From: Bacteroidaceae bacterium
GTDB lineage: Bacteria; Bacteroidota; Bacteroidia; Bacteroidales; Bacteroidaceae
Direction of reading: 5' to 3'
Assembly (NCBI GenBank): GCA_017469925.1
Contig: JAFUFK010000001.1
Span: 1 to 64,000 of the forward strand
DNA: 64,000 nt
The notes under the pieces were generated by a model. The model ran no database searches. It saw nothing but the letters and a program-made list of their open reading frames with translations, and was not told the origin of the DNA. Each line of letters opens with the position of its first letter. The stretch's first letter is position 1. Position numbers and translations under genes: made by a program. This document shows positions 1-64,000 of the stretch, one piece after another.

Positions 1-849
1 GCCTTTCCTCTGGCCTATGGTATGGAACCAGTAGCCGCGGTGCGTGCCCACCACCTTACCCGTCTCGATGTCTATTACGCGTCCCTCCCGTTCGCCCATG
101 AAGCGGCGGATGAATTCGTTGTAGTTAATCTTGCCCAGGAAGCAGATGCCCTGGCTGTCCTTCCGGCGGGCCGAGGGCAGTCCGGCACGGATGGCGATGT
201 CCCTGACCTCCTCCTTCATCAGGTGGCCTATGGGGAAGATGGTGTGGCGCAGCTGGTCGTACGACAGTTGCGCCAGGAAGTCCGTCTGGTCCTTCACGGG
301 GTCCTTGGCGGTGCCCAAGTAGAGCTGACCCAGACCCTCCCCCGGCCCCTCCCTTGTAGAGAGGGGAGTAGTTGCGTTTTCCCAATCAAGGTCTATAGGG
401 AAGTCCCACTCGCTTTCGGTCGCAGCAGTATCTGCTCCCTTCCCTACAAGGGAGGGGCTGGGGGCGGGTATTCTTCTTGTGGCATAATGTCCCGTAGCCA
501 CCAGGTCGTAGTCCTTGCCGATGCGCTCCTCGAAGGCCCCGAACTTGATGAGTCGGTTACACATCACGTCGGGGTTCGGCGTCAGGCCTTGCTTCACGCG
601 TTCTATGGTGTAGCCGACCACCTGCTCCCAGTATTCCCGTTGCAGGTCGGTGACCTCGAGCCGAAGCCCATACTTGCGCGCCGTGGCCTGCGAGAGTTCG
701 ATGTCCTCCTCACTGGAGCACGACGAGTCCTCGCCCTCCATGCCTATCTTGATGTAATGGAGGTCGGGCCGGTAGCCCTGCTCACACAGTTGGTGCACCA
801 CCACGGCCGAATCGACCCCGCCCGATATCAGTACTGCAATGTCTTTCAT
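1..849 (-). CDS. mnmA: tRNA-specific 2-thiouridylase MnmA (5' part; runs off the window)
   Basis: MnmA thiolates U34 of tRNA(Lys/Glu/Gln) in the cytoplasm using ATP and a persulfide relay. Only the N-terminal 283 codons are present; the frame stays open past base 1. I see the PP-loop SGGVDS at residues 9-14, the [10 protein letters not shown] block with the usual catalytic Cys at 97, VATGHYA at about 117-123 and [11 protein letters not shown] further on. Between GHYA and LYLGTAKD there are about 50 residues (125-175) of Pro/Gly-rich sequence where the family normally has a short link; they are encoded by a palindromic repeat (331..469). A promoter with its -7 box at 855-862 lies so close to the ATG that the mRNA may be leaderless. 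Identity is clear from the motifs; the insertion is the odd part. Confidence 0.95.
331..469. repeat. In-frame GC-rich palindromic element inside mnmA
   Basis: Two inverted copies of a roughly 35-nt unit (outer ends begin AGACCCTCCCCC / end GGGGGCGGGT) each contain a small hairpin around CTTGTAG or CTACAAG. They flank a spacer of about 65 nt. The whole sits in frame in mnmA. The same design recurs in radA at 27597..27706. Confidence 0.8.
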
Positions 850-854
850 GTGTG

Positions 855-885
855 CAAAGATAGTGCAAACCGAGGGAAATACAAA
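855..885 (-). promoter_or_regulatory. mnmA promoter
   Basis: Read on the minus strand: TTTG (882-885), 19-nt spacer, TATCTTTG (855-862). Transcription should start about 4-7 nt downstream, at or next to the ATG at 849, so a leaderless message is likely. Confidence 0.65.
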
Positions 886-904
886 ACGATTAGGCGTTTT
901 TCTT

Positions 905-1050
905 GACATTCCTAAGTGACATGATTTCGTCACCACCATGTCACTACCTGTGACATGGCCGTGTCAGTACCCGTGACACGGGCTGGTCATCGGTCGTGAC
1001 ACGGCCTTGTCAGCACCACTGCCATGATAGTGTCACGGGTGCTGCCACCT
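905..1050. repeat. 23-nt period array of TGTCA / GTGACA boxes
   Basis: Box TGTCA(C/G) or a one-base variant occurs at 939, 962, 985, 1008 and 1031, exactly 23 nt apart, and an inverted partner GTGACA occurs at 950, 973 and 996, also 23 nt apart, with a further GTGACA at 916 (939 minus 23). Bases between boxes vary. The array fills the gap between the mnmA promoter and the stop of the next gene at 1064. Confidence 0.8.
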
Positions 1051-1063
1051 GGGAGCCGAAGGT

Positions 1064-1537
1064 TCAGCGCCCAATAAGGTCCACCTGCTCTTCGTAGTGT
1101 TCGAAGCGGAAGTCCGTGGTGTCGTAGCCGTAGCGCTGGAATATGGCCAGCACCTCGGCCTGTCGCTCGGGCGTCAGCTTGTACTCGCCGCGGTTGTAGC
1201 GATAGAAGTGCCGGTCGCTGCCAAACAGGCGCTTCACCTGGTGGCGCAGGGTGTCGTAGTGCTCGTGCCTGACCGTCCGGAACAGGCTGCGGAAGCCCCA
1301 TGCCACCCGTATTATACGCAACTGGAAGAAGTAGCGGCAGCGTCCGTCGGCCTGCAACGAGGAGGGGAACACCGCGGCGCCGTGGTCGCGCTCGCTGTTC
1401 ACTACTTGTCCGCACAGGTGGCGCACGCAGTCGGCGCGGCGGGCACACTGGTCGTTGAAGCAAACCAAGAAGACGGGCGATACGTCGCTCGCTTTCAGCA
1501 GTGTCAGGGCTTTATTTTCCATGGTCATGTCTTTCAT
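1064..1537 (-). CDS. Small conserved Bacteroidales protein, unknown function (DUF6078-like)
   Basis: A 157-residue soluble protein with no signal peptide or membrane span. The N-terminal part has Cys residues at CFNDQCARRADCVRHLC, which could bind a metal. The C-terminal part (KRLFGSDRHFYRYNRGEYKL, then an FQRYGYD block) is basic and aromatic. It resembles the family named DUF6078 as far as I recall, but I cannot confirm that. A TAACTTTG box at 1543-1550 on the minus strand ends just 5 nt before the ATG at 1537, so either the message is leaderless or the later ATG (MENKALTLL, at 1522) is the start. Transcribed divergently from the sigma factor gene. Function is not known. Confidence 0.7.
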   Translation of the reverse strand: MKDMTMENKALTLLKASDVSPVFLVCFNDQCARRADCVRHLCGQVVNSERDHGAAVFPSSLQADGRCRYFFQLRIIRVAWGFRSLFRTVRHEHYDTLRHQVKRLFGSDRHFYRYNRGEYKLTPERQAEVLAIFQRYGYDTTDFRFEHYEEQVDLIGR

Positions 1538-1634
1538 AGGCGCAAAGTTACGAAAAAATGGGAGCCGGGCGGAAGAAACGCGAAGATTTTTCTCCCCCGA
1601 CGTAACATTTTCCTGCTTTTGTTGTTATATAAGT

Positions 1635-2144
1635 ATGGAAGAGCCCCGATTCACGTCCCTGGTCACCCACTTGCGCCCCATGCTGATAGGGCAGGCGATG
1701 GGCCTTCTCCACAATGAGGAGGAGGCCGCCGATGCGGTGCAGGACGCCCTCGTTGCCCTATGGCGCATGGGCGACAGGGTGGAGGAGGAGGGCGATGCCC
1801 GGCGCCTGGCCGCCCGCATCGCGAGGAACATCTGCCTGAACAAACTGAAGCACAGGCAGCGACACGGCTGTCTGCCCCTGGACGAACTGCCTACCGACAC
1901 CGTGCGCTCCCTGACGGCCCGTCAGCGCGACCCGCAGGCCACCCTGGAACAGCGCGAGCAGGAACGCCGCGTACAAAGGGCGATGGCGGCCCTTCCCCTA
2001 CATTACCAAGCCTTGCTGACCATGCGCCACATCGACGGCATGAGCCACGCCCAGATCGCAGCCATACAGGGCACGACGGAGATGGCTACACGAACCATGG
2101 CCAGCCGCGCCAAGGCGGCACTAATCAAAGCATTGAAACTATGA
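1635..2144 (+). CDS. ECF-type RNA polymerase sigma factor
   Basis: A 169-residue sigma-70 family factor with region 2 (about residues 5-75, NEEEAADAVQDALVALW) and region 4 (about 115-165, LPLHYQALLTMRHIDGMSHA followed by a helix-turn-helix). It would direct RNA polymerase to a small regulon. The frame is open further upstream, but I chose the ATG at 1635 because the upstream residues look unlike any sigma factor and this start gives the normal ECF length. The stop overlaps the next ATG (ATGA), so translation of the anti-sigma-like gene is probably coupled. With the following two genes it forms a cell-surface signalling type operon. Confidence 0.9.
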   Translation: MEEPRFTSLVTHLRPMLIGQAMGLLHNEEEAADAVQDALVALWRMGDRVEEEGDARRLAARIARNICLNKLKHRQRHGCLPLDELPTDTVRSLTARQRDPQATLEQREQERRVQRAMAALPLHYQALLTMRHIDGMSHAQIAAIQGTTEMATRTMASRAKAALIKALKL

Positions 2145-2677
2145 AGACTGACGAAGAACTTTGGCAGGAAGTCCTGAGCGTGTTCGAGGACAACCGCGAG
2201 GCGGTGAAGCCTTCGCCGCAGGAGGTGTGTGAGATGTCCCAGGGCGAGAGGCGGCCCGTTCCCGTGCTCCGCCGCATTGCTGCTGCGGCGGTCGTCGCCT
2301 TCCTCCTCGGAGGCCTGGCCTGGGCTGCCGTGCGCTTCACCTTCCCCCGCCCTTCCCTGCGTTCAGTAAGTCGCGATACCATCGCGACAACCCCCACAGA
2401 CAGTAAAGCCGCCCCCACGGACAGCACCATCCTCTTCGTAGATGCCCGTCTGGACAGTCTACTGGCCATCGTCACCCGGCACTATGGGCGCACGCTCTGC
2501 ATCCAAGGTGAGGACGTGGCCGACCTGCGCCTACTGACAAGGTGGTACGTCAGCCGTCCGCTCTCGGCCTTCGTGGAGTCGATGAACGAGTTCGAGGGCC
2601 TGCGCCTCACTGATCAGGGCGACACGCTCTTTGTCACCATCGACGACGAGCTTAAAGAAGAGGAGGCACGACCATGA
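2141..2677 (+). CDS. Membrane anti-sigma-like protein with STN/DUF4974-like periplasmic domain
   Basis: 178 residues: a cytoplasmic part of about 45 residues, one membrane span (RRIAAAAVVAFLLGGLAWAA), a Ser/Thr/Pro linker, then a periplasmic domain of about 70 residues (VDARLDSLLAIVTRHYG to DTLFVTI) of the short secretin/TonB or DUF4974 type. There is no recognisable full FecR domain or zinc-binding anti-sigma domain. Position between an ECF sigma gene and an outer-membrane receptor, with ATGA overlaps on both sides (2141-2144 and 2674-2677), makes a regulatory role toward the sigma factor likely. That role is inferred from context and topology. Confidence 0.8.
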   Translation: MKTDEELWQEVLSVFEDNREAVKPSPQEVCEMSQGERRPVPVLRRIAAAAVVAFLLGGLAWAAVRFTFPRPSLRSVSRDTIATTPTDSKAAPTDSTILFVDARLDSLLAIVTRHYGRTLCIQGEDVADLRLLTRWYVSRPLSAFVESMNEFEGLRLTDQGDTLFVTIDDELKEEEARP

Positions 2678-5600
2678 GACGCATACTCCTCTGCTTAATC
2701 TTCAGTTTTCAATTGTCAATCTTCAATTTAGCACAGGCCCAGACCGTGTCTTTCGACTTCCGAAACACCACATTGGCCGAGGCACTGACCCAGTTGGCCG
2801 CGGCCTCTACCGACTACGACATCCAGTGCGTGACGAGCGAACTCGACTCGCTCTCCGTAAGCCAGCGCATCCGCAACCTAAGTATCCCCGAGGCCGTCGC
2901 CCGTGTCACCCGTGGACTGCCCGTGAAGGTCAGGACCCGGGGCCACCGCATCACGGTACACTACGACCGCAACGTGAAGGTGCGCACCCTGAAGTTGAAC
3001 GGCACCGTCAACGACGCCCGCGCCCACAACCAACTCCTGGGCGCCACGGTAGAACTGCTGCGCGAGGACAGTACCCTCGTGGATTCCCTCACGGCCACCC
3101 GTCGCTATATGAGCGACCGCGGCGACCGTTGGGAGAGGGCTGAGTTCACCTTCTCCGTGCCTGCCCTGCCTGCGAAGTACATCTTCCGCGTGTCGCTCGA
3201 CGGCTATCAGGCCACCTGCATCGACTATACCCTGGAGCACATCAGCCGGCGCGAACTGGCTCGCGACCTGCCGCCCTTCTACCTGCAACAGGAGGCCGTG
3301 GTGATGAAGGAGCTGACCGTCACGGCCTCGCGCGTGCGCTTCTACTATCGGGGCGACACCATCGTCTATAACGCCGACGTCTTCCAGTTGGCCGAGGGCT
3401 CGATGCTGGACGAACTGCTGCGACAAATCCCGGGCATGGAGATGAAGAGCGACGGACGCATCTACCACAACGGCAAGTTCGTGGACGACCTCCTGCTGAA
3501 CGGCAAGGACTTCTTCAAGGGCGACCGCAAGATGCTCCTCGACAACCTGCCCGCCTATACCGTGAAGGACATCGCCATCTACGACAAGCAGACGGCAGAG
3601 AACGAATGGCTCGGACGCAAAGACCCCATGACGCAGCGCTACGTCATCGACGTCCGCCTGAAGAAGGAATACATGATTGGCTGGCTGGCCAACGTGGAGG
3701 CCGGCTCGGGCTATCGGGAGGACCATACGCCTTACCTCGGTCGTCTCTTTGCCATGCGCCATACCGACCACTCGCGCATTGCCGTCATTGCCAACGCCAA
3801 CAACCTGGACGACGACAGCCGACCTAGTAGCGACAACCAGTGGCAGGGCGGACGGAGTGGCCTGCGCCAGACAGAACTGGTGGCCTTGGAGGCGACCATC
3901 GAGAGCCGCGACAAGGAATGGAGTTACGGAGGCTATGCAACGGCCCGGCACACGACGGAACGGAAGGAGCAGGTGACTGCGACGCAGAACTTCCTCTCCT
4001 CGGGCGACACCTACGACCATCGCTTTAGCCACAACCGCGACGAGGAGTGGAAACTCACGACCTACCAGCATCTGACCTACAAGAACGACCGGCTGATGTT
4101 GCAGTTCGAGCCGAATGTCGAATACCATCGCTTCCGCAACAGCGCCTCCTCTACATCGGCCTCCTTCACGGCTCCCGTGGCCGAAGTCAGCCGAAAACTG
4201 CTTGACGACCTCTTCTCCACCTCGTCGCCTCGCCCCAACCTCCGCGACACGCTCATCAACCGCCAGTTACGTGAGAGCCTGGGAACCGGGCACGACCTCA
4301 ATGCCGACATCGACGTGTGGGGCACGCTGAAACTGAAGCACAGCAACGACGTCCTGCGCTTCGCCATCGAGGGCCGATATGACGAACATGCCCGGCAGCA
4401 GTTCTCGCGGCAGCATGTCCAGTATGCTGCGATGCCATCGCAGCCAAAGGAAGAAGGAAGCGCCCAGCCCCTCTTCCGCCACCAACTGGCCGACATGCCC
4501 CCGCGCCGCAAGTGGGAGATGCGCGGCATGGTGGGCTACACCCTGCCGCTTGGCCAGGGCTGGCGCCAACTCTTCACCTTCTATGAATACCGCCACAGCG
4601 ACCAGCACGAGCGCGAATCGTTCTATCGCCTCGACCAACTCCCTATTGCCGACTCCGCCTTTGCCCGGCCTATCGACGAACTGCCCAGTCTAAGCGAATA
4701 CCGACGCACGCTCGACCGCACCAACAGCCACCGCAGTCACTATGTGGACAATCAGCACCAGTTCTTTGCCAACGTGGGATATGAGTTCGACAAGAAAGAC
4801 TACGGCACCGCCTACCTCCTGGTCGACGCGCGACTCGACATTACGCAGCAACGCATGGATTACCAGCGCGGCACCATCGACACCGTACTCCACCGAACGG
4901 CTCCCACACTCTCGTTGCGGACATCGCCTTGGATAAGGTTCACCAATGGCAGTTGGATTAAGTTTGCCCCGAGCGTGAACATCCATCAGCCCGACCTCCT
5001 GAACAAGGCTGCCATCCGCGACGACACCGACCCGATGAACGTGCGCATCGGCAATCCTCACCTGCGCAGCAGCATCAGCACCGATTACGCGCTGACCTAC
5101 TCCAAGCCGAACAAGAAGCGACACACCGCAAACGTGCTGAACTTAAACTATTCCCCGACTTTCCGTGCCATTGCCATGGGACAGACCTACGACCGCACGA
5201 CGGGCGTCCGCACCTATCTGCCCACCAACATCAACGGGAACTGGGACACGAACGCCCAGCACACGCTCGATCATAACTTCGGCGAAAAGAACCACTCACT
5301 TAGTGTCTCGACCAGTCTTGCCTACCAGCACAGCGTGGACCTCATGGGTGAGGAGGTGCCTGTGCGCTCTGTCGTGCGCACGCTCTCCTTCAGCATCGCC
5401 CCGAAACTCAAACTCTCGCTGGGCAAGCACACGCTGAACTTCACCACCGAAGTCTCGACGAACCGCTACATGAGCCACCGCGCCGACTTCCAGAACATGA
5501 CGGCCACGAACTACCGCATCGGGGCGGACGCCATCGTTCACCTGCCGTGGAAACTCGACCTTACTACAGACCTCTCGCTCTACGGCCGCCGTGGCTACGT

Positions 5601-5832
5601 CGATCGCCTGATGAACACCGACGATGTGGTGTGGAATGCCCGGCTCAGTCGTCCGTTTGCCAAGGGTCGGCTCCTGCTGATGGTCGATGGTTTTGATATA
5701 CTCGGCCAACTCAGCAACGTGACGCGCACCATCAATGCCCAAGGTCGCACGGAGACATGGACGAATGTCCTGCCGCGCTATGTCCTGTTCCACGCCGTCT
5801 GGCGCCTGAACAAGGAACCGAAGAAACCCTGA
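2674..5832 (+). CDS. TonB-receptor-like outer membrane beta-barrel protein with N-terminal STN domain
   Basis: 1052 residues. Signal peptide (1-22, ending NLAQAQ), STN signalling domain (about 24-95, VSFDFRNTTLAEALTQLAA), carboxypeptidase-D regulatory-like domain (about 105-200), plug-like region (about 215-320, FYYRGDTIVYNADVFQLAEG then LLRQIPGMEMKSDG), and a long beta-barrel to the C terminus. This is the OMP_b-brl family rather than a canonical SusC. An STN domain in a receptor usually means it signals to an anti-sigma factor, which fits the two genes upstream. No SusD partner follows, so the substrate cannot be inferred. The signal peptide (FQLSIFNL) is encoded by an AT-rich motif common in repeat tracts of this genome. 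Confidence 0.85.
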   Translation: MRRILLCLIFSFQLSIFNLAQAQTVSFDFRNTTLAEALTQLAAASTDYDIQCVTSELDSLSVSQRIRNLSIPEAVARVTRGLPVKVRTRGHRITVHYDRNVKVRTLKLNGTVNDARAHNQLLGATVELLREDSTLVDSLTATRRYMSDRGDRWERAEFTFSVPALPAKYIFRVSLDGYQATCIDYTLEHISRRELARDLPPFYLQQEAVVMKELTVTASRVRFYYRGDTIVYNADVFQLAEGSMLDELLRQIPGMEMKSDGRIYHNGKFVDDLLLNGKDFFKGDRKMLLDNLPAYTVKDIAIYDKQTAENEWLGRKDPMTQRYVIDVRLKKEYMIGWLANVEAGSGYREDHTPYLGRLFAMRHTDHSRIAVIANANNLDDDSRPSSDNQWQGGRSGLRQTELVALEATIESRDKEWSYGGYATARHTTERKEQVTATQNFLSSGDTYDHRFSHNRDEEWKLTTYQHLTYKNDRLMLQFEPNVEYHRFRNSASSTSASFTAPVAEVSRKLLDDLFSTSSPRPNLRDTLINRQLRESLGTGHDLNADIDVWGTLKLKHSNDVLRFAIEGRYDEHARQQFSRQHVQYAAMPSQPKEEGSAQPLFRHQLADMPPRRKWEMRGMVGYTLPLGQGWRQLFTFYEYRHSDQHERESFYRLDQLPIADSAFARPIDELPSLSEYRRTLDRTNSHRSHYVDNQHQFFANVGYEFDKKDYGTAYLLVDARLDITQQRMDYQRGTIDTVLHRTAPTLSLRTSPWIRFTNGSWIKFAPSVNIHQPDLLNKAAIRDDTDPMNVRIGNPHLRSSISTDYALTYSKPNKKRHTANVLNLNYSPTFRAIAMGQTYDRTTGVRTYLPTNINGNWDTNAQHTLDHNFGEKNHSLSVSTSLAYQHSVDLMGEEVPVRSVVRTLSFSIAPKLKLSLGKHTLNFTTEVSTNRYMSHRADFQNMTATNYRIGADAIVHLPWKLDLTTDLSLYGRRGYVDRLMNTDDVVWNARLSRPFAKGRLLLMVDGFDILGQLSNVTRTINAQGRTETWTNVLPRYVLFHAVWRLNKEPKKP

Positions 5833-5840
5833 ATTGTGAA

Positions 5841-6437
5841 TTAGCGCACCAGTGTCCACTGCCTCCGTCCCTCAAAGGTCTGGATGCCGAGCGTCAGGGT
5901 GTCGGTCTCCGGGAGTGAGTCGAGGGGCAGGGAAGCGTACTGGTCGGTGGTGTAGGCCGTCGGGTCGTTGCCCTGGCGGTGAAAGAGACTGAGGAAGGTG
6001 TGTCCCGGGCGGATGCTGTCCACCATATAGCCCCATGTCTGTCGGCCCCCTTGTGTCTTGGGCAGAAGGTGGAGGTTGAGGTAGCGCCTTGTACGCCAGA
6101 GGCTGGCCACGTTAGTAGGGTCTTGCCGTGGCGTACGGGTGGAGTCGCGCAGCAGGGCCGCGGCCGTGAGTGAGTAGAGTGTAGCCTTCTGGTCCTCCAC
6201 GGTGAAGCCTGCCAGTGCCCGATAAATGACGTTGGCCCGCAGACCTGTCTGCGGGTTTGTGAGCACAAGGCGGGTGTCGTCGTCGAGCGTGATGGAGGTC
6301 ATCGTCCCGTCGCTGTTGGTGGGGCAGTCGGCCATCTCTGTAACGAGGCTGGGGTAGGGGGAGTCCTTGTCGTCGTCGTTGCACGATGAGAGACAGAAGA
6401 CGAGGAGCAGCAGTGTGAGGTTAACGGGTCTCTTCAT
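5841..6437 (-). CDS. NigD-like lipoprotein
   Basis: 198 residues with a lipoprotein signal ending in the lipobox LSSC (Cys19), then DDDK and a two-domain beta-rich body typical of the NigD-like family (SITLDDDTRLVLTNP in the N-terminal OB-like part; ASLPLDSLPETDTLTLGIQ near the end). NigD proteins are secreted Bacteroidetes lipoproteins first named from a bacteriocin locus; their biochemical role is not established. Its start overlaps the end of the upstream acyltransferase gene by 17 bases, so the two are co-translated. It converges on the receptor gene with only 8 bases between stops. Confidence 0.82.
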   Translation of the reverse strand: MKRPVNLTLLLLVFCLSSCNDDDKDSPYPSLVTEMADCPTNSDGTMTSITLDDDTRLVLTNPQTGLRANVIYRALAGFTVEDQKATLYSLTAAALLRDSTRTPRQDPTNVASLWRTRRYLNLHLLPKTQGGRQTWGYMVDSIRPGHTFLSLFHRQGNDPTAYTTDQYASLPLDSLPETDTLTLGIQTFEGRRQWTLVR

Positions 6438-7575
6438 AGTTTATGACAGGGTTGGCATACATGGTCAGCAGGCGCTCGCGCAGGAAGGCCTCGTCGCGGT
6501 TGGGCAAATCCACGAGGGCGATGCGCGAGGCCAGGTACTGTTCGAAGGCCACCTTCTCCTTGTGGCTGTAGTGCTCGGCATGCGTGGGCCGGCCGGTGAG
6601 CAGGTCGAGGGCTACGTAGTTGCCGGGGAAGAGGCGGTAGTGGCGGTGAATCTCGCGGTCGATGCGCTGGGCCAGTTCGGTGTAGAATTCCTTCTGGGGC
6701 AGGTCACTCAGTTCGTCTATCCACGCGTTGATACAGGGTGCGGCGTGGTAATGAATATGACCCTTCTGCCCTTTAATGCCTGTCTTCATGTTCACGAGGT
6801 CGTCTTGCTTCGACTTCTTCCATGCAGGGTCGTCGCGACGCTGTTGGAACTCCTTGGCCTTCAGGTAGTCGCACGGGTCGTACTCATAACTGATGGAGAG
6901 GGGTACGATGTGGAGTGCCTTGATGGCCTCCACGGGGCTTTCGGCGTTGCTCATGGCCATCATCTTCAGGAGTGATACTTGTGTCTGGTCGCTCGAGTCC
7001 TTAGCACGCCCTTCGCGCTGGGCTATCCAGATGTTCTCGCCCTTTTCCTGGATGACGTGGTGCATGTAGCGGCTCATAAGCAAGCTGCTCTCGTAGAGTT
7101 CGTGCCTGGAGATGTTGCGCCTGACAATGAAGGCCTTGTTCAGCCGTACCAAGGTGCGTATCCACGGATAAATGAGGAGATTGTCCCCGATGGCTATCTC
7201 GCAGGTGGTCGGGAACTTGGCGTCGTGGAGCATCACATCGAGGATGGCCGAGTCGAGCACTATGTCGCGGTGGTTCGAGAGAAAGGTGTAGCGTGGCTCG
7301 CCGGCCTCGATGGCCTGATGGTCGAACGTGTGGTCCGTCGAGCAATTCCTAAGGATGTAGTTTACCACAGGCTTCATGAACCGCAGTTGGAACTGGAGGG
7401 TGGAGTGGATGCCCCACGTGGCCAACTTCAACATGCCCCGGCTCATGCCCAGCGGAAGTATGGGGGCGATGCTTCGGAGTATGCGCGAGAACTGGCGGTC
7501 GTTGAGCAGGCTCTCGATGGCCGGCCTGACCTCCTCGTCGTTGTAAGGCCGAATGGAATCAAATTCATAATTCAT
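6421..7575 (-). CDS. PlsC-like 1-acyl-glycerol-3-phosphate acyltransferase family protein
   Basis: 384 residues. The acyltransferase signature SNHRDIVLDSA (about residues 98-108) and the downstream block ENIWIAQREGRAKDSS correspond to the NHxxxxD and (E/F)PEGxR-type motifs of glycerophosphate acyltransferases. It probably transfers an acyl group onto a lysophospholipid or aminolipid at the inner membrane, but the substrate is uncertain. It follows ddl and overlaps the NigD-like gene. Unusually, the start codon and first codons (MNYEF) are part of a tandem ATTCATA repeat that places four ATGs 7 nt apart, each in a different frame. Confidence 0.85.
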   Translation of the reverse strand: MNYEFDSIRPYNDEEVRPAIESLLNDRQFSRILRSIAPILPLGMSRGMLKLATWGIHSTLQFQLRFMKPVVNYILRNCSTDHTFDHQAIEAGEPRYTFLSNHRDIVLDSAILDVMLHDAKFPTTCEIAIGDNLLIYPWIRTLVRLNKAFIVRRNISRHELYESSLLMSRYMHHVIQEKGENIWIAQREGRAKDSSDQTQVSLLKMMAMSNAESPVEAIKALHIVPLSISYEYDPCDYLKAKEFQQRRDDPAWKKSKQDDLVNMKTGIKGQKGHIHYHAAPCINAWIDELSDLPQKEFYTELAQRIDREIHRHYRLFPGNYVALDLLTGRPTHAEHYSHKEKVAFEQYLASRIALVDLPNRDEAFLRERLLTMYANPVINYEETR

Positions 7576-7655
7576 AATTCATAATTCATAATATAATTCA
7601 CGATGCACGGCACCACAGCCTAATTGTGAATTGTGCATTGCGAATTATGAATTAA
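7562..7655. repeat. Inverted heptamer (ATTCATA) array across an intergenic gap and start codon
   Basis: Left arm 7562-7601 has four tandem ATTCATA units and then a degenerate copy. The right arm 7620-7655 carries the reverse complement type (GAATTATGAATT). A GC-richer loop separates them. The left arm runs into the acyltransferase start codon; the right arm abuts the ddl stop. Confidence 0.75.
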
Positions 7656-8635
7656 ACAAAATGGTCTTCTATTATCTCTGTCAGTACGTCCTTGATGTCG
7701 AGCCCGGCGGCGCGCACCTGCTGCGGGATGAAACTGGTGGCAGTCATGCCAGGCGTGGTGTTAATCTCGAGGAGGTTTATCTTGTCACCCTCGGTGATGA
7801 TGTAATCGATGCGGATGATGCCGTGGCAACCCAGTATATCGTATATCATCGACGTCAGTTGCTGCACGCGCTCGGTCAGTCGGTCGGAGATGCGGGCCGG
7901 CGTGATTTCCGACACCTGTCCATTGTACTTTGCGTCGTAGTCGAAGAATTCGTTCTTCGAGACCACCTCGGTCACGGGGAATACGTGCCCGCTCGTCCGG
8001 GTCTTGTAGCAGCCACAGGTCAGTTCCGTGCCCTGCATGAAGGCCTCCACCATCACGTCCTCGCCCTCCCGTAGGGCCAGGTCGATGGCCGGACGCAGTT
8101 GTTCGGGTGTCTTCACCTTCGTGGTGCCAAACGAACTTCCTCCGCGAGCCGGCTTCACGAAGCAGGGCAGGCCGATGCGCGAGATAATATCCTCGTCGCT
8201 CACCTCCCCCTCGTGTCCGATTTTCACCGTCAGGCTGTCGGCCACCGAAACCCCAAGGCCTCGCATGTAGTTGTTCAGCACGAACTTGTCGTAGGTCATG
8301 GCCTCGATGAGCACGTTACAGGTAGAGTAGGGCATACCAATCAGGTCGAAGTACCCTTGCAGGATGCCGTTCTCGCCCGGTGCCCCGTGGATGGTGATGT
8401 AGGCGTAGTCGGGCGTGATGTGCCGGTCGCCGTCCTTGAACGAGAAGTCGTTCCTATCGACCCGGCTTCTTGTCCCGTCCTGGAGTATCGCCTCCCAGTG
8501 GCGCGCGTGTATCTCTACTTTATATACGTTGTACCGTTCCTTGTCCAGGAACGACTCGATGCCCGCAGCACTCCGCATGCTGACATCGTGCTCTGCGCTG
8601 TCTCCTCCGCAGACGATGGCTATTGTCTTCTTCAT
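7652..8635 (-). CDS. ddl: D-alanine--D-alanine ligase
   Basis: 327 residues of the ATP-grasp Ddl family, which joins two D-Ala for peptidoglycan precursor synthesis in the cytoplasm. Visible motifs: N-terminal CGGDSAEHDVSMRSA, HGAPGENGILQGY in domain 1, the glycine-rich loop FVKPARGGSSFGTTKVK, and the C-terminal RIDYIITEGDKINLLEINTT metal and phosphate site. Length is normal. It overlaps the upstream four-helix-bundle gene by 4 bases. In related genomes ddl normally follows rluD directly; here three genes lie between them. Confidence 0.96.
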   Translation of the reverse strand: MKKTIAIVCGGDSAEHDVSMRSAAGIESFLDKERYNVYKVEIHARHWEAILQDGTRSRVDRNDFSFKDGDRHITPDYAYITIHGAPGENGILQGYFDLIGMPYSTCNVLIEAMTYDKFVLNNYMRGLGVSVADSLTVKIGHEGEVSDEDIISRIGLPCFVKPARGGSSFGTTKVKTPEQLRPAIDLALREGEDVMVEAFMQGTELTCGCYKTRTSGHVFPVTEVVSKNEFFDYDAKYNGQVSEITPARISDRLTERVQQLTSMIYDILGCHGIIRIDYIITEGDKINLLEINTTPGMTATSFIPQQVRAAGLDIKDVLTEIIEDHFV

Positions 8636-9318
8636 TCTTCTTTGGGTTTTATGGGGTTAATGGGCTGATTGGGCTGGATGGGATTTATGGGGCTATTGGG
8701 TCGGCTGGGTTGATTGGGCTGTTGCCCATTAAACCCATATTGCCCATTACCCCCATATCCCCCATTTCTCTTCTGCCAATCCTTTCTTGCCCGGTACATT
8801 TCTTCCTTGATGCCGCCTTTTTCCTTAAAGTCGCGCTTCTTCCATTCTATGAGACCGCGAATCAGCACGTCGCACTGGTGAATAAGTGTAATGGCAATGT
8901 TTGCTATCGTCTCGTCCGAACGTTCTTTGATTTTCTCCCGATAAACGGCAGAGTCAAGATGGGTCTTGCAGAACGCACGTGTCTGCCGACAGCGAGGGTC
9001 GTCATACTTCCATTGCTCCAATCCTCGGACGCGCAGGTAGTCCTCATAGTCCAACAATAGTTCGTGGAGCGATGCGCGATTCACGTTGGTCAGTTTCAGC
9101 TCCATCTCACGCGAAGTGATTCCGTCGATATTCCCCTCAGCCAGATTCTGCTTGCCCGAGCGTGCTGCCTGCACCATCTGGTCGATGGTGCGGTCACCTG
9201 TCTTTAGGAACTTGTGGGCGAAATAGAACGTCACGTCGTAGATACACTCCGCTTTCTGGAATGCCTTCAACGTACGGTAGTTGTTATCTTGCCTCAGAAA
9301 ATCCTTGTCCTCTTTCAT
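8632..9318 (-). CDS. Four-helix-bundle (S23-type) protein with a repeat-derived C-terminal tail
   Basis: 228 residues. Residues 1-175 match the four-helix-bundle family first seen as proteins encoded in 23S rRNA intervening sequences (FLKTGDRTIDQMVQAARSG, AEGNIDGITSREMELKLTN, LHELLLDYEDYLRVRG). Such proteins are small helical oligomers of unclear function, common beside mobile and defence genes. The last 45 or so residues are Asn/Pro/Gly repeats (QPNQP, SPINPIQPNQP) encoded by a short-period G-rich/C-rich inverted array (8643..8768), so the natural C terminus has been extended by repeat growth. It ends within the first codons of ddl. Confidence 0.85.
   Translation of the reverse strand: MKEDKDFLRQDNNYRTLKAFQKAECIYDVTFYFAHKFLKTGDRTIDQMVQAARSGKQNLAEGNIDGITSREMELKLTNVNRASLHELLLDYEDYLRVRGLEQWKYDDPRCRQTRAFCKTHLDSAVYREKIKERSDETIANIAITLIHQCDVLIRGLIEWKKRDFKEKGGIKEEMYRARKDWQKRNGGYGGNGQYGFNGQQPNQPSRPNSPINPIQPNQPINPIKPKEE
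8643..8768. repeat. Inverted array of GGGCTGATT-like repeats forming a protein tail
   Basis: G-rich units (ATTGGGCTG, ATGGGG) fill 8643-8721 and C-rich units (TTGCCCATT, ACCCCCAT) fill 8723-8768, so the two halves can pair. It encodes the tail of the four-helix-bundle protein. Confidence 0.75.
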
Positions 9319-9352
9319 ATTCGCCCGTAAAGTTACGAAAAAAATCTTTATT

Positions 9353-11857
9353 TTATTGCTTTAAGAAGCCATATTCATATACTTTTGGTTCTATCTGTTT
9401 GGCAAGTGCCTTGAGGGCTTGGCGCAATGACTGGATGAGCTGCGTATAGTGAGGGTCTTGGCTGTCGGGGTTCATCTGCACTTTGCCGCTTTTTATGGTT
9501 TTTGTGCCTTGGAAGTGCAGGCGGATGTCGTAGAACGAGGCATTGGGGTTGGCTCCAGGCTGTTGGTGATAGTAGCACCACAACGCTCGTCCAGCATCCA
9601 TCACGGCTTGTGCTTCGGGAGAAAATGCAATTGGTAATGTTCCGTCATTGATGGTTGCTTTTCGTTCTTCAAAAGCATCTACTGTATGGTAGTTCTTTCC
9701 ATCTTTCTCGTACGCATGTTGTTCTTCTTCCGTTCTTTCCTTTTTGTTGAGCCGTCCGTGAATGAAATCACTCATGAAATGACTCTCGAAGTTGTCCTTT
9801 GCATTCACTTCTTCTTCCGTGAAGGGAATCCAGTGGTTCACACCATGTAAACTCTGTATGTTGTTAAATCCGTTAAAAAGCGTATAAATGAGGCAATCGC
9901 GTTGAAATACCCAATCCTTCTGCCAACCGTCATTAGGATAGAGAAACTGATCACGGTCATTCAACCAATCTGCCTCAATACAATGACGAACGGCTGTAAA
10001 AATATACATTCGTGTTAAATTCCTAGGAGTAATCCACCATCCTCTTGGTGTCGGCATTTGAGATCTTTTATTGACAAAATAGACTAACTTTTGATTTTGA
10101 AAATCATTTCGCCCATTACTCATAAAACCGAGTTTTAGCGGATACTCATCATCTCGCAGCTCATTTACCCATTTCCCAATATTGGAATCTTCGTAACTAA
10201 AAATAAATTTTTGACCGATATAATCTCCTTCGGCATTGTATACATCTGCGTTGATTCCGTTAAAATCTTCTTTAATAGCTGTATGCCAGATAAAGAAGCC
10301 GATGGGGAAATGCCCCTTGACATTATCGAATGTATATGACGGAACCAAAAAAATTCGACCGAGCTTCGCTCGGAACTGCCTCCGGAAATCCTTGAAGTTG
10401 GGTGCTTGCAGTGTTTTCAACTTTGAAAACACTGCAAGCACCGATGAGGGGATTTCGTTATAAATTCGGATATAGAACTGGGCAAATACTTCTCGGCCAG
10501 CAATGCCTATCTTATCAAGGTAACGTCTGTATGTTTCATGGACTACAGCCACATCGGTTTTGTTCTTTCCCGTACCGTTTATCTGCTTACTATCTCCAGC
10601 CTCCGCATATGGTGGATTAATATATATAACTAATCTTTTTCGTTTCTCGGGGTCGTTGATGATGTCTTGTAATCCTTGTGGTAGATGGGTAAATGGGTCG
10701 TTAAGGAAATCGAATTGGAAGACGTGACTATCCAAGAGATTGGCTCCGTTTTGTATACGGTCGTGCATGGCATCCACGTCGCGCTTATCGATGGTAGAGG
10801 CCCAGATGTTGTATTTGTTGGTGAGACCTACGAGAAGGTTTCCTGTGCCTGCGGCACAATCCCAGATATAGTACTCATCCTGCCAGTTTTCACCGAGTTC
10901 GTCAGCTAAGTATTGCTGTGAGAGTTCCACCCACTGTTGGGGGGTGAAAAAGGAACCTTTGCGTTCGCGTACGTCTTGTGATACGAGTAAATCTTGGCGC
11001 GAGACAATGTACTCCCAGTATTCGCGCTTGGGCGGACGGCGGTAACGGTTCCAAAACTGACGGTGTGCCCGTCCGTCGTCCATAAACCGTGCTATTTTCT
11101 GGTTCTCCAACCCAGTGTCATCGATTCTGCGGTCCAGTATATAGCGGTCGGTACGCAGTAGCACGTTCAGTTTCTCCCGAAGTGTACAATCATCCTTTGA
11201 GAGGATGTCTGCTAGATAGAAGTCGCCTTGGTAGATGCCACCTCGCTTGGCGGCATCCCAATCGATGCCGATGGTTGGTTTCACCTCGGTAAGCCATTTC
11301 TGGAAAATATGGATGAAGTTTGACTTCGAGATGCGTATCTTGGTGCTTGAAGCGTCGTATCGGAAAAAGTTCTTGATAAATTTGCGTAGTTCGCGGTCAT
11401 CACGATCGTAGAAGAAGCGGAGCAAACGCTGCTCAATGGTATCCGAGACAAGGTTTTGGAGTTGCAGGAACTCCTTTGTCTGGTGGTCGCTTGGCTTTAC
11501 ATTCCAGTTGAAGTCGTTCTGTCCCAGCACATCAACCACACAATCATAGGGCACGAAAGCTATCTTTTCTGCATCAAAGGCTCCAAGGTAGCGTGGTGGC
11601 ATGTGGTGGTCGTATGTACGCGCCTTCCCGATGGTCAGAATGAGTTGTACGAGACTTTCTTCCAGATTGTGGTGTGTACCTTTCTTTGCCTCGGCCCACA
11701 ATAGGTATTCTGTTTCGAAGAGTTGAGGCCCACGTGCAGGAATGGCCACGGCAAAGTCTATGTCGCCTAAGACGGGTGTGGCATCGTAGGCTTGGAAATA
11801 GTCGTTGCGCAGTTTGTTCTTTATCTCTTCTTCGCGCAGGTTGGGGGCGTAGGGCAT
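9353..11857 (-). CDS. Fused restriction-modification enzyme (PD-(D/E)XK nuclease plus N6-adenine methyltransferase, type IIG-like)
   Basis: 834 residues. The N terminus has a nuclease-like core, GDIDFAVAIP at 31-40 and WAEAKKG at 54-60, which supplies the Asp and the E-x-K of a PD-(D/E)XK site. A helical linker follows. The methyltransferase domain has FTPQQWVE (304-311), motif I DCAAGTGNLL (333-342) and motif IV YINPPY (412-417). The C-terminal 300 residues look like a target recognition region (PRGWWITPRNL). The single chain could both cut and methylate, as in Eco57I-like enzymes. It lies 6 nt after the KilA-N gene and is more AT-rich than rluD and ddl around it. A perfect 42-bp palindrome encodes residues 472-486. 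Confidence 0.88.
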   Translation of the reverse strand: MPYAPNLREEEIKNKLRNDYFQAYDATPVLGDIDFAVAIPARGPQLFETEYLLWAEAKKGTHHNLEESLVQLILTIGKARTYDHHMPPRYLGAFDAEKIAFVPYDCVVDVLGQNDFNWNVKPSDHQTKEFLQLQNLVSDTIEQRLLRFFYDRDDRELRKFIKNFFRYDASSTKIRISKSNFIHIFQKWLTEVKPTIGIDWDAAKRGGIYQGDFYLADILSKDDCTLREKLNVLLRTDRYILDRRIDDTGLENQKIARFMDDGRAHRQFWNRYRRPPKREYWEYIVSRQDLLVSQDVRERKGSFFTPQQWVELSQQYLADELGENWQDEYYIWDCAAGTGNLLVGLTNKYNIWASTIDKRDVDAMHDRIQNGANLLDSHVFQFDFLNDPFTHLPQGLQDIINDPEKRKRLVIYINPPYAEAGDSKQINGTGKNKTDVAVVHETYRRYLDKIGIAGREVFAQFYIRIYNEIPSSVLAVFSKLKTLQAPNFKDFRRQFRAKLGRIFLVPSYTFDNVKGHFPIGFFIWHTAIKEDFNGINADVYNAEGDYIGQKFIFSYEDSNIGKWVNELRDDEYPLKLGFMSNGRNDFQNQKLVYFVNKRSQMPTPRGWWITPRNLTRMYIFTAVRHCIEADWLNDRDQFLYPNDGWQKDWVFQRDCLIYTLFNGFNNIQSLHGVNHWIPFTEEEVNAKDNFESHFMSDFIHGRLNKKERTEEEQHAYEKDGKNYHTVDAFEERKATINDGTLPIAFSPEAQAVMDAGRALWCYYHQQPGANPNASFYDIRLHFQGTKTIKSGKVQMNPDSQDPHYTQLIQSLRQALKALAKQIEPKVYEYGFLKQ
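10401..10442. repeat. Perfect 42-bp inverted repeat inside the restriction-modification gene
   Basis: Arms 10401-10420 and 10423-10442 are exact reverse complements of 20 nt with a 2-nt loop (CT). Pairing stops abruptly outside. The length is exactly 14 codons, so it is neutral to the frame. Confidence 0.9.
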
Positions 11858-11863
11858 GGACTT

Positions 11864-12730
11864 CTATCTTTTTATTATAGTTTCATTCGTCAACTTCTTG
11901 AATCGGTACTCGGCGTTCTGCTCATTGAGAATCTTCAGTTGTTCCTCAGCTATGCGGTGAAGGACATCGTAGCGAACTTCACGTGGCATACTTTGTTTGA
12001 TGAGTTCGGAGTTGAGCGACTCCATGTTTGAGAGCACGACAAGTTCATTGATAGATGCTGTGTCGCGCATGTTCAACTTTTTGGATAATTCTGGATTGGC
12101 CTCTTCCCAGTCTTTGGCCGTGTAGCCGAAGAGGGCAAGGTTGAGCATGTCTGCCTCTGTGGCATAGATGAGCCCTTTTTTCTTCTTGGCGACAGATAGG
12201 TGTGGGATGATGATGTTCTTGATGGCGTCTGTGTGTAGAGTATAGTTTGCTTTGGCAAGAATTCGTTTCACATCCCAACGTTGTAACAGTGGATTGTTCT
12301 GTTCCTCCTTTAATTGCTGATATTCCTTGACTACATATAATTGGAAGGTCGGACTTAGCCACATACCGAAGTTGAAGGCTATGTCTTTGTGAGCGTATGT
12401 TCCACCATAGCGGCCAGCCTTTGAGTAAATTCCAATGGCGTTAGTTTTCTCTGCCCATTCTCCAGGAGTGAGTGAAAAGGAATTTAATCCTGCCTGACCT
12501 CTAAACGCATCGAATTCGATGCTTTTAAAATTGGGATTATGTAATTGCTCCCAGACACCAAGGTACTCTATGGTACTTCTGGACCGCATCCAGTTTTGGA
12601 TAATGTAGTTGGTGCGATTGGTGTCTTTATACCGGGCCATGTCCGTCAGGCAGATATAGTCGTTTTCATTGCCATGCAGCAATACGGAGATTTCTGTTCC
12701 GTTTGCATTTATCTTTTTTGTAGTAGCCAT
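11864..12730 (-). CDS. KilA-N domain protein
   Basis: 288 residues. The N-terminal 110 or so residues are a KilA-N DNA-binding domain (ICLTDMARYKD, IIQNWMRSRSTIEYLGVWE, NPNFKSIEFD), followed by a GRYGGTYAHKDIAFNFGMWL segment typical of this family and a helical C terminus. KilA-N proteins are common in phages and next to restriction systems and are thought to bind DNA. It sits 6 nt upstream of the restriction-modification gene and is likely its operon partner, possibly a regulator. Placement after rluD with a 24-nt gap suggests it now uses the rluD transcript. Confidence 0.88.
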   Translation of the reverse strand: MATTKKINANGTEISVLLHGNENDYICLTDMARYKDTNRTNYIIQNWMRSRSTIEYLGVWEQLHNPNFKSIEFDAFRGQAGLNSFSLTPGEWAEKTNAIGIYSKAGRYGGTYAHKDIAFNFGMWLSPTFQLYVVKEYQQLKEEQNNPLLQRWDVKRILAKANYTLHTDAIKNIIIPHLSVAKKKKGLIYATEADMLNLALFGYTAKDWEEANPELSKKLNMRDTASINELVVLSNMESLNSELIKQSMPREVRYDVLHRIAEEQLKILNEQNAEYRFKKLTNETIIKR

Positions 12731-12754
12731 ATCGTAGTCATATATTCATATTCT

Positions 12755-13807
12755 TTAATCCTTTGCAGCCACTAACCTCCGCCATTTCTCCAGCAGGGCG
12801 GTCATGTCGGAGGGCAGTTCATTGGTGAAATCCATTTCCTCGCCTGTGCGGGGATGGCGGAAGCCGAGAGTACGGGCATGAAGGGCTTGGCGGGGACAAA
12901 GTTCGAAGCAGTTGTGGATGAAAGCACGGTAGGAGGCGGTGCGCTCACCACGCAGGATTTCTTGGCCGCCATAGCGCTCGTCGTTGAAGAGGGTGTGGCC
13001 GAGGCTCTTCATGTGGACGCGGATTTGGTGGGTGCGTCCCGTCTCCAGTCGGCATTCGATGAGGGTGATGTGCCCCAGACGTTCCAGAACACGATAGTGC
13101 GTGACGGCAGGCTTGCCTGTCGGGTTATCGTCGGGCAGGATGGCCATCTGGAGGCGGTCCTTCGGGTTGCGTCCGATGTTGCCGCGCACGGTGCCTTCGT
13201 CCTCGGCAAAGGGTCCCCAGACGAGGGCGTTGTAGAGGCGGCGAGTCGTGTGTACGAAGAACTGGTGACAGAGGTCGGTCTTGGCTTCGGGTGTCTTGGC
13301 AATGACGAGCAGGCCCGAGGTGTCCTTGTCGATGCGATGGACGAGTCCCACTGCAGGGTCGTTCGGGTCGAAACGTTTGTCGTCCCGCAGGTACCAGGCG
13401 AGGGCATTGACCAGCGTGCCCGAGAAGTTGCCGCAACCGGGGTGAACGACAAGCCCGGCAGGCTTGTTTACCACGAGCAGGTCGTCGTCCTCATAGACCA
13501 CGTCGAGGGGAATGTCTTCGGGGGTGATTTCCCAGTCGCGCTTGGGGCGGTCGAGCATCAGCGTGACAACGTCCAGCGCCTTTACCTTATAATTGCTCTT
13601 GACGGGACGACCGTTCACCTGTATGAAGCCTGCTTCTGCGGCCTTCTGTATGCGATTGCGACTGGTGTCGCCCAAGTGGTCCATTAGGAACTTATCGACG
13701 CGCATCGGGCTCTGTCCACGATCGGCCACCACGCGACGATGTTCGTAAAGTTCCGCTTCCTCGGAAACCTCTAATTCGTCGTCCAATAACGCCTCGTCAT
13801 CAATCAT
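12755..13807 (-). CDS. rluD: RluD-family 23S rRNA pseudouridine synthase
   Basis: 350 residues. An acidic N-terminal extension, an S4 RNA-binding domain (about 34-95, MRVDKFLMDHLGDTSRNRIQ) and the catalytic domain with HRIDKDTSG at 157-165, where Asp160 is the usual catalytic residue. RluD converts U1911/1915/1917 of 23S rRNA helix 69 to pseudouridine. Its start overlaps the PASTA gene by 8 bases, so the two are coupled. Family members of this shape are standard in Bacteroidales. Confidence 0.94.
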   Translation of the reverse strand: MIDDEALLDDELEVSEEAELYEHRRVVADRGQSPMRVDKFLMDHLGDTSRNRIQKAAEAGFIQVNGRPVKSNYKVKALDVVTLMLDRPKRDWEITPEDIPLDVVYEDDDLLVVNKPAGLVVHPGCGNFSGTLVNALAWYLRDDKRFDPNDPAVGLVHRIDKDTSGLLVIAKTPEAKTDLCHQFFVHTTRRLYNALVWGPFAEDEGTVRGNIGRNPKDRLQMAILPDDNPTGKPAVTHYRVLERLGHITLIECRLETGRTHQIRVHMKSLGHTLFNDERYGGQEILRGERTASYRAFIHNCFELCPRQALHARTLGFRHPRTGEEMDFTNELPSDMTALLEKWRRLVAAKD

Positions 13808-14453
13808 AGCTGAAGGGTTCAGGCTTTTCGTCGTCGCTGTCGTCCTGACTATCGTCGTCGTTGTCTTTATCCTCTTCCTCTTCGTCGTCGTAGTCGAAGA
13901 ACTCCTCTTGCTGTCCGCTGCCGACGAGCAAGGTTATCATGGCATCGGTGGGCACGCGCTCGCCTGTCATCACCAGTCGCCCACGGCACTTCACACCATA
14001 GACCCAGTCTTTGTCGCCGGGTACCAATTCCATGGGCCCCAGTCGGAAGCCCAGTTGTTGCAGGCGGTCTTGAGCCTCACGCATCGAACAATTGTCGGCA
14101 ATGTCGGGGAAACTTACCGAGGGCGACTCCCGCGAGTTTATGGTCAAGTAGATTTCCCGGCCTGACTTCACCTTGCTGCCGCCCTTTGGTAACTGTATCA
14201 TGACGGCCCCCGAGGGCACGGCCCGATTGTACGTGCTATCCACAACCACGGCCTCCAGGCCCAGCATGGCCAGTGTATATTCGGCATCGCCGAAGAGTTT
14301 ACCCTCTACGTCGGGCACAATGATTTCCTCGCCGTGGTGTGTATATACACCCAGACCTACCCAGACACCGATGGCCAGCACGACCACCGTCAGCGCCATT
14401 ACCAAGAGATTGCCCCAGATGATGGGGCTGAAGAGTTTCTTAATCAGACTCAT
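13800..14453 (-). CDS. PASTA-domain membrane protein
   Basis: 217 residues: a short cytoplasmic N terminus, one membrane span (about 12-35, WGNLLVMALTVVVLAIGVWV), two to three PASTA domains (VPDVEGKLFGDAEYTLAMLG; FPDIADNCSMREAQDRLQQLG), and a C-terminal acidic tail of Asp/Glu runs. PASTA domains bind peptidoglycan-like ligands in other families, so a cell-wall link is plausible, and ddl lies further down the same strand. A promoter at 14482..14512 precedes it, and the gene overlaps rluD. Confidence 0.88.
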   Translation of the reverse strand: MSLIKKLFSPIIWGNLLVMALTVVVLAIGVWVGLGVYTHHGEEIIVPDVEGKLFGDAEYTLAMLGLEAVVVDSTYNRAVPSGAVMIQLPKGGSKVKSGREIYLTINSRESPSVSFPDIADNCSMREAQDRLQQLGFRLGPMELVPGDKDWVYGVKCRGRLVMTGERVPTDAMITLLVGSGQQEEFFDYDDEEEEDKDNDDDSQDDSDDEKPEPFSYD

Positions 14454-14481
14454 GACTGTACGAAGTACGTAAATAACTGCG

Positions 14482-14512
14482 TAAAGTTACGAATTATTTC
14501 CCATACAACAAA
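14482..14512 (-). promoter_or_regulatory. Promoter of the PASTA-rluD operon
   Basis: Read on the minus strand: TTTTG, 19-nt spacer, TAACTTTA (14482-14489). The T-rich -33 box is the same stretch that serves as the U-tract of the rpmH terminator. Confidence 0.5.
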
Positions 14513-14534
14513 AAAGAGCAGGAAAAACCTGCTC
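14510..14534 (-). terminator. Intrinsic terminator of rpmH
   Basis: Minus-strand hairpin GAGCAGG - 5 nt - CCTGCTC followed by a run of T. It lies 45 nt after the rpmH stop. Confidence 0.8.
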
Positions 14535-14578
14535 CTTCATTCTTAATCTCTAATCCCTAATCTGGGATTCCGCGGGAA

Positions 14579-14734
14579 TCACTTACCGTGACGCTCGTCG
14601 GCAACGGTCAGCTTCTTGCGGCCCTTGGCACGGCGGGCAGCCAATACGCGGCGACCGTTAGCGGTAGCCATTCTCTGACGGAAACCGTGCTTGTTGTTCC
14701 GTCTGCGGTTGTGGGGTTGGAATGTTCTTTTCAT
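14579..14734 (-). CDS. rpmH: Ribosomal protein bL34
   Basis: 51 residues, starting [18 protein letters not shown] and containing [19 protein letters not shown], the invariant bL34 pattern. It is a basic structural protein of the 50S subunit. Length and start are normal. It has its own promoter (14767..14798) and terminator (14510..14534), so it is probably a monocistronic unit ahead of the PASTA-rluD operon. Divergent from efp. Confidence 0.97.
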
Positions 14735-14766
14735 CGTTTTATATCGTTTTTGTTATTTTCGGCCTG

Positions 14767-14798
14767 CAAAATTACGGACTTTTTTTGATACGTGCAAA
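14767..14798 (-). promoter_or_regulatory. rpmH promoter
   Basis: Minus strand TTTG (14795-14798), 20-nt spacer, TAATTTTG (14767-14774). It interlocks with the efp promoter on the other strand: each -33 box lies in the other promoter's spacer. Confidence 0.7.
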
Positions 14799-14814
14799 TT
14801 TTTTACTACCTTTG
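14784..14814 (+). promoter_or_regulatory. efp promoter
   Basis: TTTG (14784-14787), exactly 19 nt, TACCTTTG (14807-14814): a perfect match to the Bacteroidetes consensus. The leader to the efp ATG is about 75 nt. Confidence 0.8.
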
Positions 14815-14893
14815 TCACCCGAAAAGTGGTAAAAACACTCCCTTTTCACCCTTTAACCCGTTAAACGATTAAACTTTTAAATACTTATATCGT

Positions 14894-15460
14894 ATGATTA
14901 ACTCACAAGACATCAAGAAGGGCACCTGCATCCGTATGGACGGCAAGCTCTACTTCTGCATCGACTTCCTGCACCGTAAGCCAGGAAAGGGAAACACCAT
15001 CATGAACGTCACCCTCAAGGACGTTGTCAGCGGCAACGTATTGGAGCGCCGTTTCAACATCGGTGAGAAACTCGAAGACGTACGCGTGGAGCGTCGTCCC
15101 TATCAGTACCTCTATCAGGAGGGTGAGGACTATATCTTCATGAACAATGAGACTTTCGAACAAATCACCATCCCTGCCGACCAGGTTACGGGCGTTAAGT
15201 TCATGAAGGAAGGCCAGAACGTTGAGGTTGTGGCCGATGCCAGCACCGAGACCGTGCTGTATGCCGAATTGCCTGCCAAGGTTCACCTCCAGATTACTTG
15301 GACCGAGCCTGGCCTGAAGGGCGATACCGCCACCAACACCCTGAAGCCTGCTAAGGTGGAGACCGGCGCAGAAATCCGCGTCCCCCTCTTCATCAACGAA
15401 GGCGAAATTGTCGAGGTCGATACCCGCGACGGCAGTTATCTTGGCCGCGTAAAGGCTTGA
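14894..15460 (+). CDS. efp: Translation elongation factor P
   Basis: 188 residues with the three beta-barrel domains of EF-P. The loop HRKPGKGNT carries the Lys (residue 32) that enters the peptidyl-transferase centre and is often post-translationally modified. EF-P relieves ribosome stalling at proline runs. Length is normal. The transcript probably ends at the hairpin 15488..15522. Confidence 0.97.
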   Translation: MINSQDIKKGTCIRMDGKLYFCIDFLHRKPGKGNTIMNVTLKDVVSGNVLERRFNIGEKLEDVRVERRPYQYLYQEGEDYIFMNNETFEQITIPADQVTGVKFMKEGQNVEVVADASTETVLYAELPAKVHLQITWTEPGLKGDTATNTLKPAKVETGAEIRVPLFINEGEIVEVDTRDGSYLGRVKA

Positions 15461-15487
15461 TAGTTTAAGGGGCAACCCAGAGAAAAT

Positions 15488-15522
15488 AAGACCGCGAGCG
15501 TCATGACGACGTTCGCGGTCTT
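15488..15522. terminator. Bidirectional terminator between efp and dcp
   Basis: Stem AAGACCGCGA / TCGCGGTCTT with T-rich sequence on the plus side and A-rich on the left, so it can serve both convergent genes. Its right part overlaps the last codons of the M3 peptidase gene (stop at 15501). Confidence 0.75.
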
Positions 15523-17669
15523 TCGTTTACTCCGTTGGCCTCCAGTCCTCTTGCCTTGAGCAGGCCAGAGGCGTCGGGACTATCCATGCCCGTAAAGCGA
15601 GTGAACATCTCCATGAGGTCGCCCGTGTTGCCACGACTTAGAATCTGGTCGCGAAAGTCCTGTCCTGTCTCTGGCAGCAGGGGACCGCGACGGGCAAATA
15701 CGTCGGCAATGTTGACGGCCAGGACTTCGGTCCACAGATAGCTATAGTAGCCTGCGGCATAGCCCCCGCCAAAGACGTGGTTGAAGTAGCTGGTGCTGTA
15801 GCGGGGCGGTATTTGCGGGTCGAGCAGGCCAACTTGGCGCAGGGCTTCATGTTCGAAGGCCTGTGCATCCTCGGCCGAAGGAATCTCCTCGGGCGTGAGC
15901 ATGTGCCAAGCCAAATCTACGCAAGTAGCGGCAAGGTTCTCGCCCAGGGCGTAAGCCGTCTGGAAGTTGATGGACTGGAGCATACGCTCCTTCAGGTCGG
16001 CGGGCATGGGCTCGCCCGTCTCGCAGTGGCGGGCATAGTGGTCGAACACCTCGGGCAGGGAGGCAAACGACTCGTTGAACTGCGAGGGCATCTCTACGAA
16101 GTCGCGGGCTACGGAGGTGCCGCTCAGACGGTTGTACTGGCAGTCGGAGAGCAGTCCGTGGAGGGCGTGGCCGAATTCATGGAAGAGTGTTGTCACCTCG
16201 TCCCAGGTGAGCAACGAGGGTTGTCCGTCGGGGGCTTTGGCGTTGTTGCAGACATTGAAGATGATTGGCCGCTGGTGGCGTTGGTGGCTCTGCTTGGCAA
16301 AACCGTCCATCCAGGCACCACCGCGCTTCGAGGGGCGACGGAAATAGTCGCAATAGAAAAGACCAAGGGGCTGACTGTCACGGTCGATGACGTCGAAGAC
16401 GCGCATGTCGGGATGGTAGGTGGGTACGTCGTGACGCTCCCGGAACGAGAGCCCATAGACGCGGTTTGCTGCATAAAATACACCATTGAGCAGGACACTA
16501 TCGACGTTGAAGTAGGGCTTCACCTCCTCGTCGGAGATGTTGAGCATCTCGCGCTTCATCTTGGCCGAGTAGTAGAAGCGGTCGTAGGGCTGGAGTTGGA
16601 AGTCGGGGCCTTCGGTCTGTTGAGCATAAGCCTCGATGGCTCGTGTCTCGGCATCGGCCTTCGGACGGTATTCGGCGATGAGCTGTCGCAGGAAGGCATA
16701 TACTCGGTCGGGCGTACCAGCCATAGTTTGCTCGAGCGAGTAGGAGGCGTAGTTGGGGTAGCCCATCAGCCGGGCTTGTTCGGCACGCAGGCGGGCTATC
16801 TCGACGACGATTGGTAGGGTGTTGTACTTGCCCGTCCCATCGGCTCGGTGGATGCTTGCCTCATAGACGCGCCGGCGCAGGTCGCGATTGTCGAGACTGG
16901 TCAGCGGAGCCTGTTGTGTGGTGTTGACGATGACGATGGCATACGGAGCCTTGCCACCCCGGCTTTCGGCATCCTTCTGGCACTGAGCCAGATCGACCTC
17001 GCTCAGGCCGGCAAGGTCTTCCTTCTTATCGACCCAGACGACGGCCTCGTTGGTGGCATCGGGCAGGGTCTCGCCCCACTGGATTTGCAGTTCCGAGATG
17101 CGCAGGTTGATTTCCTTCATGCGTGCCATGTCCTCGTCGGAGAGCAGGGCCCCCTTGCGCACGAACTCCTTGTAGGTTTCCTCCAATAGTTTGAGGTCTT
17201 CGCCTTGCAGCGTCTCGTGGTCGCGGTCATAGACCTGACGGATGCGCTGGAAGAGCTCGCGGTTAAAGGCAATTTCGTTCTCGAGGTCGGTCAGCATAGG
17301 GGTTACCTGCTTCTCTATTTCACCCATTTCTGGCGTTTTGTCGGCCTCGATGAGGGCAAAGAAGGTGCGGCTGACGCGCTCCAGCAGCCGGCCGCTCTCG
17401 TCGTACGCCACGATGGTGTTCTGGAAAGTAGGTTCGGCGGTGTCGGCTACAATTTGGCCGATTTCATCGCGTTTTTTCTCAATTGCAGTTTTGAAGGCGG
17501 GCAGGTAATCTCCTACCTGAATCTTACTAAAGTCTGGGGCTCCGAAGGGTAGGGTGCTCTCTTGGAGCAGGGGATTTTCATGTTCCGAGCGTTGGCAGGC
17601 TGTGAAAGGCATGATGGCGGCCGACAGCATGGTTGCCGAAAGGCTGATGGTCATAAGTTTCTTCTTCAT
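15501..17669 (-). CDS. dcp: M3-family peptidyl-dipeptidase (Dcp-type) lipoprotein
   Basis: 722 residues. Lipoprotein signal with lipobox FTAC (Cys25) and then the M3 metallopeptidase fold. The zinc site HEFGHALHG lies near residue 500, followed by the ESFASLPEVFDHYA block. Dcp enzymes remove C-terminal dipeptides from oligopeptides; the lipid anchor suggests an envelope location. Upstream, a minus-strand TATATTTG box at 17699-17706 is a likely -7 element, back to back with the glycosyltransferase promoter. Confidence 0.93.
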   Translation of the reverse strand: MKKKLMTISLSATMLSAAIMPFTACQRSEHENPLLQESTLPFGAPDFSKIQVGDYLPAFKTAIEKKRDEIGQIVADTAEPTFQNTIVAYDESGRLLERVSRTFFALIEADKTPEMGEIEKQVTPMLTDLENEIAFNRELFQRIRQVYDRDHETLQGEDLKLLEETYKEFVRKGALLSDEDMARMKEINLRISELQIQWGETLPDATNEAVVWVDKKEDLAGLSEVDLAQCQKDAESRGGKAPYAIVIVNTTQQAPLTSLDNRDLRRRVYEASIHRADGTGKYNTLPIVVEIARLRAEQARLMGYPNYASYSLEQTMAGTPDRVYAFLRQLIAEYRPKADAETRAIEAYAQQTEGPDFQLQPYDRFYYSAKMKREMLNISDEEVKPYFNVDSVLLNGVFYAANRVYGLSFRERHDVPTYHPDMRVFDVIDRDSQPLGLFYCDYFRRPSKRGGAWMDGFAKQSHQRHQRPIIFNVCNNAKAPDGQPSLLTWDEVTTLFHEFGHALHGLLSDCQYNRLSGTSVARDFVEMPSQFNESFASLPEVFDHYARHCETGEPMPADLKERMLQSINFQTAYALGENLAATCVDLAWHMLTPEEIPSAEDAQAFEHEALRQVGLLDPQIPPRYSTSYFNHVFGGGYAAGYYSYLWTEVLAVNIADVFARRGPLLPETGQDFRDQILSRGNTGDLMEMFTRFTGMDSPDASGLLKARGLEANGVNERPRTSS

Positions 17670-17736
17670 AGTGGGTTAATTGTTTGGTGTTGACACCGCA
17701 AATATACGAATTCTTCTGCGAAAATGCCCAAACTTG

Positions 17737-17768
17737 TTTGCGTTTTCGCTTGCTTATTCGTACCTTTG
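17737..17768 (+). promoter_or_regulatory. Promoter of the glycosyltransferase-radC operon
   Basis: TTTG (17737-17740), 20-nt spacer, TACCTTTG (17761-17768). It favours the start at 17792 over the longer open frame, whose first codons lie upstream of this promoter. Confidence 0.7.
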
Positions 17769-17791
17769 CCTTTATAATTACGAATATAAGC

Positions 17792-18874
17792 ATGAAATAT
17801 AGCATCATTGTCCCTGTGTTCAATCGCCCCGATGAGGTGGATGAACTATTGGAAAGCCTCGGGCGACAGACGTGTCGTGACTTTGAGGTGGTCATTGTGG
17901 AGGACGGAAGCGAGGTACGTTGCGAGGAAGTGGTCGGCAAGTATCGCGACCATCTGGACGTGCAGTACTTCGAGAAACCGAATTCGGGCCCTGGGCAGTC
18001 GCGCAATTATGGTGCAGAGCGTAGTCGGGGCGAGTACCTGATAGTGCTGGACAGCGACGTGGTGCTGCCCGAGGGCTATCTGGCAGCCGTGGACAAGGAA
18101 CTCACGGAGAGTCCTTGCGAAGCCTTTGGTGGCCCCGATCGTGCCCACGAGAGTTTCACGCCCGTGCAGAAGGCCATCAACTACTCCATGACTTCGTTCT
18201 TCACGACTGGTGGCATACGTGGTGGAAAGAAGAAACTCGATAAGTTCTATCCCCGCTCTTTCAATATGGGTATCCGCAGTGACCTCTATCGGCAACTAGG
18301 CGGTTTCTCCAACATGCGCTTCGGTGAGGACATCGATTTTAGCATCCGCATCTTTAAGTCGATGGCCCGTTGCCGGCTTTTCCCCGAGGCCTGGGTGTGG
18401 CATAAAAGGCGGACGGACTTCCGTAAGTTCTTCCGTCAGGTGCACAACAGCGGCATCGCGCGCATAAATCTATATAAGAAGTATCCCGAGAGCCTGAAGC
18501 TCGTCCACCTGTTGCCGGCGATGTTCACTCTTGGAGTTCTTGGTTGCTTGCTTCTTTTCCTGTTAGGCATAGCGTTGTTCGGTTATGGAGAATGGCTCGA
18601 TGCCAATGGCCTCCGTCCTACCGACAATATGCATCAGGGGGTGGGCCTCGTATTCTGCGTTCTGGCATTGTTGCCAATTCTGCTCTATTGCCTGATAATC
18701 TTCCTCGACTCATCAATACGGAATCGCAGCCTCCGTGTCGGCCTGCTCTCCGTGCCTGCTTCCTTCATCCAACTCATGGGCTATGGCACGGGCTTCCTCC
18801 GCGCCTGGTGGCTCCGCTGCATCTGTGGCCGCAACGAGGAACTGCAGGCCTTCAAAAAAACATTCTATAAATGA
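17792..18874 (+). CDS. Family 2 glycosyltransferase with C-terminal membrane spans
   Basis: 360 residues from MKYSIIVPVFNRPDEV. GT-A fold with the nucleotide-sugar region VVIVEDGSE (about 32-40), the metal-binding LDSD (about 85-88), and GEDIDFSIR as the acceptor-side motif. Two or three hydrophobic segments in the last 130 residues (LLLFLLGIALFGYG; CVLALLPILLYCLIIF) anchor it in the membrane. It probably adds a sugar to a lipid-linked or surface glycan; the substrate is unknown. Overlaps radC by 4 bases. Confidence 0.9.
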   Translation: MKYSIIVPVFNRPDEVDELLESLGRQTCRDFEVVIVEDGSEVRCEEVVGKYRDHLDVQYFEKPNSGPGQSRNYGAERSRGEYLIVLDSDVVLPEGYLAAVDKELTESPCEAFGGPDRAHESFTPVQKAINYSMTSFFTTGGIRGGKKKLDKFYPRSFNMGIRSDLYRQLGGFSNMRFGEDIDFSIRIFKSMARCRLFPEAWVWHKRRTDFRKFFRQVHNSGIARINLYKKYPESLKLVHLLPAMFTLGVLGCLLLFLLGIALFGYGEWLDANGLRPTDNMHQGVGLVFCVLALLPILLYCLIIFLDSSIRNRSLRVGLLSVPASFIQLMGYGTGFLRAWWLRCICGRNEELQAFKKTFYK

Positions 18875-19554
18875 AAGTAAACATAAAGGACCTCCCTCTC
18901 GACGAACGCCCTCGTGAGAAGATGATGGCACAGGGTGCGTCGGCCTTGAGCAATGCCGAACTTCTGGCCATCCTTATTGGTAGTGGCAATGCGGAAGAGA
19001 CGGCCGTGGGACTTATGCAGCGCGTCATGCAGGATTGTCAGAACAGCCTGAACTCGCTCGGTCGCATGACTACCGAGGAACTGATGCGTTGCTACAAAGG
19101 CATCGGAGAGGCCAAGGCCATTACCATCCTGGCTGCCTGCGAGCTGGGCAACCGGCGGCGGCGTGAAGAGGTGGTGGAGAAACGGCGCATCGTGAACAGT
19201 CGCGATGCCTACGAATACTTCTCGGACATGGGTAGCCTGCCCCTGGAGGAGTGTCGCGTGTTGTTGCTCCGGCAGAACCACGGCATCATCGGACAGGCAC
19301 TAATCAGCAAGGGAGGCATTGCCGGTACGGCTGTCGATGTGCGCGAGGTGCTTCGCCATGCCTTGGTCAATCGGGCTACGGGACTTGTGCTTTGCCACAA
19401 CCATCCCAGCGGCAACTTGCGTCCAAGCATCGAGGACAACCAACTGACGCGTCGTGTTGCTGATGCGTGTCGGGCTGTCGATATTCTGTTTGTCGATCAC
19501 ATCATCGTAGCCGATACGGGCTATTACAGTTATAAGGAGCAAGGAAAGATATAA
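18871..19554 (+). CDS. radC: RadC-family JAB domain protein
   Basis: 227 residues. N-terminal helix-hairpin-helix part (about 25-95), then the JAB/JAMM domain with HNHPSG at 176-181 and the metal-binding Asp189. RadC was named as a repair gene but its role is not settled; the metal site suggests hydrolase activity. Co-translated with the glycosyltransferase upstream (ATGA overlap). Confidence 0.93.
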   Translation: MKVNIKDLPLDERPREKMMAQGASALSNAELLAILIGSGNAEETAVGLMQRVMQDCQNSLNSLGRMTTEELMRCYKGIGEAKAITILAACELGNRRRREEVVEKRRIVNSRDAYEYFSDMGSLPLEECRVLLLRQNHGIIGQALISKGGIAGTAVDVREVLRHALVNRATGLVLCHNHPSGNLRPSIEDNQLTRRVADACRAVDILFVDHIIVADTGYYSYKEQGKI

Positions 19555-19577
19555 AAGTTGAAAGTTGGAGAATTGAA

Positions 19578-19892
19578 ATGGACGAATTGCAGATACAAGA
19601 GAGAGTCATCGAACTGCTGAAGACAGTGTACGACCCCGAAATCCCCGTCAACATCTACGATCTCGGGCTTATCTATCGCATAGAACTCTCGGACGACCAG
19701 ACGGAACTCGCAGTCGATATGACGCTCACGGCCCCTAATTGCCCGGCTGCCGACTTCATCATGGAGGATGTCAGGCAAAAGCTCGAGACCATTGACGGAC
19801 TGGCAAAGGTGGATGTGAACCTCGTTTTCGAGCCCGAGTGGGACAAAGACATGATGTCGGAAGAGGCTAAACTGGAATTGGGAATGTTATGA
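19578..19892 (+). CDS. MIP18/SufT-like Fe-S assembly protein (DUF59)
   Basis: 104 residues. The family core VYDPEIPVNIYDLGLIYRIE and LTAPNCPAADFI is clear; the Cys in the second block is the conserved one. DUF59 proteins help mature Fe-S proteins. No other suf genes are next to it. The ATG of the following lpxH-like gene overlaps its stop by 4 bases. Confidence 0.92.
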   Translation: MDELQIQERVIELLKTVYDPEIPVNIYDLGLIYRIELSDDQTELAVDMTLTAPNCPAADFIMEDVRQKLETIDGLAKVDVNLVFEPEWDKDMMSEEAKLELGML

Positions 19893-20653
19893 AGAACATC
19901 TATTTCCTCTCAGATGCCCATTTGGGCAGCCTGGCGTTGCAGCACACGCGCCAGCAGGAACGCCGATTGGTGCGTTTCCTCGATGAAATCAAACCGAAGG
20001 CCGAGGCTGTCTATCTGCTTGGCGACATGTTCGACTTCTGGTTCGAATATCGCCGTGTCGTGCCGAAGGGCTTCACACGCTTCCTCGGTAAACTTTCGGA
20101 ACTGACCGACAGTGGGGTGGAGGTGCATTACTTTACGGGTAACCACGACATTTGGTGTTGGGACTATCTGCGCGACGAGTGTGGCCTCATGATGCACTAC
20201 GAACCCATCACCCTCTCGCTGGCCGACAAGACATTCTACATCGGACACGGCGACGGGCTGGGCGACCCCGACCCGAAGTTTAAGTTCATCCGTGGCATCT
20301 TCCACAACCGCGTGTGTCAGTGGCTCTTCCGTTGGCTCCATCCCGACTTGGGCATGGCCTTCGGACTCAACTGGGCCAAGCACAGCCGCGAGAAGCATGG
20401 CGACGGTGGCGACCCTCCCTATTTGGGCGAGGACAAGGAGCATCTGGTGCTCTATGCCAAGGATTATCTGCGCTCGCATCCCGACGTGAATTACTTCCTC
20501 TTTGGCCATCGCCACATAGAGCTCGACCTGATGCTGTCGCACCAGTGCCGAATGCTCATCCTTGGCGACTGGATTACACAATTTACCTATGCCGTCTTCG
20601 ATGGTGAACACCTCTATACGGAAAACTATGTGGAAGGCGAAACAAAAGTTTAA
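19889..20653 (+). CDS. lpxH: UDP-2,3-diacylglucosamine diphosphatase, LpxH-type
   Basis: 254 residues of the calcineurin-like phosphoesterase family: FLSDAHLGS (6-14), GDMFDFWFEY, GNHDIW and GHRH give the metal ligands. LpxH removes UMP from UDP-diacyl-GlcN in lipid A synthesis at the inner membrane face. The DPKFKFIRGIFHN region fits the LpxH lid. Placement after a glycosyltransferase gene agrees with an envelope role. Confidence 0.9.
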   Translation: MKNIYFLSDAHLGSLALQHTRQQERRLVRFLDEIKPKAEAVYLLGDMFDFWFEYRRVVPKGFTRFLGKLSELTDSGVEVHYFTGNHDIWCWDYLRDECGLMMHYEPITLSLADKTFYIGHGDGLGDPDPKFKFIRGIFHNRVCQWLFRWLHPDLGMAFGLNWAKHSREKHGDGGDPPYLGEDKEHLVLYAKDYLRSHPDVNYFLFGHRHIELDLMLSHQCRMLILGDWITQFTYAVFDGEHLYTENYVEGETKV

Positions 20654-20667
20654 GTTTAACCTAAAAA

Positions 20668-21219
20668 ATGAATGAAATGAAAAGTCTGAAAGGAACAAAA
20701 ACAGAGAAGAACCTGATGGAAGCCTTCGCTGGTGAGTCGATGGCCCGTAACAAGTACACATATTTCGCATCGCGCGCCAAGAAGGACGGCTACGTGCAGA
20801 TTGCCAGCATCTTCGAGGAAACGGCTGGTAACGAGAAGGAGCACGCCAAGATGTGGTACAAGTACCTGAACGGTGGTTCGGTGAGTGACACAGTGGCGAA
20901 CCTGGCTGACGCTGCTGATGGCGAGAACTTCGAGTGGACGGATATGTACGATCGCATGGCTCGTGAAGCTCGCGAGGAAGGTTTCGAGGAAATAGCCGAG
21001 AAGTTTGCCTTGGTCGGCGCCATCGAGCGTGAACACGAAGCACGCTATCGTCGGCTGCTGAAGAACATACAGGACGGCGTAGTCTTCTCGAAGGAGGGCG
21101 ATGTCATCTGGCAGTGTGCCAACTGTGGTCACATCGTCATTGGCAAGAAGGCTCCCGAGGTATGCCCCACCTGCGACCATCCGCAGAGCTACTTCCAGGT
21201 GAAGCCTGAGAATTACTAA
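20668..21219 (+). CDS. rbr: Rubrerythrin
   Basis: 183 residues: a ferritin-like di-iron domain ([42 protein letters not shown]) and a C-terminal rubredoxin domain with CANCGH and CPTCDH. Rubrerythrin reduces hydrogen peroxide in anaerobes. Starts 14 nt after lpxH, so probably on the same transcript. Its stop overlaps the convergent FAD dehydrogenase gene by 4 bases. Confidence 0.96.
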
Positions 21220-22850
21220 TCGTTTATTCCAAGGTACTGGCTGACGGCTTCGGCACAGCGCTCGCCATCGACGCCTGCGCTGACGATGCCGCCAGCATAG
21301 CCGGCACCCTCGCCACTGGGGAAGAGCCCAGGGAACGTGACGTGCTGTAGGGTCTGCGCATCGCGAACGATACGCACAGGACTGCTGGTGCGCGTTTCCA
21401 CGCCGATGACGGTGGCTTCGTTGGTCAGGAAACCATGCTTCTGCCGTCCCCAAGCCTTAAAGGCTTCCTGTAGGCGATGGCGGATGGACTCAGGTAGCCA
21501 GAAGTGCAGGGGACTGCTGATGAGTCCCGGTGCATACGACGAATCGGGCAGGTCGTAACTGAGGCGGTTGTTCACAAAGTCCGCCATGCGTTGGGCGGGA
21601 GCGGTCTGCCGCATGTTTCCCTGTTGCCAGCATGTGCGTTCCAATTCCTCTTGATACATCATCATGCGTAAAGCCCCCTCCTGACCTCCCCTTGAAGGGG
21701 AGGAAAACTCCCTTCCTTTAAGGAAGGGTTGGGGTAGGTCTTCCGGTCGCAACTCCACCACCATGCCGCTGTTGCTCCATCGTCCGTTACGGTTTGAGGG
21801 GCTCATGCCATTTACCACAATCTGTTCGGGACCGCTGGCCGCTGGCACCACGAAACCGCCTGGGCACATGCAGAAACTATACACACCGCGCCCGTCCACC
21901 TGTTGCACCATGCTGTATTCGGCAGCGGGCAGGTAGTTGCCACGTCCGTGCCGGTTGTGGTACTGGATGCGGTCGATGAGTTCCGCAGGATGCTCCAGTC
22001 GCACACCCACGGCCAGCCCCTTTGCTTCCAGCGTGATACCATTGTCGTAAAGCCAACGATAGACATCGCGTGCCGAATGCCCCGTGGCCAGGATGACGGG
22101 CCCGTGGAACTCCCGTCCGTCGGCGGTGGCTATGCCACACACGCAAGGCGTAGCCTCATTTTGAATTTTGATTTTTTCATTTTTAATTAGCAACGCGCTC
22201 ATGCGCGTCTCGAAGTGTACCTCCCCGCCACAACGGAGTATTGTCTCGCGCATGTTCTCGATGACGCGCGGCAGTTTGTCCGTACCGATGTGGGGATGGG
22301 CGTCGCTGAGGATGCTGGGACTTGCCCCATGCTGGTAGAACACGCGGAGAATCTTTTCCCCGTCGCCACGCTTCTTACTGCGTGTGTAGAGTTTTCCGTC
22401 GCTGTATGCCCCGGCGCCGCCTTCGCCAAACGAGTAGTTGCTCTCAGGGTCAACACGCTGTTCGGGGCGGATGCGGGCCAAGTCCTTCTTGCGGTCGCGT
22501 ACGTTCTTGCCACGTTCTACCACGATGGGCCTTAGGCCGAGTTCAATCAGGCGAAGGGCAGCAAACAAACCACCAGGACCGGCCCCCACGACAATCACCT
22601 GCGGACGGTCGCTCACGTCGTGGTACTCCACGGGCGTAAACTCCTCCAAGGGTGGCTGCTCATTGATGAAAACACGCACGGACAGGTTGACATAAATGTC
22701 GCGTTGCCGTGCATCGATGCTTCGTTTCAGTGTCCTGACACAGGTAATCGTCCGTTCGTCCCATCCCTGTTCACGTGCCACGTATTGCCGTATCGACTGC
22801 TCGTTGTAAGCCTCCCTCGGCGTTATTCTCAGTTGCAAATCCTTCGTCAT
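21216..22850 (-). CDS. FAD-dependent dehydrogenase (COG2509-type)
   Basis: 544 residues. A short N-terminal domain (1-85), then a Rossmann FAD motif [19 protein letters not shown] (about 88-106), the family block [35 protein letters not shown], and a C-terminal [20 protein letters not shown]. The substrate of this widespread family is unknown. Two non-family stretches are present: a palindromic element encoding [18 protein letters not shown] (about 370-393), and an AT-rich run encoding [11 protein letters not shown] (about 218-231). Both keep the frame. It follows the TPR-YraN gene with a 16-nt gap. Confidence 0.92.
21673..21741. repeat. In-frame palindromic element in the FAD dehydrogenase gene
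   Basis: Two small hairpins (around CTTGAAG and TTTAAGG) bounded by GCCCCCTCCTGACC and TGGGGTAGGTCT. Nearly the same sequence occurs in radA at 27957..28023. Confidence 0.8.
22158..22196. repeat. AT-rich in-frame repeat tract
   Basis: A TTTTGAATTTTGA-like run inside the FAD dehydrogenase, out of keeping with the GC-rich coding sequence around it. Encodes a Lys/Ile/Asn stretch. Confidence 0.45.
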
Positions 22851-22866
22851 CTTTCCTAATACTTAA

Positions 22867-23799
22867 CTACATAAGACTAATGTCCTCAAAGTGCTCAATC
22901 TCAGGGTTCGACATGTCTTGTGCCACGATGGACACAATGTCGAAGCGCGGAGGGAGGTCAATGTGCTTATACTGGATATAGTGGTTGATGGCCGAACGCA
23001 GATTGCGACGTTTCTGGTAGTTGACCGCCTCGTACGGCTCTCCAAAGTCGCGTGTGCGTCGTGTCTTGACCTCCACAAACACGATGCTGTCCGTCGTGCG
23101 TGCCACGATGTCGATGTCGCGGTGCCCCGAATGCCAGTCGCGTTCCAGTATGCGGTAGCCCTTGCTCTCCAGATAGGCGACAGCCACCTCCTCACCCCAT
23201 CGACCAAATTCGTTATGCGACATAGACGGCTTTGATACGCCTGTTTCAGCCACCGCCTTTTCTGCTTTGGCGATAATATCCTTTACCATGTCCTGATACA
23301 TCCGCCCTTGTCTGTCGTCGGGATTGCGGCGCAGAGCCTCCGTCAGCAGGGGCATGGCCTTCAGCGCATTATCTACCGTGGGTTCTTTTCGTACTTCGGC
23401 GAAGGCATGGTCGAGCAAGCGGTGGGCGAGGCAAGGTTGTGGCGGAATCTTCCAATCGTCCTCCACGAGTCGTTCAACCCCATATTGCTCCAGAAAGTCG
23501 AGTATGCGGAACCCTACAACCTCGTCACTCAGTCGCAGGGCATCGTACAGCAATGTCGCATGCACCCGGCCGTCCTTGTCGTCAATGTTAGGCGCTACGC
23601 GCAACAAGGCTCGGAATATCATGAAAGCCTCTTCCTGCTTGTCTTCTAACAATCGTTTCTTCAGAATATCATTCGCCGTCCAGAACATGCAGAGTGTCGT
23701 GTATTTCCCCTTGTGCACGGCATACATCGGTCGTATTGCCTCATACGCCTCCTCGATGCGTCCCTGCTTCCGTAGTTCGAATATATCTCTGACTTCCAT
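22867..23799 (-). CDS. TPR-like helical domain fused to a YraN (UPF0102) nuclease-fold domain
   Basis: 310 residues. Residues 1-190 are helical (FELRKQGRIEEAYEAIRPMY, EEAFMIFRALLRVAP) and resemble a TPR-type repeat. Residues 197-310 are a YraN domain: FGRWGEEVAVAYLESKGYRI, HRDIDIV (Asp228/Asp230) and FVEVKTR (Glu243/Lys245), a PD-(D/E)XK arrangement. YraN is usually a stand-alone protein of about 120 residues, so the fusion is unusual. The YraN domain retains its presumed active-site residues. The function of YraN is unproven. Confidence 0.85.
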   Translation of the reverse strand: MEVRDIFELRKQGRIEEAYEAIRPMYAVHKGKYTTLCMFWTANDILKKRLLEDKQEEAFMIFRALLRVAPNIDDKDGRVHATLLYDALRLSDEVVGFRILDFLEQYGVERLVEDDWKIPPQPCLAHRLLDHAFAEVRKEPTVDNALKAMPLLTEALRRNPDDRQGRMYQDMVKDIIAKAEKAVAETGVSKPSMSHNEFGRWGEEVAVAYLESKGYRILERDWHSGHRDIDIVARTTDSIVFVEVKTRRTRDFGEPYEAVNYQKRRNLRSAINHYIQYKHIDLPPRFDIVSIVAQDMSNPEIEHFEDISLM

Positions 23800-23829
23800 G
23801 GCTTGGTTATTTAAAAGATGTAATAAGAA

Positions 23830-24735
23830 TCAGTTACGGGCATACACTCGCACGTAGTCGATGAGGTATTCCAGAGGGAAACGGCTGTCGTCGGGCGTTC
23901 CGCCGTTCTCACCAAGTGCCAGGTTGAGGAGGATGTACATGCCGAAGTCCTCGACATCATTGGAGAACGGATTCATCCCCTTGCCGTCACCGCCACGGTT
24001 TGTCGTCTGACTGAGGTCGATGGTGTTCAATAGTTCTTCGTCGAGATACAATCGGATGAAATCCTCGTCCCAATCCATGCGCCAGACGTGGAACTTCGCT
24101 GCCCAGTCGGCATCCTTCTCCGTGAAGTGGGAGAGGGGAGCGACGACCGAATCCCAGACGGGCGTGAATCGTCGTTCGCCAGCCCAACAGGCATTGGCGA
24201 GGATGGAGGGTACGCCCTTGGCGATGTAATACTCCATCATGTCTATCTCACCGCAAGAGGGCCACGCCCAGCGGTTGCCCAGCAGCCAGATAGCGGGCCA
24301 TGCGCCCGAGGCTGTCGGTATTTTGGCACGCACCTCCACACGTCCGTACTTGAAGTGGAAACTCCTCCTTGTCGTCAGGCTCGACGAGGTGTATTCCGCC
24401 TGTCGCCTTGCCCGTCGCCAGTCGTTGGAGCCCTCCTCGTAGCGCGGATTTTCCACCACCTCGCGCCGCCCTTCGATGACGAGCACGCCGTCCCGCACCC
24501 GCGCATTGTCGGGCTGATACCATTGCAGTTCGTTGTTCCGTACGAATCCGCGTTCGTAGTCCCATCGCTCGTCGGGCTTCCCGTTGCGGTCGAACTCGTC
24601 TTGCCACAACAGCGTGTAGCCCTCGTACTGATTTACGTCGCTTGTTGGCTGGTAATCGTCATCGCCATTGGCCATTGCCGCGAGGGGAAAAAGTAGGCAG
24701 ACAATCCCTATCCCGATGTGTCGTTTAAGTTTCAT
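23830..24735 (-). CDS. Secreted GH16 family glycoside hydrolase
   Basis: 301 residues from the ATG at 24735, which begins a signal peptide (MKLKRHIGIGIVCLLFPLAA); the open frame upstream has no such signal. The catalytic motif is GEIDMMEY, with the nucleophile and acid/base Glu of GH16. Aromatic-rich blocks (WQDEFDRNGKPDERWDYERG, FHVWRMDWDEDFIRLYLD) fit laminarinase/licheninase-type enzymes that cut beta-1,3 or mixed-linkage glucans. There is no lipobox, so it is probably periplasmic or exported. A minus-strand TATCTTTG at 24753-24760 is a likely -7 box. Confidence 0.92.
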   Translation of the reverse strand: MKLKRHIGIGIVCLLFPLAAMANGDDDYQPTSDVNQYEGYTLLWQDEFDRNGKPDERWDYERGFVRNNELQWYQPDNARVRDGVLVIEGRREVVENPRYEEGSNDWRRARRQAEYTSSSLTTRRSFHFKYGRVEVRAKIPTASGAWPAIWLLGNRWAWPSCGEIDMMEYYIAKGVPSILANACWAGERRFTPVWDSVVAPLSHFTEKDADWAAKFHVWRMDWDEDFIRLYLDEELLNTIDLSQTTNRGGDGKGMNPFSNDVEDFGMYILLNLALGENGGTPDDSRFPLEYLIDYVRVYARN

Positions 24736-24819
24736 TATGAGATAAATTTGGACAAAGATACAAAAAAGTTGGTACGAAAGGGAGTAATATGAATTATTTT
24801 CGCTACTTTTGCCTCGACT

Positions 24820-25006
24820 TATTGAACAAAACGAAGCGTTATGCTCGACTTGTAATTGGAAACGTGAGAAATTTCTGATTAAGATGCAAGGATGGTATGA
24901 TGGTTCGCGCGTATGGCGTGGACTGGTCACTGCATCTACATCTTAGGGTAATTCTCACGACCTCCAATTAGAGACGCGGTATATCAGCGCCACGCTTCTT
25001 TACGTT
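24820..25006 (+). ncRNA. Candidate structured small RNA, long hairpin (6S-like architecture)
   Basis: The 319-nt gap 24736-25054 holds a long imperfect hairpin. The outer stem AACAAAACGAAGCGT pairs with ACGCTTCTTTACGTT (12 of 15 positions), the middle stem AATTGGA..CGTGAGAA pairs with TTCTCACG..TCCAATT, and the inner stem TTAAGATG pairs with CATCTTA. Unpaired bulges separate the stems. A plus-strand -7 box TACTTTTG (24804-24811) lies at the right distance for transcription to begin near 24818. Length (about 185 nt) and shape recall 6S RNA, but I did not fold it and no family match is proven. It could instead be the leader of the next gene at 25055. Confidence 0.55.
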
Positions 25007-25054
25007 AAACTTAAATGTCTTCGAGGTGCTGGAGGACAGAATGAGATAGAATTT

Positions 25055-26428
25055 ATGAAATGTAGGATCCTATCATTCTATCTGGCACTCATGATGCCTG
25101 TAATTACGACTTACGCACAGACCCTGTCAGTCGAAGATACCATAACAATCTATGAGCATGGACATGAACAAGGAAAAATATCAATGTGGGACATCAACAA
25201 CGATTCCCTATGGATACTGGTTGAGCATGTGGTCGTAGATACGGCAAAGATAGAATCTATGGTCATAGAGGCGGATAAGGAGAAAAGAGCCAAGGCTGAT
25301 TCCATCATGCAGGCCGAACGATTAGGATATGAATCACAAATGGCAGTGATTGAGGCTCTGATGGAGCATGAGAAGAAAAAGACTGTTGTGGATGACGAGA
25401 AACAGTTAAAGACGTTGATGTGGTATAGAGACCATGCAAGTATGTCGGAGTCTGCAAGAAATAAAATAGACAAACACAAAGTGCCAAAAGGGCTATCAGA
25501 GTGGTATTTGTTGGATGCTCGTGCAGAACTACAGCAGAAGGTAACCCAAGTCAGGGACCCATATCAGCCTGCCACATGGTACGATGCCTACCCTTACGAG
25601 AAACTCTATCCGAAAAAAAAGGTACATAAGCGCGTCCGCAATCCTTATTGCGTTGATAATTATCTTAATGGATATTTCTCGGCGAGTAGCATGGACTCCA
25701 AGAAGTGCTACTACTTTAATATGGTGACGGGATGGGAGTGGGCTGAACGGGAAAAGGCAGAACAGAAAGAAGAACACTATCCCATGAATCTGCATTATAG
25801 TTGTTATCCGACGCATCCGGAATATCGATTCTCTGGGAATGAGGTTTACGACAAACAAGGAAAACTTGTCAGAATAACATGGATAAATGGAGGCTATTTA
25901 TATTTTGGAGAGTATAAGAAAGATATCAAGAAGGAACTACTTGAACAACTTTGCAAGCGTGACTTTCTTGCTAATAAATATGACATCAATAGTGCGAAGA
26001 AAGAGACCCTTACGGCCTTGTCTATACGGTATGAACTGGCAAATGCGGTGGATGCACGTTTTGAGAGATACGTGAAGATGGCCAAAGAGGCACGTGACGA
26101 AAAGGTTAGCGCGACTTCATTGGAACAATACAATCGCGCACAAAAGAAACAAACCGAAGCCCTGAATGTCTTAATGGAGTACGTGCAGAAGGAACGGGAA
26201 CCACAGGCATTGAAGTATATCGCCCAACTGGAGGCTGACCACAAGGATGACTTCAAGTATCTATACAAGATAGAACGCTTGGACGGCACGACATTTAAGT
26301 GTTATTGGTTAAACTCTAATCTGGAGTGTGGCTGCATTGCTAAAATAGCATGGCAGAACGATGGGCCATATAAATCCCAATATACAATAGAGCTACTACC
26401 CCATGAAGTAGTAACTATTAGGAGGTAA
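25055..26428 (+). CDS. Secreted hypothetical protein, unrecognised family
   Basis: 457 residues with a signal peptide (about 1-21, ending TTYAQ). The body is charged and helical with many Lys/Glu/Tyr residues; EKRAKADSIMQAERLGYES and LEQYNRAQKKQTEALNVL suggest coiled-coil stretches. The middle has paired Cys (CYPTHPEYRFSGNEVYDKQG) with a YD/GK beta-hairpin like those of MORN- or WG-type repeats (YDKQGKLVRITWINGGYLY). I do not recognise a family. Base composition is more AT-rich than its neighbours, which suggests recent acquisition. It may be transcribed with the structured RNA upstream. Confidence 0.75.
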   Translation: MKCRILSFYLALMMPVITTYAQTLSVEDTITIYEHGHEQGKISMWDINNDSLWILVEHVVVDTAKIESMVIEADKEKRAKADSIMQAERLGYESQMAVIEALMEHEKKKTVVDDEKQLKTLMWYRDHASMSESARNKIDKHKVPKGLSEWYLLDARAELQQKVTQVRDPYQPATWYDAYPYEKLYPKKKVHKRVRNPYCVDNYLNGYFSASSMDSKKCYYFNMVTGWEWAEREKAEQKEEHYPMNLHYSCYPTHPEYRFSGNEVYDKQGKLVRITWINGGYLYFGEYKKDIKKELLEQLCKRDFLANKYDINSAKKETLTALSIRYELANAVDARFERYVKMAKEARDEKVSATSLEQYNRAQKKQTEALNVLMEYVQKEREPQALKYIAQLEADHKDDFKYLYKIERLDGTTFKCYWLNSNLECGCIAKIAWQNDGPYKSQYTIELLPHEVVTIRR

Positions 26429-26560
26429 AAATTCTCGCTATTAGTCAGCGAAGTTGTTGGCTAATAGCGAGGAATCCGGTGCGCTAATAGTCAGCACACC
26501 CTCTTCCCTAATAGTGTGCGGCGCGACGGACTAATAGCAAGACGATTCGTGGACTATTAG
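26415..26560. repeat. 23-nt period array of CTAWTAG boxes
   Basis: The 7-mer CTATTAG or its reverse complement CTAATAG begins at 26415, 26438, 26461, 26484, 26508, 26531 and 26554: steps of 23, 23, 23, 24, 23 and 23. The 16 bases between boxes vary freely. The first box overlaps the final codons of the gene ending at 26428; the rest fills the gap before the radA stop at 26664. Confidence 0.88.
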
Positions 26561-26663
26561 TGAGTGGAGTGGTGCTTATATAACGCGAGGATGTGCCTAT
26601 TTTGACACACCCTCCTTCTGCGCCATGACAAAACTGATGCAAGCATCGTTCTGCTCATTTTAC

Positions 26664-28139
26664 TTACCCAAATAACTCCCTCACCGCCTCGGCGACGCGA
26701 TGGACGGGGACGAGGTCGAGTTTCAGGTCTTTCCGATTGATGCCCTTTAATCCTTGGGCGGGGACAAGCATGCGACGGAAACCGAGTTTCTCGGCCTCGG
26801 CAATGCGTTGTTCCAGGCGGCTGACGGGACGAATCTCGCCCGAGAGGCCCACTTCGCCGCATAGGCAGGTGTCGGCATCGATGGCGGCATCCACGTTGCT
26901 CGAAAGGACGGCGGCAATGACGCTGAGATCCATGGCAGGGTCAGTGACGCGCAGGCCACCGGCGATGTTCAGGAATACGTCCTTTTGGGCAAGTTTGAAG
27001 CCGACGCGCTTCTCCAGCACGGCCAGCAACATGCCCAGGCGGCGGTTGTCGAAGCCCGTGGCCGAGCGCTGGGGGGTGCCGTAGGCGGCGGTGGATACGA
27101 GGGCCTGTGTCTCTATCAAAAGCGGGCGCACGCCCTCGATGGCCGAACAGATGGCGATGCCGCTCAAGCCCTCGCGCCCTTCGGTGAGCAAGAGTTCGCT
27201 GGGGTTTGATACTTGTCGCAGTCCGCCTTGCAGCATTTCGTAGATGCCCAGTTCCGAGGTGCTGCCGAAGCGGTTCTTCTGCGCGCGTAGGATGCGATAC
27301 ATGTAGTGCTGGTCGCCCTCGAATTGCAGGACGCAATCGACAATGTGCTCCAATACCTTCGGCCCAGCCAGCGTGCCCTCCTTCGTGATGTGCCCAATGA
27401 GGATGACGGAGCAGCCCCCCGACTTGGCAAACTTCAGCAACGAAGCCGCACACTCGCGAATCTGACTAAGGCTGCCCGGCGACGACTCCACGCCCTCGGT
27501 CTGTATGGTCTGTATGGAGTCGATGACCACGAGGTCGGGCTGCTCCTCGGCAATATGCTCGTAGATGGCCTCAAGGGAGGTTTCGCACAATATAAGCAGA
27601 CCCTCCCCCTTCCCCTCCCTTGTAGGGCGGGGAGTAGATACATTCTGAGGCTCAGTAGTAAATACATCCTGCCCCCTCCCTACAAGGGAGGGTTGGGGGA
27701 GGGTCTGTAGTCTATCGGCACGGAGTTTTATCTGTCGGGCACTTTCCTCACCACTGACGTACAACACCTTTTTATCTTTCAGTCGCAGTACTGTTTGCAG
27801 GATGAGGGTGCTCTTGCCGATGCCCGGTTCGCCGCCCAGCAGCACGAGGCTGCCCTCGACCAGCCCGCCGCCCAAGACACGATTCAGTTCCTGGTCGCCC
27901 ATGTCGATGCGCACCTCTGCATCAGCCTGGATGTCATGCAAGGGCAGAGGGGAAGAGCCCTCCTGACCTCCCCTTGAAGGGGAGGAAATCCCCCTCCCTT
28001 TAAGGGAGGGATGGGGTAGGTCTCTTACTTTGAATTCCTTCATCGTATTCCACTGGCCGCAGGCGGGGCACTTGCCCACCCACTTCGTCGCTTCCTGTCC
28101 GCATTCCGAGCAGACGTACATAGTCTTGTCCTTTGCCAT
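26664..28139 (-). CDS. radA: DNA repair protein RadA, with two palindromic insertions
   Basis: 491 residues from the ATG at 28139 (MAKDKTMYVCSECG). The N-terminal zinc finger uses Cys10, 13, 24 and 27. Walker A GGEPGIGKST lies at 102-111, the RadA KNRFGSTSELG motif in the middle, and a Lon-protease-like C-terminal domain (GGLRVTDPAMDLSVIAAVLS). RadA promotes branch migration in recombination. Length exceeds the usual 450-460 because residues about 40-62 ([19 protein letters not shown]) and about 145-181 (PSLVGRGQDVF to PTREGKGEG) come from in-frame palindromic elements. It starts 4 nt after a small secreted protein gene that carries the promoter. Confidence 0.95.
   Translation of the reverse strand: MAKDKTMYVCSECGQEATKWVGKCPACGQWNTMKEFKVRDLPHPSLKGRGISSPSRGGQEGSSPLPLHDIQADAEVRIDMGDQELNRVLGGGLVEGSLVLLGGEPGIGKSTLILQTVLRLKDKKVLYVSGEESARQIKLRADRLQTLPQPSLVGRGQDVFTTEPQNVSTPRPTREGKGEGLLILCETSLEAIYEHIAEEQPDLVVIDSIQTIQTEGVESSPGSLSQIRECAASLLKFAKSGGCSVILIGHITKEGTLAGPKVLEHIVDCVLQFEGDQHYMYRILRAQKNRFGSTSELGIYEMLQGGLRQVSNPSELLLTEGREGLSGIAICSAIEGVRPLLIETQALVSTAAYGTPQRSATGFDNRRLGMLLAVLEKRVGFKLAQKDVFLNIAGGLRVTDPAMDLSVIAAVLSSNVDAAIDADTCLCGEVGLSGEIRPVSRLEQRIAEAEKLGFRRMLVPAQGLKGINRKDLKLDLVPVHRVAEAVRELFG
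27597..27706. repeat. In-frame palindromic element 2 in radA
   Basis: Terminal inverted repeats CAGACCCTCCCCC / GGGGGAGGGTCTG, each followed by a CTTGTAG-centred hairpin, around a 35-nt spacer. Same design as the mnmA element. It interrupts the region after Walker A. Confidence 0.85.
27957..28023. repeat. In-frame palindromic element 1 in radA
   Basis: Two hairpins (CTCCCCTTGAAGGGGAG and CCCTCCCTTTAAGGGAGGG) bounded by GCCCTCCTGACC and TGGGGTAGGTCT. It matches 21673..21741 closely. Confidence 0.85.
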
Positions 28140-28143
28140 GGTG

Positions 28144-28521
28144 TTACATTTTAGTATTTGCCGACCTCGAACTGATGCGCTTGCCCTCCTTCGTCCAAGT
28201 GTATATCCACGAGGCGTTGCGGCTGGTGAACGTGTCGCCGCTGGCCGAGAGTATCTCACCCACGACGTTCACACCGAGCGAAGTGATGCGCTTGCCCGAA
28301 GCATCGTAGATGATGTAGTAGCTATTGCCTTGGCGGATGATGTAGAACGACGAGGTGTAGGTGACGAGCCGCCCCTGACTGGTACTGAAACTGCGGATGC
28401 GCTTGCCGTCCTCGTCATAGACGTAGTACCACGAGCGTGTCGTCTCGATGTAACTGATGCGCTGTGCCCTCATGCCGATGGTACACAGCAGCGCGATGAT
28501 GAGTATTATGTGTCTGCGCAT
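28144..28521 (-). CDS. Small secreted protein with GKRI beta-hairpin repeats
   Basis: 125 residues from MRRHIILIIALLCTIGMRAQ, a signal peptide. The mature part has three similar units ending in DEDGKRIRS, DASGKRITS and TKEGKRISS, each preceded by an aromatic strand (SWYYVY, SYYIIY, SWIYTW), which suggests a WG-like repeat fold. No known function. The ATG at 28521 was chosen because it begins the signal peptide and lies downstream of a good promoter. It leads the radA transcription unit (4-nt gap). Confidence 0.75.
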   Translation of the reverse strand: MRRHIILIIALLCTIGMRAQRISYIETTRSWYYVYDEDGKRIRSFSTSQGRLVTYTSSFYIIRQGNSYYIIYDASGKRITSLGVNVVGEILSASGDTFTSRNASWIYTWTKEGKRISSRSANTKM

Positions 28522-28544
28522 GGCCAATAGAGGTTTGTTAGGCG

Positions 28545-28576
28545 CAAAGATACGATTAAGTGAGCGAAAACGCAAA
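28545..28576 (-). promoter_or_regulatory. Promoter of the small secreted protein - radA unit
   Basis: Minus strand TTTG (28573-28576), 20-nt spacer, TATCTTTG (28545-28552). Confidence 0.7.
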
Positions 28577-28652
28577 TCTATTTGCAGTTTTCCAAGCGTG
28601 AGTATCTAAGACCGCAGGTCAAAGATACACTTCTTTTTTGACATCGACAAGA

Positions 28653-28679
28653 AAAGGGAACCGAAAAATGGTTCCCTTT
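28653..28679. terminator. Terminator after the sodium/calcium exchanger gene
   Basis: Perfect 10-bp stem AAAGGGAACC / GGTTCCCTTT with a 7-nt loop and A/T runs on both sides. It lies just past the stop at 28686 on the minus strand. Confidence 0.7.
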
Positions 28680-28685
28680 GCTCTG

Positions 28686-29648
<963 letters not shown>

Positions 29649-29666
29649 AATTGAGCGTTAGAATGA

Positions 29667-31517
29667 TTAAAACGGAAAGAGCAGGGGCAGCACGACGACC
29701 ATCACGATGCCCATGATAAGTTGGAGGGGGAGACCCACACGCACATAGTCCATGAAAGTGTAGCGGCCAGCCTTCATTACCAAGGCATTGGGCGGAGTGC
29801 TGAACGGCGAGGCGAAGCACATACTGGCACTGACGGCAACGGCAAAGAGGAGCGGGACAGGACTGACACTTGCCGACTGCGCCGAAGCCAGGGCTATGGG
29901 GGCCATGAGCACGGCTGTGGCGGTGTTCGAAATGAACATGGTGAGCAGCGATGTGGTGAAGTAGATGCCAGCCAGCAGTGCTATAGGTCCCAGGCTGCCG
30001 AGACTGCCGACAAGCGTCTGCGCCACAAGGTCTGAGGCCCCCGTCTTCTCCAGTGCCACCGACATAGGCATCATGGCCGCAATGAGCACGATGGTCTCCC
30101 AGTTGATGGTTTTATAGGCCGCCTCTACGCTGCGGAAACATCGTGTGAGTATCATCAGCACCGAGGCAATAAGCACGGCGGTGACAGGGGCCACGGGGAT
30201 AAAGTCGAACACCATCATACAGACCATTGCGACCATGATGAGGGCTGCCAATGGGGCTTTGTAGTCGAAGGTGACGCGGGCGGCCTCTGCCAACGGCTGA
30301 CCGAGCACGACCCAGTATTCCTCGTCGTTGGACAGGCGCCCGATGTTCGTCCACGTGCCCTGTACCAGCAGCACATCGCCTGCCTGCAACTTCACGTCTG
30401 GCAAATCGTCGAGGATGTATTCGCTACCCCGGCGGACGCCTAAGACATTGATGCTGTACTTGGAGCGGAAGCCTGAATCGCTGAGCCTGCGTCCGACGAA
30501 CTTCGACTGCTGCAAGAGCACGAGTTCCGCCATGCCGATATCGTAGAAGTCCAGTCCGCTGTCCTCGAAGGACAATGTCAGTCCGCCCTCCTTGGCGAAG
30601 CGTGCAGCCTGTTCCTCGGAACCGGAGAGATAGATGATGTCGCCCTCCTGCAAGCGCACGTCGGGTGTGGCCACCGTCTGCGAGATGTCGCGGAACTTGT
30701 CGCTCACGCCCACGAACGAGGGGAGTCGGCTGCGTTCGCGACGCACTTCGAGCACCGTCAGCCCGTAACGCTGACGGATGTCCAGTTCGGCAATGGAGTT
30801 GCCGACAATCTGCGATGCCCGGCCTACCACGGCCCGGCTGACACTCTCGGCCACGCCGTATTCGCGCACCAATTGGCTGAGCGACTTGCCACGCCGCGTG
30901 TTGTTGTCCTTGCCCGTCGATTTATCTTTCAATAGCCAGCGCGACAGTGGCAGCAGGACAATGATTCCCACGGCCAGGCAGATGAGGCCGACGGGTAGGA
31001 ACGAGAAGAATCCCAGCGCCGGATAACCTGCCTCGCGCAAGGTTTCGTCGATGACGAGGTTGGGCGGTGTGCTGATGAGTGTCATGATGCCCAAGGAACT
31101 GGCAAAGGCCAGCGGCATGAGCAAGCGACGCGGGCTGATGCCGGCCGCATTGGCCATCGACACGACGATGGGCAGCATCAGTGCCACCGTCCCCGTGTTG
31201 GAGATGAAGGCTCCCGTGAAGCCCGTGACCAGCATCACCAGCAGGAACAGTCGCAGTTCGGACTGCCCCGCCAGTGTCATCAGTCGTGAACTCACCATCT
31301 TGGCCAGTCCCGTCTGCACGATACCGCCACCGACGATGAACAGTCCTGCCATCATGATAACCACGGGATTGGAGAAGCCCGACAGGGCCTCTGCCGGTGA
31401 GAGTATGCCGCCCAGGAGCAGGGCGATGAGGGCACAGAGCGCCACTACGTCGGAGCGCACTTTGTTCAAGGCGAAGAGCAAGGCCGTGATGGCCAAGACG
31501 GTGAGCGTAAGTAGCAT
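29667..31517 (-). CDS. SLC13/DASS-family permease with two cytoplasmic RCK-C (TrkA-C) domains
   Basis: 616 residues from the ATG at 31517 (MLLTLTVLAI), which begins the first membrane span. N-terminal membrane half with FISNTGTVALMLPI and ISTPPNLV; two TrkA-C-like domains in the middle (about 215-385: VGNSIAELDIRQRYGLTVLE; FVGRRLSDSGFRSKYSINVL); C-terminal membrane half with FISNTATAVLMAPIALA and FSTPPNALVM. The paired SNT and TPPN motifs bind sodium and anion in this superfamily. Substrate could be dicarboxylate or sulfate. Confidence 0.93.
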   Translation of the reverse strand: MLLTLTVLAITALLFALNKVRSDVVALCALIALLLGGILSPAEALSGFSNPVVIMMAGLFIVGGGIVQTGLAKMVSSRLMTLAGQSELRLFLLVMLVTGFTGAFISNTGTVALMLPIVVSMANAAGISPRRLLMPLAFASSLGIMTLISTPPNLVIDETLREAGYPALGFFSFLPVGLICLAVGIIVLLPLSRWLLKDKSTGKDNNTRRGKSLSQLVREYGVAESVSRAVVGRASQIVGNSIAELDIRQRYGLTVLEVRRERSRLPSFVGVSDKFRDISQTVATPDVRLQEGDIIYLSGSEEQAARFAKEGGLTLSFEDSGLDFYDIGMAELVLLQQSKFVGRRLSDSGFRSKYSINVLGVRRGSEYILDDLPDVKLQAGDVLLVQGTWTNIGRLSNDEEYWVVLGQPLAEAARVTFDYKAPLAALIMVAMVCMMVFDFIPVAPVTAVLIASVLMILTRCFRSVEAAYKTINWETIVLIAAMMPMSVALEKTGASDLVAQTLVGSLGSLGPIALLAGIYFTTSLLTMFISNTATAVLMAPIALASAQSASVSPVPLLFAVAVSASMCFASPFSTPPNALVMKAGRYTFMDYVRVGLPLQLIMGIVMVVVLPLLFPF

Positions 31518-31576
31518 AACTGAAATTGTTATTTTATGAATTATTAAAAGAGTCAAGCGGCGAAGCCGTATTCAAA

Positions 31577-31972
31577 TTACCAGAAGAGACGCGCAAGCGC
31601 ATTGGCCTCTTCGCCCTCGAAGATGAGCACGTCCGTCACGGCCTCGTAGTTCAGGCTCTGGAACTGGAAGAGGCGCACGGCCAGGAAGGCTCTGTCGCGC
31701 GACGCGCAGACCTCGGCCATGTAGTTGCCGTAGTCGGCAGTCCGGGGGTGGAAGTCGCCGATGGCGGCAGCCCGTTTCTCGCGTGGCAATTCCAAGATGC
31801 GCCTAATGCGCTGGCCGTCTTCGGGTGAATACTCAAGTGCGTTGGCGTCGATAACGCTATTTGTCGGTCTGTAAGTCGCCGTCGTGCGCAGGCCGAACAG
31901 AGATTTGCTGATGCCGATACGGGCATCGGTGCAGATGCTTTCCCACATCCGCAGGTTTTTGATATTTGCCAT
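31577..31972 (-). CDS. Small conserved hypothetical protein
   Basis: 131 residues from MANIKNLRMWESICTD; the open frame upstream lacks coding character. No signal peptide or membrane span. Recognisable blocks are FGLRTTATYRPTNSVIDANA and EVCASRDRAFLAVRLFQFQS. I do not know the family. It is first in line with the SLC13 permease and the exchanger (59-nt gap), so may be co-transcribed with them. Confidence 0.65.
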   Translation of the reverse strand: MANIKNLRMWESICTDARIGISKSLFGLRTTATYRPTNSVIDANALEYSPEDGQRIRRILELPREKRAAAIGDFHPRTADYGNYMAEVCASRDRAFLAVRLFQFQSLNYEAVTDVLIFEGEEANALARLFW

Positions 31973-32015
31973 TTTCGTTTGTTTCTTTGTTAGTGATACT
32001 ATTTTCGTAAATCGG

Positions 32016-32173
32016 GGAGATAAGAGAAGATAAAGGAAGATAGAAGGAGATATGTGGCTTTGCCACGAAGATAGAGGACGATAGTCTTTGACCAAAGTCT
32101 CTATGGGAGACAGTTGTATTGTCTTCTATCTCCTTCTATCTTCTTCTATCTTCTTTTATCTCCTTCATCTTCC
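32016..32173. repeat. Large inverted repeat built of 10-nt GAAGATARRG units
   Basis: Left arm 32016-32054 (GGAGATAAGA, GAAGATAAAG, GAAGATAGAA, GGAGATATG) pairs with the right arm, about 32121-32163, over nearly 39 bp with three or so mismatches. The loop of about 66 nt contains a small GTGGC/GCCAC hairpin. It fills the gap between two unknown genes, downstream of the one ending at 32180. Confidence 0.8.
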
Positions 32174-32179
32174 CTACTG

Positions 32180-32629
32180 CTAACAAAGAAGTCGTCTCAG
32201 CGCAATGACATAGCGGAGGCGCGGAGACGTGGCGGCCATGCGTTGCCGACAATGGTAGCGGTATGGTCGTAGGAGAGGGAAAAGTTGCGGATTAAACGAT
32301 TTGCCTTTGGCCCATCGGCCTGCCGAGTTCGTAGGCTTTCCGCCGTGGGTGGGCAACAGGCGAGTAGGACGGGAGGAGGCTACGCGATTGGAGGATGGTG
32401 CGGACAGGCGGGCCGTCACAGGGAAGACCAGCGGTTCTTCGACAAGCGAAGCGGCATAGCCGGTTACCTCTGCCACTTGTCTCAGCCATCCGTCGCTTTG
32501 CCTGATTTGTGCCTCGCTCTTATGTGTGCCGTTGGCAGAAAGGCATCGCGCCTTGGGTCCGACATTGGAACCAAGATACCCGCACAATAGCGCGGCGACG
32601 ATAAACAGACGAGTCAGAAATCTACTCAC
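32180..32629 (-). CDS. Hypothetical secreted basic protein
   Basis: 149 residues with a probable signal peptide (MSRFLTRLFIVAALLCGYLG) and an Arg-rich body ending RQRMAATSPRLRYVIALRRL. Low complexity and many Arg/Ser make coding status less certain, but a good promoter (32657..32687) points at this start. No family recognised. It could be a spurious frame over a non-coding transcript. Confidence 0.5.
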   Translation of the reverse strand: MSRFLTRLFIVAALLCGYLGSNVGPKARCLSANGTHKSEAQIRQSDGWLRQVAEVTGYAASLVEEPLVFPVTARLSAPSSNRVASSRPTRLLPTHGGKPTNSAGRWAKGKSFNPQLFPLLRPYRYHCRQRMAATSPRLRYVIALRRLLC

Positions 32630-32656
32630 GAATCCTGCAAATTCTTTTTACGAGTA

Positions 32657-32687
32657 CAAAGATAGTGCAAACCGAGTGAAAAAGCAA
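32657..32687 (-). promoter_or_regulatory. Promoter of the basic hypothetical protein
   Basis: Minus strand TTG (32685-32687), 20-nt spacer, TATCTTTG (32657-32664). Confidence 0.6.
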
Positions 32688-32728
32688 GCATTTGTTTGGT
32701 TTCCGTTAGCAGATTTTCGTGTGAGAGC

Positions 32729-33850
32729 CTATTTTGCCCCTTTCCGTCGGTTGCAGTCGCGACAGAGCATCTGGCAGTTCTCCTCCACCGTACGCCCGCC
32801 GTCGCGCCACGGCGTGATATGGTCGCCCTCCATCTGCTCTATCTCGAAGTGGTTGCCGCAGAGCGGACAAATGCCTTGCTGCTTCTCATAGACGGCCAGT
32901 TTGATGTCCTCGGGAAAGGCGCGAAGGCCCAGCCAATGCTCGTCGCGGGTGAGCACGTAGGGGCAGATGCCCTTCTTCTGTTGCACCTCAGAGTCGATGA
33001 CCAACTTGCTTATCTCCCTGTCCATTGCAGCCTTGTCCAGCACCTCCCCGTGGAAACGGTCGTAGAGTGCGCCCCAATCCACGCCTTGCATTATCCTTTT
33101 GCGCTTGCCCACGTCGAAGGTCGCCGTCACCCAGGTGATGACTGCCGAGAAGTATTGCCACAGTTGCGAAGCATTGGGGTCGTGCTGGTGCTGCGCCATG
33201 TAGCCCTCAATGGTTTGCCTGAAACCGGGTTTGCTCTCGCTGTTGGCAATCCATCGGAGTGCTGTTTCCAGGTAATCCTGGCGGATGGGCGAGCCGTTCA
33301 TCAGGTACTTGCCCATGTTGTAGGCGGCGCAGTTCGACTTCGAGAAGTACCGCTTGGCATCGCTCACGAACGGGCCGGCATACACGGCGTTACGCAGTTC
33401 CTGTGCCGTCAGCCGCTCGCCTGCGATGTTGATGGTCTCGAACCATTTCAGTTTCTCCTTGTCCGTCCCTTGGCAGACGTACACCATCAGTTCGTAGTCG
33501 AGTATCTGTTCCTGCTCCTCCTTGGTCAGGTTGTGGAAATACTGGAAGTCGTAGGCAAAGTCACCATGCACGTACTGGCACAGGCTTATCGTACGCTGCT
33601 GTCCGTCCATCACTTCGTAGGGCACATCGGCATCTTCGTCCCTGCGTGCCCAGTACATCGTGTTCAGGGGGAATCCCTCGCGCACGGTTGTAATCACGGC
33701 GTTGCGCTTCTTGTCGTCGTAGATAAACTCGCGCTGATAGGGTGGACGGATGTCGAGCCGACCGCCGTAGCCCCTCACGCCTTGTTCTTCGTTGTCCTCG
33801 TAACCGTCGGTCAGTTCGCGGACGGTAATCTTTCTTAATTCTATTTCCAT
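32729..33850 (-). CDS. DUF262 (GmrSD-type) protein with C-terminal HNH nuclease
   Basis: 373 residues. The N-terminal DUF262 domain shows PPYQREF (36-42) and MDGQQRTISL (81-90), the ParB/Srx-like nucleotide-binding signature of GmrS. The C-terminal HNH domain (about 325-370) has CPLCG, GDHITPW and CRDCNRRKG, giving the zinc Cys pairs and the catalytic His. Fused DUF262-HNH proteins restrict modified or foreign DNA in known cases. Here the gene is 4 nt after an adenine methyltransferase gene, so the pair looks like a restriction-modification unit. The target and whether it is NTP-dependent are inference. Confidence 0.88.
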   Translation of the reverse strand: MEIELRKITVRELTDGYEDNEEQGVRGYGGRLDIRPPYQREFIYDDKKRNAVITTVREGFPLNTMYWARRDEDADVPYEVMDGQQRTISLCQYVHGDFAYDFQYFHNLTKEEQEQILDYELMVYVCQGTDKEKLKWFETINIAGERLTAQELRNAVYAGPFVSDAKRYFSKSNCAAYNMGKYLMNGSPIRQDYLETALRWIANSESKPGFRQTIEGYMAQHQHDPNASQLWQYFSAVITWVTATFDVGKRKRIMQGVDWGALYDRFHGEVLDKAAMDREISKLVIDSEVQQKKGICPYVLTRDEHWLGLRAFPEDIKLAVYEKQQGICPLCGNHFEIEQMEGDHITPWRDGGRTVEENCQMLCRDCNRRKGAK

Positions 33851-33854
33851 GATA

Positions 33855-34922
33855 TTATTGTTTTCTGCGGATTAGGATTCTTGAATATACACGTTGTCCC
33901 TTTACTACACCACAGCCTCCTCTATCCTCTGGATGTGGTTTGTACCCTAATTCCTTTAATATCTCGACGGGAGCACAAGCCCGAGTATTTCCGCTTGCCT
34001 GCCATACGATTTCAAATTGATTAGGATTATACTTGTCAAGGAATGTAATAGGGACTCCCATAATTCCATCATAATCAATCGGAATGTTTTGCGTAGAATT
34101 GACATTGATTGCATTGTAATTATCATAACCAGGGTAATCGTCTGGATCATATTTTCTATATAAAACCAAATCTTCATACCGCTTTTTCGTTTCAAGATTC
34201 GTAAACCATTGCACCCCCGACACCCTTATCATTCCCTCTTTGTGATTACTTGATGTCGCAACATCATTATAAACAGAATAGAAATGTCCTGCTCCTCCCT
34301 TAAAGCCATAGCCTAACCAAACTTGATTATTCCTAATTAGGGGAAATATTTCTTTGTAGGTTATCGCATTCTGATTTCCAATTATCAAGAATTTCTTATC
34401 ATACTTTATCAATTGTGCCACATATTCACGGAAAAGAGAGAAGGGTGGATTGGTGCAGACGATGTCCGCCTGTTTCAGGAGTTCGATGCACTCCGAGGAA
34501 CGGAAGTCGCCGCTACCCTTGAGGATGGAGAGTACGTTTTTGTCGTTCTGCAAGAGGTACTGCACATCGGCGAGATTTACCACACCGTCGCCGTTCACGT
34601 CCGTCACTTCTGTTATCTCCACCTTGTAGGCAATCTTCTTGGGCTCCCCCGTGAAGTCTCCGAAGTCAAGCATTAGTTCATTCCCCTGAACGGGCGACCC
34701 ATCGTAACAAGTGGCGATAAGTTTCCGCAAGCCCAGCGCATTGAAGTTCAGCGCAAAGTATTTGAAGAAATTCGACTCGTAAGGGTCATCACAATTGCAC
34801 AGCACCACCTTGTCGCGGAAATGTTCCCGATAGTGGCGCAGTTCGTTCTCGATATCGACGAGTTGCGTATAGAACTCGTCCTTCTTGTTTCGTGCAGCAT
34901 TGCTAAGATTCGCATTAGCCAT
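33855..34922 (-). CDS. EcoRI-family adenine-specific DNA methyltransferase
   Basis: 355 residues. Motif IV NPPFSLF lies at 158-164; the N-terminal DEFYTQLVDIENELRHY and CNCDDPYESNFFKYF are typical of the EcoRI methyltransferase family. An EF-hand/dockerin-like loop (DVNGDGVVNLADV, about 108-120) is inserted before motif IV; I believe this occurs elsewhere in the family. It is the upstream member of a two-gene unit with DUF262-HNH and is noticeably AT-rich toward its 3' half. A structured leader of about 250 nt separates it from the likely promoter at 35230. Confidence 0.88.
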   Translation of the reverse strand: MANANLSNAARNKKDEFYTQLVDIENELRHYREHFRDKVVLCNCDDPYESNFFKYFALNFNALGLRKLIATCYDGSPVQGNELMLDFGDFTGEPKKIAYKVEITEVTDVNGDGVVNLADVQYLLQNDKNVLSILKGSGDFRSSECIELLKQADIVCTNPPFSLFREYVAQLIKYDKKFLIIGNQNAITYKEIFPLIRNNQVWLGYGFKGGAGHFYSVYNDVATSSNHKEGMIRVSGVQWFTNLETKKRYEDLVLYRKYDPDDYPGYDNYNAINVNSTQNIPIDYDGIMGVPITFLDKYNPNQFEIVWQASGNTRACAPVEILKELGYKPHPEDRGGCGVVKGQRVYSRILIRRKQ

Positions 34923-34977
34923 ACGCTAAACATTTAAGGCGTATTGCCTATCTTCGGAGTAATGGCCAAATACACAA

Positions 34978-35226
34978 ACAAAGCATGAACGATTCTCATC
35001 CATGCTCTGTGGTGTAGGAGACCATTAAAACCAGATAAGTCACGCCCATGCCTAACGCACAGACGCTTGCAACTTATTCTTCGGTTTTAACTTGAAATTT
35101 CCTACGTTCCAGAGCATTCCGAATAACAGCAAACGCGTGTTAATATTCCAATAAGATTCCGAGCAGGGCACCTCCGCTGAGTTTCCATCGTCACCTGTTA
35201 GGGGAGGCGACTTTATGCCCTCTCGG
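34978..35226 (-). ncRNA. Candidate structured RNA or long leader upstream of the methyltransferase
   Basis: Read on the minus strand after the -7 box at 35230-35237. Hairpin 1: 35222-35226 with 35159-35163, 35216-35221 with 35165-35170, and 35203-35207 with 35171-35175, a nearly continuous 16-bp helix. Hairpin 2 pairs about 35119-35140 with about 35062-35084. Hairpin 3 pairs 34978-34986 with 35001-35010. Such stacking of stems is unlikely by chance. It may be an independent RNA or a regulatory leader of the methyltransferase-DUF262 operon. I could not match it to SRP, tmRNA, RNase P or a riboswitch class. Confidence 0.45.
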
Positions 35227-35229
35227 CCA

Positions 35230-35263
35230 CAAAGATACGACTTTTATTTTACAGGGGAAAAAG
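35230..35263 (-). promoter_or_regulatory. Likely promoter of the methyltransferase-DUF262 operon
   Basis: Minus-strand TATCTTTG at 35230-35237 in the context TCGTATCTTTGTGG, the same as at 52418. The -33 box is a poor T-run. Confidence 0.5.
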
Positions 35264-35274
35264 ATTCGGGAAGA

Positions 35275-35396
35275 AAATCATCCGCCATCCCGAGTCGGGT
35301 GCGCCTGCTCCTCGGGACAGACGGACGAACAATAGGGCACGGACGGATGAGCGTCAGGACGCTATGCCTGTTGCGTCCCGATGCTGAATCGCCGTC
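35275..35396 (-). repeat. 122-nt dispersed element, copy 1
   Basis: Aligns without gaps over 122 nt with 52479..52600, about 60 percent identical by hand count. Conserved blocks: AAATCATC, ATCCCGA, CAATAGG, GTCAGGACG/ATCAGGACG, GATGCT and TCGCC. It contains the hairpin 35351-35384. Both copies lie just upstream of a promoter driving a defence-type gene. Confidence 0.75.
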
Positions 35397-35403
35397 ATCG
35401 TAA

Positions 35404-35474
35404 TGCATCGTTGATATCTTCGTAGTGCATAGACGTTAAGACCTATATGCATAGTTCGTAACCTTTAGGTGCTT
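35404..35474. repeat. 22-nt period array of TGCAT boxes
   Basis: TGCAT begins at 35404, 35426 and 35448, with a degenerate TGCTT at 35470: steps of exactly 22 nt. It runs directly into the next array. Confidence 0.7.
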
Positions 35475-35485
35475 GCTGCGTTCAT

Positions 35486-35570
35486 AAGTTTGGAATGTAC
35501 GTACCAAACTTTGGAACGCACGTCCGTAACTTTGGAATGCGCGTTCATAACTTTGGTAATCTTGATGCAA
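35486..35570. repeat. 21-nt period array of AACTTTGG boxes
   Basis: AA(G/C)TTTGG begins at 35486, 35507, 35528 and 35549: steps of exactly 21 nt. Each box is followed by a GnACGTnC-like centre. It sits between the TGCAT array and the hipBA terminator. With the RNA candidate, promoter and 122-nt element, these arrays account for most of the 755-nt gene-free stretch 34923-35677. Confidence 0.8.
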
Positions 35571-35633
35571 TGGAGTAACTATCTTGCTAAACCATAGATA
35601 GTGCTCATTGGATGCGGAATAATAACTTTAGGA

Positions 35634-35676
35634 AAAGCCAATGTAAGCATTGTGTTTCTTTGTTTACATTGGCTTT
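35634..35676 (-). terminator. Terminator of hipBA
   Basis: Perfect 13-bp stem AAAGCCAATGTAA / TTACATTGGCTTT with a 17-nt loop, immediately after the hipA stop at 35678, followed on the minus strand by TTTTCC. Confidence 0.75.
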
Positions 35677-35677
35677 A

Positions 35678-37018
35678 TTACAAGTTATCTATAGGTTGTG
35701 CAAGGTGAAGTAAGTGGGTGGAAGCGATGGCTCTTGTGATGTCTGCGGGAATGCCTACCTCCTTTGCCCACTTTGGCCAGTTGGCTACGGCATTGATGAC
35801 CTTCTCGATGATTTCCCGTGGGCGTTTGATGTTCATGTTCGATGCCACGGCCAGGAGGTCGGCACGGGTGATGTCGGTGTACTTCCCGTTAATGGACATC
35901 TGGTGCTGCGCTGTCCACTCGCCCTCGGGGTTATATGCCCAAGAAACATCGTAGGCGGGGGAGAGCCGCCATGTGCCCTCGTGGTTCATGAGGAACGATA
36001 TGTTCTTGGTGTGGTCGTCTTGGTTGCGGGCAACGACGTTGAACACCATGCGCCGGAACATCTCTTCGGCTTGCTGGTAGGGCAACCGCAGGCGACGCAT
36101 GACCTGGAACGCCTGTTCGTAGGAATAGGCACGAAGCAGTTTGTAGTCGTAGTGCGCCAGGCCGCAGAGTGTCTGCATGTGCAGTTTGCCGTTACTTTCC
36201 GTGCGGTCGAAGCGGCGTGTCATGAAGTGTGCACGTCCGTTCTCCTCCAGCAGTCGGCTGGGCATCATTTCGATGCCTGCTTCACGCGCCATCAAATAGT
36301 AGGCGTACTCGATGCGCCCGTAGTGCTTGGGGACACCAAGTTCTTGCACGGCAAGCGTAGCCCCTTCGGGGCGTCCGATTTCCAAGTTGGTGATGCCGTC
36401 CAACTTCAACAGCCAATGCTGGAAACCCTTTGGGGCATCTACCTGGCCGGAACGGACTTCGCCCGTCTGCCCGTTGTAGGCAATGACGGCCTTTGCGCGC
36501 TGTCCGCCTGCCGAAGTGCCCACCTTGATGATATTCAGCAGGGCCTCCTTGCGGTCGTCGGAGAGGTTGACATTGAGTTGTTCCTTCTGCAAGAGAGCCT
36601 CTCGTGCCACTTGCACCAAGGCATCGATTTCTATACGCGCCTCATGTTCGAGAAAACTGTCCTGTGCCGGCTCGAACTCCAAGGCACCCATGCTGCGCTT
36701 GCCTTGGTAGCAAAGGCGCTCCACAGGATTGGCAAAAGTGCGTCCCACGGTGGCCAGCCAGCGGTCGAGCAGTGCCTTTCCGTAGGCATCGGGGAGCGCA
36801 TCGGCCAGCAAGCCGGGCAGGCCCATGAAGGTCTCGTATGACAAAGATTGGAAACTATAAGCCTGATGCACGGACACGGGCATTTGCAGGGGCGCGAGGT
36901 CGAGTCCCGCACGTTCAAAGTCGGCATCGTACTCGAAAACGGCAGATTGCTTCTGCTCGTCCCACATTACGATGCCCGCCTTGCGATTCCAGATATTTAC
37001 ATTCGCCAGTGTTACCAT
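35678..37018 (-). CDS. hipA: HipA-family serine/threonine kinase toxin
   Basis: 446 residues, full length for HipA. N-terminal HipA_N domain (about 1-110), then the kinase-like domain with the phosphate loop region KVGTSAGGQRAKAV, FQHWLLKLDG, and the catalytic ARNQDDHTKN segment followed by SPAYDVSW with the metal-binding Asp. HipA kinases phosphorylate aminoacyl-tRNA synthetases and cause growth arrest or persistence. The start overlaps the end of the hipB-like gene by 7 bases. No truncation is seen. Confidence 0.92.
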   Translation of the reverse strand: MVTLANVNIWNRKAGIVMWDEQKQSAVFEYDADFERAGLDLAPLQMPVSVHQAYSFQSLSYETFMGLPGLLADALPDAYGKALLDRWLATVGRTFANPVERLCYQGKRSMGALEFEPAQDSFLEHEARIEIDALVQVAREALLQKEQLNVNLSDDRKEALLNIIKVGTSAGGQRAKAVIAYNGQTGEVRSGQVDAPKGFQHWLLKLDGITNLEIGRPEGATLAVQELGVPKHYGRIEYAYYLMAREAGIEMMPSRLLEENGRAHFMTRRFDRTESNGKLHMQTLCGLAHYDYKLLRAYSYEQAFQVMRRLRLPYQQAEEMFRRMVFNVVARNQDDHTKNISFLMNHEGTWRLSPAYDVSWAYNPEGEWTAQHQMSINGKYTDITRADLLAVASNMNIKRPREIIEKVINAVANWPKWAKEVGIPADITRAIASTHLLHLAQPIDNL

Positions 37019-37356
37019 TCCGGTTCAGCAACTTGCAGGGTTTGGGGGTAGGAACTTTTCTTCACGCGCTGCCTCAACTTGTTCTTCTCCATCAGTTTGG
37101 CGTAGGCGATGGGGCTGGGCACGCGGTCTTCAAAGAAGGAATTCAGGTAATCCAGATTCCCGAGGGCGCGCAGCAGTTGGATGATGACCATCATCGACGG
37201 CGCCTTGCCGTTCTCCACGGCACTGATGGTGAATACGGAAACGCCCGATGCCGAGGCCAGGTCGGTTTGCTTCATGCGGTTGATGATGCGTCGCTCTTTC
37301 AGTTTCTTCCCGATTTGCTGCATCAGGGCGTTGTCGGTCATTGCATAGATGTCCAT
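37012..37356 (-). CDS. hipB: HipB-like helix-turn-helix antitoxin
   Basis: 114 residues from the ATG at 37356 (MDIYAMTDNALM). A Cro/C1-type helix-turn-helix spans about 10-70 (QIGKKLKERRIINRMKQTDL, then GVSVFTISAVENGKA). It should bind and neutralise HipA and repress the operon. A longer reading from 37413 is ruled out because a near-perfect promoter lies at 37384..37414, inside that extension. Confidence 0.9.
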   Translation of the reverse strand: MDIYAMTDNALMQQIGKKLKERRIINRMKQTDLASASGVSVFTISAVENGKAPSMMVIIQLLRALGNLDYLNSFFEDRVPSPIAYAKLMEKNKLRQRVKKSSYPQTLQVAEPEW

Positions 37357-37383
37357 TGTGTCGTCTTCTTTTGTTTGACACCA

Positions 37384-37414
37384 CAAAGGTACGAATAACT
37401 TTTGGATTATCAAA
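37384..37414 (-). promoter_or_regulatory. hipBA promoter
   Basis: Minus strand TTTG (37411-37414), exactly 19 nt, TACCTTTG (37384-37391). Transcription would start near 37377-37380, about 20 nt before the ATG at 37356. The rest of the 303-nt gap to 37659 shows only a possible GH51 promoter. Confidence 0.8.
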
Positions 37415-37594
37415 TATTATTCCAAGTTTTCTTCGTTTACAAATGTTTTTTCTTAAGTTATTTCGTTGAGTTGTCGGGCTGGCATGGCCTGCAAAGATAG
37501 GGACAAACAATGTCTGCTGCCAAATGATTCGTGTTACAATTCTGTTACATTTCAGTTGCATTTTGTCTCCTTTCCTCTTTTTTGCATGCTTGTG

Positions 37595-37627
37595 TTGTGG
37601 TGCATTCGCGATTTTTCCGTATCTTTG
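37595..37627 (+). promoter_or_regulatory. Possible GH51 promoter
   Basis: TTG (37595-37597), 22-nt spacer, TATCTTTG (37620-37627). The -7 box is good but the spacer is longer than usual. Confidence 0.45.
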
Positions 37628-37659
37628 ACCCATACAAGACACGAAAAACGAACAAAAAT

Positions 37660-39672
37660 ATGAAACGACACCTCTTGATGGCTGCCCTTGTGGTGGCTGC
37701 AGTGATGGGCCTGCAGGCCCAAAAGCCCATGACCGCCCCGAAGGGTGGCAAGGCCATTAGTGACGAACTTATCGGCATCTTCTTCGAGGATATCTCGTCG
37801 GCTGCCGACGGCGGACTGTATGCCGAACTGGTGCAGAACGGATCGTTCGAGTATAATCCGACGGAGCGCGACGGCTGGGGGGCTGGTACGGCGTGGCATT
37901 TCCTTCGTCCCGGCCACTCGCTGGGGCGCATTGAGCCGCAGATGAAGCAGCCCTTGAGCGACAACAACCCAACTTACATGCGCGTCTTCGTAGAGCGCGT
38001 GGGGCATTACTACGATTTCGACGGCTGGACGGGTGTAGGACTGCAAAACAACGGCTTCGACGGCATCAGCGTGAAAGCCGGTGCCAAGTACGACTTCTCG
38101 GCCTTCTTCCGCAATAGTGGCGAAGCAACACGAATGGAGGTGCGCGTGGCTCTCGTGGCACCTCAAGGCCGGGGTAAGAGTCCGAAACTGCTGGCTGATA
38201 CCACGATGCAAATCGCGTCTGAATTCTGGACAAAGAGCACGGCCGTGTTGACGCCCGCCGAGGATGCCACAAACGCAGCCTTGCAGATTCTCGTGCTTAC
38301 CAAAGGTGCCATGGACATCGATTTCGTGTCACTCATGCCGCAGGATACTTATAAGGGCCATGGACTCAGGAAAGATTTGGCCGAGGTACTCGAGGCCCTG
38401 CATCCGAAGTTCATGCGTTTCCCGGGCGGTTGCGTCGTGCACGGCGGTGGCGACGGCTTCTGGAACACCTACCGCTGGAAAACCACGATTGGCCCGCGCC
38501 ACGAGCGTCGTTCGCTGAAGAACACCTGGGGCTATCATCAGTCGATGGGCCTCGGCTACTACGAGTACTTCCAGTTCTGTGAGGATGTGGGTATGCAGCC
38601 CCTGCCCATCCTGCCCTGTGGAGTGTCGTGTCAGGGTGCTAACGGCGGCTGGGGCATGAAGGATCAGGCGCAGGACGTCGTCCCGATGTCCGAGATGGAC
38701 GAGTGGGCACAGGATGCACTGGACCTCATCGAATGGGCCAATGGCGATGTTACGACTACATGGGGCAAGAAGCGCGCCGAGCAGGGCCATCCCAAGCCCT
38801 TCGGCCTGAAGTACCTGGGCCTGGGCAACGAGGAGCGCATTTCACCTGAATTCTGCGAGCGCTTCCGCTATCTATATAATAAGGTAAAGGAGGCGCATCC
38901 GGAGATTGTCATCGTCGGTACGGCTGGCCCGGGTTCGCATCCCGGCAATCCCGATCTGGAGAAAGGTTGGAAGTTGGCCGAGGAACTGGGCATGCCTATC
39001 ATCGACGAGCACTACTACGAACGTCGCGACTATTTCCTCAACAGCCGTCAGTATGACCAGTATCCGCGTGACCGCAAGACGAAGGTCTATCTGGGCGAGT
39101 ATGCTGCGAAGGACAAGAAACTCATCGACGCCCTGGCCGAGGGTCTCTACCTACTGCACGTGGAGCGCAATGGCGACGTAGTCAGCATGACCTCCTATGC
39201 TCCGCTCTTTGCCAAGAAGGGAGCCACGAACTGGAATCCCGACCTTATCTATTTCGACAACGAACGGCCCTACCTGACCTGTAGTTACTACGTGCAGCAG
39301 ATGTTCGGTCTGTCGGCTGGTCAGTATTATTATGGCGACTGTGTCCGCTTCGACGGCGATGCCGCCGATGTCGTGCAACCCGTGGCTGACAGCCACTACG
39401 GCCAGTCCGTCGTCCTGAACGTCAAGACCCGTCGACTCTTCGTGAAACTCTGTAACGCTACGGCCGAGAAGAAAACCGCCCAACTCGACCTCTCCCGTTT
39501 CAAGGGACTGAAGCCCACGGCCACACAGACCATGCTCAAGGGACAGCCCGAGGACGAAAACAACTACGACCAGCAGCCCATCGCACCGCAAACCACAACC
39601 ATCAAGATGAAGAAGAAGATGTCGCTCGACCTCGCTCCCCATAGCTTCGTGATGCTTGAGGTGGGCGTGTGA
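37660..39672 (+). CDS. Secreted alpha-L-arabinofuranosidase, GH51
   Basis: 670 residues from MKRHLLMAALVVAAVMGLQAQ, a signal peptide. A carbohydrate-binding-like beta domain (about 85-225) precedes the catalytic barrel (PKFMRFPGGCVVHG; YLGLGNEERISPE with the acid/base Glu; VYLGEYAAKD with the nucleophile Glu) and a C-terminal beta-sandwich. It removes arabinofuranosyl side chains from arabinan or arabinoxylan in the periplasm or at the surface. Two GH43 enzymes lie 4 kb downstream on the same strand, a matching activity set. Confidence 0.94.
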   Translation: MKRHLLMAALVVAAVMGLQAQKPMTAPKGGKAISDELIGIFFEDISSAADGGLYAELVQNGSFEYNPTERDGWGAGTAWHFLRPGHSLGRIEPQMKQPLSDNNPTYMRVFVERVGHYYDFDGWTGVGLQNNGFDGISVKAGAKYDFSAFFRNSGEATRMEVRVALVAPQGRGKSPKLLADTTMQIASEFWTKSTAVLTPAEDATNAALQILVLTKGAMDIDFVSLMPQDTYKGHGLRKDLAEVLEALHPKFMRFPGGCVVHGGGDGFWNTYRWKTTIGPRHERRSLKNTWGYHQSMGLGYYEYFQFCEDVGMQPLPILPCGVSCQGANGGWGMKDQAQDVVPMSEMDEWAQDALDLIEWANGDVTTTWGKKRAEQGHPKPFGLKYLGLGNEERISPEFCERFRYLYNKVKEAHPEIVIVGTAGPGSHPGNPDLEKGWKLAEELGMPIIDEHYYERRDYFLNSRQYDQYPRDRKTKVYLGEYAAKDKKLIDALAEGLYLLHVERNGDVVSMTSYAPLFAKKGATNWNPDLIYFDNERPYLTCSYYVQQMFGLSAGQYYYGDCVRFDGDAADVVQPVADSHYGQSVVLNVKTRRLFVKLCNATAEKKTAQLDLSRFKGLKPTATQTMLKGQPEDENNYDQQPIAPQTTTIKMKKKMSLDLAPHSFVMLEVGV

Positions 39673-39721
39673 GGTTCGAGGACGATGAGGCGCGGGCCGT
39701 TGATTATTTATTCGGATAATA

Positions 39722-40594
39722 TTACTTGTGCTGTTGAGCTGTCTGGAAATTGCTGATGGCCTGTAAGGTCTTTTGTCGGCCGACGGCAATGAGCCGTTCC
39801 GACTTGTCGTAGTCGAAACTGCCGTAGCGGCTCATCTGGATATCCACCAGAATGTCGGGCTTCATCAGTTGGGTCATCAGGATGGAGTTTTGGCGAATCA
39901 TCAGCGAACTGACGCGCGAGAGCATCGTGTAGTGGTTGAACTCGATGTTGTCGGGCCGTAGTCGGTTGAGTATTTGCTTCGAGAACGATGCCGCGCGCTT
40001 GCGCCTTTCGGCCAAGGCCTCCTGCTGCTCCGACTGTGCCTGATAGTCGTGGCCGCTGACGTCGATGCCTACAAGGATGTCGTCCTTGTGGCGTACCACG
40101 CGGTTTAGCGGGATGGGGTTGGTCACGCCCCCGTCGATGAGTATCATGCCGTCGCGCCGCACGGGTTCGTAGAACGAAGGTAGGGAGATGGAGGCACGGA
40201 TGGCCTCGAAGAGGCTGCCCCGACGGAATACCACCTCGCGCCCGGCTTTCCAGTCGGTGGCAACGGCGCAATAGGGTATCGGCAAGTCTTCGATGGAGAT
40301 GTCGGGCACAAAGTCCATGATGGCTTCAATGATGCGCGTGCCTTTGGCCAGATGGTTAAGGCTGAGCGAGAAGTCGGTGAGTTCCAGCATCTTCTTCCTG
40401 TCCACGGTCTTCATCCACTCGCGGAATTCCTCCAACTTTCCGGCGGCATAGACTCCGCCGATGAGGGCTCCCATCGAACAACCGGCAAGTGAAGTAATGC
40501 GGTAGCCCTGCGCCTCAAGTTCCTCAATGGCGCCAATGTGGGCAAGTCCCCTTGCACCACCGCTTGACAATACTAATGCTACGTTCTTTTCCAT
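39722..40594 (-). CDS. Patatin-like phospholipase (RssA-type)
   Basis: 290 residues. Oxyanion loop SSGGARG (10-16), nucleophile elbow GCSMG (Ser40) and dyad DGG (Asp154), so all catalytic residues are present. No signal peptide, so cytoplasmic or membrane-associated. It would hydrolyse phospholipid or acyl esters. It ends the U32 - lipoprotein - patatin run (36-nt gap). Confidence 0.93.
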   Translation of the reverse strand: MEKNVALVLSSGGARGLAHIGAIEELEAQGYRITSLAGCSMGALIGGVYAAGKLEEFREWMKTVDRKKMLELTDFSLSLNHLAKGTRIIEAIMDFVPDISIEDLPIPYCAVATDWKAGREVVFRRGSLFEAIRASISLPSFYEPVRRDGMILIDGGVTNPIPLNRVVRHKDDILVGIDVSGHDYQAQSEQQEALAERRKRAASFSKQILNRLRPDNIEFNHYTMLSRVSSLMIRQNSILMTQLMKPDILVDIQMSRYGSFDYDKSERLIAVGRQKTLQAISNFQTAQQHK

Positions 40595-40630
40595 ATTTTT
40601 TTTGTTTCGTTTCTCGGGGGTTAATATCTG

Positions 40631-41590
40631 TCAGTTTGCACCGCACTTGGGGCATCGGCCTCGCTCGTGGAGAGGGGCGTTACACTGGCCGCAACGAAAG
40701 TGGGCGCGATGGCGTCGCCAGTATTGGGCGATAGCCAGGACGGCATAGAGCATCCAGAGGAAATAGCCGAGGAAGTATTGCGTGGCTACGGAGAAAAGAA
40801 GGTAGAGGACAGCAAGCATTGCCAGCAGGGCAAGCGTATAGAGCAGGGCTTCGCCGGGGGGCAGGCAGCGACGGATGTCGTCGAGCGAGGCGAGAAACAG
40901 GATGACAATGAGCCACGCCAGACCGAGGAAGAGCGAGAGCATACGTGGCAGGCCGAAGGGGTTGAGCGTGGGGTCGAAGTAGAATTGGGCCCACAAGTCG
41001 GGTACGAATATCTGGATGCTGGTATATAGTACGGTGGCGGCTGAAAAACCGAGGCAGAGGAGCATCGGGTAGGGAGAGGGGATGTCGTCGATGTGGACGA
41101 GATGGAAGCGCTGTCGGCGCATGCGTCTGATGAGCCATGCGGCCAGTGCAATAAAGCAGAGTGCAAGGGCCGCAACGACATGCCCGTCGGAGAAGAGGTC
41201 GATACCTTGTGATATGGGGTCGTCGGGGACAACAGAGGCGAGAAGCGTTGATTCATGCACCCACCCCTGGGTCATCTGGTCGCGGGCCACCTTCACCCAC
41301 ACGCTATCGATGGAGTCCTCGGGGATAATCTCGAACTGAGCCACCACGAGTGGGTCACCACGACGGACGGTCATGCTGTCGCTGGTCTCGGGGGCAATGA
41401 GCATGTGCATGGGGCGATCCTCCTGAAGGACGAGGCTGTCGGTCGTGAGCACGAAGTTATAATCTACGTCGTAGTGTCGCACTCCTCCTTCAGGCTTCGA
41501 GGCAGAGGGCTTGCATCCTGCCAGCAGCAGGAGGACGGCGAAGGAGTGGAGAAGCGGGGAAGCGAGGAAGTGAGGAAGTTTGTGTTTCAT
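40631..41590 (-). CDS. Membrane lipoprotein with SH3-like domain, four to five membrane spans and C-terminal zinc ribbon
   Basis: 319 residues. Lipoprotein signal with lipobox LLAGC (Cys26), a soluble segment of about 130 residues with an SH3-like part (VAQFEIIPEDSIDSVWVKVA, TQGWVHESTLL), then hydrophobic spans (VVAALALCFIALAAWLI, MLLCLGFSAATVLYT and others) and a terminal zinc ribbon CGQCNAPLHERGRCPKCGA. The function is unknown; similar proteins occur in Bacteroidales. It lies between the U32 and patatin genes on the same strand. Confidence 0.8.
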   Translation of the reverse strand: MKHKLPHFLASPLLHSFAVLLLLAGCKPSASKPEGGVRHYDVDYNFVLTTDSLVLQEDRPMHMLIAPETSDSMTVRRGDPLVVAQFEIIPEDSIDSVWVKVARDQMTQGWVHESTLLASVVPDDPISQGIDLFSDGHVVAALALCFIALAAWLIRRMRRQRFHLVHIDDIPSPYPMLLCLGFSAATVLYTSIQIFVPDLWAQFYFDPTLNPFGLPRMLSLFLGLAWLIVILFLASLDDIRRCLPPGEALLYTLALLAMLAVLYLLFSVATQYFLGYFLWMLYAVLAIAQYWRRHRAHFRCGQCNAPLHERGRCPKCGAN

Positions 41591-41613
41591 AATCGATAGT
41601 TTTTAGCCCTTAA

Positions 41614-43419
41614 CTATTCTTCTGCATAGACTTCCATTAGGCATCGTTTACAATCGAAGTGCAGACGGAACCGACGCCCGTCGGCCAATCGGAGGAAGAG
41701 AGGCACTGCAGGTGCCTTATGGCATAGACCCAACTCGTGCCGTATGCAGTAGCGGCAGGTCATAATAAGTGGCTGCGGGCCTGCGCTCTTGGGGTTGACC
41801 TCCATGGCCCAATCGACCCGTGTGGCCCCGTGGTCGAGGTAGAACTGGCGCGCCTCGTGGTTGGCAACGTTGGCAAGGTAGGAGAGGGACGAGGCCTGAG
41901 GCTTCGCCAGTTCAGAGTTCAAAATGCATGGTTCATGGTTATCTGCATCTTGCACATTGAACTTTGCACCTTGCCGAAGCATCGCCTCTGCACAAATCCT
42001 CCTCCACTCTGCCAGTACGCTTCCGGGGATGAACCAGTCCTGAGTCATGTCGATGTCGATGCCCATCGCCTCGTAGGGTGTGTCGCCGAGTCGCGAGAGT
42101 TGGCGCGTGATGGGTTCTGCTTGCGGACTACGTGCCAATTCGTGTGGATAGGGGAAGGTCTCTTCCGTGGCGAAACCGTCCTCGCGCGTCAAACGTAAAA
42201 GAAAACCGTCGGGCACCTCCTTCAGGAGCCAGCGGACTCCCACCTTCCTCGTGGCAGTGGGCTTCGACAGTTGTTGCTCGAAGTCGTGGTCGTAGTTGCG
42301 GTAAAGCCCCCCTCTTGTCCCTCTGGGGAGGACTGCGCCATTAGCGAGATAAATCTTGTCGCCGTCCACGCGATTGACGCGGAAGCCCTCCAGCAGGCCT
42401 TCGTCGTTCAGGTAGCACAGGCCGTCGCCATTGTGCAACCTGCTCTGTGCGTCGAGGGGTTCTCCCATGCTCTTGGGCGTATAGATATTGGCCATGTCGG
42501 GCGTACGGCCGTGAAGGAAATAGTCGGTAAACAGGCGGTTGAAGGACTTCGCGGGGTTGGGCGTGAAGGTAATGGCCTCGTGTCCCAGGCTGCTGCGCCG
42601 GTATTCGGGACGCCGACGGAGAATCTCGTCGAGCCGCTGGCGATAGTAGGCCACGACGTTCTTTACGTATGAGACGTCCTTCAGCCGGCCCTCTATCTTC
42701 AGGCTGCTCACTCCGGCATCGAGCAAGGCCTCCAGGTCGTTACTTCGGTTCATGTCGCGAAGGGATAGCAGATGGCGTTGACGTTGCAGCACCTGTCCGT
42801 CTTCGGTCACGAGGTCGAACGGCATACGGCAGAACTGGGCACATTCGCCACGATTGGCCGAGCGTCCGAAGCAATATTGGGAAGCATAGCACTGGCCGTT
42901 GTACGAGACACAGATAGCCCCATGTACGAACACCTCCAGTCGTACGTCGGGCACCATTTCGTGTATCTCCCGAATCTCTTCCAGTGTCAGTTCCCTGGCC
43001 AGTACCACCTGCTCGAAGCCCAGGTCGCGCAGCCACCTGACCTTCTCCGCCGTGCGGTTGTCCATCTGGGTGGAAGCGTGCAGCCTTAATTGTGAATTAT
43101 GAATTATGAATTGTGAATTGAGCAGTGCCATGTCCTGCACAATCAGGGCATCCACGCCAGCGTCGGCGAGCTGGCGGGCCAGCCGTCGTGCCTCGTCGAG
43201 TTCGTTGTCGTAGAGAATGGTGTTGAGGGTCACATATACCTTAACTTTATACGCGTGCGCAAAACTGACCAGTTCGGCGATGTCCTCCACCGAGTTGCCG
43301 GCAGCGGCCCGTGCACCAAACTTCGGAGCACCGACGTAGACGGCGTCCGCGCCGTGGAGGATGGCCTCCCGTCCCGTCTTCAGGTCGCGTGCAGGTGCCA
43401 GCAGCTCTATCTCCCTCAT
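41614..43419 (-). CDS. U32-family protein (YegQ/RlhA/TrhP-like)
   Basis: 601 residues from MREIELLAPARDLK at 43419. The U32 domain has ADAVYVGAPKFGARAAAGN, FVHGAICVSYNGQCYASQY and RGECAQFCRMPF, with the Cys cluster of this family; the C-terminal DUF3656-like region ends with CRYCIRHELGLC and CKRCLMEV. Members of this group are linked to tRNA or rRNA hydroxylation rather than proteolysis. An AT-rich repeat (43084..43122) encodes LLNSQFIIHNSQLRL in frame, and a second non-family stretch near 41920-41970 encodes NHEPCILNSELA. Divergent from GH43. Confidence 0.9.
   Translation of the reverse strand: MREIELLAPARDLKTGREAILHGADAVYVGAPKFGARAAAGNSVEDIAELVSFAHAYKVKVYVTLNTILYDNELDEARRLARQLADAGVDALIVQDMALLNSQFIIHNSQLRLHASTQMDNRTAEKVRWLRDLGFEQVVLARELTLEEIREIHEMVPDVRLEVFVHGAICVSYNGQCYASQYCFGRSANRGECAQFCRMPFDLVTEDGQVLQRQRHLLSLRDMNRSNDLEALLDAGVSSLKIEGRLKDVSYVKNVVAYYRQRLDEILRRRPEYRRSSLGHEAITFTPNPAKSFNRLFTDYFLHGRTPDMANIYTPKSMGEPLDAQSRLHNGDGLCYLNDEGLLEGFRVNRVDGDKIYLANGAVLPRGTRGGLYRNYDHDFEQQLSKPTATRKVGVRWLLKEVPDGFLLRLTREDGFATEETFPYPHELARSPQAEPITRQLSRLGDTPYEAMGIDIDMTQDWFIPGSVLAEWRRICAEAMLRQGAKFNVQDADNHEPCILNSELAKPQASSLSYLANVANHEARQFYLDHGATRVDWAMEVNPKSAGPQPLIMTCRYCIRHELGLCHKAPAVPLFLRLADGRRFRLHFDCKRCLMEVYAEE
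43084..43122. repeat. In-frame AT-rich heptamer tract in the U32 gene
   Basis: TAATTGTGAATTATGAATTA-type repeats in an otherwise GC-rich gene, matching the tract at 7562..7655. Encodes about 13 residues. Confidence 0.65.
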
Positions 43420-43451
43420 TGCTATTGTCTCAATGTTTTTCGATTTCGTTG

Positions 43452-43482
43452 CAAAGGTACGATTAAGCGGGCGGAAATGCAA
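43452..43482 (-). promoter_or_regulatory. U32 operon promoter
   Basis: Minus strand TTG (43480-43482), 20-nt spacer, TACCTTTG (43452-43459). Confidence 0.65.
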
Positions 43483-43488
43483 GGATTG

Positions 43489-43520
43489 TTTGCTTTTTTG
43501 CCCGTTTAGTGCTACCTTTG
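43489..43520 (+). promoter_or_regulatory. GH43 operon promoter
   Basis: TTTG (43489-43492), 20-nt spacer, TACCTTTG (43513-43520), 25 nt before the ATG at 43546. Back to back with the U32 promoter. Confidence 0.7.
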
Positions 43521-43545
43521 AGCCGAAAACAAGCAATCAAACAAT

Positions 43546-45540
43546 ATGGAAACCCGCAAACCGAAAGCACGACAAGTGCGAGAGACGCTGTGTGGCATAC
43601 TCCTCACTCTTCTCTTCTTCGCTCCCCTGACGGCGGAGGCACAGAACCCCATCATCCGCGACCAGTTTACGGCCGACCCGACGGCTCGCGTGTTCGACGG
43701 CAAGGTCTATCTTTATCCGTCGCACGACATTCTGTCCCCCGAGGAGCAGGAACGTAAGAACTGGTTCACAATGGCCGACTACCATGTGTTCTCTTCGGCC
43801 GACCTTGTCAACTGGACCGACCATGGCATCATCCTCTCGCAGGAGCGTGTGCCTTGGGGCAATCCTAAGGCCTACTCGATGTGGGCGCCCGACTGCGTCT
43901 GCAAGGATGGCAAGTATTACTTCTATTTCCCCGACGCGCCGAAGTCGGGCCGCGGTTTTGCCGTAGGCGTAGCCGTAGCCGACCGCCCCGAGGGACCCTT
44001 TACCTGTGAACCCGAGCCCATGCCCGGCGTGACGGGCATCGACCCCTGTGTGCTGCTCGACGACGACGGCTCGGCCTACATCTATTGGAGTGGCATGGGC
44101 CTTCGGGGGGCTCGCCTGAAGGAGAACATGAAGGAACTGGCCACCGAGTCGCAGGCTATGGAGGGACTGCCTGAAGGCTTCAAGGAGGGGCCCTTTGCCT
44201 TTAAGCGCGACGGGTGGTACTACCTCACCTTCCCCTGGGTGCGCAAGCAGCAGGGTGGCACCGAGACGCTGGCCTATGCCATGTCGCGTTCACCGCTCGG
44301 CCCGTGGGACTTCAAGGGCATCATCATGGCCGAACACGCCAACCGTTGCTGGACCAACCACCACTCCCTCGTACAATACCAGGGCCAGTGGTATCTCTTC
44401 TACCACCACAATGACTTCTCTCCCCGCGACGACAAACGTCGTTCGGCCCGCATCGAGCGGCTTGCCTTCAATGCCGACGGCACCATTCAGGAGGTTCGGC
44501 CCACCCTGCGTGGCGTGGGCATCAGCAAGGCCACGGAGCGCATCGACGTCGATCGCTACTCGGAGGCCGACGACGCTGTGGCGGTAAGCTATGTAGACAG
44601 CCTTAATCCCTTCCAGGGCTGGAGTGTCATGCTCCCCCGGAAGGGCTCATGGCTTCGCTATGCCGATGTCGATTTCTCGGCCGTAAAGGACGGCTATCTC
44701 GTAGTCTGCGTCCGTGCCCATGCTAATACGGAACTCCTCGTTCGCGAGCGGTCGCCTAAGGGGAAGGTCATGGCCCGGGTGCCCGTGACTGTCGTGAACG
44801 AGCGTGGTCCCTTCCGTCGCGACATGTCAGGCCAGTGGCTCACTCTGACGGCTCCCCTCGTCTTTGTGCCGCAGGGCACGGCCGACCTTGTACTTACCTG
44901 CGAAGGTGAGGGCGTGGAGGTCGATTGGCTGCAGTTCAAGAACCGCCCCGAGTACTTTGTTCCTGCGTCAGGGACCGAGGCACGGCCCGACGAGCGCGGC
45001 TTCATCCGTCGCTGGATGCTCCTGGAACCCATTCGTCAGGACGTCCGTTCCAACGTAGTCTTCACGAACACCTGGCTGCGCGAAGCCTTCGGGAAGACCT
45101 ACTTCAAGGACCAGATGACCATACGCCCAAAGGACGGCCAACGGGTCAAGGTCGGGCAGCAGACGCTTCGCTGGCACTCGCTCGACAGCCGGAACTATAA
45201 CGTCAAGCTCTTCCGCTTTGCCGAGCGATGGGGCGAGCAGACCTATGGTTCGCTCTTCTGGGGCGTCGCCCTTGTCGATAGCCCCGAGGAACTCACCAAT
45301 GTCCGACTGGCTGCTGGCTCCAATGGAGCCTCCATGTGGTGGCTCAACGGCGAGGAGGTGCTCCTACTCGAGGGCGACCGCCGCATGGTGGAGGACGATG
45401 GCATGTCGGGGCGCCTGACGCTCAGGCAGGGACAGAACGTCCTGCGCTTCGCCCTTATCAACGGCCCGGGCCTGAGCGACTGCTGTGTCCGCTTCCTCGA
45501 CGAGAAAGGCAATCCGATTACTAACATAACCATCCGATAA
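43546..45540 (+). CDS. Secreted GH43 arabinofuranosidase/xylosidase with CBM6-like domain
   Basis: 664 residues. Signal segment (about 12-33), then a five-bladed GH43 domain: DPTARVFDGKVYLYPSHD with the base Asp, GIDPCVLLDDDGSAYIYWSG with the pKa-modulating Asp, and FKEGPFAFKRDGWYYLTF with the acid Glu. A CBM6-like region follows (about 340-470), then a C-terminal beta domain of about 180 residues without a clear family (NTWLREAFGKTYFKDQMTI). Probably trims arabinose or xylose side chains. It overlaps no gene but is 3 nt from the next GH43 gene. Confidence 0.92.
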   Translation: METRKPKARQVRETLCGILLTLLFFAPLTAEAQNPIIRDQFTADPTARVFDGKVYLYPSHDILSPEEQERKNWFTMADYHVFSSADLVNWTDHGIILSQERVPWGNPKAYSMWAPDCVCKDGKYYFYFPDAPKSGRGFAVGVAVADRPEGPFTCEPEPMPGVTGIDPCVLLDDDGSAYIYWSGMGLRGARLKENMKELATESQAMEGLPEGFKEGPFAFKRDGWYYLTFPWVRKQQGGTETLAYAMSRSPLGPWDFKGIIMAEHANRCWTNHHSLVQYQGQWYLFYHHNDFSPRDDKRRSARIERLAFNADGTIQEVRPTLRGVGISKATERIDVDRYSEADDAVAVSYVDSLNPFQGWSVMLPRKGSWLRYADVDFSAVKDGYLVVCVRAHANTELLVRERSPKGKVMARVPVTVVNERGPFRRDMSGQWLTLTAPLVFVPQGTADLVLTCEGEGVEVDWLQFKNRPEYFVPASGTEARPDERGFIRRWMLLEPIRQDVRSNVVFTNTWLREAFGKTYFKDQMTIRPKDGQRVKVGQQTLRWHSLDSRNYNVKLFRFAERWGEQTYGSLFWGVALVDSPEELTNVRLAAGSNGASMWWLNGEEVLLLEGDRRMVEDDGMSGRLTLRQGQNVLRFALINGPGLSDCCVRFLDEKGNPITNITIR

Positions 45541-45543
45541 GAT

Positions 45544-46992
45544 ATGAAAAGGCTTTTTGCGATGCTGTTCACCGCTCAGCTCTCACTGCTCACCTCCATG
45601 GCTCAGGTGGGCCAACCCTACATCCACGACCCCTCGACCATTGCCGAGTGCGATGGCCGCTACTACACCTTCGGAACGGGTGGGGGAGGACTCATCTCCG
45701 AAGACGGTTGGACGTGGCATGGCGGCGCCGAGCGCCCGGGCGGCGGTGCGGCTCCCGACGTGCTGAAGATTGGCGACCGCTACCTGGTCGTCTATGGTGC
45801 CACGGGCGGTGGTCTCGGCGGTGGCCATAATGGCCGCATCCTGACGATGTGGAACCGTACGCTCGACCCCAAGTCGCCCGACTTCCATTTCACCCGTCCC
45901 ATAGAGGTTTGCTCCAGCGACGGCATGGAGGACCAGGACGCCATTGACCCCGGTCTCCTGCTCGACCCCACGACGGACCGCCTGTGGGTAAGCTACGGGA
46001 CCTACTTCGGCACCATCCGGCTCATCGAGCTCGATCCAACGACGGGCGAGCGCATGAAGGGGAACAAGGAGCGCGACATCGCCATCGACTGCGAGGCCAC
46101 CGACCTCCTGTATCGCGACGGCTGGTACTACCTGCTGGGCACGCACGGCACCTGTTGCGACGGGGTGAACTCGACGTACAACATCGTCGTAGGCCGCTCG
46201 CGCTCGGTCGAGGGGCCTTATCTCGACAACGTAGGGCGTGACATGTTCCACGGCGGCGGTCGCATGGTCGTTGCTGCCGGCGACCGCAAGACGGGTCCGG
46301 GGCACTTCGGCCGTACCGTCATCGACGAGGGCGTGGAGGTGATGTCGTGCCACTTCGAGGCCGACCTCGACCGCAGCGGCCGTTCCGTGCTTGGGTTGCT
46401 GCCGTTGCTGTGGCGGAACGGTTGGCCTGTGGCGGGCGAAGCCGTCAAGGCCGGCACCTACGAGATACAGTCCGAGCGTCGTGGCTATAGTCTGGAACTG
46501 GCCGTTGACTTCATCCGCATGGAGCAGGAGCGCGAACGCTTCTGGGACATGGACCTCACGAAACCGCTCAAGGCCCTGCCGGAGCAGCGCCTCGAGGACG
46601 TCGTCGCCACGTGGCCCGAAGGCAATATCCCCCTCCGCTGCGGCGACTACATGTTCCGTCCCCACCAGCATTGGACGCTCACGCCCGTGCCCGAAGCCGG
46701 TGGCACCCTCTGCGGGCCGCTCTTCACCATACAGATTGCCGGCACACGGCGTGCCCTGACGGCTACGGCCAGTCTCGAGCTCACGACCTGCGACTTCCAG
46801 GGTCGGGACGGCCAGTATTGGCGCATCGAGCAACTCACCGACGGTACCTACCGCATCCTTCCCCACACCATTCCCGGCCAGAGCGGTCGCAACACGCGCT
46901 ACTGCCTATACTCCGCCGGTGACAGCACGCCCACCCTGGCCGAGTACGACTTCCACTCCGACAACTCGAAGTGGAATCTCCGGCGGCAGTAG
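45544..46992 (+). CDS. Secreted GH43 enzyme, arabinanase-like, with C-terminal ricin-like region
   Basis: 482 residues with a signal peptide (about 1-20). The GH43 core shows YIHDPSTIAECDGRYYTFGT (base Asp), AIDPGLLLDPTTDRLWVSYG (second Asp) and CEATDLLYRDGWYYLLGTHG (acid Glu), the pattern of endo-1,5-alpha-L-arabinanases. The last 120 residues (FTIQIAGTRRALTATASLEL, QYWRIEQLTDGTYRI) look like a beta-trefoil carbohydrate-binding domain. It is 3 nt downstream of another GH43 gene and should be co-transcribed. Confidence 0.92.
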   Translation: MKRLFAMLFTAQLSLLTSMAQVGQPYIHDPSTIAECDGRYYTFGTGGGGLISEDGWTWHGGAERPGGGAAPDVLKIGDRYLVVYGATGGGLGGGHNGRILTMWNRTLDPKSPDFHFTRPIEVCSSDGMEDQDAIDPGLLLDPTTDRLWVSYGTYFGTIRLIELDPTTGERMKGNKERDIAIDCEATDLLYRDGWYYLLGTHGTCCDGVNSTYNIVVGRSRSVEGPYLDNVGRDMFHGGGRMVVAAGDRKTGPGHFGRTVIDEGVEVMSCHFEADLDRSGRSVLGLLPLLWRNGWPVAGEAVKAGTYEIQSERRGYSLELAVDFIRMEQERERFWDMDLTKPLKALPEQRLEDVVATWPEGNIPLRCGDYMFRPHQHWTLTPVPEAGGTLCGPLFTIQIAGTRRALTATASLELTTCDFQGRDGQYWRIEQLTDGTYRILPHTIPGQSGRNTRYCLYSAGDSTPTLAEYDFHSDNSKWNLRRQ

Positions 46993-47028
46993 GGGCATGT
47001 TTTTATCTAATATCAATCCCCCGAGACT

Positions 47029-47571
47029 GTGGAAAAGACAAGAGAATCGAAAGCCCGAAAAGTACGTGATAGGCTGAGGCTCAACCTGCCCTTGGCATTA
47101 GTTGCAGTGTTCCTCTATATCTTGCTGCATGAGTTTGGCCACGTAATTGTGCTCTGGTCGGTCGAGGCCGACATCACAGAATTCAGCATCACGGGCGCCC
47201 ATGTCAATTACATCGGAGGGCAATGGACAAACACCTCCGACCTCTGGATGCAACTCAATGGCACTTTGTTCCCCCTCATTGTTGCCTTGGGTTGCATGTT
47301 CCTGTATCGGCGTAATGTGGAGAACCGCCTCTATCGCGTAGCTTCGTTTTTCCTGTCGCTGATTCCCATTGCCTCTCTGGTGGCGTGGATTGTCATTCCC
47401 TTTATGTTCATGTGTGGCAATGCACCCGAGGGCGACGATGTGTATAAGTTTCTCTATAACTTTACTTTCGACCATCCCGCATGGTTCGTCAGCCTTGGCG
47501 CAACCATTTTGATGCTCTTCTGCATCTTTGTGGCCATTAAAAAGGGACTCTTCCGTAACTTCCTCGACTAG
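47029..47571 (+). CDS. Small polytopic membrane protein with HEFGH zinc-protease motif (M50-like)
   Basis: 180 residues with a GTG start. Four membrane spans; the first contains HEFGH (34-38), a zinc metalloprotease motif as in site-2 proteases. I see no clear NPDG motif for the third zinc ligand, so activity is uncertain. The N terminus (MEKTRESKARKVRDRLR) resembles that of the GH43 protein at 43546 (METRKPKARQVRETLC). It follows the GH43 pair by 36 nt and overlaps the convergent DUF389 gene by 4 bases. Confidence 0.75.
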   Translation: MEKTRESKARKVRDRLRLNLPLALVAVFLYILLHEFGHVIVLWSVEADITEFSITGAHVNYIGGQWTNTSDLWMQLNGTLFPLIVALGCMFLYRRNVENRLYRVASFFLSLIPIASLVAWIVIPFMFMCGNAPEGDDVYKFLYNFTFDHPAWFVSLGATILMLFCIFVAIKKGLFRNFLD

Positions 47572-48725
47572 TGTCGGTTTCCCTCTTCTTTTGCCTCTTT
47601 TGGTCGTAGACTATCTATTTCGTCCATGAGTTCCCGCAGTTGGCTCTCCAGTTCCATGATGCGGAGTTCCTGATTACGCAAGGCATGGTTCTTGTCGCTG
47701 CTCATCTGGTCGAGTCGGGCACCGAGCATGATAAGGCTATCGGTCTGCGTGCCTTGAATCACCTGTAGCCGATAGTTTCCAAGATGGTAGTCGCCCATGC
47801 GCTGGCGACGCACTTCGATGCTATCCTCAGGAATCTCCAGCCCGACGGCAACGAGACGTAAGGTGCGCGTATCGATATCAGCATCATGGCTCACTATCTG
47901 AGTGCCTGAGATATTCCATTCGTCGTGGACAAAGCTGGAGACATTGTTACGGAAAATGCTCTGACGAACGAGGCTGACCGTACCAATGGCCGCAGGAATC
48001 AAGGTGATTACGACCAATGTAATAAAATAGTGCTGGACCTTGCGGGCTCGCTCCTGCGTGAGGTGTTGGTGACGGTGGAAACGTAGCAACTTCGTGCTGA
48101 GGAAGGTGGAGAGGGTAATGAATACGGTATTGATGTAGAAGAGGTAGATGGCACCGAGGAAGTACATCCAGCGGCCCGTGGCCAGCCCGAAGCCTGCCGT
48201 GCAGAGGGGAGGCATCAGGGCGGTGGCGATGGCTACACCGGGGATGACGTTGCCCTTGCCCCTTGTGGCCGTGGCCATGAACCCCGCCGCCCCACCGAAG
48301 AAGGCTATCAGTACGTCGTAGAGGGTGGGGGAGGTGCGTGCCAGAAGTTCTGACTGCACTTCGTTGAAGGGTGAGATGAGGAAATAGACGGTGGCCGTGA
48401 GGATACTGATGACGGTGGCCACAAGGAAATTCTTGCCCGAGGTCTTCAGGAGAGACCAGTCACCGATGCCCACGGCCAGCCCCATGCCGATGATGGGGCC
48501 CATGAGGGGCGAAATGAGCATGGCACCGATGATGACGGCAGTGGAGTTGACGTTTAGGCCCAGCGAGGCGATGAAGATGGCGAACACGAGCGTCCACAGT
48601 TGTGCGCCCCGGAACCTCACGCCGCTCGTGATGTTCTCGATGGTCTGCGCCTCGTCCTCCTTGTCCGGCAGAGGGTTGAAGTACTTCCGCAGTTCCTGTC
48701 GCAGTATGTCAAGCCAGGCTCGCAT
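47568..48725 (-). CDS. DUF389 family membrane protein
   Basis: 385 residues. The membrane domain has the family signature NSTAVIIGAMLISPLMGPII and GVAIATALMPPLCTAGFGLA, with about six spans, then a soluble domain and a C-terminal coiled coil (LRNQELRIMELESQLRELMD). DUF389 proteins are widespread with unknown function. It is transcribed toward the M50-like gene, stop to stop. Confidence 0.92.
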   Translation of the reverse strand: MRAWLDILRQELRKYFNPLPDKEDEAQTIENITSGVRFRGAQLWTLVFAIFIASLGLNVNSTAVIIGAMLISPLMGPIIGMGLAVGIGDWSLLKTSGKNFLVATVISILTATVYFLISPFNEVQSELLARTSPTLYDVLIAFFGGAAGFMATATRGKGNVIPGVAIATALMPPLCTAGFGLATGRWMYFLGAIYLFYINTVFITLSTFLSTKLLRFHRHQHLTQERARKVQHYFITLVVITLIPAAIGTVSLVRQSIFRNNVSSFVHDEWNISGTQIVSHDADIDTRTLRLVAVGLEIPEDSIEVRRQRMGDYHLGNYRLQVIQGTQTDSLIMLGARLDQMSSDKNHALRNQELRIMELESQLRELMDEIDSLRPKEAKEEGNRH

Positions 48726-48758
48726 TTCTTAATTCTTAACTCTTAACTCTCTTAATCC

Positions 48759-49676
48759 CTAACCAATCTCTTCCAGATTGTACGGCGTCTCTTGATAAAC
48801 GTAATAGTTAAGCCAGTTGGTGAAGAGCAGGGTGCCGTGGCCGCGCCAGGTGACGTTGGGGCGGCGCGTCGGGTCATTGTCTTGGTAATAATGCTGCGGC
48901 TTCTCGATGGGCAGGCCTTTCGAGAGGTCGCGTTTGAACTCTGTGTCGAGCGTCAGGGGCGAGTATTCGCTGTGGCCCGTGATGAAGAATTCGCGACCAC
49001 CCCGAGCCATGACCATGCCCACGCCACTCTCCTCGCTCTCGGCAATCAGCATGAGTTCGGGCCGACGGAGGATATCCTCACGGCGCAGTTCCGTGTGTCG
49101 GCTGTGTGGCATGTTGAACTGGTCGTCGAATCCTCGGAAGATGGGCAGCGTCGGGTCGAGTATCTGCTGCGGGAAGATTCCGAACATCTTCTTCGGCAGC
49201 GCATATTTGGGTATGCCGTAGTGGTGGTAGAGACCAGCCTGTGCCGCCCAGCAGATGTATAGCGTACTGGTGACGTTCGTGCGGCTCCAGTCGAAGATTT
49301 CCTGCATCTCGTCCCAGTAGTTCACGTCCTCATAGTCGAGGTGTTCCAGCGGGGCACCCGTGATGATGAAGCCGTCGAACTTCTCATGCCGCATGACCTC
49401 GAAATCGCGGTAGAAGGCCCTCATGTGTTCCACGGGGGTGTTCTTGCTCGTGTGCGCCTTCACCTTCATCAGGTGAATCTCCAACTGCAACGGCGAGTTG
49501 GAGAGGATGCGCACGAGGTCGGTCTCAGTCGTTATCTTCAGCGGCATCAAGTTCAGTATGGCGATGCGCAGCGGACGTATGTCCTGGTGCCGCGCCCGCT
49601 CCGAGCCCATGACGAAGATGTTCTCCGCCTTCAGCAGTTCAATGGCCGGCAGTCTGTCAGGTAGGGTTAGTGGCAT
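48759..49676 (-). CDS. metA: Homoserine O-acyltransferase, MetA-type (predicted acetyl-CoA user)
   Basis: 305 residues from MPLTLPDRLP. Catalytic Cys142 (YICWAAQAG), His235 and Glu237 (HSEYS) align exactly with E. coli MetA numbering. Residue 111 is Glu (GAPLE); in this family Glu111 goes with acetyl-CoA and Gly111 with succinyl-CoA, so this is probably a homoserine O-acetyltransferase in methionine synthesis. The start was set by family length. There is no obvious promoter in the 7 nt between the YhcG stop and this ATG, so metA is read through the nuclease genes or from a site inside them. The first 48 bases are duplicated at 50837..50884. Confidence 0.95.
   Translation of the reverse strand: MPLTLPDRLPAIELLKAENIFVMGSERARHQDIRPLRIAILNLMPLKITTETDLVRILSNSPLQLEIHLMKVKAHTSKNTPVEHMRAFYRDFEVMRHEKFDGFIITGAPLEHLDYEDVNYWDEMQEIFDWSRTNVTSTLYICWAAQAGLYHHYGIPKYALPKKMFGIFPQQILDPTLPIFRGFDDQFNMPHSRHTELRREDILRRPELMLIAESEESGVGMVMARGGREFFITGHSEYSPLTLDTEFKRDLSKGLPIEKPQHYYQDNDPTRRPNVTWRGHGTLLFTNWLNYYVYQETPYNLEEIG
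49629..49676 (-). repeat. metA 5'-end direct repeat, functional copy
   Basis: First 48 nt of metA. Matches 50837..50884 at 43 of 48 positions in the same orientation, 1208 bp apart. The YhcG gene lies between the copies. Confidence 0.9.
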
Positions 49677-49683
49677 AATAAAA

Positions 49684-50700
49684 TTATATTGATTCCAACA
49701 TTTGCTTGAATTCTTCTTCGGTGGGCAGATATAACTTGTATCTTGATGCGAATATCTGCTTGCCTTCACTCAATACAGAGTATTTCACGATGGCTTCACT
49801 CTTCTGTGAGCAGAGGATGATGCCAAGTGTTGGATTGTCATCTTTATTTCTGTAGAGCGCATCGAACATGCGGATATAACTGTCCATTTGTCCTACGTCT
49901 TCATGGGTCAGTTTACCTAGTTTAAGGTCAATCAGCACATGGCATTTCAAGATACTATGATAGAAAACCAAATCTACATAGAAATTCTCATCGTCATACT
50001 GCATTCGTTTCTGGCGCGCCACGAAGCAGAAACCACGCCCGAGTTCCAATAAGAACTGCTGCAAGTGGTCAATAAGTGCCTGTTCAATGTCGCTCTCGTG
50101 CAGTGCAGGGTAATCCTTCAGGTCAAGGAACTCCAGCACAAACGGGTCGTGGATGAACTGAGAAGGGGCGACATCTTTTAGTTTTTCCTTTGCTTCTGCT
50201 ACCACCGACTCTTTTTCTCTGCTGGCAAGAAGACGCTCATAGTAGAGCGTGGATATCTGCCGATCCATTTGTCGTGTGCTCCAGGCGCTATTTGCTGCCT
50301 CGTCCATGTACCACAGGCGAGTCTTCTCATCCTCTATGCTAATCAGACGACGATAGTGCGACCAAGTTAATTCGTGACGCAGTGTGTCACGAATTGGGAA
50401 ACATCGGTAAAAGAGGCGCATGTAACGCAGATTACTTTCGTCAAATCCCTTTCCAAACTCATGGGATAGCCTTGCCGCCAGTTCCCTTAATATACCTTTG
50501 CCATAATCCGCCCTCGCTTCTCCGTGTTGCTCATGCTCAACTATTGTCTGACCTATCAGCCAGTAACTTTCGACCATAGCAAAATTTACGGCACTATACG
50601 CCCGTTGCCGTGCATTGGCCAAAATACTTCTGATGTCGGCATATAGATGTTCTACGCTTTGCAGAACTGGCTCTTTCTTGTCATTAGAATCTTTGTTCAT
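49684..50700 (-). CDS. YhcG/DUF1016 PD-(D/E)XK nuclease-fold protein
   Basis: 338 residues. N-terminal DUF1016 helical domain (about 15-150: RQRAYSAVNFAMVESYWLIG, GKGILRELAARLSHEFGKGF) and a C-terminal nuclease domain (about 170-330) with FYVDLVFYHSILKCHVLIDL, giving the Asp and D-x-K residues. YhcG proteins are often found next to type I restriction systems. Here it lies between two copies of the metA 5' end and next to another nuclease-like gene. Confidence 0.9.
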   Translation of the reverse strand: MNKDSNDKKEPVLQSVEHLYADIRSILANARQRAYSAVNFAMVESYWLIGQTIVEHEQHGEARADYGKGILRELAARLSHEFGKGFDESNLRYMRLFYRCFPIRDTLRHELTWSHYRRLISIEDEKTRLWYMDEAANSAWSTRQMDRQISTLYYERLLASREKESVVAEAKEKLKDVAPSQFIHDPFVLEFLDLKDYPALHESDIEQALIDHLQQFLLELGRGFCFVARQKRMQYDDENFYVDLVFYHSILKCHVLIDLKLGKLTHEDVGQMDSYIRMFDALYRNKDDNPTLGIILCSQKSEAIVKYSVLSEGKQIFASRYKLYLPTEEEFKQMLESI

Positions 50701-50734
50701 AGTCCCATTGTTATTGAGGTTGTCTGTTCAACAT

Positions 50735-50884
50735 TCAATCATTCTTTTGCGTTATGCCATCATCGTTTGTCACGACCTCCTGACCTGTCCTCTCCAGTCG
50801 CAACTGCTTTATCTCTTTTTCCAGTCGCTCGAGCACCTTCAGCAATTCAATGACCGGTAGTCTGTCGGGTAGGGTTAGTGTCAT
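50735..50884 (-). CDS. Small chimeric ORF: metA N terminus fused to a coiled coil
   Basis: 49 residues. The first 16 (MTLTLPDRLPVIELLK) repeat the MetA N terminus with changes; the rest (VLERLEKEIKQLRLERTGQ and onward) is a charged helix unlike MetA. Starts 3 nt after the upstream nuclease gene stop and ends 34 nt before YhcG. It is probably a truncated duplicate left by insertion and extended into other sequence, although heptad spacing of Leu suggests it could make a small coiled coil. Whether it is translated is unknown. Confidence 0.55.
   Translation of the reverse strand: MTLTLPDRLPVIELLKVLERLEKEIKQLRLERTGQEVVTNDDGITQKND
50837..50884 (-). repeat. metA 5'-end direct repeat, displaced copy
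   Basis: 43 of 48 bases match the first 48 bases of metA, same orientation. It forms the start of the 49-codon ORF. Confidence 0.9.
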
Positions 50885-50887
50885 AAA

Positions 50888-52396
50888 TTAATCTTTTGTA
50901 TAGACATCCCAGTCGAGCTGGTCTTTAATGAGTGGCAATATCTTAGAAATGATATCCTCTTGTGTCCATTGGTTGGAAACAAGGAATGCCTTGCCAAAGG
51001 AGTCGCGGAGAATGTCTTCAGGACTATGGAAATACCTATTTTGGGCATTTCCGTTCTTATCTTCCCATTCCTTTTGGGTAATAAGAGTTCTATTGTTATT
51101 TGAGCGTATAGGAAATTTCGCAAGGATTGTCTCATATGAATCTGATGGATGCTCTGTCACATATTTCCTCACAACGTCAAGAACAAAACGACGAAGTGAA
51201 GGATATGACATCCCATCAAGTGAATAGTTGCCTTGTCTCTTTTGTGTATCTATCTCAACTCTTCTATATGAAACGTTTTCTTTCTTATGTGCCGTACTAA
51301 ACTTAGCTCCAAATTCTATTCCATTCTCATCTTTCCATGATTTCCTGGCGTTCGTCGAACGTCCTGTACAAAACTGAGCGGATAGATTAGGGGTACCAGA
51401 GATTATTACTATATCTGTGAGCAAAATATAACAGTCCGCTTGTACCTTAGCCGCTGAAATATCATGCAATATTTCCTCTCGTTTTTGAATGACATTATCA
51501 TTGCATGACTCTTTTGTCTCTTTTGATATTTTGCTGCCCTTTTTAATTATGTATTTGTTTTCCTGTGGGATATAACACATTGTAGCCTCCACGCCTTTCT
51601 TAGGAACTTTAAGATGGAAAATGAAGGATGGCATATCTGCAGTGGGGATAGATACGGGATTGTCTGGATTAGTACGTGTACTGGCTTTCTTCTGCTCAAT
51701 TATACGATTGGCAGATGTCACTTCATCCCGTTGAATATTGAGCCGCAATTTTGACCGGATCCGGTTCTTGAGTTCACTATTGAGTCTTGTTTCAGTTATG
51801 ATAAACTCGTATAGTTTTTCTTTCCCTTCTTCCGAACACCAGTAAACCAATGCGTTATTGATGGCAATCTGTTCCTGGCAAAATTGTAATAATCGCTGGT
51901 TGGAGAAAGTATGGTTGCTATTTCGTAATAGTCCGATAAGGCATTGTCCATCCTCGTTGTTCTTCTCAAAGGCAACAGAAAGTATAAGTTTGGGCGTTCT
52001 TATTGTTTGGCTGGAATCAATAAAATAGAGTTCCATCTTTTCTCCAAAGTATAAGCCAAAGCAACAATCCTTTTGCTTCATATACGTTCCTATTTGACGT
52101 ACCTCCTCTTCTTTTTGCTTACGACTTGGCTTGTGGTTAGGCTTTTTAAGTTCGATTATAATCTCTGGGAATGTTCTGTCTCCCTTTTTGAATAAAGCAA
52201 AGTCTGCATACAGTGTTGTATTGGCGGCTTTAATTGGATATTGCTCAATCAAATTGTCTTCCCATTCAGACCATCCTAATCCTGATAGAAAATATTTCAC
52301 CGTGTCTTTTTCGAATGCGCGTTCTGATGTATTTGTTTTCCTGTCAGATTGAACTTTCTCACATAGTTTATTCCATGTTTCCATGATACCAGACAA
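50888..52396 (-). CDS. Restriction-like protein: HsdR-N-type nuclease domain plus DUF4357
   Basis: 502 residues. The N-terminal PD-(D/E)XK domain is of type I HsdR-N form: LYADFALFKKGDRTFPEIII then ELKKPN, with Asp65, Glu82 and Lys84. A linker and a beta-rich region (about 255-310) follow, then a DUF4357-like segment (about 315-370, ILLTDIVIISGTPNLSAQF then RSTNARKSWKDENG) and a C-terminal domain of about 130 residues that I do not recognise. No methyltransferase or specificity subunit is next to it. It is AT-rich compared with the flanking genes, which points to transfer. The promoter is at 52418; a second possible start (METWNK) lies at 52384. Confidence 0.78.
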   Translation of the reverse strand: MSGIMETWNKLCEKVQSDRKTNTSERAFEKDTVKYFLSGLGWSEWEDNLIEQYPIKAANTTLYADFALFKKGDRTFPEIIIELKKPNHKPSRKQKEEEVRQIGTYMKQKDCCFGLYFGEKMELYFIDSSQTIRTPKLILSVAFEKNNEDGQCLIGLLRNSNHTFSNQRLLQFCQEQIAINNALVYWCSEEGKEKLYEFIITETRLNSELKNRIRSKLRLNIQRDEVTSANRIIEQKKASTRTNPDNPVSIPTADMPSFIFHLKVPKKGVEATMCYIPQENKYIIKKGSKISKETKESCNDNVIQKREEILHDISAAKVQADCYILLTDIVIISGTPNLSAQFCTGRSTNARKSWKDENGIEFGAKFSTAHKKENVSYRRVEIDTQKRQGNYSLDGMSYPSLRRFVLDVVRKYVTEHPSDSYETILAKFPIRSNNNRTLITQKEWEDKNGNAQNRYFHSPEDILRDSFGKAFLVSNQWTQEDIISKILPLIKDQLDWDVYTKD

Positions 52397-52417
52397 TTAA
52401 ATATTTTGTTTCGTCCA

Positions 52418-52447
52418 CAAAGATACGAAAAAGAATCCACAAGGCAA
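52418..52447 (-). promoter_or_regulatory. Promoter of the DUF4357-nuclease gene
   Basis: Minus strand TTG (52445-52447), 19-nt spacer, TATCTTTG (52418-52425), in the context TCGTATCTTTGTGG shared with 35230. Confidence 0.7.
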
Positions 52448-52478
52448 GCAAATAATTTTTGATTTCTCATGGGGGAGC

Positions 52479-52600
52479 AAATCATCTGTTATCCCGAAGT
52501 AGACCTATTTACTTCCTTGAGTGGGTGAAAGGGCAATAGGACACGAATAAAAAAGCATCAGGACGTTGTGTTTGTAACGTCCTGATGCTAAGTCGCCTTC
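52479..52600 (-). repeat. 122-nt dispersed element, copy 2
   Basis: Gap-free counterpart of 35275..35396. Its hairpin changes preserve pairing relative to copy 1 (for example C-G at the stem top becomes T-A), as expected for a conserved structure. Confidence 0.75.
52548..52588 (-). terminator. Terminator of the M13 peptidase gene
   Basis: Perfect 13-bp stem GCATCAGGACGTT / AACGTCCTGATGC with an 8-nt loop, followed on the minus strand by TTTTTT. It lies 45 nt after the stop at 52633. Confidence 0.88.
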
Positions 52601-52632
52601 AATATATTGACGGAGTTCTGACGATGCGCGTC

Positions 52633-54660
52633 TTACCAGATGGTTACGCGCTCTGCCTTGGGCACGAACATGGGGTCCTGCTCGGTGATGCCGAAGGCTT
52701 CGTACCAGGCATCGATGTGGGGCAGCTGGCCGTTGACGCGCCACTTGCCCAGCTCGTGGGGGTCGCTCTTCACGCGCTTGCGGATTTCCTCGTCGCGGAT
52801 GTTCTGTCCCCAGACGTTGGCGTAGGCCAGGAAGAAGCGTTGCTCGGGTGTGAAGCCGTCGATGACGGGCAGGGGACTCTCGGCGGTTGCGCTCTTGAAG
52901 GCCTGGAAGGCCACCATCAGTCCGCCGTGGTCGGCCATGTTCTCGCCCAGCGTCAGGGAGCCGTTGGCGTGGAGACCGGGCAGCACCTCGATGCTGTCGT
53001 GGAAGGCCCGCATCACCTGTATGCGCTCCTGGAAGTTCCGGGTATCCTCGTCGCTCCACCACTGGCGCAGGTTGCCCTCCTTGTCGTACTGGGCACCCTG
53101 GTCGTCGAATCCGTGGGTCATCTCGTGTCCGATGACCACTCCGATGGCTCCGTAGTTGAAGGCGTCGTCGGCCTCCATGTCGAAGAAGGGCGGTTGCAGT
53201 ATGCCGGCGGGGAAGCAAATCTCGTTGGTCGTCGGGTTGTAGTAGGCATTGACGGTCTGCGGTGTCATAAACCACTCGTCCTTATCGACGGGCTTGTTCA
53301 GTTTCTCTCGAATCATCTCCTTCAGTTCCCACTCGTTGCAGGCGAGCACGTTCTGGAGGTAGCTCTCGCCAATCTCCAGGTCGCTGTAGTCCTTCCACTT
53401 ATCGGGGTAGCCCACCTTCACGTAGAAGGCATCCAGCTTGTCCTGTGCCACCTTCTTCGTTTCGTCGCTCATCCATTCCTGCACCTTGATGCGCTCACCC
53501 AGAGCCACTTGCAGGTTGGCTACCAGCCGTTCCATGCGCTCCTTGGCAGCAGGGGGGAAGAAGCGAGCCACGTAGAGTTGGCCCAGGGCCTCGCCGAGTC
53601 CGCCCTCGACGGCCGAGACGGCACGCTTCCAGCGCGGACGGTCCTCCTGCTTACCGCTCATCGTGGTGCCCCAGAACTGGAAGTTCAGGGCGCGGCTCTC
53701 GTCGTCGATGTACGAGGAGGCCATGTTGATGGCGTGCCACAGATAGACGTTCTGCAGGGCTTCGGGCTTCTCCTCGGCGAGCACCTTCTCCGCCTCGTGG
53801 ATGGCCAGGGGCTGACCCAGGCAGACCTCCCGGACGCCCTCGGCGCCGAGGTTCTGGAAATAGCCGTCCCAGTCGATGCCGGCGAACTGCTTCTTCAGTT
53901 CGTCGTACGTGAGTTTGTTGTAGTTGCCCTCGGGGTCGCGCAGTTCGGTCATGCTCTTGCTGGCGCGGGCCAGGCGGGTCTCGATGCGCATGACATCGGC
54001 CGACATCTTCTTGGCCATGTCTTCGCTGAGGCCTACGTGTTGGGCCAGGTCAACGATGAACCGGGCGTATGCCTCACGAATCTTCACGGTCTCGGGGTCA
54101 CTCTCCACGTAGTAGTCCTTCTGGCCGAGTGTCAGTCCGCCCTGGAAGATGCTGACGAGGTTGTTCTTCGAGTCCTTCTCGTCGGCACCGATGTAGGCAC
54201 CGAACAGGCCGCCGACACCCTGTCGCTGCATCCGGGGCCATACCTCGGCGAGCCACTGTTCGGCCGTCTTGCCTTCGCAGTCCAGGAACGCCTTCATCTC
54301 CTTGAGGCCTTCCCGGTTCAGGCGCACGCTGTCCATGGCCGAGTTGTAGAGGTCGGCAATCTTCTGTGCGATGCTTCCCTTCTCGTTCTTCTGTGCGGCC
54401 ACGCTGTCGATGAGTTCGCGCAGCTGGCGGTTATTGTTCTCTTGCAAGACGTCGAACGAGCCGTAGCGGCTGTACTCGGCGGTCAGCGGATTGGCCACCT
54501 GCCAACCATGTGTTGCATACTCGTAGAAGTCGGTACCCACTTGGTACGTTGTGTCCAGGTTAGCCAGGTCGATGCCCGACTTCAGGGCTTTTTCGCCCAT
54601 CTGGCAGCCCGTGAGGGTTGCGGCAAATGCTGTGATTGCCATCAGTTTCAGTCCTTTCAT
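52633..54660 (-). CDS. pepO: M13-family (neprilysin/PepO-type) metallopeptidase lipoprotein
   Basis: 675 residues from MKGLKLMAITAFAATLTGC; lipobox LTGC (Cys19) makes it a lipoprotein. The zinc motif GHEMTHGFDD lies near residue 510, and GENMADHGG supplies the third ligand Glu. NAYYNPTTNEICFPAGI is the M13 substrate-binding block. The expected C-terminal xxW end is present (VTIW). It degrades peptides at the outer envelope. Last gene of the nucleotidyltransferase - ABC-F - peptidase run (11-nt gap). Confidence 0.95.
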   Translation of the reverse strand: MKGLKLMAITAFAATLTGCQMGEKALKSGIDLANLDTTYQVGTDFYEYATHGWQVANPLTAEYSRYGSFDVLQENNNRQLRELIDSVAAQKNEKGSIAQKIADLYNSAMDSVRLNREGLKEMKAFLDCEGKTAEQWLAEVWPRMQRQGVGGLFGAYIGADEKDSKNNLVSIFQGGLTLGQKDYYVESDPETVKIREAYARFIVDLAQHVGLSEDMAKKMSADVMRIETRLARASKSMTELRDPEGNYNKLTYDELKKQFAGIDWDGYFQNLGAEGVREVCLGQPLAIHEAEKVLAEEKPEALQNVYLWHAINMASSYIDDESRALNFQFWGTTMSGKQEDRPRWKRAVSAVEGGLGEALGQLYVARFFPPAAKERMERLVANLQVALGERIKVQEWMSDETKKVAQDKLDAFYVKVGYPDKWKDYSDLEIGESYLQNVLACNEWELKEMIREKLNKPVDKDEWFMTPQTVNAYYNPTTNEICFPAGILQPPFFDMEADDAFNYGAIGVVIGHEMTHGFDDQGAQYDKEGNLRQWWSDEDTRNFQERIQVMRAFHDSIEVLPGLHANGSLTLGENMADHGGLMVAFQAFKSATAESPLPVIDGFTPEQRFFLAYANVWGQNIRDEEIRKRVKSDPHELGKWRVNGQLPHIDAWYEAFGITEQDPMFVPKAERVTIW

Positions 54661-54671
54661 ATTTTCTTGAG

Positions 54672-56711
54672 TTAATGTAATGTATTTTTTTCCAGTTCCT
54701 CCATGGCCATGGCCCATTCGTCCTCGGCCTTGTTGAGTTGTTGCTTTAGGCGCCCGTGTTTCTCATAGAGCGACATGTCGGTAGCCCCTTCGGCCGTAAG
54801 CATCTGTGCCTCCAGTATGGCGATGGCCTGCTCCAGTTCGCCGACGGCCTGTTCGGCATCGCTGACGGCCTTCTCCAGTCGTTTTCGCTGGCGGGCCTGT
54901 GCCTTCTGCTCGGCCCAAGCAGAGTTCCCTGCCCCATCCCTATCGGACCCTCTCCCTAAATCCCTCCCCCCTAATTGGGAGGGACTTGAGGGTGGTGCTC
55001 CTCCCCCATTATGGGGGGAGGTTGGGAGGAGGGTCTGCAGATAGTCGTATATGCCTCCCAGATGCTCGCGGACGCGCCCGTCGGCAAAGGCATAGACGCG
55101 AGTGACGAGGCCGTCGAGGAAGTCGCGGTCGTGGCTGACGAGGATGACGGTGCCGTCGAAGTCGCGGATGGCCTGTTTCAGCACGTCCTTCGAGCGCATG
55201 TCGAGGTGGTTGGTCGGCTCGTCGAGGATAAGCAGGTTCACGGGCTCCAGCAGCAACTTTATCATGGCCAGTCGGGTGCGCTCGCCGCCGGAGAGCACCT
55301 TCACCTTCTTGTCCGACTCCTCGCCGCCGAACATGAAGGCGCCGAGGATGTCGCGAATCTTGGTACGAATGTCGCCCCGTGCCACGCGGTCGATGGTGTC
55401 GAAGACGGTGAGCTCCGGGTCCAGGAGTTGCGCCTGGTTCTGGGCGAAGTAGCCTATCTCCACGTTATGGCCTATCTTCAGATGGCCGTCAAAAGGTATC
55501 TGCCCCATGATGCACCGGACGAGCGTGGTCTTGCCCTCGCCGTTGCGGCCCACGAAGGCCACCTTCTCGCCGCGGCGGATGGTCAGGTTGACGTGGCTGA
55601 AGACGGGGACAGACCCCCTTCCTAAATCCCTCCCCCATGATTGGGAGGGACTTGAGGATGCTCCTCCCCCATTACGGGGGGAGGTTGGGAGGAGGGTCTC
55701 ATAGGTCTTCCCGACCTCGTCGCAAATGATGGGGAAGTCGCCCGAGCGCTGGCTGCACGTGAAGCGGAGGCGCAGGGCCGAGTTATCGACCTCGTCCACC
55801 TCGATGGGGACGATGCGCTCCAGCGCCTTGATGCGGCTCTGCACCTGATTGGCCTTAGTGGCCTGGTAGCGGAAGCGTTCGATGAAGGCCTTGATGTCGG
55901 CTATCTCCTTCTGTTGGTTCTCGTAGGCGCGCAGTTGCTGCTCGCGGCGTTCGGCCCGCAGGCTGACGTACTCGTCGTACCGGACCCGGTAGTCGTAGAT
56001 TTGTCCGCACGAGATTTCGATGGTGCGCGTGGTTACATTATTAATGAACGCGCGGTCGTGCGAGACCATGACCACGGCCCCCTGGTAGCCTTGGAGAAAC
56101 TGCTCGAGCCACTGTATGCTCTCGATGTCCAGATGGTTGGTAGGCTCGTCGAGCAGCAGCACGTCGGGCCGTTGGAGGAGTATCTTGGCCAGTTCGATGC
56201 GCATGCGCCAACCGCCCGAGAACTCGTTCGTGGGGCGTTCGAAATCCGTCTGTCGGAAGCCCAGTCCCGTGAGGGTGCGTTCCAGTTCAGCCTGGTAGTT
56301 CTGTCCGCCCATCATGCGGAAGCGCTCGTCCAGGTTGGTGAAGCGCTCCACCAGTGCCATGTAGCCAGGGCTCTCGTAGTCGGTACGCTCGGCCAGTTCC
56401 CCGTTCAGGCGGTCCAGCTCGGCCTGCATCTCGTGGATGTGGGCGAAGGCCAGTTCGGCCTCCTGGCGCACGGTGTGCTCGTCCGAGAGCACCATCACCT
56501 GCGGCAGATAGCCCACCGTCGTCTCATGCGGCATGCTGACCGTCCCGTCCGTGGGCTGCTGCTCGCCGGCGATAATCTTGAGCATGGTGCTCTTCCCGGC
56601 CCCGTTCTTGCCCACGAGGGCTATGCGGTCGCGGTCGTTGATGACATACGAAACCCCTGAAAACAGGGGTTTCGCACTGAATTCTACAAAAAGGTTGTCG
56701 ATGGAAACCAT
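54672..56711 (-). CDS. ABC-F family ATPase with two palindromic insertions
   Basis: 679 residues. Two ABC domains: Walker A GKNGAGKST (34-42) and GRNGEGKTT (about 390); signatures NEFSGGWRMRIELAK and LSGGERTRLAM. A linker with AFIERFRYQATKANQVQSRI fits ABC-F. The C-terminal coiled coil is the Uup-like end. ABC-F proteins act on the ribosome. Two stretches are foreign: residues about 338-367 just before the second ABC domain (LLPTSPRNGGGASSSPSQSW) and about 559-589 after it (LLPTSPHNGGGAPPSSPSQL). Both are encoded by related palindromic elements. Overlaps the upstream gene by one base (TGATG). Confidence 0.94.
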   Translation of the reverse strand: MVSIDNLFVEFSAKPLFSGVSYVINDRDRIALVGKNGAGKSTMLKIIAGEQQPTDGTVSMPHETTVGYLPQVMVLSDEHTVRQEAELAFAHIHEMQAELDRLNGELAERTDYESPGYMALVERFTNLDERFRMMGGQNYQAELERTLTGLGFRQTDFERPTNEFSGGWRMRIELAKILLQRPDVLLLDEPTNHLDIESIQWLEQFLQGYQGAVVMVSHDRAFINNVTTRTIEISCGQIYDYRVRYDEYVSLRAERREQQLRAYENQQKEIADIKAFIERFRYQATKANQVQSRIKALERIVPIEVDEVDNSALRLRFTCSQRSGDFPIICDEVGKTYETLLPTSPRNGGGASSSPSQSWGRDLGRGSVPVFSHVNLTIRRGEKVAFVGRNGEGKTTLVRCIMGQIPFDGHLKIGHNVEIGYFAQNQAQLLDPELTVFDTIDRVARGDIRTKIRDILGAFMFGGEESDKKVKVLSGGERTRLAMIKLLLEPVNLLILDEPTNHLDMRSKDVLKQAIRDFDGTVILVSHDRDFLDGLVTRVYAFADGRVREHLGGIYDYLQTLLPTSPHNGGGAPPSSPSQLGGRDLGRGSDRDGAGNSAWAEQKAQARQRKRLEKAVSDAEQAVGELEQAIAILEAQMLTAEGATDMSLYEKHGRLKQQLNKAEDEWAMAMEELEKNTLH
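54945..55036. repeat. In-frame palindromic element near the 3' end of the ABC-F gene
   Basis: Outer ends GGACCCTC / GGAGGGTCT with internal hairpins around TAATTGGGAGG and CCATTATGG. About 85 percent the same as the second copy in the same gene by eye. Confidence 0.85.
55611..55699. repeat. In-frame palindromic element between the ABC domains
   Basis: Outer ends AGACCCCC / GGAGGGTCT with hairpins around CATGATTGGG and CCATTACGG. Same orientation as the copy at 54945, 670 bp away, so recombination between them would delete the second ABC domain. Confidence 0.85.
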
Positions 56712-57625
56712 CAGAACATCTTCTCGGGATACTGGCCGTCTTGGTGCAGCTTAGCCAGTTTCTCTACTACGCCGGGACGGTCCTCGGGATACGTCACGCC
56801 GAACCACTTCGAGGTGGTGTCCAGCACTTCGCACGTGGCCTCGCCCGTCTTGATAAGGTGGTCCACCATCAGGGGGATGAAGAACTCAGCCTTCAGGTTC
56901 TCGATGTTCTTCGGGTCGCTGAGGAACTGCTTGAAGTACTCCTCGCTGTGCTCGAAGTAGTCGGGCGTGAAGCCCCAGAAGTTCATCGATACAGGCGTCG
57001 TGTCGGGGATGCTGACCCACTCTTCGTTCTCGTCCAGATACTGCACGGTACCCTGGCGGCGCTCAATCTTCGTGCGCTCCACCACGCCCGTCAGCAGGTG
57101 CGTCTGTTCGTCGTTCTCGCAGATGCCACGGCTCACGGTGCCGCTGTCGGAGAGGGTGTTATCTACGCGGAAACCGACCATGGCATACCGGCCCTTCGAA
57201 CCCTCGGGCAGTTCGGAGAGGAACTTACCCATTACGCGGAAGGCATCGCGGTCGTAGAAGTCGTCGCAGTTCAGCACGGCAAAGGGCTCGCGGATGACGT
57301 CCTTACCCATCAGCACGGCGTGGTTCGTACCCCAGGGCTTGATGCGGCCTTCGGGCACCTTGAAGCCCTCGGGCAGTGCGTCCAACGACTGGAAGCACAA
57401 CTCGCAAGGCACGTGACCCTCGTACTTCGCGAGAATCTGGGTGCGGAACTGCTCTTCGAAGTCGCGGCGGATTACCCATACAATCTTGCCGAATCCGGCC
57501 TGGATGGCGTCGTAGATGCTGTAGTCCATGATAGTCTCACCGTGGGGGCCCAGTCCGTCCAACTGCTTCAGACCTCCGTAGCGGCTGCCCATACCGGCTG
57601 CCAAAAGGAACAATGTAGGTTTCAT
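56711..57625 (-). CDS. Nucleotidyltransferase family protein (sugar-phosphate type)
   Basis: 304 residues from MKPTLFLLAAGMGSRYGGLK, the glycine-rich nucleotide loop of sugar-1-phosphate nucleotidyltransferases. VLNCDDFYDRDAF gives the metal-binding Asp; the rest is typical of this Bacteroidales group. It probably makes an NDP-sugar or handles a related phosphate; the substrate is unknown. The start is set by the motif and a promoter at 57666. Translation is coupled to ABC-F by the TGATG overlap. Confidence 0.88.
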   Translation of the reverse strand: MKPTLFLLAAGMGSRYGGLKQLDGLGPHGETIMDYSIYDAIQAGFGKIVWVIRRDFEEQFRTQILAKYEGHVPCELCFQSLDALPEGFKVPEGRIKPWGTNHAVLMGKDVIREPFAVLNCDDFYDRDAFRVMGKFLSELPEGSKGRYAMVGFRVDNTLSDSGTVSRGICENDEQTHLLTGVVERTKIERRQGTVQYLDENEEWVSIPDTTPVSMNFWGFTPDYFEHSEEYFKQFLSDPKNIENLKAEFFIPLMVDHLIKTGEATCEVLDTTSKWFGVTYPEDRPGVVEKLAKLHQDGQYPEKMF

Positions 57626-57665
57626 AACGTTTAAGGTTTTTTGATGTTTGTAGGTTAACTGCACG

Positions 57666-57697
57666 CAAAGATACGATAAAGTGAGTAATAAAACAAA
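57666..57697 (-). promoter_or_regulatory. Promoter of the nucleotidyltransferase operon
   Basis: Minus strand TTTG (57694-57697), 20-nt spacer, TATCTTTG (57666-57673). Confidence 0.7.
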
Positions 57698-57785
57698 TTT
57701 TATTTGCGATATTCTGCGGGTGATAGGTGACGAGGGTAGAAGAACGGCCGATTCTCGCAGAAATGTAATGCACTGATTTTCAGAA

Positions 57786-57811
57786 GGAAACGAAGCGTTT
57801 TTCGTTTCCTC
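57786..57811. terminator. Possible terminator hairpin after the helicase gene
   Basis: Stem AGGAAACGAA / TTCGTTTCCT with a short loop. No strong U-run on the minus strand, so the call is tentative. Confidence 0.4.
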
Positions 57812-57830
57812 TCGAAGGGGTGTTTTTATG

Positions 57831-57940
57831 TTAAGTTAACCTACGTCCGTAAGTTATGTTAATCTGTGGCCCTAAGTTGAGTTAACCTAAGCCCGTAAGT
57901 TAAGTTTACCTGTGGCGATAAGTTATATTAACCTCTGGCG
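57831..57940. repeat. 23-nt period array of GTTAACCT boxes
   Basis: GTTAACCT or a one-base variant begins at 57835, 57858, 57881, 57904 and 57927: four steps of exactly 23 nt. A TAAG precedes most boxes. Intervening bases vary between CGTCCG- and GTGGC-type. It lies in the 381-nt gap between the nucleotidyltransferase start and the helicase stop; besides the promoter and one hairpin I see nothing else there. Confidence 0.88.
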
Positions 57941-58006
57941 ACAGGCTTCGAGCCCCTCCGCGAGAGGTCGGAAAATGGCAGGGCAGGGGGCGGATTTTCC
58001 TCGCCC

Positions 58007-59863
58007 TTACAGCCCCTCGATGTACTCGAGCAGGCGGCGGTAGAAGGGGTGGTGGGCCAGTGTGGCGGCGTGGCCGATGATGATGAGTTTCATGCGGGCG
58101 CGGGTCATGGCCACGTTCATGCGACGGAGGTCGCTGAGGAATCCTATCTGGCCGTGTTCGTTGCTGCGCACGAGGGAGATGAGTACGATGTCGCGTTCCT
58201 GTCCCTGGAAGCCATCGACCGTGTTGACGCTGATGGCGTGGCGCAGGGGGCGCAGGGCCTCGCTCCCCTTGAGCAGCGAGCGCAGGTACTGGGCCTGGAG
58301 GCGGTAGGGGGTGATGACGGCGACGTCGAGCCGTTCGGAGAGGAAGCGTTCGTGACCAATCTTCCCGACGTAGGCCTCGAGGGTCTGGAGGGTGAGCTGG
58401 GCCTCCTCGCGGTTGATGCGGCCGTGGGTGGTGCCGACGAAGGCTTCGGGCGAGGGACTATCGACCCAGAGGATGGGGCGGTCGAGTTCCAGGATGGAGC
58501 GGTGGCGCACGCTGGGGTGGGCCTGCATCTGGCCGTGGTAGAACTCCTGGGAGGAGAATTGCATGATTTGTTCGTGCATGCGGTATTGCACCTGGAGCAG
58601 GGTGACCACCGAGGGCTGGTTGCGAACGATGCGTTCCATCAGCGTCACTCCGAGTCCGCCCTGTTGGGCTTCGTAGCACTTGACGGTGGGCGGCAGCTGC
58701 TGGTGGTCGCCGGCCAGTATGACGCGTCCCGCGCGGCGGATGGCTATCCAGCAGGCGGGCTCGAGGGCTTGGGCGGCTTCGTCGATGAAGAGGGTGGAGA
58801 AGTGTTGGCCGACGAGCAGGCGGTGGCCGGCGCCGACGAGAGTGCAGGCCACGACACGTGCCTCGGCGAAGAGGGCCGAGTGGATGCGCATCTCCAGTTC
58901 CGCAGCGCGCTCGCGCAGGCGGGCCATCTTCTGGTGGGTGGACTCTCCTCGCTGGCGCTGCTCGCGCATCTGGCGCAGGGTCTTGCGCACGGCCCATAGT
59001 TCGGGGTAGTCGGGGTGGTCGGCGAAGCGACGTTCGTAGGTGAAGGAGAGCATCTTGTCGTTGACGCGTGTGGGATTGCCGATGCGCAGCACGGGGATGC
59101 CATGGTCGGTGAGTTGCTCGCTAATCCAATCGACGGCCATGTTGCTCTGGGCGCAGACGAGGACTTGGGTCTCGCGGCGCAGGGTCTCGTAGATGGCCTC
59201 GACGAGGGTGGTCGTCTTGCCCGTGCCAGGGGGGCCGTGGACGATGGCGACGTCCTTGGCGCGGAGTACCTGGTTGACAGCCTCTTGCTGGGCCTCGTTG
59301 AGCCAGGGGAAGGGCAGGGGGCGGAAGGTGAAGTGCTGGGGCTTGAGTTGGCCTGCAAAGAGGTCGCGCAGGTAGGCCAGGCGGTCTCCCTTGGCCTTCA
59401 GGACTTCGTCGAGGGCTGCGAACATGGCGCGGAAGGAGGTCTCGTCGAAGTAGAGCTGGATGCCCAGCGACGTGGCGTTCTGGATGTCGATGAGGGCCTG
59501 CGACGAGGGCAGGACGACGACCATGCGCTCGCCATCGACGTAGGATACGCTGCAGACGTGGGGCATGGGGGCGGACCCTCCGACCTCTCCCGCGGAGGGG
59601 GCTGTGAAGAAGACGATGGGACGGCCGTACTCGAACTGGTGGTCGATGTCCTGGGGCTCGGTCTGGGTTATCTCTACGACCAGTTGGTTGAGCGAATTGT
59701 GGTAGCTGCGCCCCACGGCGACGGGCCACCAGCAGATGCCGCGGCGCACCTTGCGCTCGAGGCTCATCTGGCGGCTTGCGAGGTTGTACTCTTCGCGTTC
59801 GGCATCGTGCTCTATTTGCAGGAGCGACCGCAGGCGCTGGAGGGGGAGTAGGGGGCTTTCCAA
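58007..59863 (-). CDS. Superfamily 1 DNA/RNA helicase (IGHMBP2/UPF1-like)
   Basis: 618 residues. N-terminal OB-like beta-barrel (about 40-160), then Walker A HGPPGTGKTTTLVEAI (about 210-225), motif II LFIDEAAQALEP, motif III AGDHQQLPPTVK, and C-terminal motifs VQYRMHEQIM, TVDGFQGQERDIVLIS and NVAMTRARMK. A 5'-to-3' helicase on RNA or DNA by family. Residues about 87-98 (APSAGEVGGSAP) match the coding style of the palindromic elements. It follows tamL with a 16-nt gap. Confidence 0.92.
   Translation of the reverse strand: MESPLLPLQRLRSLLQIEHDAEREEYNLASRQMSLERKVRRGICWWPVAVGRSYHNSLNQLVVEITQTEPQDIDHQFEYGRPIVFFTAPSAGEVGGSAPMPHVCSVSYVDGERMVVVLPSSQALIDIQNATSLGIQLYFDETSFRAMFAALDEVLKAKGDRLAYLRDLFAGQLKPQHFTFRPLPFPWLNEAQQEAVNQVLRAKDVAIVHGPPGTGKTTTLVEAIYETLRRETQVLVCAQSNMAVDWISEQLTDHGIPVLRIGNPTRVNDKMLSFTYERRFADHPDYPELWAVRKTLRQMREQRQRGESTHQKMARLRERAAELEMRIHSALFAEARVVACTLVGAGHRLLVGQHFSTLFIDEAAQALEPACWIAIRRAGRVILAGDHQQLPPTVKCYEAQQGGLGVTLMERIVRNQPSVVTLLQVQYRMHEQIMQFSSQEFYHGQMQAHPSVRHRSILELDRPILWVDSPSPEAFVGTTHGRINREEAQLTLQTLEAYVGKIGHERFLSERLDVAVITPYRLQAQYLRSLLKGSEALRPLRHAISVNTVDGFQGQERDIVLISLVRSNEHGQIGFLSDLRRMNVAMTRARMKLIIIGHAATLAHHPFYRRLLEYIEGL
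59573..59603. repeat. Short in-frame palindromic element in the helicase gene
   Basis: GGACCCTCCGACCTCTCCCG paired with CGCGGAGGGGGCT-type sequence; a single hairpin copy of the element family. Confidence 0.55.
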
Positions 59864-59879
59864 GGTTGGTGATTGAGGA

Positions 59880-62513
59880 TTAGAACGGATAGCCGACGGC
59901 CAGGTGGAAACCGAGGGAGTCCCAGAAGCGGGTCATGTTGTAGTAGCCGCTCTTGCCTGTGTCGTAGGGGGCGTGGAGGCCGACGCCTACGTCGAAGCGG
60001 ATGACGAGGAAGTCGAGGTCGTAGCGCAGGCCGAAGCCGGTGCCGAGGGCTATCTCGCGCCCCAGGCGGCTGAGGCTGATGTTGCCGCCGGGTCGGTCGG
60101 GGTCGGCCTTCATGAGCCAGACGTTGCCAGCATCGACGAAGAGTGCGCCGCCCAGGTTGCTGACGAGCGGGAAACGGTATTCGAGGTTTGCCTCGAGCTT
60201 GAGGTCGCCCATCTCGTCGATGTAGCTGTAGCCCGAGTGAGCAGGATGGTAGCTGCCGGGACCGATGCTGCGCACGCCGAAGGCGCGGATGGAGTTGGCT
60301 CCGCCGACGACGAAGAGGTCGCTGTAGGGGGCGATGGACGAGTTGCCGTAGCTATAGACCATGCCGGCGAAGACGCGGCCGGCCAGGTAGGTGCGCGTCT
60401 GGCGGATGCGGTACTTCTGGGTGAACTCGGCCGTCAGCTTGACGAACTGGGCGAAGGGTACGCCGAAGAGGTTCTTGTCCTGCCGCGAGAAGGGCTTGCC
60501 GCCCATCCGGTAGCCGAGACTGGTCAGGTTGCCTGCCTCCTTGACGGAGAGGGTCAGCCGCCGCTGGTGGTAGCGGCTGCGCGGGTTGGTCATCGTGAAG
60601 GTGTATTGGGCTGAGGGCACAAACTGGTTGCGCAGCGAGGCATAGAGGGCCTGGTTGTTCTGGATGATGCTGTCGAACTTGGCCGTCGTGTGGAGTTGCT
60701 TTTCGTAGTCGAGGCGGAAGGGCACTATCTCGTGGAGGAAACGGGCCTGCCGCTGGTAGGTGTAGGCCACGCGGGCACCGAAGGATACGCGCGAGAAGTA
60801 GCCCGAACGATTGAGCCAGTCGGCACTGATTTTGTACGTCGTCGTGGCCTTGGCGCGGCGGTTGAAGCGCTGGCCGAGACCGAGCAGGAGCAGGCGCGGA
60901 TAGACGAGGTTGAGCGAGGTGCCCCACTCCCAGGAGTTCATGAGCGAGTGGTGGCCCTTCATCTGGGCACCGGTCATCCATTCGTACGAACCGTAGGCGT
61001 CGAAACTGAGCGTCTCGGCTCCGCGGAATACGTTTTGCTTCGACATGGAGAAACTGACTCCGGGGCCTACGAGTCCGTTGCTCTTGGTGGCGATGTTGCC
61101 TTTGAACTCGGCATCGTAGGGTTTGTCGAGGCGCAGGGTGATTTCGGTGTCCAGCGTATCGCAGGTAGCCGTGGTGTCGCGCGGGGTCAGCCGTACGTTG
61201 GTCTGCGAGAAGATGCCCATCGAGGTCAGGTTGGTCTGCATGGCCTCTTGGGCCGAGAGGCTGTAGAGGTCGCCCATGCGGTAGGGAATGTAGCGGCGGA
61301 TGGCTCCCAACTTCAGGGGTGGGCGCCCGGGCTTTCCGCTGTAGGCCATCAGCACGGAGCCGCGTCGGCGTGGGCGCTCGGTCGGGGAGAGGCCGCGCTG
61401 CTTCTGGTAGCGGGCGATGGCCTTGCGCATGCTGCGGCTCATCTTCTCGGGACGGCGCAGGGTATCGACCAGTTCCTGGGCGCCGTACTCATAGACGTTG
61501 ATGCGGGTGCGGCCCATGTAGTATTGGTGCTGTGCCTCGAGGGGGAACTCGGGAGAGGGTACGACCTGCAACTGGACGTGGAGCGGACGGGCCACCGTGT
61601 CAGCGCGATAGACGATGTATTCGGGACGGAAGTAGTAGAAGCCCTGGTTGCGCAGAATGGTGCTCAGGCGGGTGCGCTCCTCGTCGAGGTTGGGCACGCT
61701 GAAGGGGTCGCCCTTATGGAGCATGGTCTGCCGCATTGAGCCCTGAATCAGCGAGTCGGCCACCAGGGGGAAGCCGAGGTAGGCGATGGAGTCGATGTGG
61801 AAGAGTGGGCCAGGGTGAATCTCGTACGAGACCTTGGCCTTCTTAGGATTGCGCTGGGGCACCTCCTCGAAGCCTGTCTGGCCACGGAAGTAGCCGTAGT
61901 TGCGCAGGGTGTTCTGGGCCACCTGGGCACGGATGCGCGGGTTGACGGTGGTCATGTAGATGGGCGAGGCGGCGAAGGTGTTGAACATCCACTTGCCAAA
62001 GCGCTTCTCGCTATAGACATATTTGTTATAGGCCCACAGACCTACGGCCAGTGGCTGGCGGTAGTAGGACGAACCCATCAGCGAGTTGTTGGGAGCATAG
62101 GCCAGCACACCCTCGACCTCACTCTTGGCCGTGGCGTAGGCTTCCTTGTCGCGCTTCGAAACGTACCGGACGGAGTCGCGCTGCTGCCGGGTAAGGTTCT
62201 GGCTTTGCAGGGCCTCCAGCGCTTCGCGTGCCGAGGCGTCGCCTGTGAGCAGTCCCGAGACGGTGTTGTAGGCATTGCCAAGGGCCGTGATGACACCCGT
62301 CGTGTCGTTCGCGGCCTTCTGATTCTTCGGTGCCCGGTCGTAGGCCACTTCCTTAATACCGACGTAGAGGGTCTCGTCCTCGGCCAGGTTCTTGGTCTCG
62401 GAACAAGAACACAGGAGCAAAAGAAAGAGAAGAAGACTCACCCCCAACCCCTCTCTGTGAGCGAGGGGAGAGGTTACGTTCTTGATGTGTCCTATGTCGT
62501 TATGTTTTTTCAT
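59880..62513 (-). CDS. tamL: Lipidated TamA/BamA-family outer membrane protein (TamL)
   Basis: 877 residues. A lipoprotein-type signal (SLLLFLLLLCSC, Cys35/37), POTRA-like domains (about 190-400: SYEIHPGPLFHIDSIAYLGF; YRMGDLYSLSAQEAMQTNL) and a 16-strand barrel ending FHLAVGYPF. The conserved barrel motifs GGANSIRAFGVRSIGPG and YRFPLVSNLGGALFVDAGNV are present. Lipidated TamA (TamL) with TamB is the Bacteroidetes form of the translocation and assembly module. Oddly, residues about 13-25 (VTSPLAHREGLGV), between the basic start and the hydrophobic core of the signal, are encoded by a palindromic element. Co-transcribed with tamB (12-nt gap). Confidence 0.9.
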   Translation of the reverse strand: MKKHNDIGHIKNVTSPLAHREGLGVSLLLFLLLLCSCSETKNLAEDETLYVGIKEVAYDRAPKNQKAANDTTGVITALGNAYNTVSGLLTGDASAREALEALQSQNLTRQQRDSVRYVSKRDKEAYATAKSEVEGVLAYAPNNSLMGSSYYRQPLAVGLWAYNKYVYSEKRFGKWMFNTFAASPIYMTTVNPRIRAQVAQNTLRNYGYFRGQTGFEEVPQRNPKKAKVSYEIHPGPLFHIDSIAYLGFPLVADSLIQGSMRQTMLHKGDPFSVPNLDEERTRLSTILRNQGFYYFRPEYIVYRADTVARPLHVQLQVVPSPEFPLEAQHQYYMGRTRINVYEYGAQELVDTLRRPEKMSRSMRKAIARYQKQRGLSPTERPRRRGSVLMAYSGKPGRPPLKLGAIRRYIPYRMGDLYSLSAQEAMQTNLTSMGIFSQTNVRLTPRDTTATCDTLDTEITLRLDKPYDAEFKGNIATKSNGLVGPGVSFSMSKQNVFRGAETLSFDAYGSYEWMTGAQMKGHHSLMNSWEWGTSLNLVYPRLLLLGLGQRFNRRAKATTTYKISADWLNRSGYFSRVSFGARVAYTYQRQARFLHEIVPFRLDYEKQLHTTAKFDSIIQNNQALYASLRNQFVPSAQYTFTMTNPRSRYHQRRLTLSVKEAGNLTSLGYRMGGKPFSRQDKNLFGVPFAQFVKLTAEFTQKYRIRQTRTYLAGRVFAGMVYSYGNSSIAPYSDLFVVGGANSIRAFGVRSIGPGSYHPAHSGYSYIDEMGDLKLEANLEYRFPLVSNLGGALFVDAGNVWLMKADPDRPGGNISLSRLGREIALGTGFGLRYDLDFLVIRFDVGVGLHAPYDTGKSGYYNMTRFWDSLGFHLAVGYPF
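62439..62473. repeat. Palindromic element in the tamL signal peptide
   Basis: CACCCCCAACCCCTCTCTGT then GAGCGAGGGGAGAGG: hairpin of about 12 bp. It lies in frame between codons 12 and 26. Confidence 0.75.
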
Positions 62514-62525
62514 TTCTTCTAGTAT

Positions 62526-64000
62526 TTACTCCCCTCCATTCAGGGAGGGGGCGGGGGTGGGTTTGTTCTTCTTAAATATAAACAACTCACCAAGGCGGGT
62601 GCTCTTCTTGCGCAGGACGATACCCGCACCCATCTCCGTCACTTCGCCCTCGAGCAACGACTCTGTGTTGCGGTCGTAATAGACTCGGACGTAGCGGGTG
62701 GCGCTCTTGTCGAGGCGGTACTCGATGGAGATGTTGTTGATGATGCTCTGTCCCGTGTTCTGTGCCTCGCTGCCCGAACTGACCTTGCCGCCGATGATGA
62801 GGCTGATGCGGTTGCCCCAGAAGCGTTTGGCAAAACTGAAGCTGTAGTCGGTCTGCGTGGCGCCCGTGGCCGTGTTGGTGTTATCGACGCCGAAGTTGAG
62901 GTCGATGGTGCTGAGGGCACGGTTCGAGATTGCGGCAATCTGGGTTTGGAGGAACGAGTTCAGGGCATTGGTGGCGCTGAATCCACTCGTGCCGTTGCCG
63001 CCCTCGGTAAGGTACATGCCTGTGGCCAGCATGGTCACGGCCACCTTGCCGCGTTCTTCGGGACTCATGGAGGCCAATTGGTTCGAGATAGTCATGTCGG
63101 AGGGGGCCTCGAGGGTGAACTCCAGTCCCATGTTCTCGAGCGTCTGAGATACGGCCAGACCGACGTCGAAGTTGACGCTCCGTGGCACGTTGTCCTCATA
63201 GACGGTGGTCTTGACGCGCTCGCTGGCCGAGATGTTGAGCTTGGGATTCGAGATGTCGCCCGTAAACTCGACGTAACTGCCGTTCTGGATGGCAAAGTTC
63301 TTCAGGGCAACGACCATCAGCGAGTAGTTCATCAAGCCACTGACGATGGTGTATCGGCCATAGAGCTTCAGACCGTCCTGTGTCGTGTAGGTCATCGTCA
63401 GGTCGCCGCCACCCTCCAGTTCTATATGGTTCGTGCCGTCGGTGCTCAACAGACAGTGGACCTGGGCCGCCTGCTCGATACCGATGTCCATGAGCATGTC
63501 GATGTTCTGGGGCGAAGTCTTGACAACCTCTACGGCCGTGGTGTCGGAGAAATCGACGAAGGTCACGAGCTCGGCCAGATGGTCCTCGGCACTGAGGGGC
63601 GAGTCGGTGAGGACATAGGTCACGTCGGTGTCGCCAAGCACGTCGAGTTTGCCGCGCAGTATGAGGTCGTTGAGTGTGCCCGTGAGTCGTGCGCCCAGGT
63701 TGACATAGACTTTTCCATAGGCAACGGCCTTCTGGTTCTTCGGGGCATTGATGAGCTCGAAGTCGCGTGCCGACAGACTGAGGTTGAGGGCTATGCGGTC
63801 GGTGTTGCGGAAGTTGATGGTGCCGTCGAGTACCAGCGGATTGCGCCCTGTGGAGTAGGCCTCGATGCGGTTCAGGTCGAGATTGCTCTGGCGGATGGCG
63901 ATGGTGTCGTCGGGGAAGCGTAGGTGCAGACTATACATCTCGCTGTTGAGGTACATCGAGTCGGTGGCGATGGTTCCGTTGAGGATGGGTTTCGAGACAC
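62526..64000 (-). CDS. tamB: TamB translocation/assembly protein, C-terminal part (runs off the window)
   Basis: 491 codons of the C-terminal DUF490 region; the frame is open through base 64000, so the start is outside. Repeated beta-strand blocks (GTINFRNTDRIALNLSLSA, GARLTGTLNDLILRGKLDV, YVLTDSPLSAEDHLAEL, SYVEFTGDISNPKLNISASE) and the terminal FAKRFWGNRISLIIGGKV domain are typical. TamB is a periplasm-spanning protein that moves lipid or outer-membrane proteins with TamA/TamL. The last 12 or so residues (KPTPAPSLNGGE) and the context of the stop codon come from a palindromic element. Confidence 0.93.
   Translation of the reverse strand, partial: VSKPILNGTIATDSMYLNSEMYSLHLRFPDDTIAIRQSNLDLNRIEAYSTGRNPLVLDGTINFRNTDRIALNLSLSARDFELINAPKNQKAVAYGKVYVNLGARLTGTLNDLILRGKLDVLGDTDVTYVLTDSPLSAEDHLAELVTFVDFSDTTAVEVVKTSPQNIDMLMDIGIEQAAQVHCLLSTDGTNHIELEGGGDLTMTYTTQDGLKLYGRYTIVSGLMNYSLMVVALKNFAIQNGSYVEFTGDISNPKLNISASERVKTTVYEDNVPRSVNFDVGLAVSQTLENMGLEFTLEAPSDMTISNQLASMSPEERGKVAVTMLATGMYLTEGGNGTSGFSATNALNSFLQTQIAAISNRALSTIDLNFGVDNTNTATGATQTDYSFSFAKRFWGNRISLIIGGKVSSGSEAQNTGQSIINNISIEYRLDKSATRYVRVYYDRNTESLLEGEVTEMGAGIVLRKKSTRLGELFIFKKNKPTPAPSLNGGE
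62529..62563. repeat. Palindromic element forming the TamB C-terminal tail
   Basis: CTCCCCTCCATTCAGGGAGG followed by GGGCGGGGGTGGG. It is directly before the stop codon on the minus strand. Confidence 0.75.

Follow-up and report, generated by a model that had tools for sequence, protein, structure and literature searches.

The nearest described element to the repeats reported here is BrickBuilt of Porphyromonas gingivalis, a MITE or minisatellite made of 1-23 intergenic, imperfect tandem repeats of 23 nt that are predicted to form long stem-loops (PMC4596501). In the available portions of that report, BrickBuilt is a single sequence family with a leader and a tail that carry IS5-like terminal repeats, no nucleotide match to it is recorded beyond P. 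gingivalis and P. gulae, and direct repeats of 22, 23 and 41 nt are mentioned for strain W83 (PMC4596501). Similarities also exist to the REP and BIME sequences associated with RAYT, which, in the available text, are dispersed extragenic palindromes with grouped copies and species-specific expansions (PMC3733652), to CRISPR arrays with their palindromic repeats and regular variable spacers, and to the mobile GC clusters of yeast mitochondria, portrayed in the accessible part of one report as small sporadic palindromes that lie mostly between genes and whose units merge (PMC4478555).

The arrays described below share with BrickBuilt, as far as its description was available, a 23-nt tandem unit, an intergenic location in Bacteroidales, conserved and non-conserved halves of the unit, predicted long stem-loops, and a unit number that varies at a locus; the preliminary description, which knew of no described element with this layout, is corrected on this point. 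They are set apart from BrickBuilt, as described in the portions available, in that they comprise many unrelated families, usually have 3-5 units and are found in Bacteroidaceae-type genomes; nor were a leader, a tail or IS5-like ends seen at them, clear conservation of the flanks being lost within about 14 nt in the family of arrays designated A below. Unlike REP and BIME as outlined in the available text (PMC3733652), they are tandem at 21-23 bp and present many unrelated palindromes per genome. CRISPR arrays are defined in the same partial source by repeats of 24-48 bp (PMC3733652), whereas the present arrays have repeats of about 7-16 bp and spacers of 6-16 nt and are small, dispersed and counted in dozens. 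The GC clusters belong to organelle DNA and have short flanking direct repeats, and the accessible part of their description holds no fixed-period arrays (PMC4478555). No description of a multi-family class of arrays of period 21-23 was found in the literature searched and, as far as those searches extend, the class is apparently undescribed.

The window, meaning the whole stretch of 64,000 nucleotides that was analysed, lies on contig 25 of its own genome, G000, which measures 2.87 Mb and is 86% complete. The closest genome compared, G014, has a RadA protein 93-94% identical and is 61% complete; the relatives compared were mostly uncultured Bacteroidaceae, Prevotellaceae and Prevotella, many of them from ruminants, plus some isolates, and the group is here called Bacteroidaceae accordingly. 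GTDB places Prevotella in Bacteroidaceae. The locus at which the analysis began has the following features.

25055..26428, + strand: ORF of 457 aa with no Pfam family, 99% identical in G014, with the first box of the array in its 3′ end
26415..26560, no strand: seven-box CTAWTAG array, documented by box positions, shuffles and the orthologous 10-box array in G014
26434..26471, no strand: best-preserved inverted pair of the array, CTCGCTATTAG ... CTAATAGCGAG, with 11-bp arms and a 16-nt centre
26587..26660, no strand: two dispersed repeats of the genus (26587-26617 and 26614-26660) that adjoin the array and are not part of it
26664..28259, - strand: radA/Sms-like gene, convergent neighbour of the array (Pfam: AAA_25, LapB-type zinc ribbon, ChlI, Lon_C)

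Copies of CTATTAG or CTAATAG start at 26415, 26438, 26461, 26484, 26508, 26531 and 26554, and the steps of 23, 23, 23, 24, 23 and 23 first reported for these seven boxes are correct, leaving five gaps of 16 nt and one of 17. Within 26381-26660, a single canonical 7-mer forms chains of up to seven members at steps of 22-24, and no chain longer than two arose in 2000 dinucleotide shuffles; a chance origin is ruled out by these shuffles for the array and by the survey controls for the periodic class to which it belongs. The array lies between two convergent genes, the ORF on the + strand and the radA-like gene on the - strand, and it is intergenic except where its first box overlaps the end of the ORF; because this box sits in the last codons, the array begins at a gene end. 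The first of the dispersed repeats beside it (GAGGATGTGCCTATTTTGACACACCCTC) is found within ~150 bases of a contig end in several relatives, as the termini of insertion sequences might be. The radA-like protein has two in-frame inserts, at about residues 77-103 and 186-217; its matches in other Bacteroidales families break off and restart around the second insert, short parts of it also match loci of the same genome (C11:23214, C25:21654, C16:34894, C6:134986), and insertion of a palindromic repeat into genes would give such a pattern.

The orthologous array of G014 has 10 boxes against seven in the window, a difference of exactly three units or 70 bp, and unit 2 of the window array reads as a hybrid of G014 units 2 and 5, at one junction of the change in unit number. 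At a second orthologous pair (G000 contig 19 and G014 contig 10) the lengths differ by one 23-bp unit. Judged by alignment, the window array is one copy of a dispersed element, of which four copies were found in G014 and two in G000; another short CTATTAG array, at G000 contig 6:371783, stands outside the alignment. The six aligned copies have only the array region in common, and their flanks can be matched only between orthologues. The element is similar to its reverse complement, and the full box in the G014 copies, as read by eye, is the 15 bp palindrome CTCGCTAWTAGCGAG. The box is rare, since triples of CTATTAG occur in only 6 of 139 genomes of the genus and in only 3 of 301 sampled from the family (G014 was not in this sample).

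Among the four G014 copies, 146 of the 486 positions compared in the spacers of units 2-6 are divergent, whereas the matching boxes vary at 3 of 180 positions if the centre base is left aside; the centre itself varies at 10 of 30, by substitutions between A and T except for a G in one degenerate box. Divergence is thus 30% in the spacers and below 2% in the boxes outside the centre base. The idea that only the box and its spacing are kept is correct to the extent that both are held more strictly than the spacers, and alignment with relatives showed by eye that they have the same spacing, down to the units at which the 24-nt steps fall. The spacers do not vary freely, however: they are unit-specific, and the spacer of a given unit can be recognised both in the orthologous copy and in the dispersed ones. 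The array has therefore been inherited as an element and does not consist of boxes set on random DNA.

The survey for similar arrays was an autocorrelation of intergenic segments (periods 12-60, at least 35 of 50 positions matching, short periods removed), with genes called crudely as longest ORFs and intergenic DNA only retained.

Own genome (G000), 564 kb: 22 arrays of period 21-23, 4 of other periods
G014, 476 kb: 12 arrays of period 21-23, 3 of other periods
79 radA loci from named records, 924 kb: 23 arrays of period 21-23, 5 of other periods
Other families of the order, 600 kb: 1 array of period 21-23, 1 of another period
Other orders of the class, 280 kb: 0 arrays of period 21-23, 1 of another period
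Other classes of the phylum, 120 kb: 0 arrays
E. coli, 150 kb: 0 arrays

The periodicity suspected from the window was borne out in the genome and its relatives: in the three Bacteroidaceae-type sets (950 segments), 57 of 69 periodic segments have a period of 21-23, against 1 in 607 segments of the four outgroup and control sets, and shuffled segments (one shuffle each) gave no arrays in any set. The 564 kb of the own genome consist of the window, 16 stretches and 9 stretches, with L215 and L220 picked for CTATTAG arrays, as were G014 contigs 3, 9, 10 and 30. With the window, L215 and L220 removed, the own genome keeps 17 of 20 periodic segments at 21-23, and G014 keeps 10 of 13 once its three stretches picked for CTATTAG are removed; a run on the window and the 16 stretches alone gave 15 arrays at 21-23. 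The CTAWTAG array of the window is too degenerate for the survey threshold; it was found by the box-chain scan and later added by hand. The class consists of common intergenic repeats that differ in their short palindromes from locus to locus and nearly all have a period of 21-23, the boxes being unrelated between most arrays.

RAYT-dependent REP elements were rejected as an explanation. No Y1 (RAYT) transposase (PF01797) was found in G014 (61% complete), G001, G016 or G072, and G000 has one match below the cut-off, though two genus members (G112 and G123) have weak partial matches just over it. Other Bacteroidales families, which yielded 1 array in the survey, have matches over the cut-off in 9 of 11 genomes. 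Promoter or terminator elements were likewise set aside: arrays occupy 16 of 99 convergent, 23 of 261 co-directional and 11 of 128 divergent gaps, a mild excess in convergent gaps without significant preference for any orientation (chi-square p 0.09). Two arrays may share one gap, as in L088, in L043 and at L122:9565-9870, where GGTGTTCGTGGCCATGCGCTTA units are succeeded by units of AAGACGCGCGTCTT + 8 bases at period 22. An array of the palindrome CAAMATASSTATKTTG at 22 nt is very similar at three places in the G014 sample (L161, L168), and an ORF starting MPIKYSLSARP (by eye) follows it at L168 and at the orthologous place in L215 of the own genome.

The preliminary description had counted three more loci of the same design in the window, and three further arrays of the class fit this remark.

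939..1053, no strand: array of a TGTCAC/GTGACA unit, period 23
35394..35556 (start and end approximate), no strand: array or arrays of TGCAT boxes at 22 nt (by eye), then CTTTGG units at 21 nt
57828..57934, no strand: family A array (AGGTTAASTTAACCT + 8 bases; GTTAASTTAAC), 5 units, period 23

The second region is orthologous in G014 (99.5% over 1300 bp), which also has two diverged copies of its 21-nt part elsewhere (83% and 72%). The 755-bp gap that holds this 22/21-nt array is flanked, within 33855-37018, by genes for an EcoRI-type adenine methyltransferase (PF13651, E 2.8e-148) and a HipA-like protein. Repeats of other kinds were also seen in the window. Tandem repeats of 7 bases (AATTCAT, AATTGTG) overlap the start of ORF 6421-7575(-) at 7562-7653 and, at 43088-43120, lie inside the long ORF 41614-43536(-) as called, and a stretch with periods of 9, 18 and 27 nt at 8642-8766, in which a TGGGNTTAA-like repeat turns into CCCATTA, is unlike the 21-23 class in design.

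The anatomy of the unit was compared in 59 arrays with periods of 20-24. The unit profile is more self-complementary than column permutations (p<0.05) in 34 of them, where about 3 would be expected; the 25 that miss this level include the six most homogeneous, none of which is palindromic. A typical palindromic unit, read by eye, consists of a palindrome of 14-16 bp and 6-8 variable bases, with half-sites whose spacing varies between families; examples, also by eye, are GGTTCA-8-CGAACC-2, ACTGGTT-7-AACCAGT-1 and AGTACT-8-AGTACT-2. Unit numbers are narrowly distributed, usually 3-5 (three units in 15 arrays, four in 24, five in 14, six in 4, seven in 1 and eight in 1), with detection requiring about 3 units. 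A general conservation of boxes alone within arrays was rejected, because single arrays show an excess of invariant columns in just 4 of 59 cases (mean z 0.27), at a power that is low with 3-5 units each; box-only conservation is accordingly shown for particular families and not for every array. Perfect palindromes with arms of at least 6 proved uninformative as an independent signal: their ratio to shuffles is 1.76 in the own genome, 1.45 in G014 and 1.60 in the radA loci, against 0.85 in other families of the order and 0.77 in other orders, but it reaches 1.80 in E. coli, and few of the distances between them are at 21-23 (4 of 22, 1 of 5 and 0 of 8 in the first three sets).

Paired columns of the palindromes co-vary. 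Counts were made in the 31 arrays that combine palindromy at p<=0.05 with a length of at least 4 units, and covered only pairs with at least half Watson-Crick cells: 41 double compensatory (Watson-Crick) changes were observed against 22.3 +- 3.7 after shuffling (maximum of 300 shuffles, 35), and 819 Watson-Crick cells against 768 +- 7.7. Mismatches of the G-T and A-C types are balanced, 110 to 91 overall, 53 to 58 on the coding strand and 23 to 31 in family A, while their heterogeneity between arrays exceeds the binomial expectation (p 0.009 and 0.04). If the arrays were transcribed as tandem hairpins that act as terminators, stabilisers or a protein-sponge RNA, this heterogeneity could come from strand-specific RNA, but it is counted weak because the first of the two tests counts bases twice. 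The CTAWTAG arrays do fold strongly as RNA, and the family A unit can be read by eye as a 7-bp stem with an 8-nt loop; set against this, the coding strand shows no wobble asymmetry, there is no significant preference for gene ends, and a function as RNA hairpins is considered very improbable. Rfam models had no match in the window at the gathering score. A single long nested hairpin per array was rejected: the CTAWTAG arrays fold well, but the complementarity of the spacers is not consistently nested.

Family A was followed by searching 139 genomes, in the forward direction, for two units of AGGTTAASTTAACCT + 8 bases with at most 2 mismatches. There are 85 matches in G000, 45 in G119, 33 in G138 and 1-3 in each of six others, and none in the other 130, G014 (61% complete) included; loci are fewer than matches because the matches overlap. 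The reversed control pattern has no match in G000, and one or two in only two other genomes. Unit numbers were counted in 47 arrays of G000, G119 and G138, a non-random sample in that most were retrieved through their matches: two units in 3 arrays, three in 7, four in 21 and five in 16. Steps between boxes are 23 in 119 cases and 22 in one; eight steps of 46 and one of 45 reflect a missed box, two long steps of 62 also occur, and the remainder (three of 5 and three of 18) are off-register matches. The spacers are distinct in 101 of 119 cases. The 564-kb sample, assembled without regard to family A, has 40 boxes matching at 14/15 or better, all of which fall into 13 arrays, and none is solo (at 15/15, 4 boxes stand alone as their neighbours drop below the threshold), and the G014 sample has one solo box at 14/15 or better and none in arrays. 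Neither a terminal inverted repeat, a leader or tail, nor a target duplication was seen at family A arrays, and a search of G014 for empty sites of 28 of these arrays yielded flank matches for 4 and no clean empty site. Comparison of the genes near family A arrays across the three species found 4 homologous gene pairs.

These patterns bear on the possibility that the arrays are produced by DNA structure alone, through hairpin-templated (quasi-palindrome) correction and hairpin-assisted slippage, with the period set by the geometry of DNA or its replication and no protein involved. Owing to the compensatory changes, this is the strongest neutral alternative. It is also consistent with neighbouring units in G119 that share a linker and carry other palindromic cores (by eye), and with the lack of a clear excess of G-T over A-C mismatches, as expected for DNA and not RNA. 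Yet double changes within family A are mixed: of 14 pair positions, 9 exceed the mean of the shuffles, 2 of them surpassing every one of the 500, and 5 fall short of that mean; and the class is nearly absent from other families that have the same replication chemistry. Such a process also leaves the identity of stems between units and between dispersed loci unexplained, and it is rated distinctly unlikely.

Orthologous gaps were also compared for the presence of arrays. A four-unit AGTACT array in Bacteroides mediterraneensis L076 corresponds to a single AGTACT in L077, although the proteins on either side are 97.5% identical; L074, in a poor alignment, is also without the array. Between the units of L076 the AGTACT columns, which were picked after they had been seen, show no difference in 72 comparisons, against 33 differences in 60 for the other columns. 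Among 127 orthologous gap pairs (196 loci), both members have an array in 2, of which one is the same G120 region seen twice, one member has it in 8, and neither in 117. One further orthologous gap was missed by the automatic pairing; there the family A array of G000 (57828..57934) is matched in G120 by an array of unrelated sequence, CCGTCRATATATTGACGG, likewise of period 23, and this may be a coincidence or a hot spot.

If the arrays were ordinary minisatellites, that is, slippage duplications that subsequently decay and whose period is accidental to the lineage, one would expect the gain and loss of units in register, the near-perfect direct repeats seen in some arrays (G072 loci, L040, L042) and the lack of a general excess of invariant columns. 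Such an origin is less easily reconciled with a period held to 21-23 over unrelated sequences, with the narrow unit number, palindromy and dispersed homologous copies, with the disparity of spacer and box divergence between the G014 copies, or with the invariant AGTACT columns of an array that L077 and the poorly aligned L074 lack. For the class as a whole this explanation is already hard to keep, and it is rated improbable.

Alternatively, the arrays could form a lattice with a host function, such as platforms for nucleoid organisation, boundaries or supercoiling, bound by cooperative host proteins whose specificity changes fast between species. The fixed period and narrow unit number would suit such a lattice, as would the absence of a significant preference for promoter or terminator gaps and the unrelated period-23 palindromes that G000 and G120 carry at one orthologous gap. 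Such a function does not sit well, however, with many unrelated boxes within a single genome, with 85 family A matches in G000 versus none in G014, or with arrays so rarely common to orthologous gaps, and it is regarded as rather unlikely.

The preferred reading, held with a little less than even confidence, is that the arrays are non-autonomous modules of sites for a dimer-type protein that have spread in bursts. The period, the palindromy of many arrays, their dispersal and patchy distribution, the in-register change of units and the narrow unit number are observed; from these we infer the protein and its kind, active mobility and a reason for the 21-23 spacing. A module would be a head-to-tail, non-coding series of usually 3-5 units of 21-23 bp, each unit comprising a dyad-symmetric box of about 14-16 bp and 6-8 variable bases. 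Each box would most likely be bound by a DNA-binding protein or enzyme that is symmetric (dimeric), with about two turns between adjacent dimers, and the whole module would be copied or retained through recognition by the symmetric protein. Bursts would be family-specific and differ per species, as in a non-autonomous (MITE-like) element, and units would be gained or lost in register by recombination between boxes. Copying or retention of the module as one piece would agree with the narrow unit number, the absence of solo boxes, the dispersed homologous copies and the bursts peculiar to each species. Against it are the variable spacing of half-sites between families, which is unlike the expectation for one protein architecture, and the 25 of 59 arrays that miss significant palindromy, along with the finding that no more than 4 of 59 have invariant columns in excess; classical MITE features were not seen in the arrays, and no transposase or binding protein was identified for them.

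This preferred reading does not rest on helical phasing. It had been supposed that all the boxes face nearly the same side of the DNA, but with 10.5 bp per turn of B-DNA a step of 23 bp makes 2.19 turns and drifts by 69 degrees per unit, so that the seven boxes would wind round the helix; 21 bp would keep them on one face.

A broader reading, entertained more tentatively but still a genuine possibility, is that throughout the Bacteroidaceae some process equipped with a molecular ruler creates or maintains tandem palindromes at 21-23 bp whatever their sequence, so that the geometry is inherited and the sequence replaceable. It is suggested by the unrelated palindromes of the same period in one gap of two species, by an array with identical stems and differing loops that is missing from a close relative (L076 and L077), and by units within one array that swap palindromic cores with compensation.

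The 22-23 arrays in 564 kb of the 2.87-Mb genome extrapolate, roughly, to about a hundred per genome, with a shared period and mostly unshared sequence, in very common gut bacteria. The class points to a novel machinery that binds or copies DNA and measures off two turns, to a non-autonomous element of a new sort, or to the two together, and it bears on the turnover of intergenic DNA in these bacteria.
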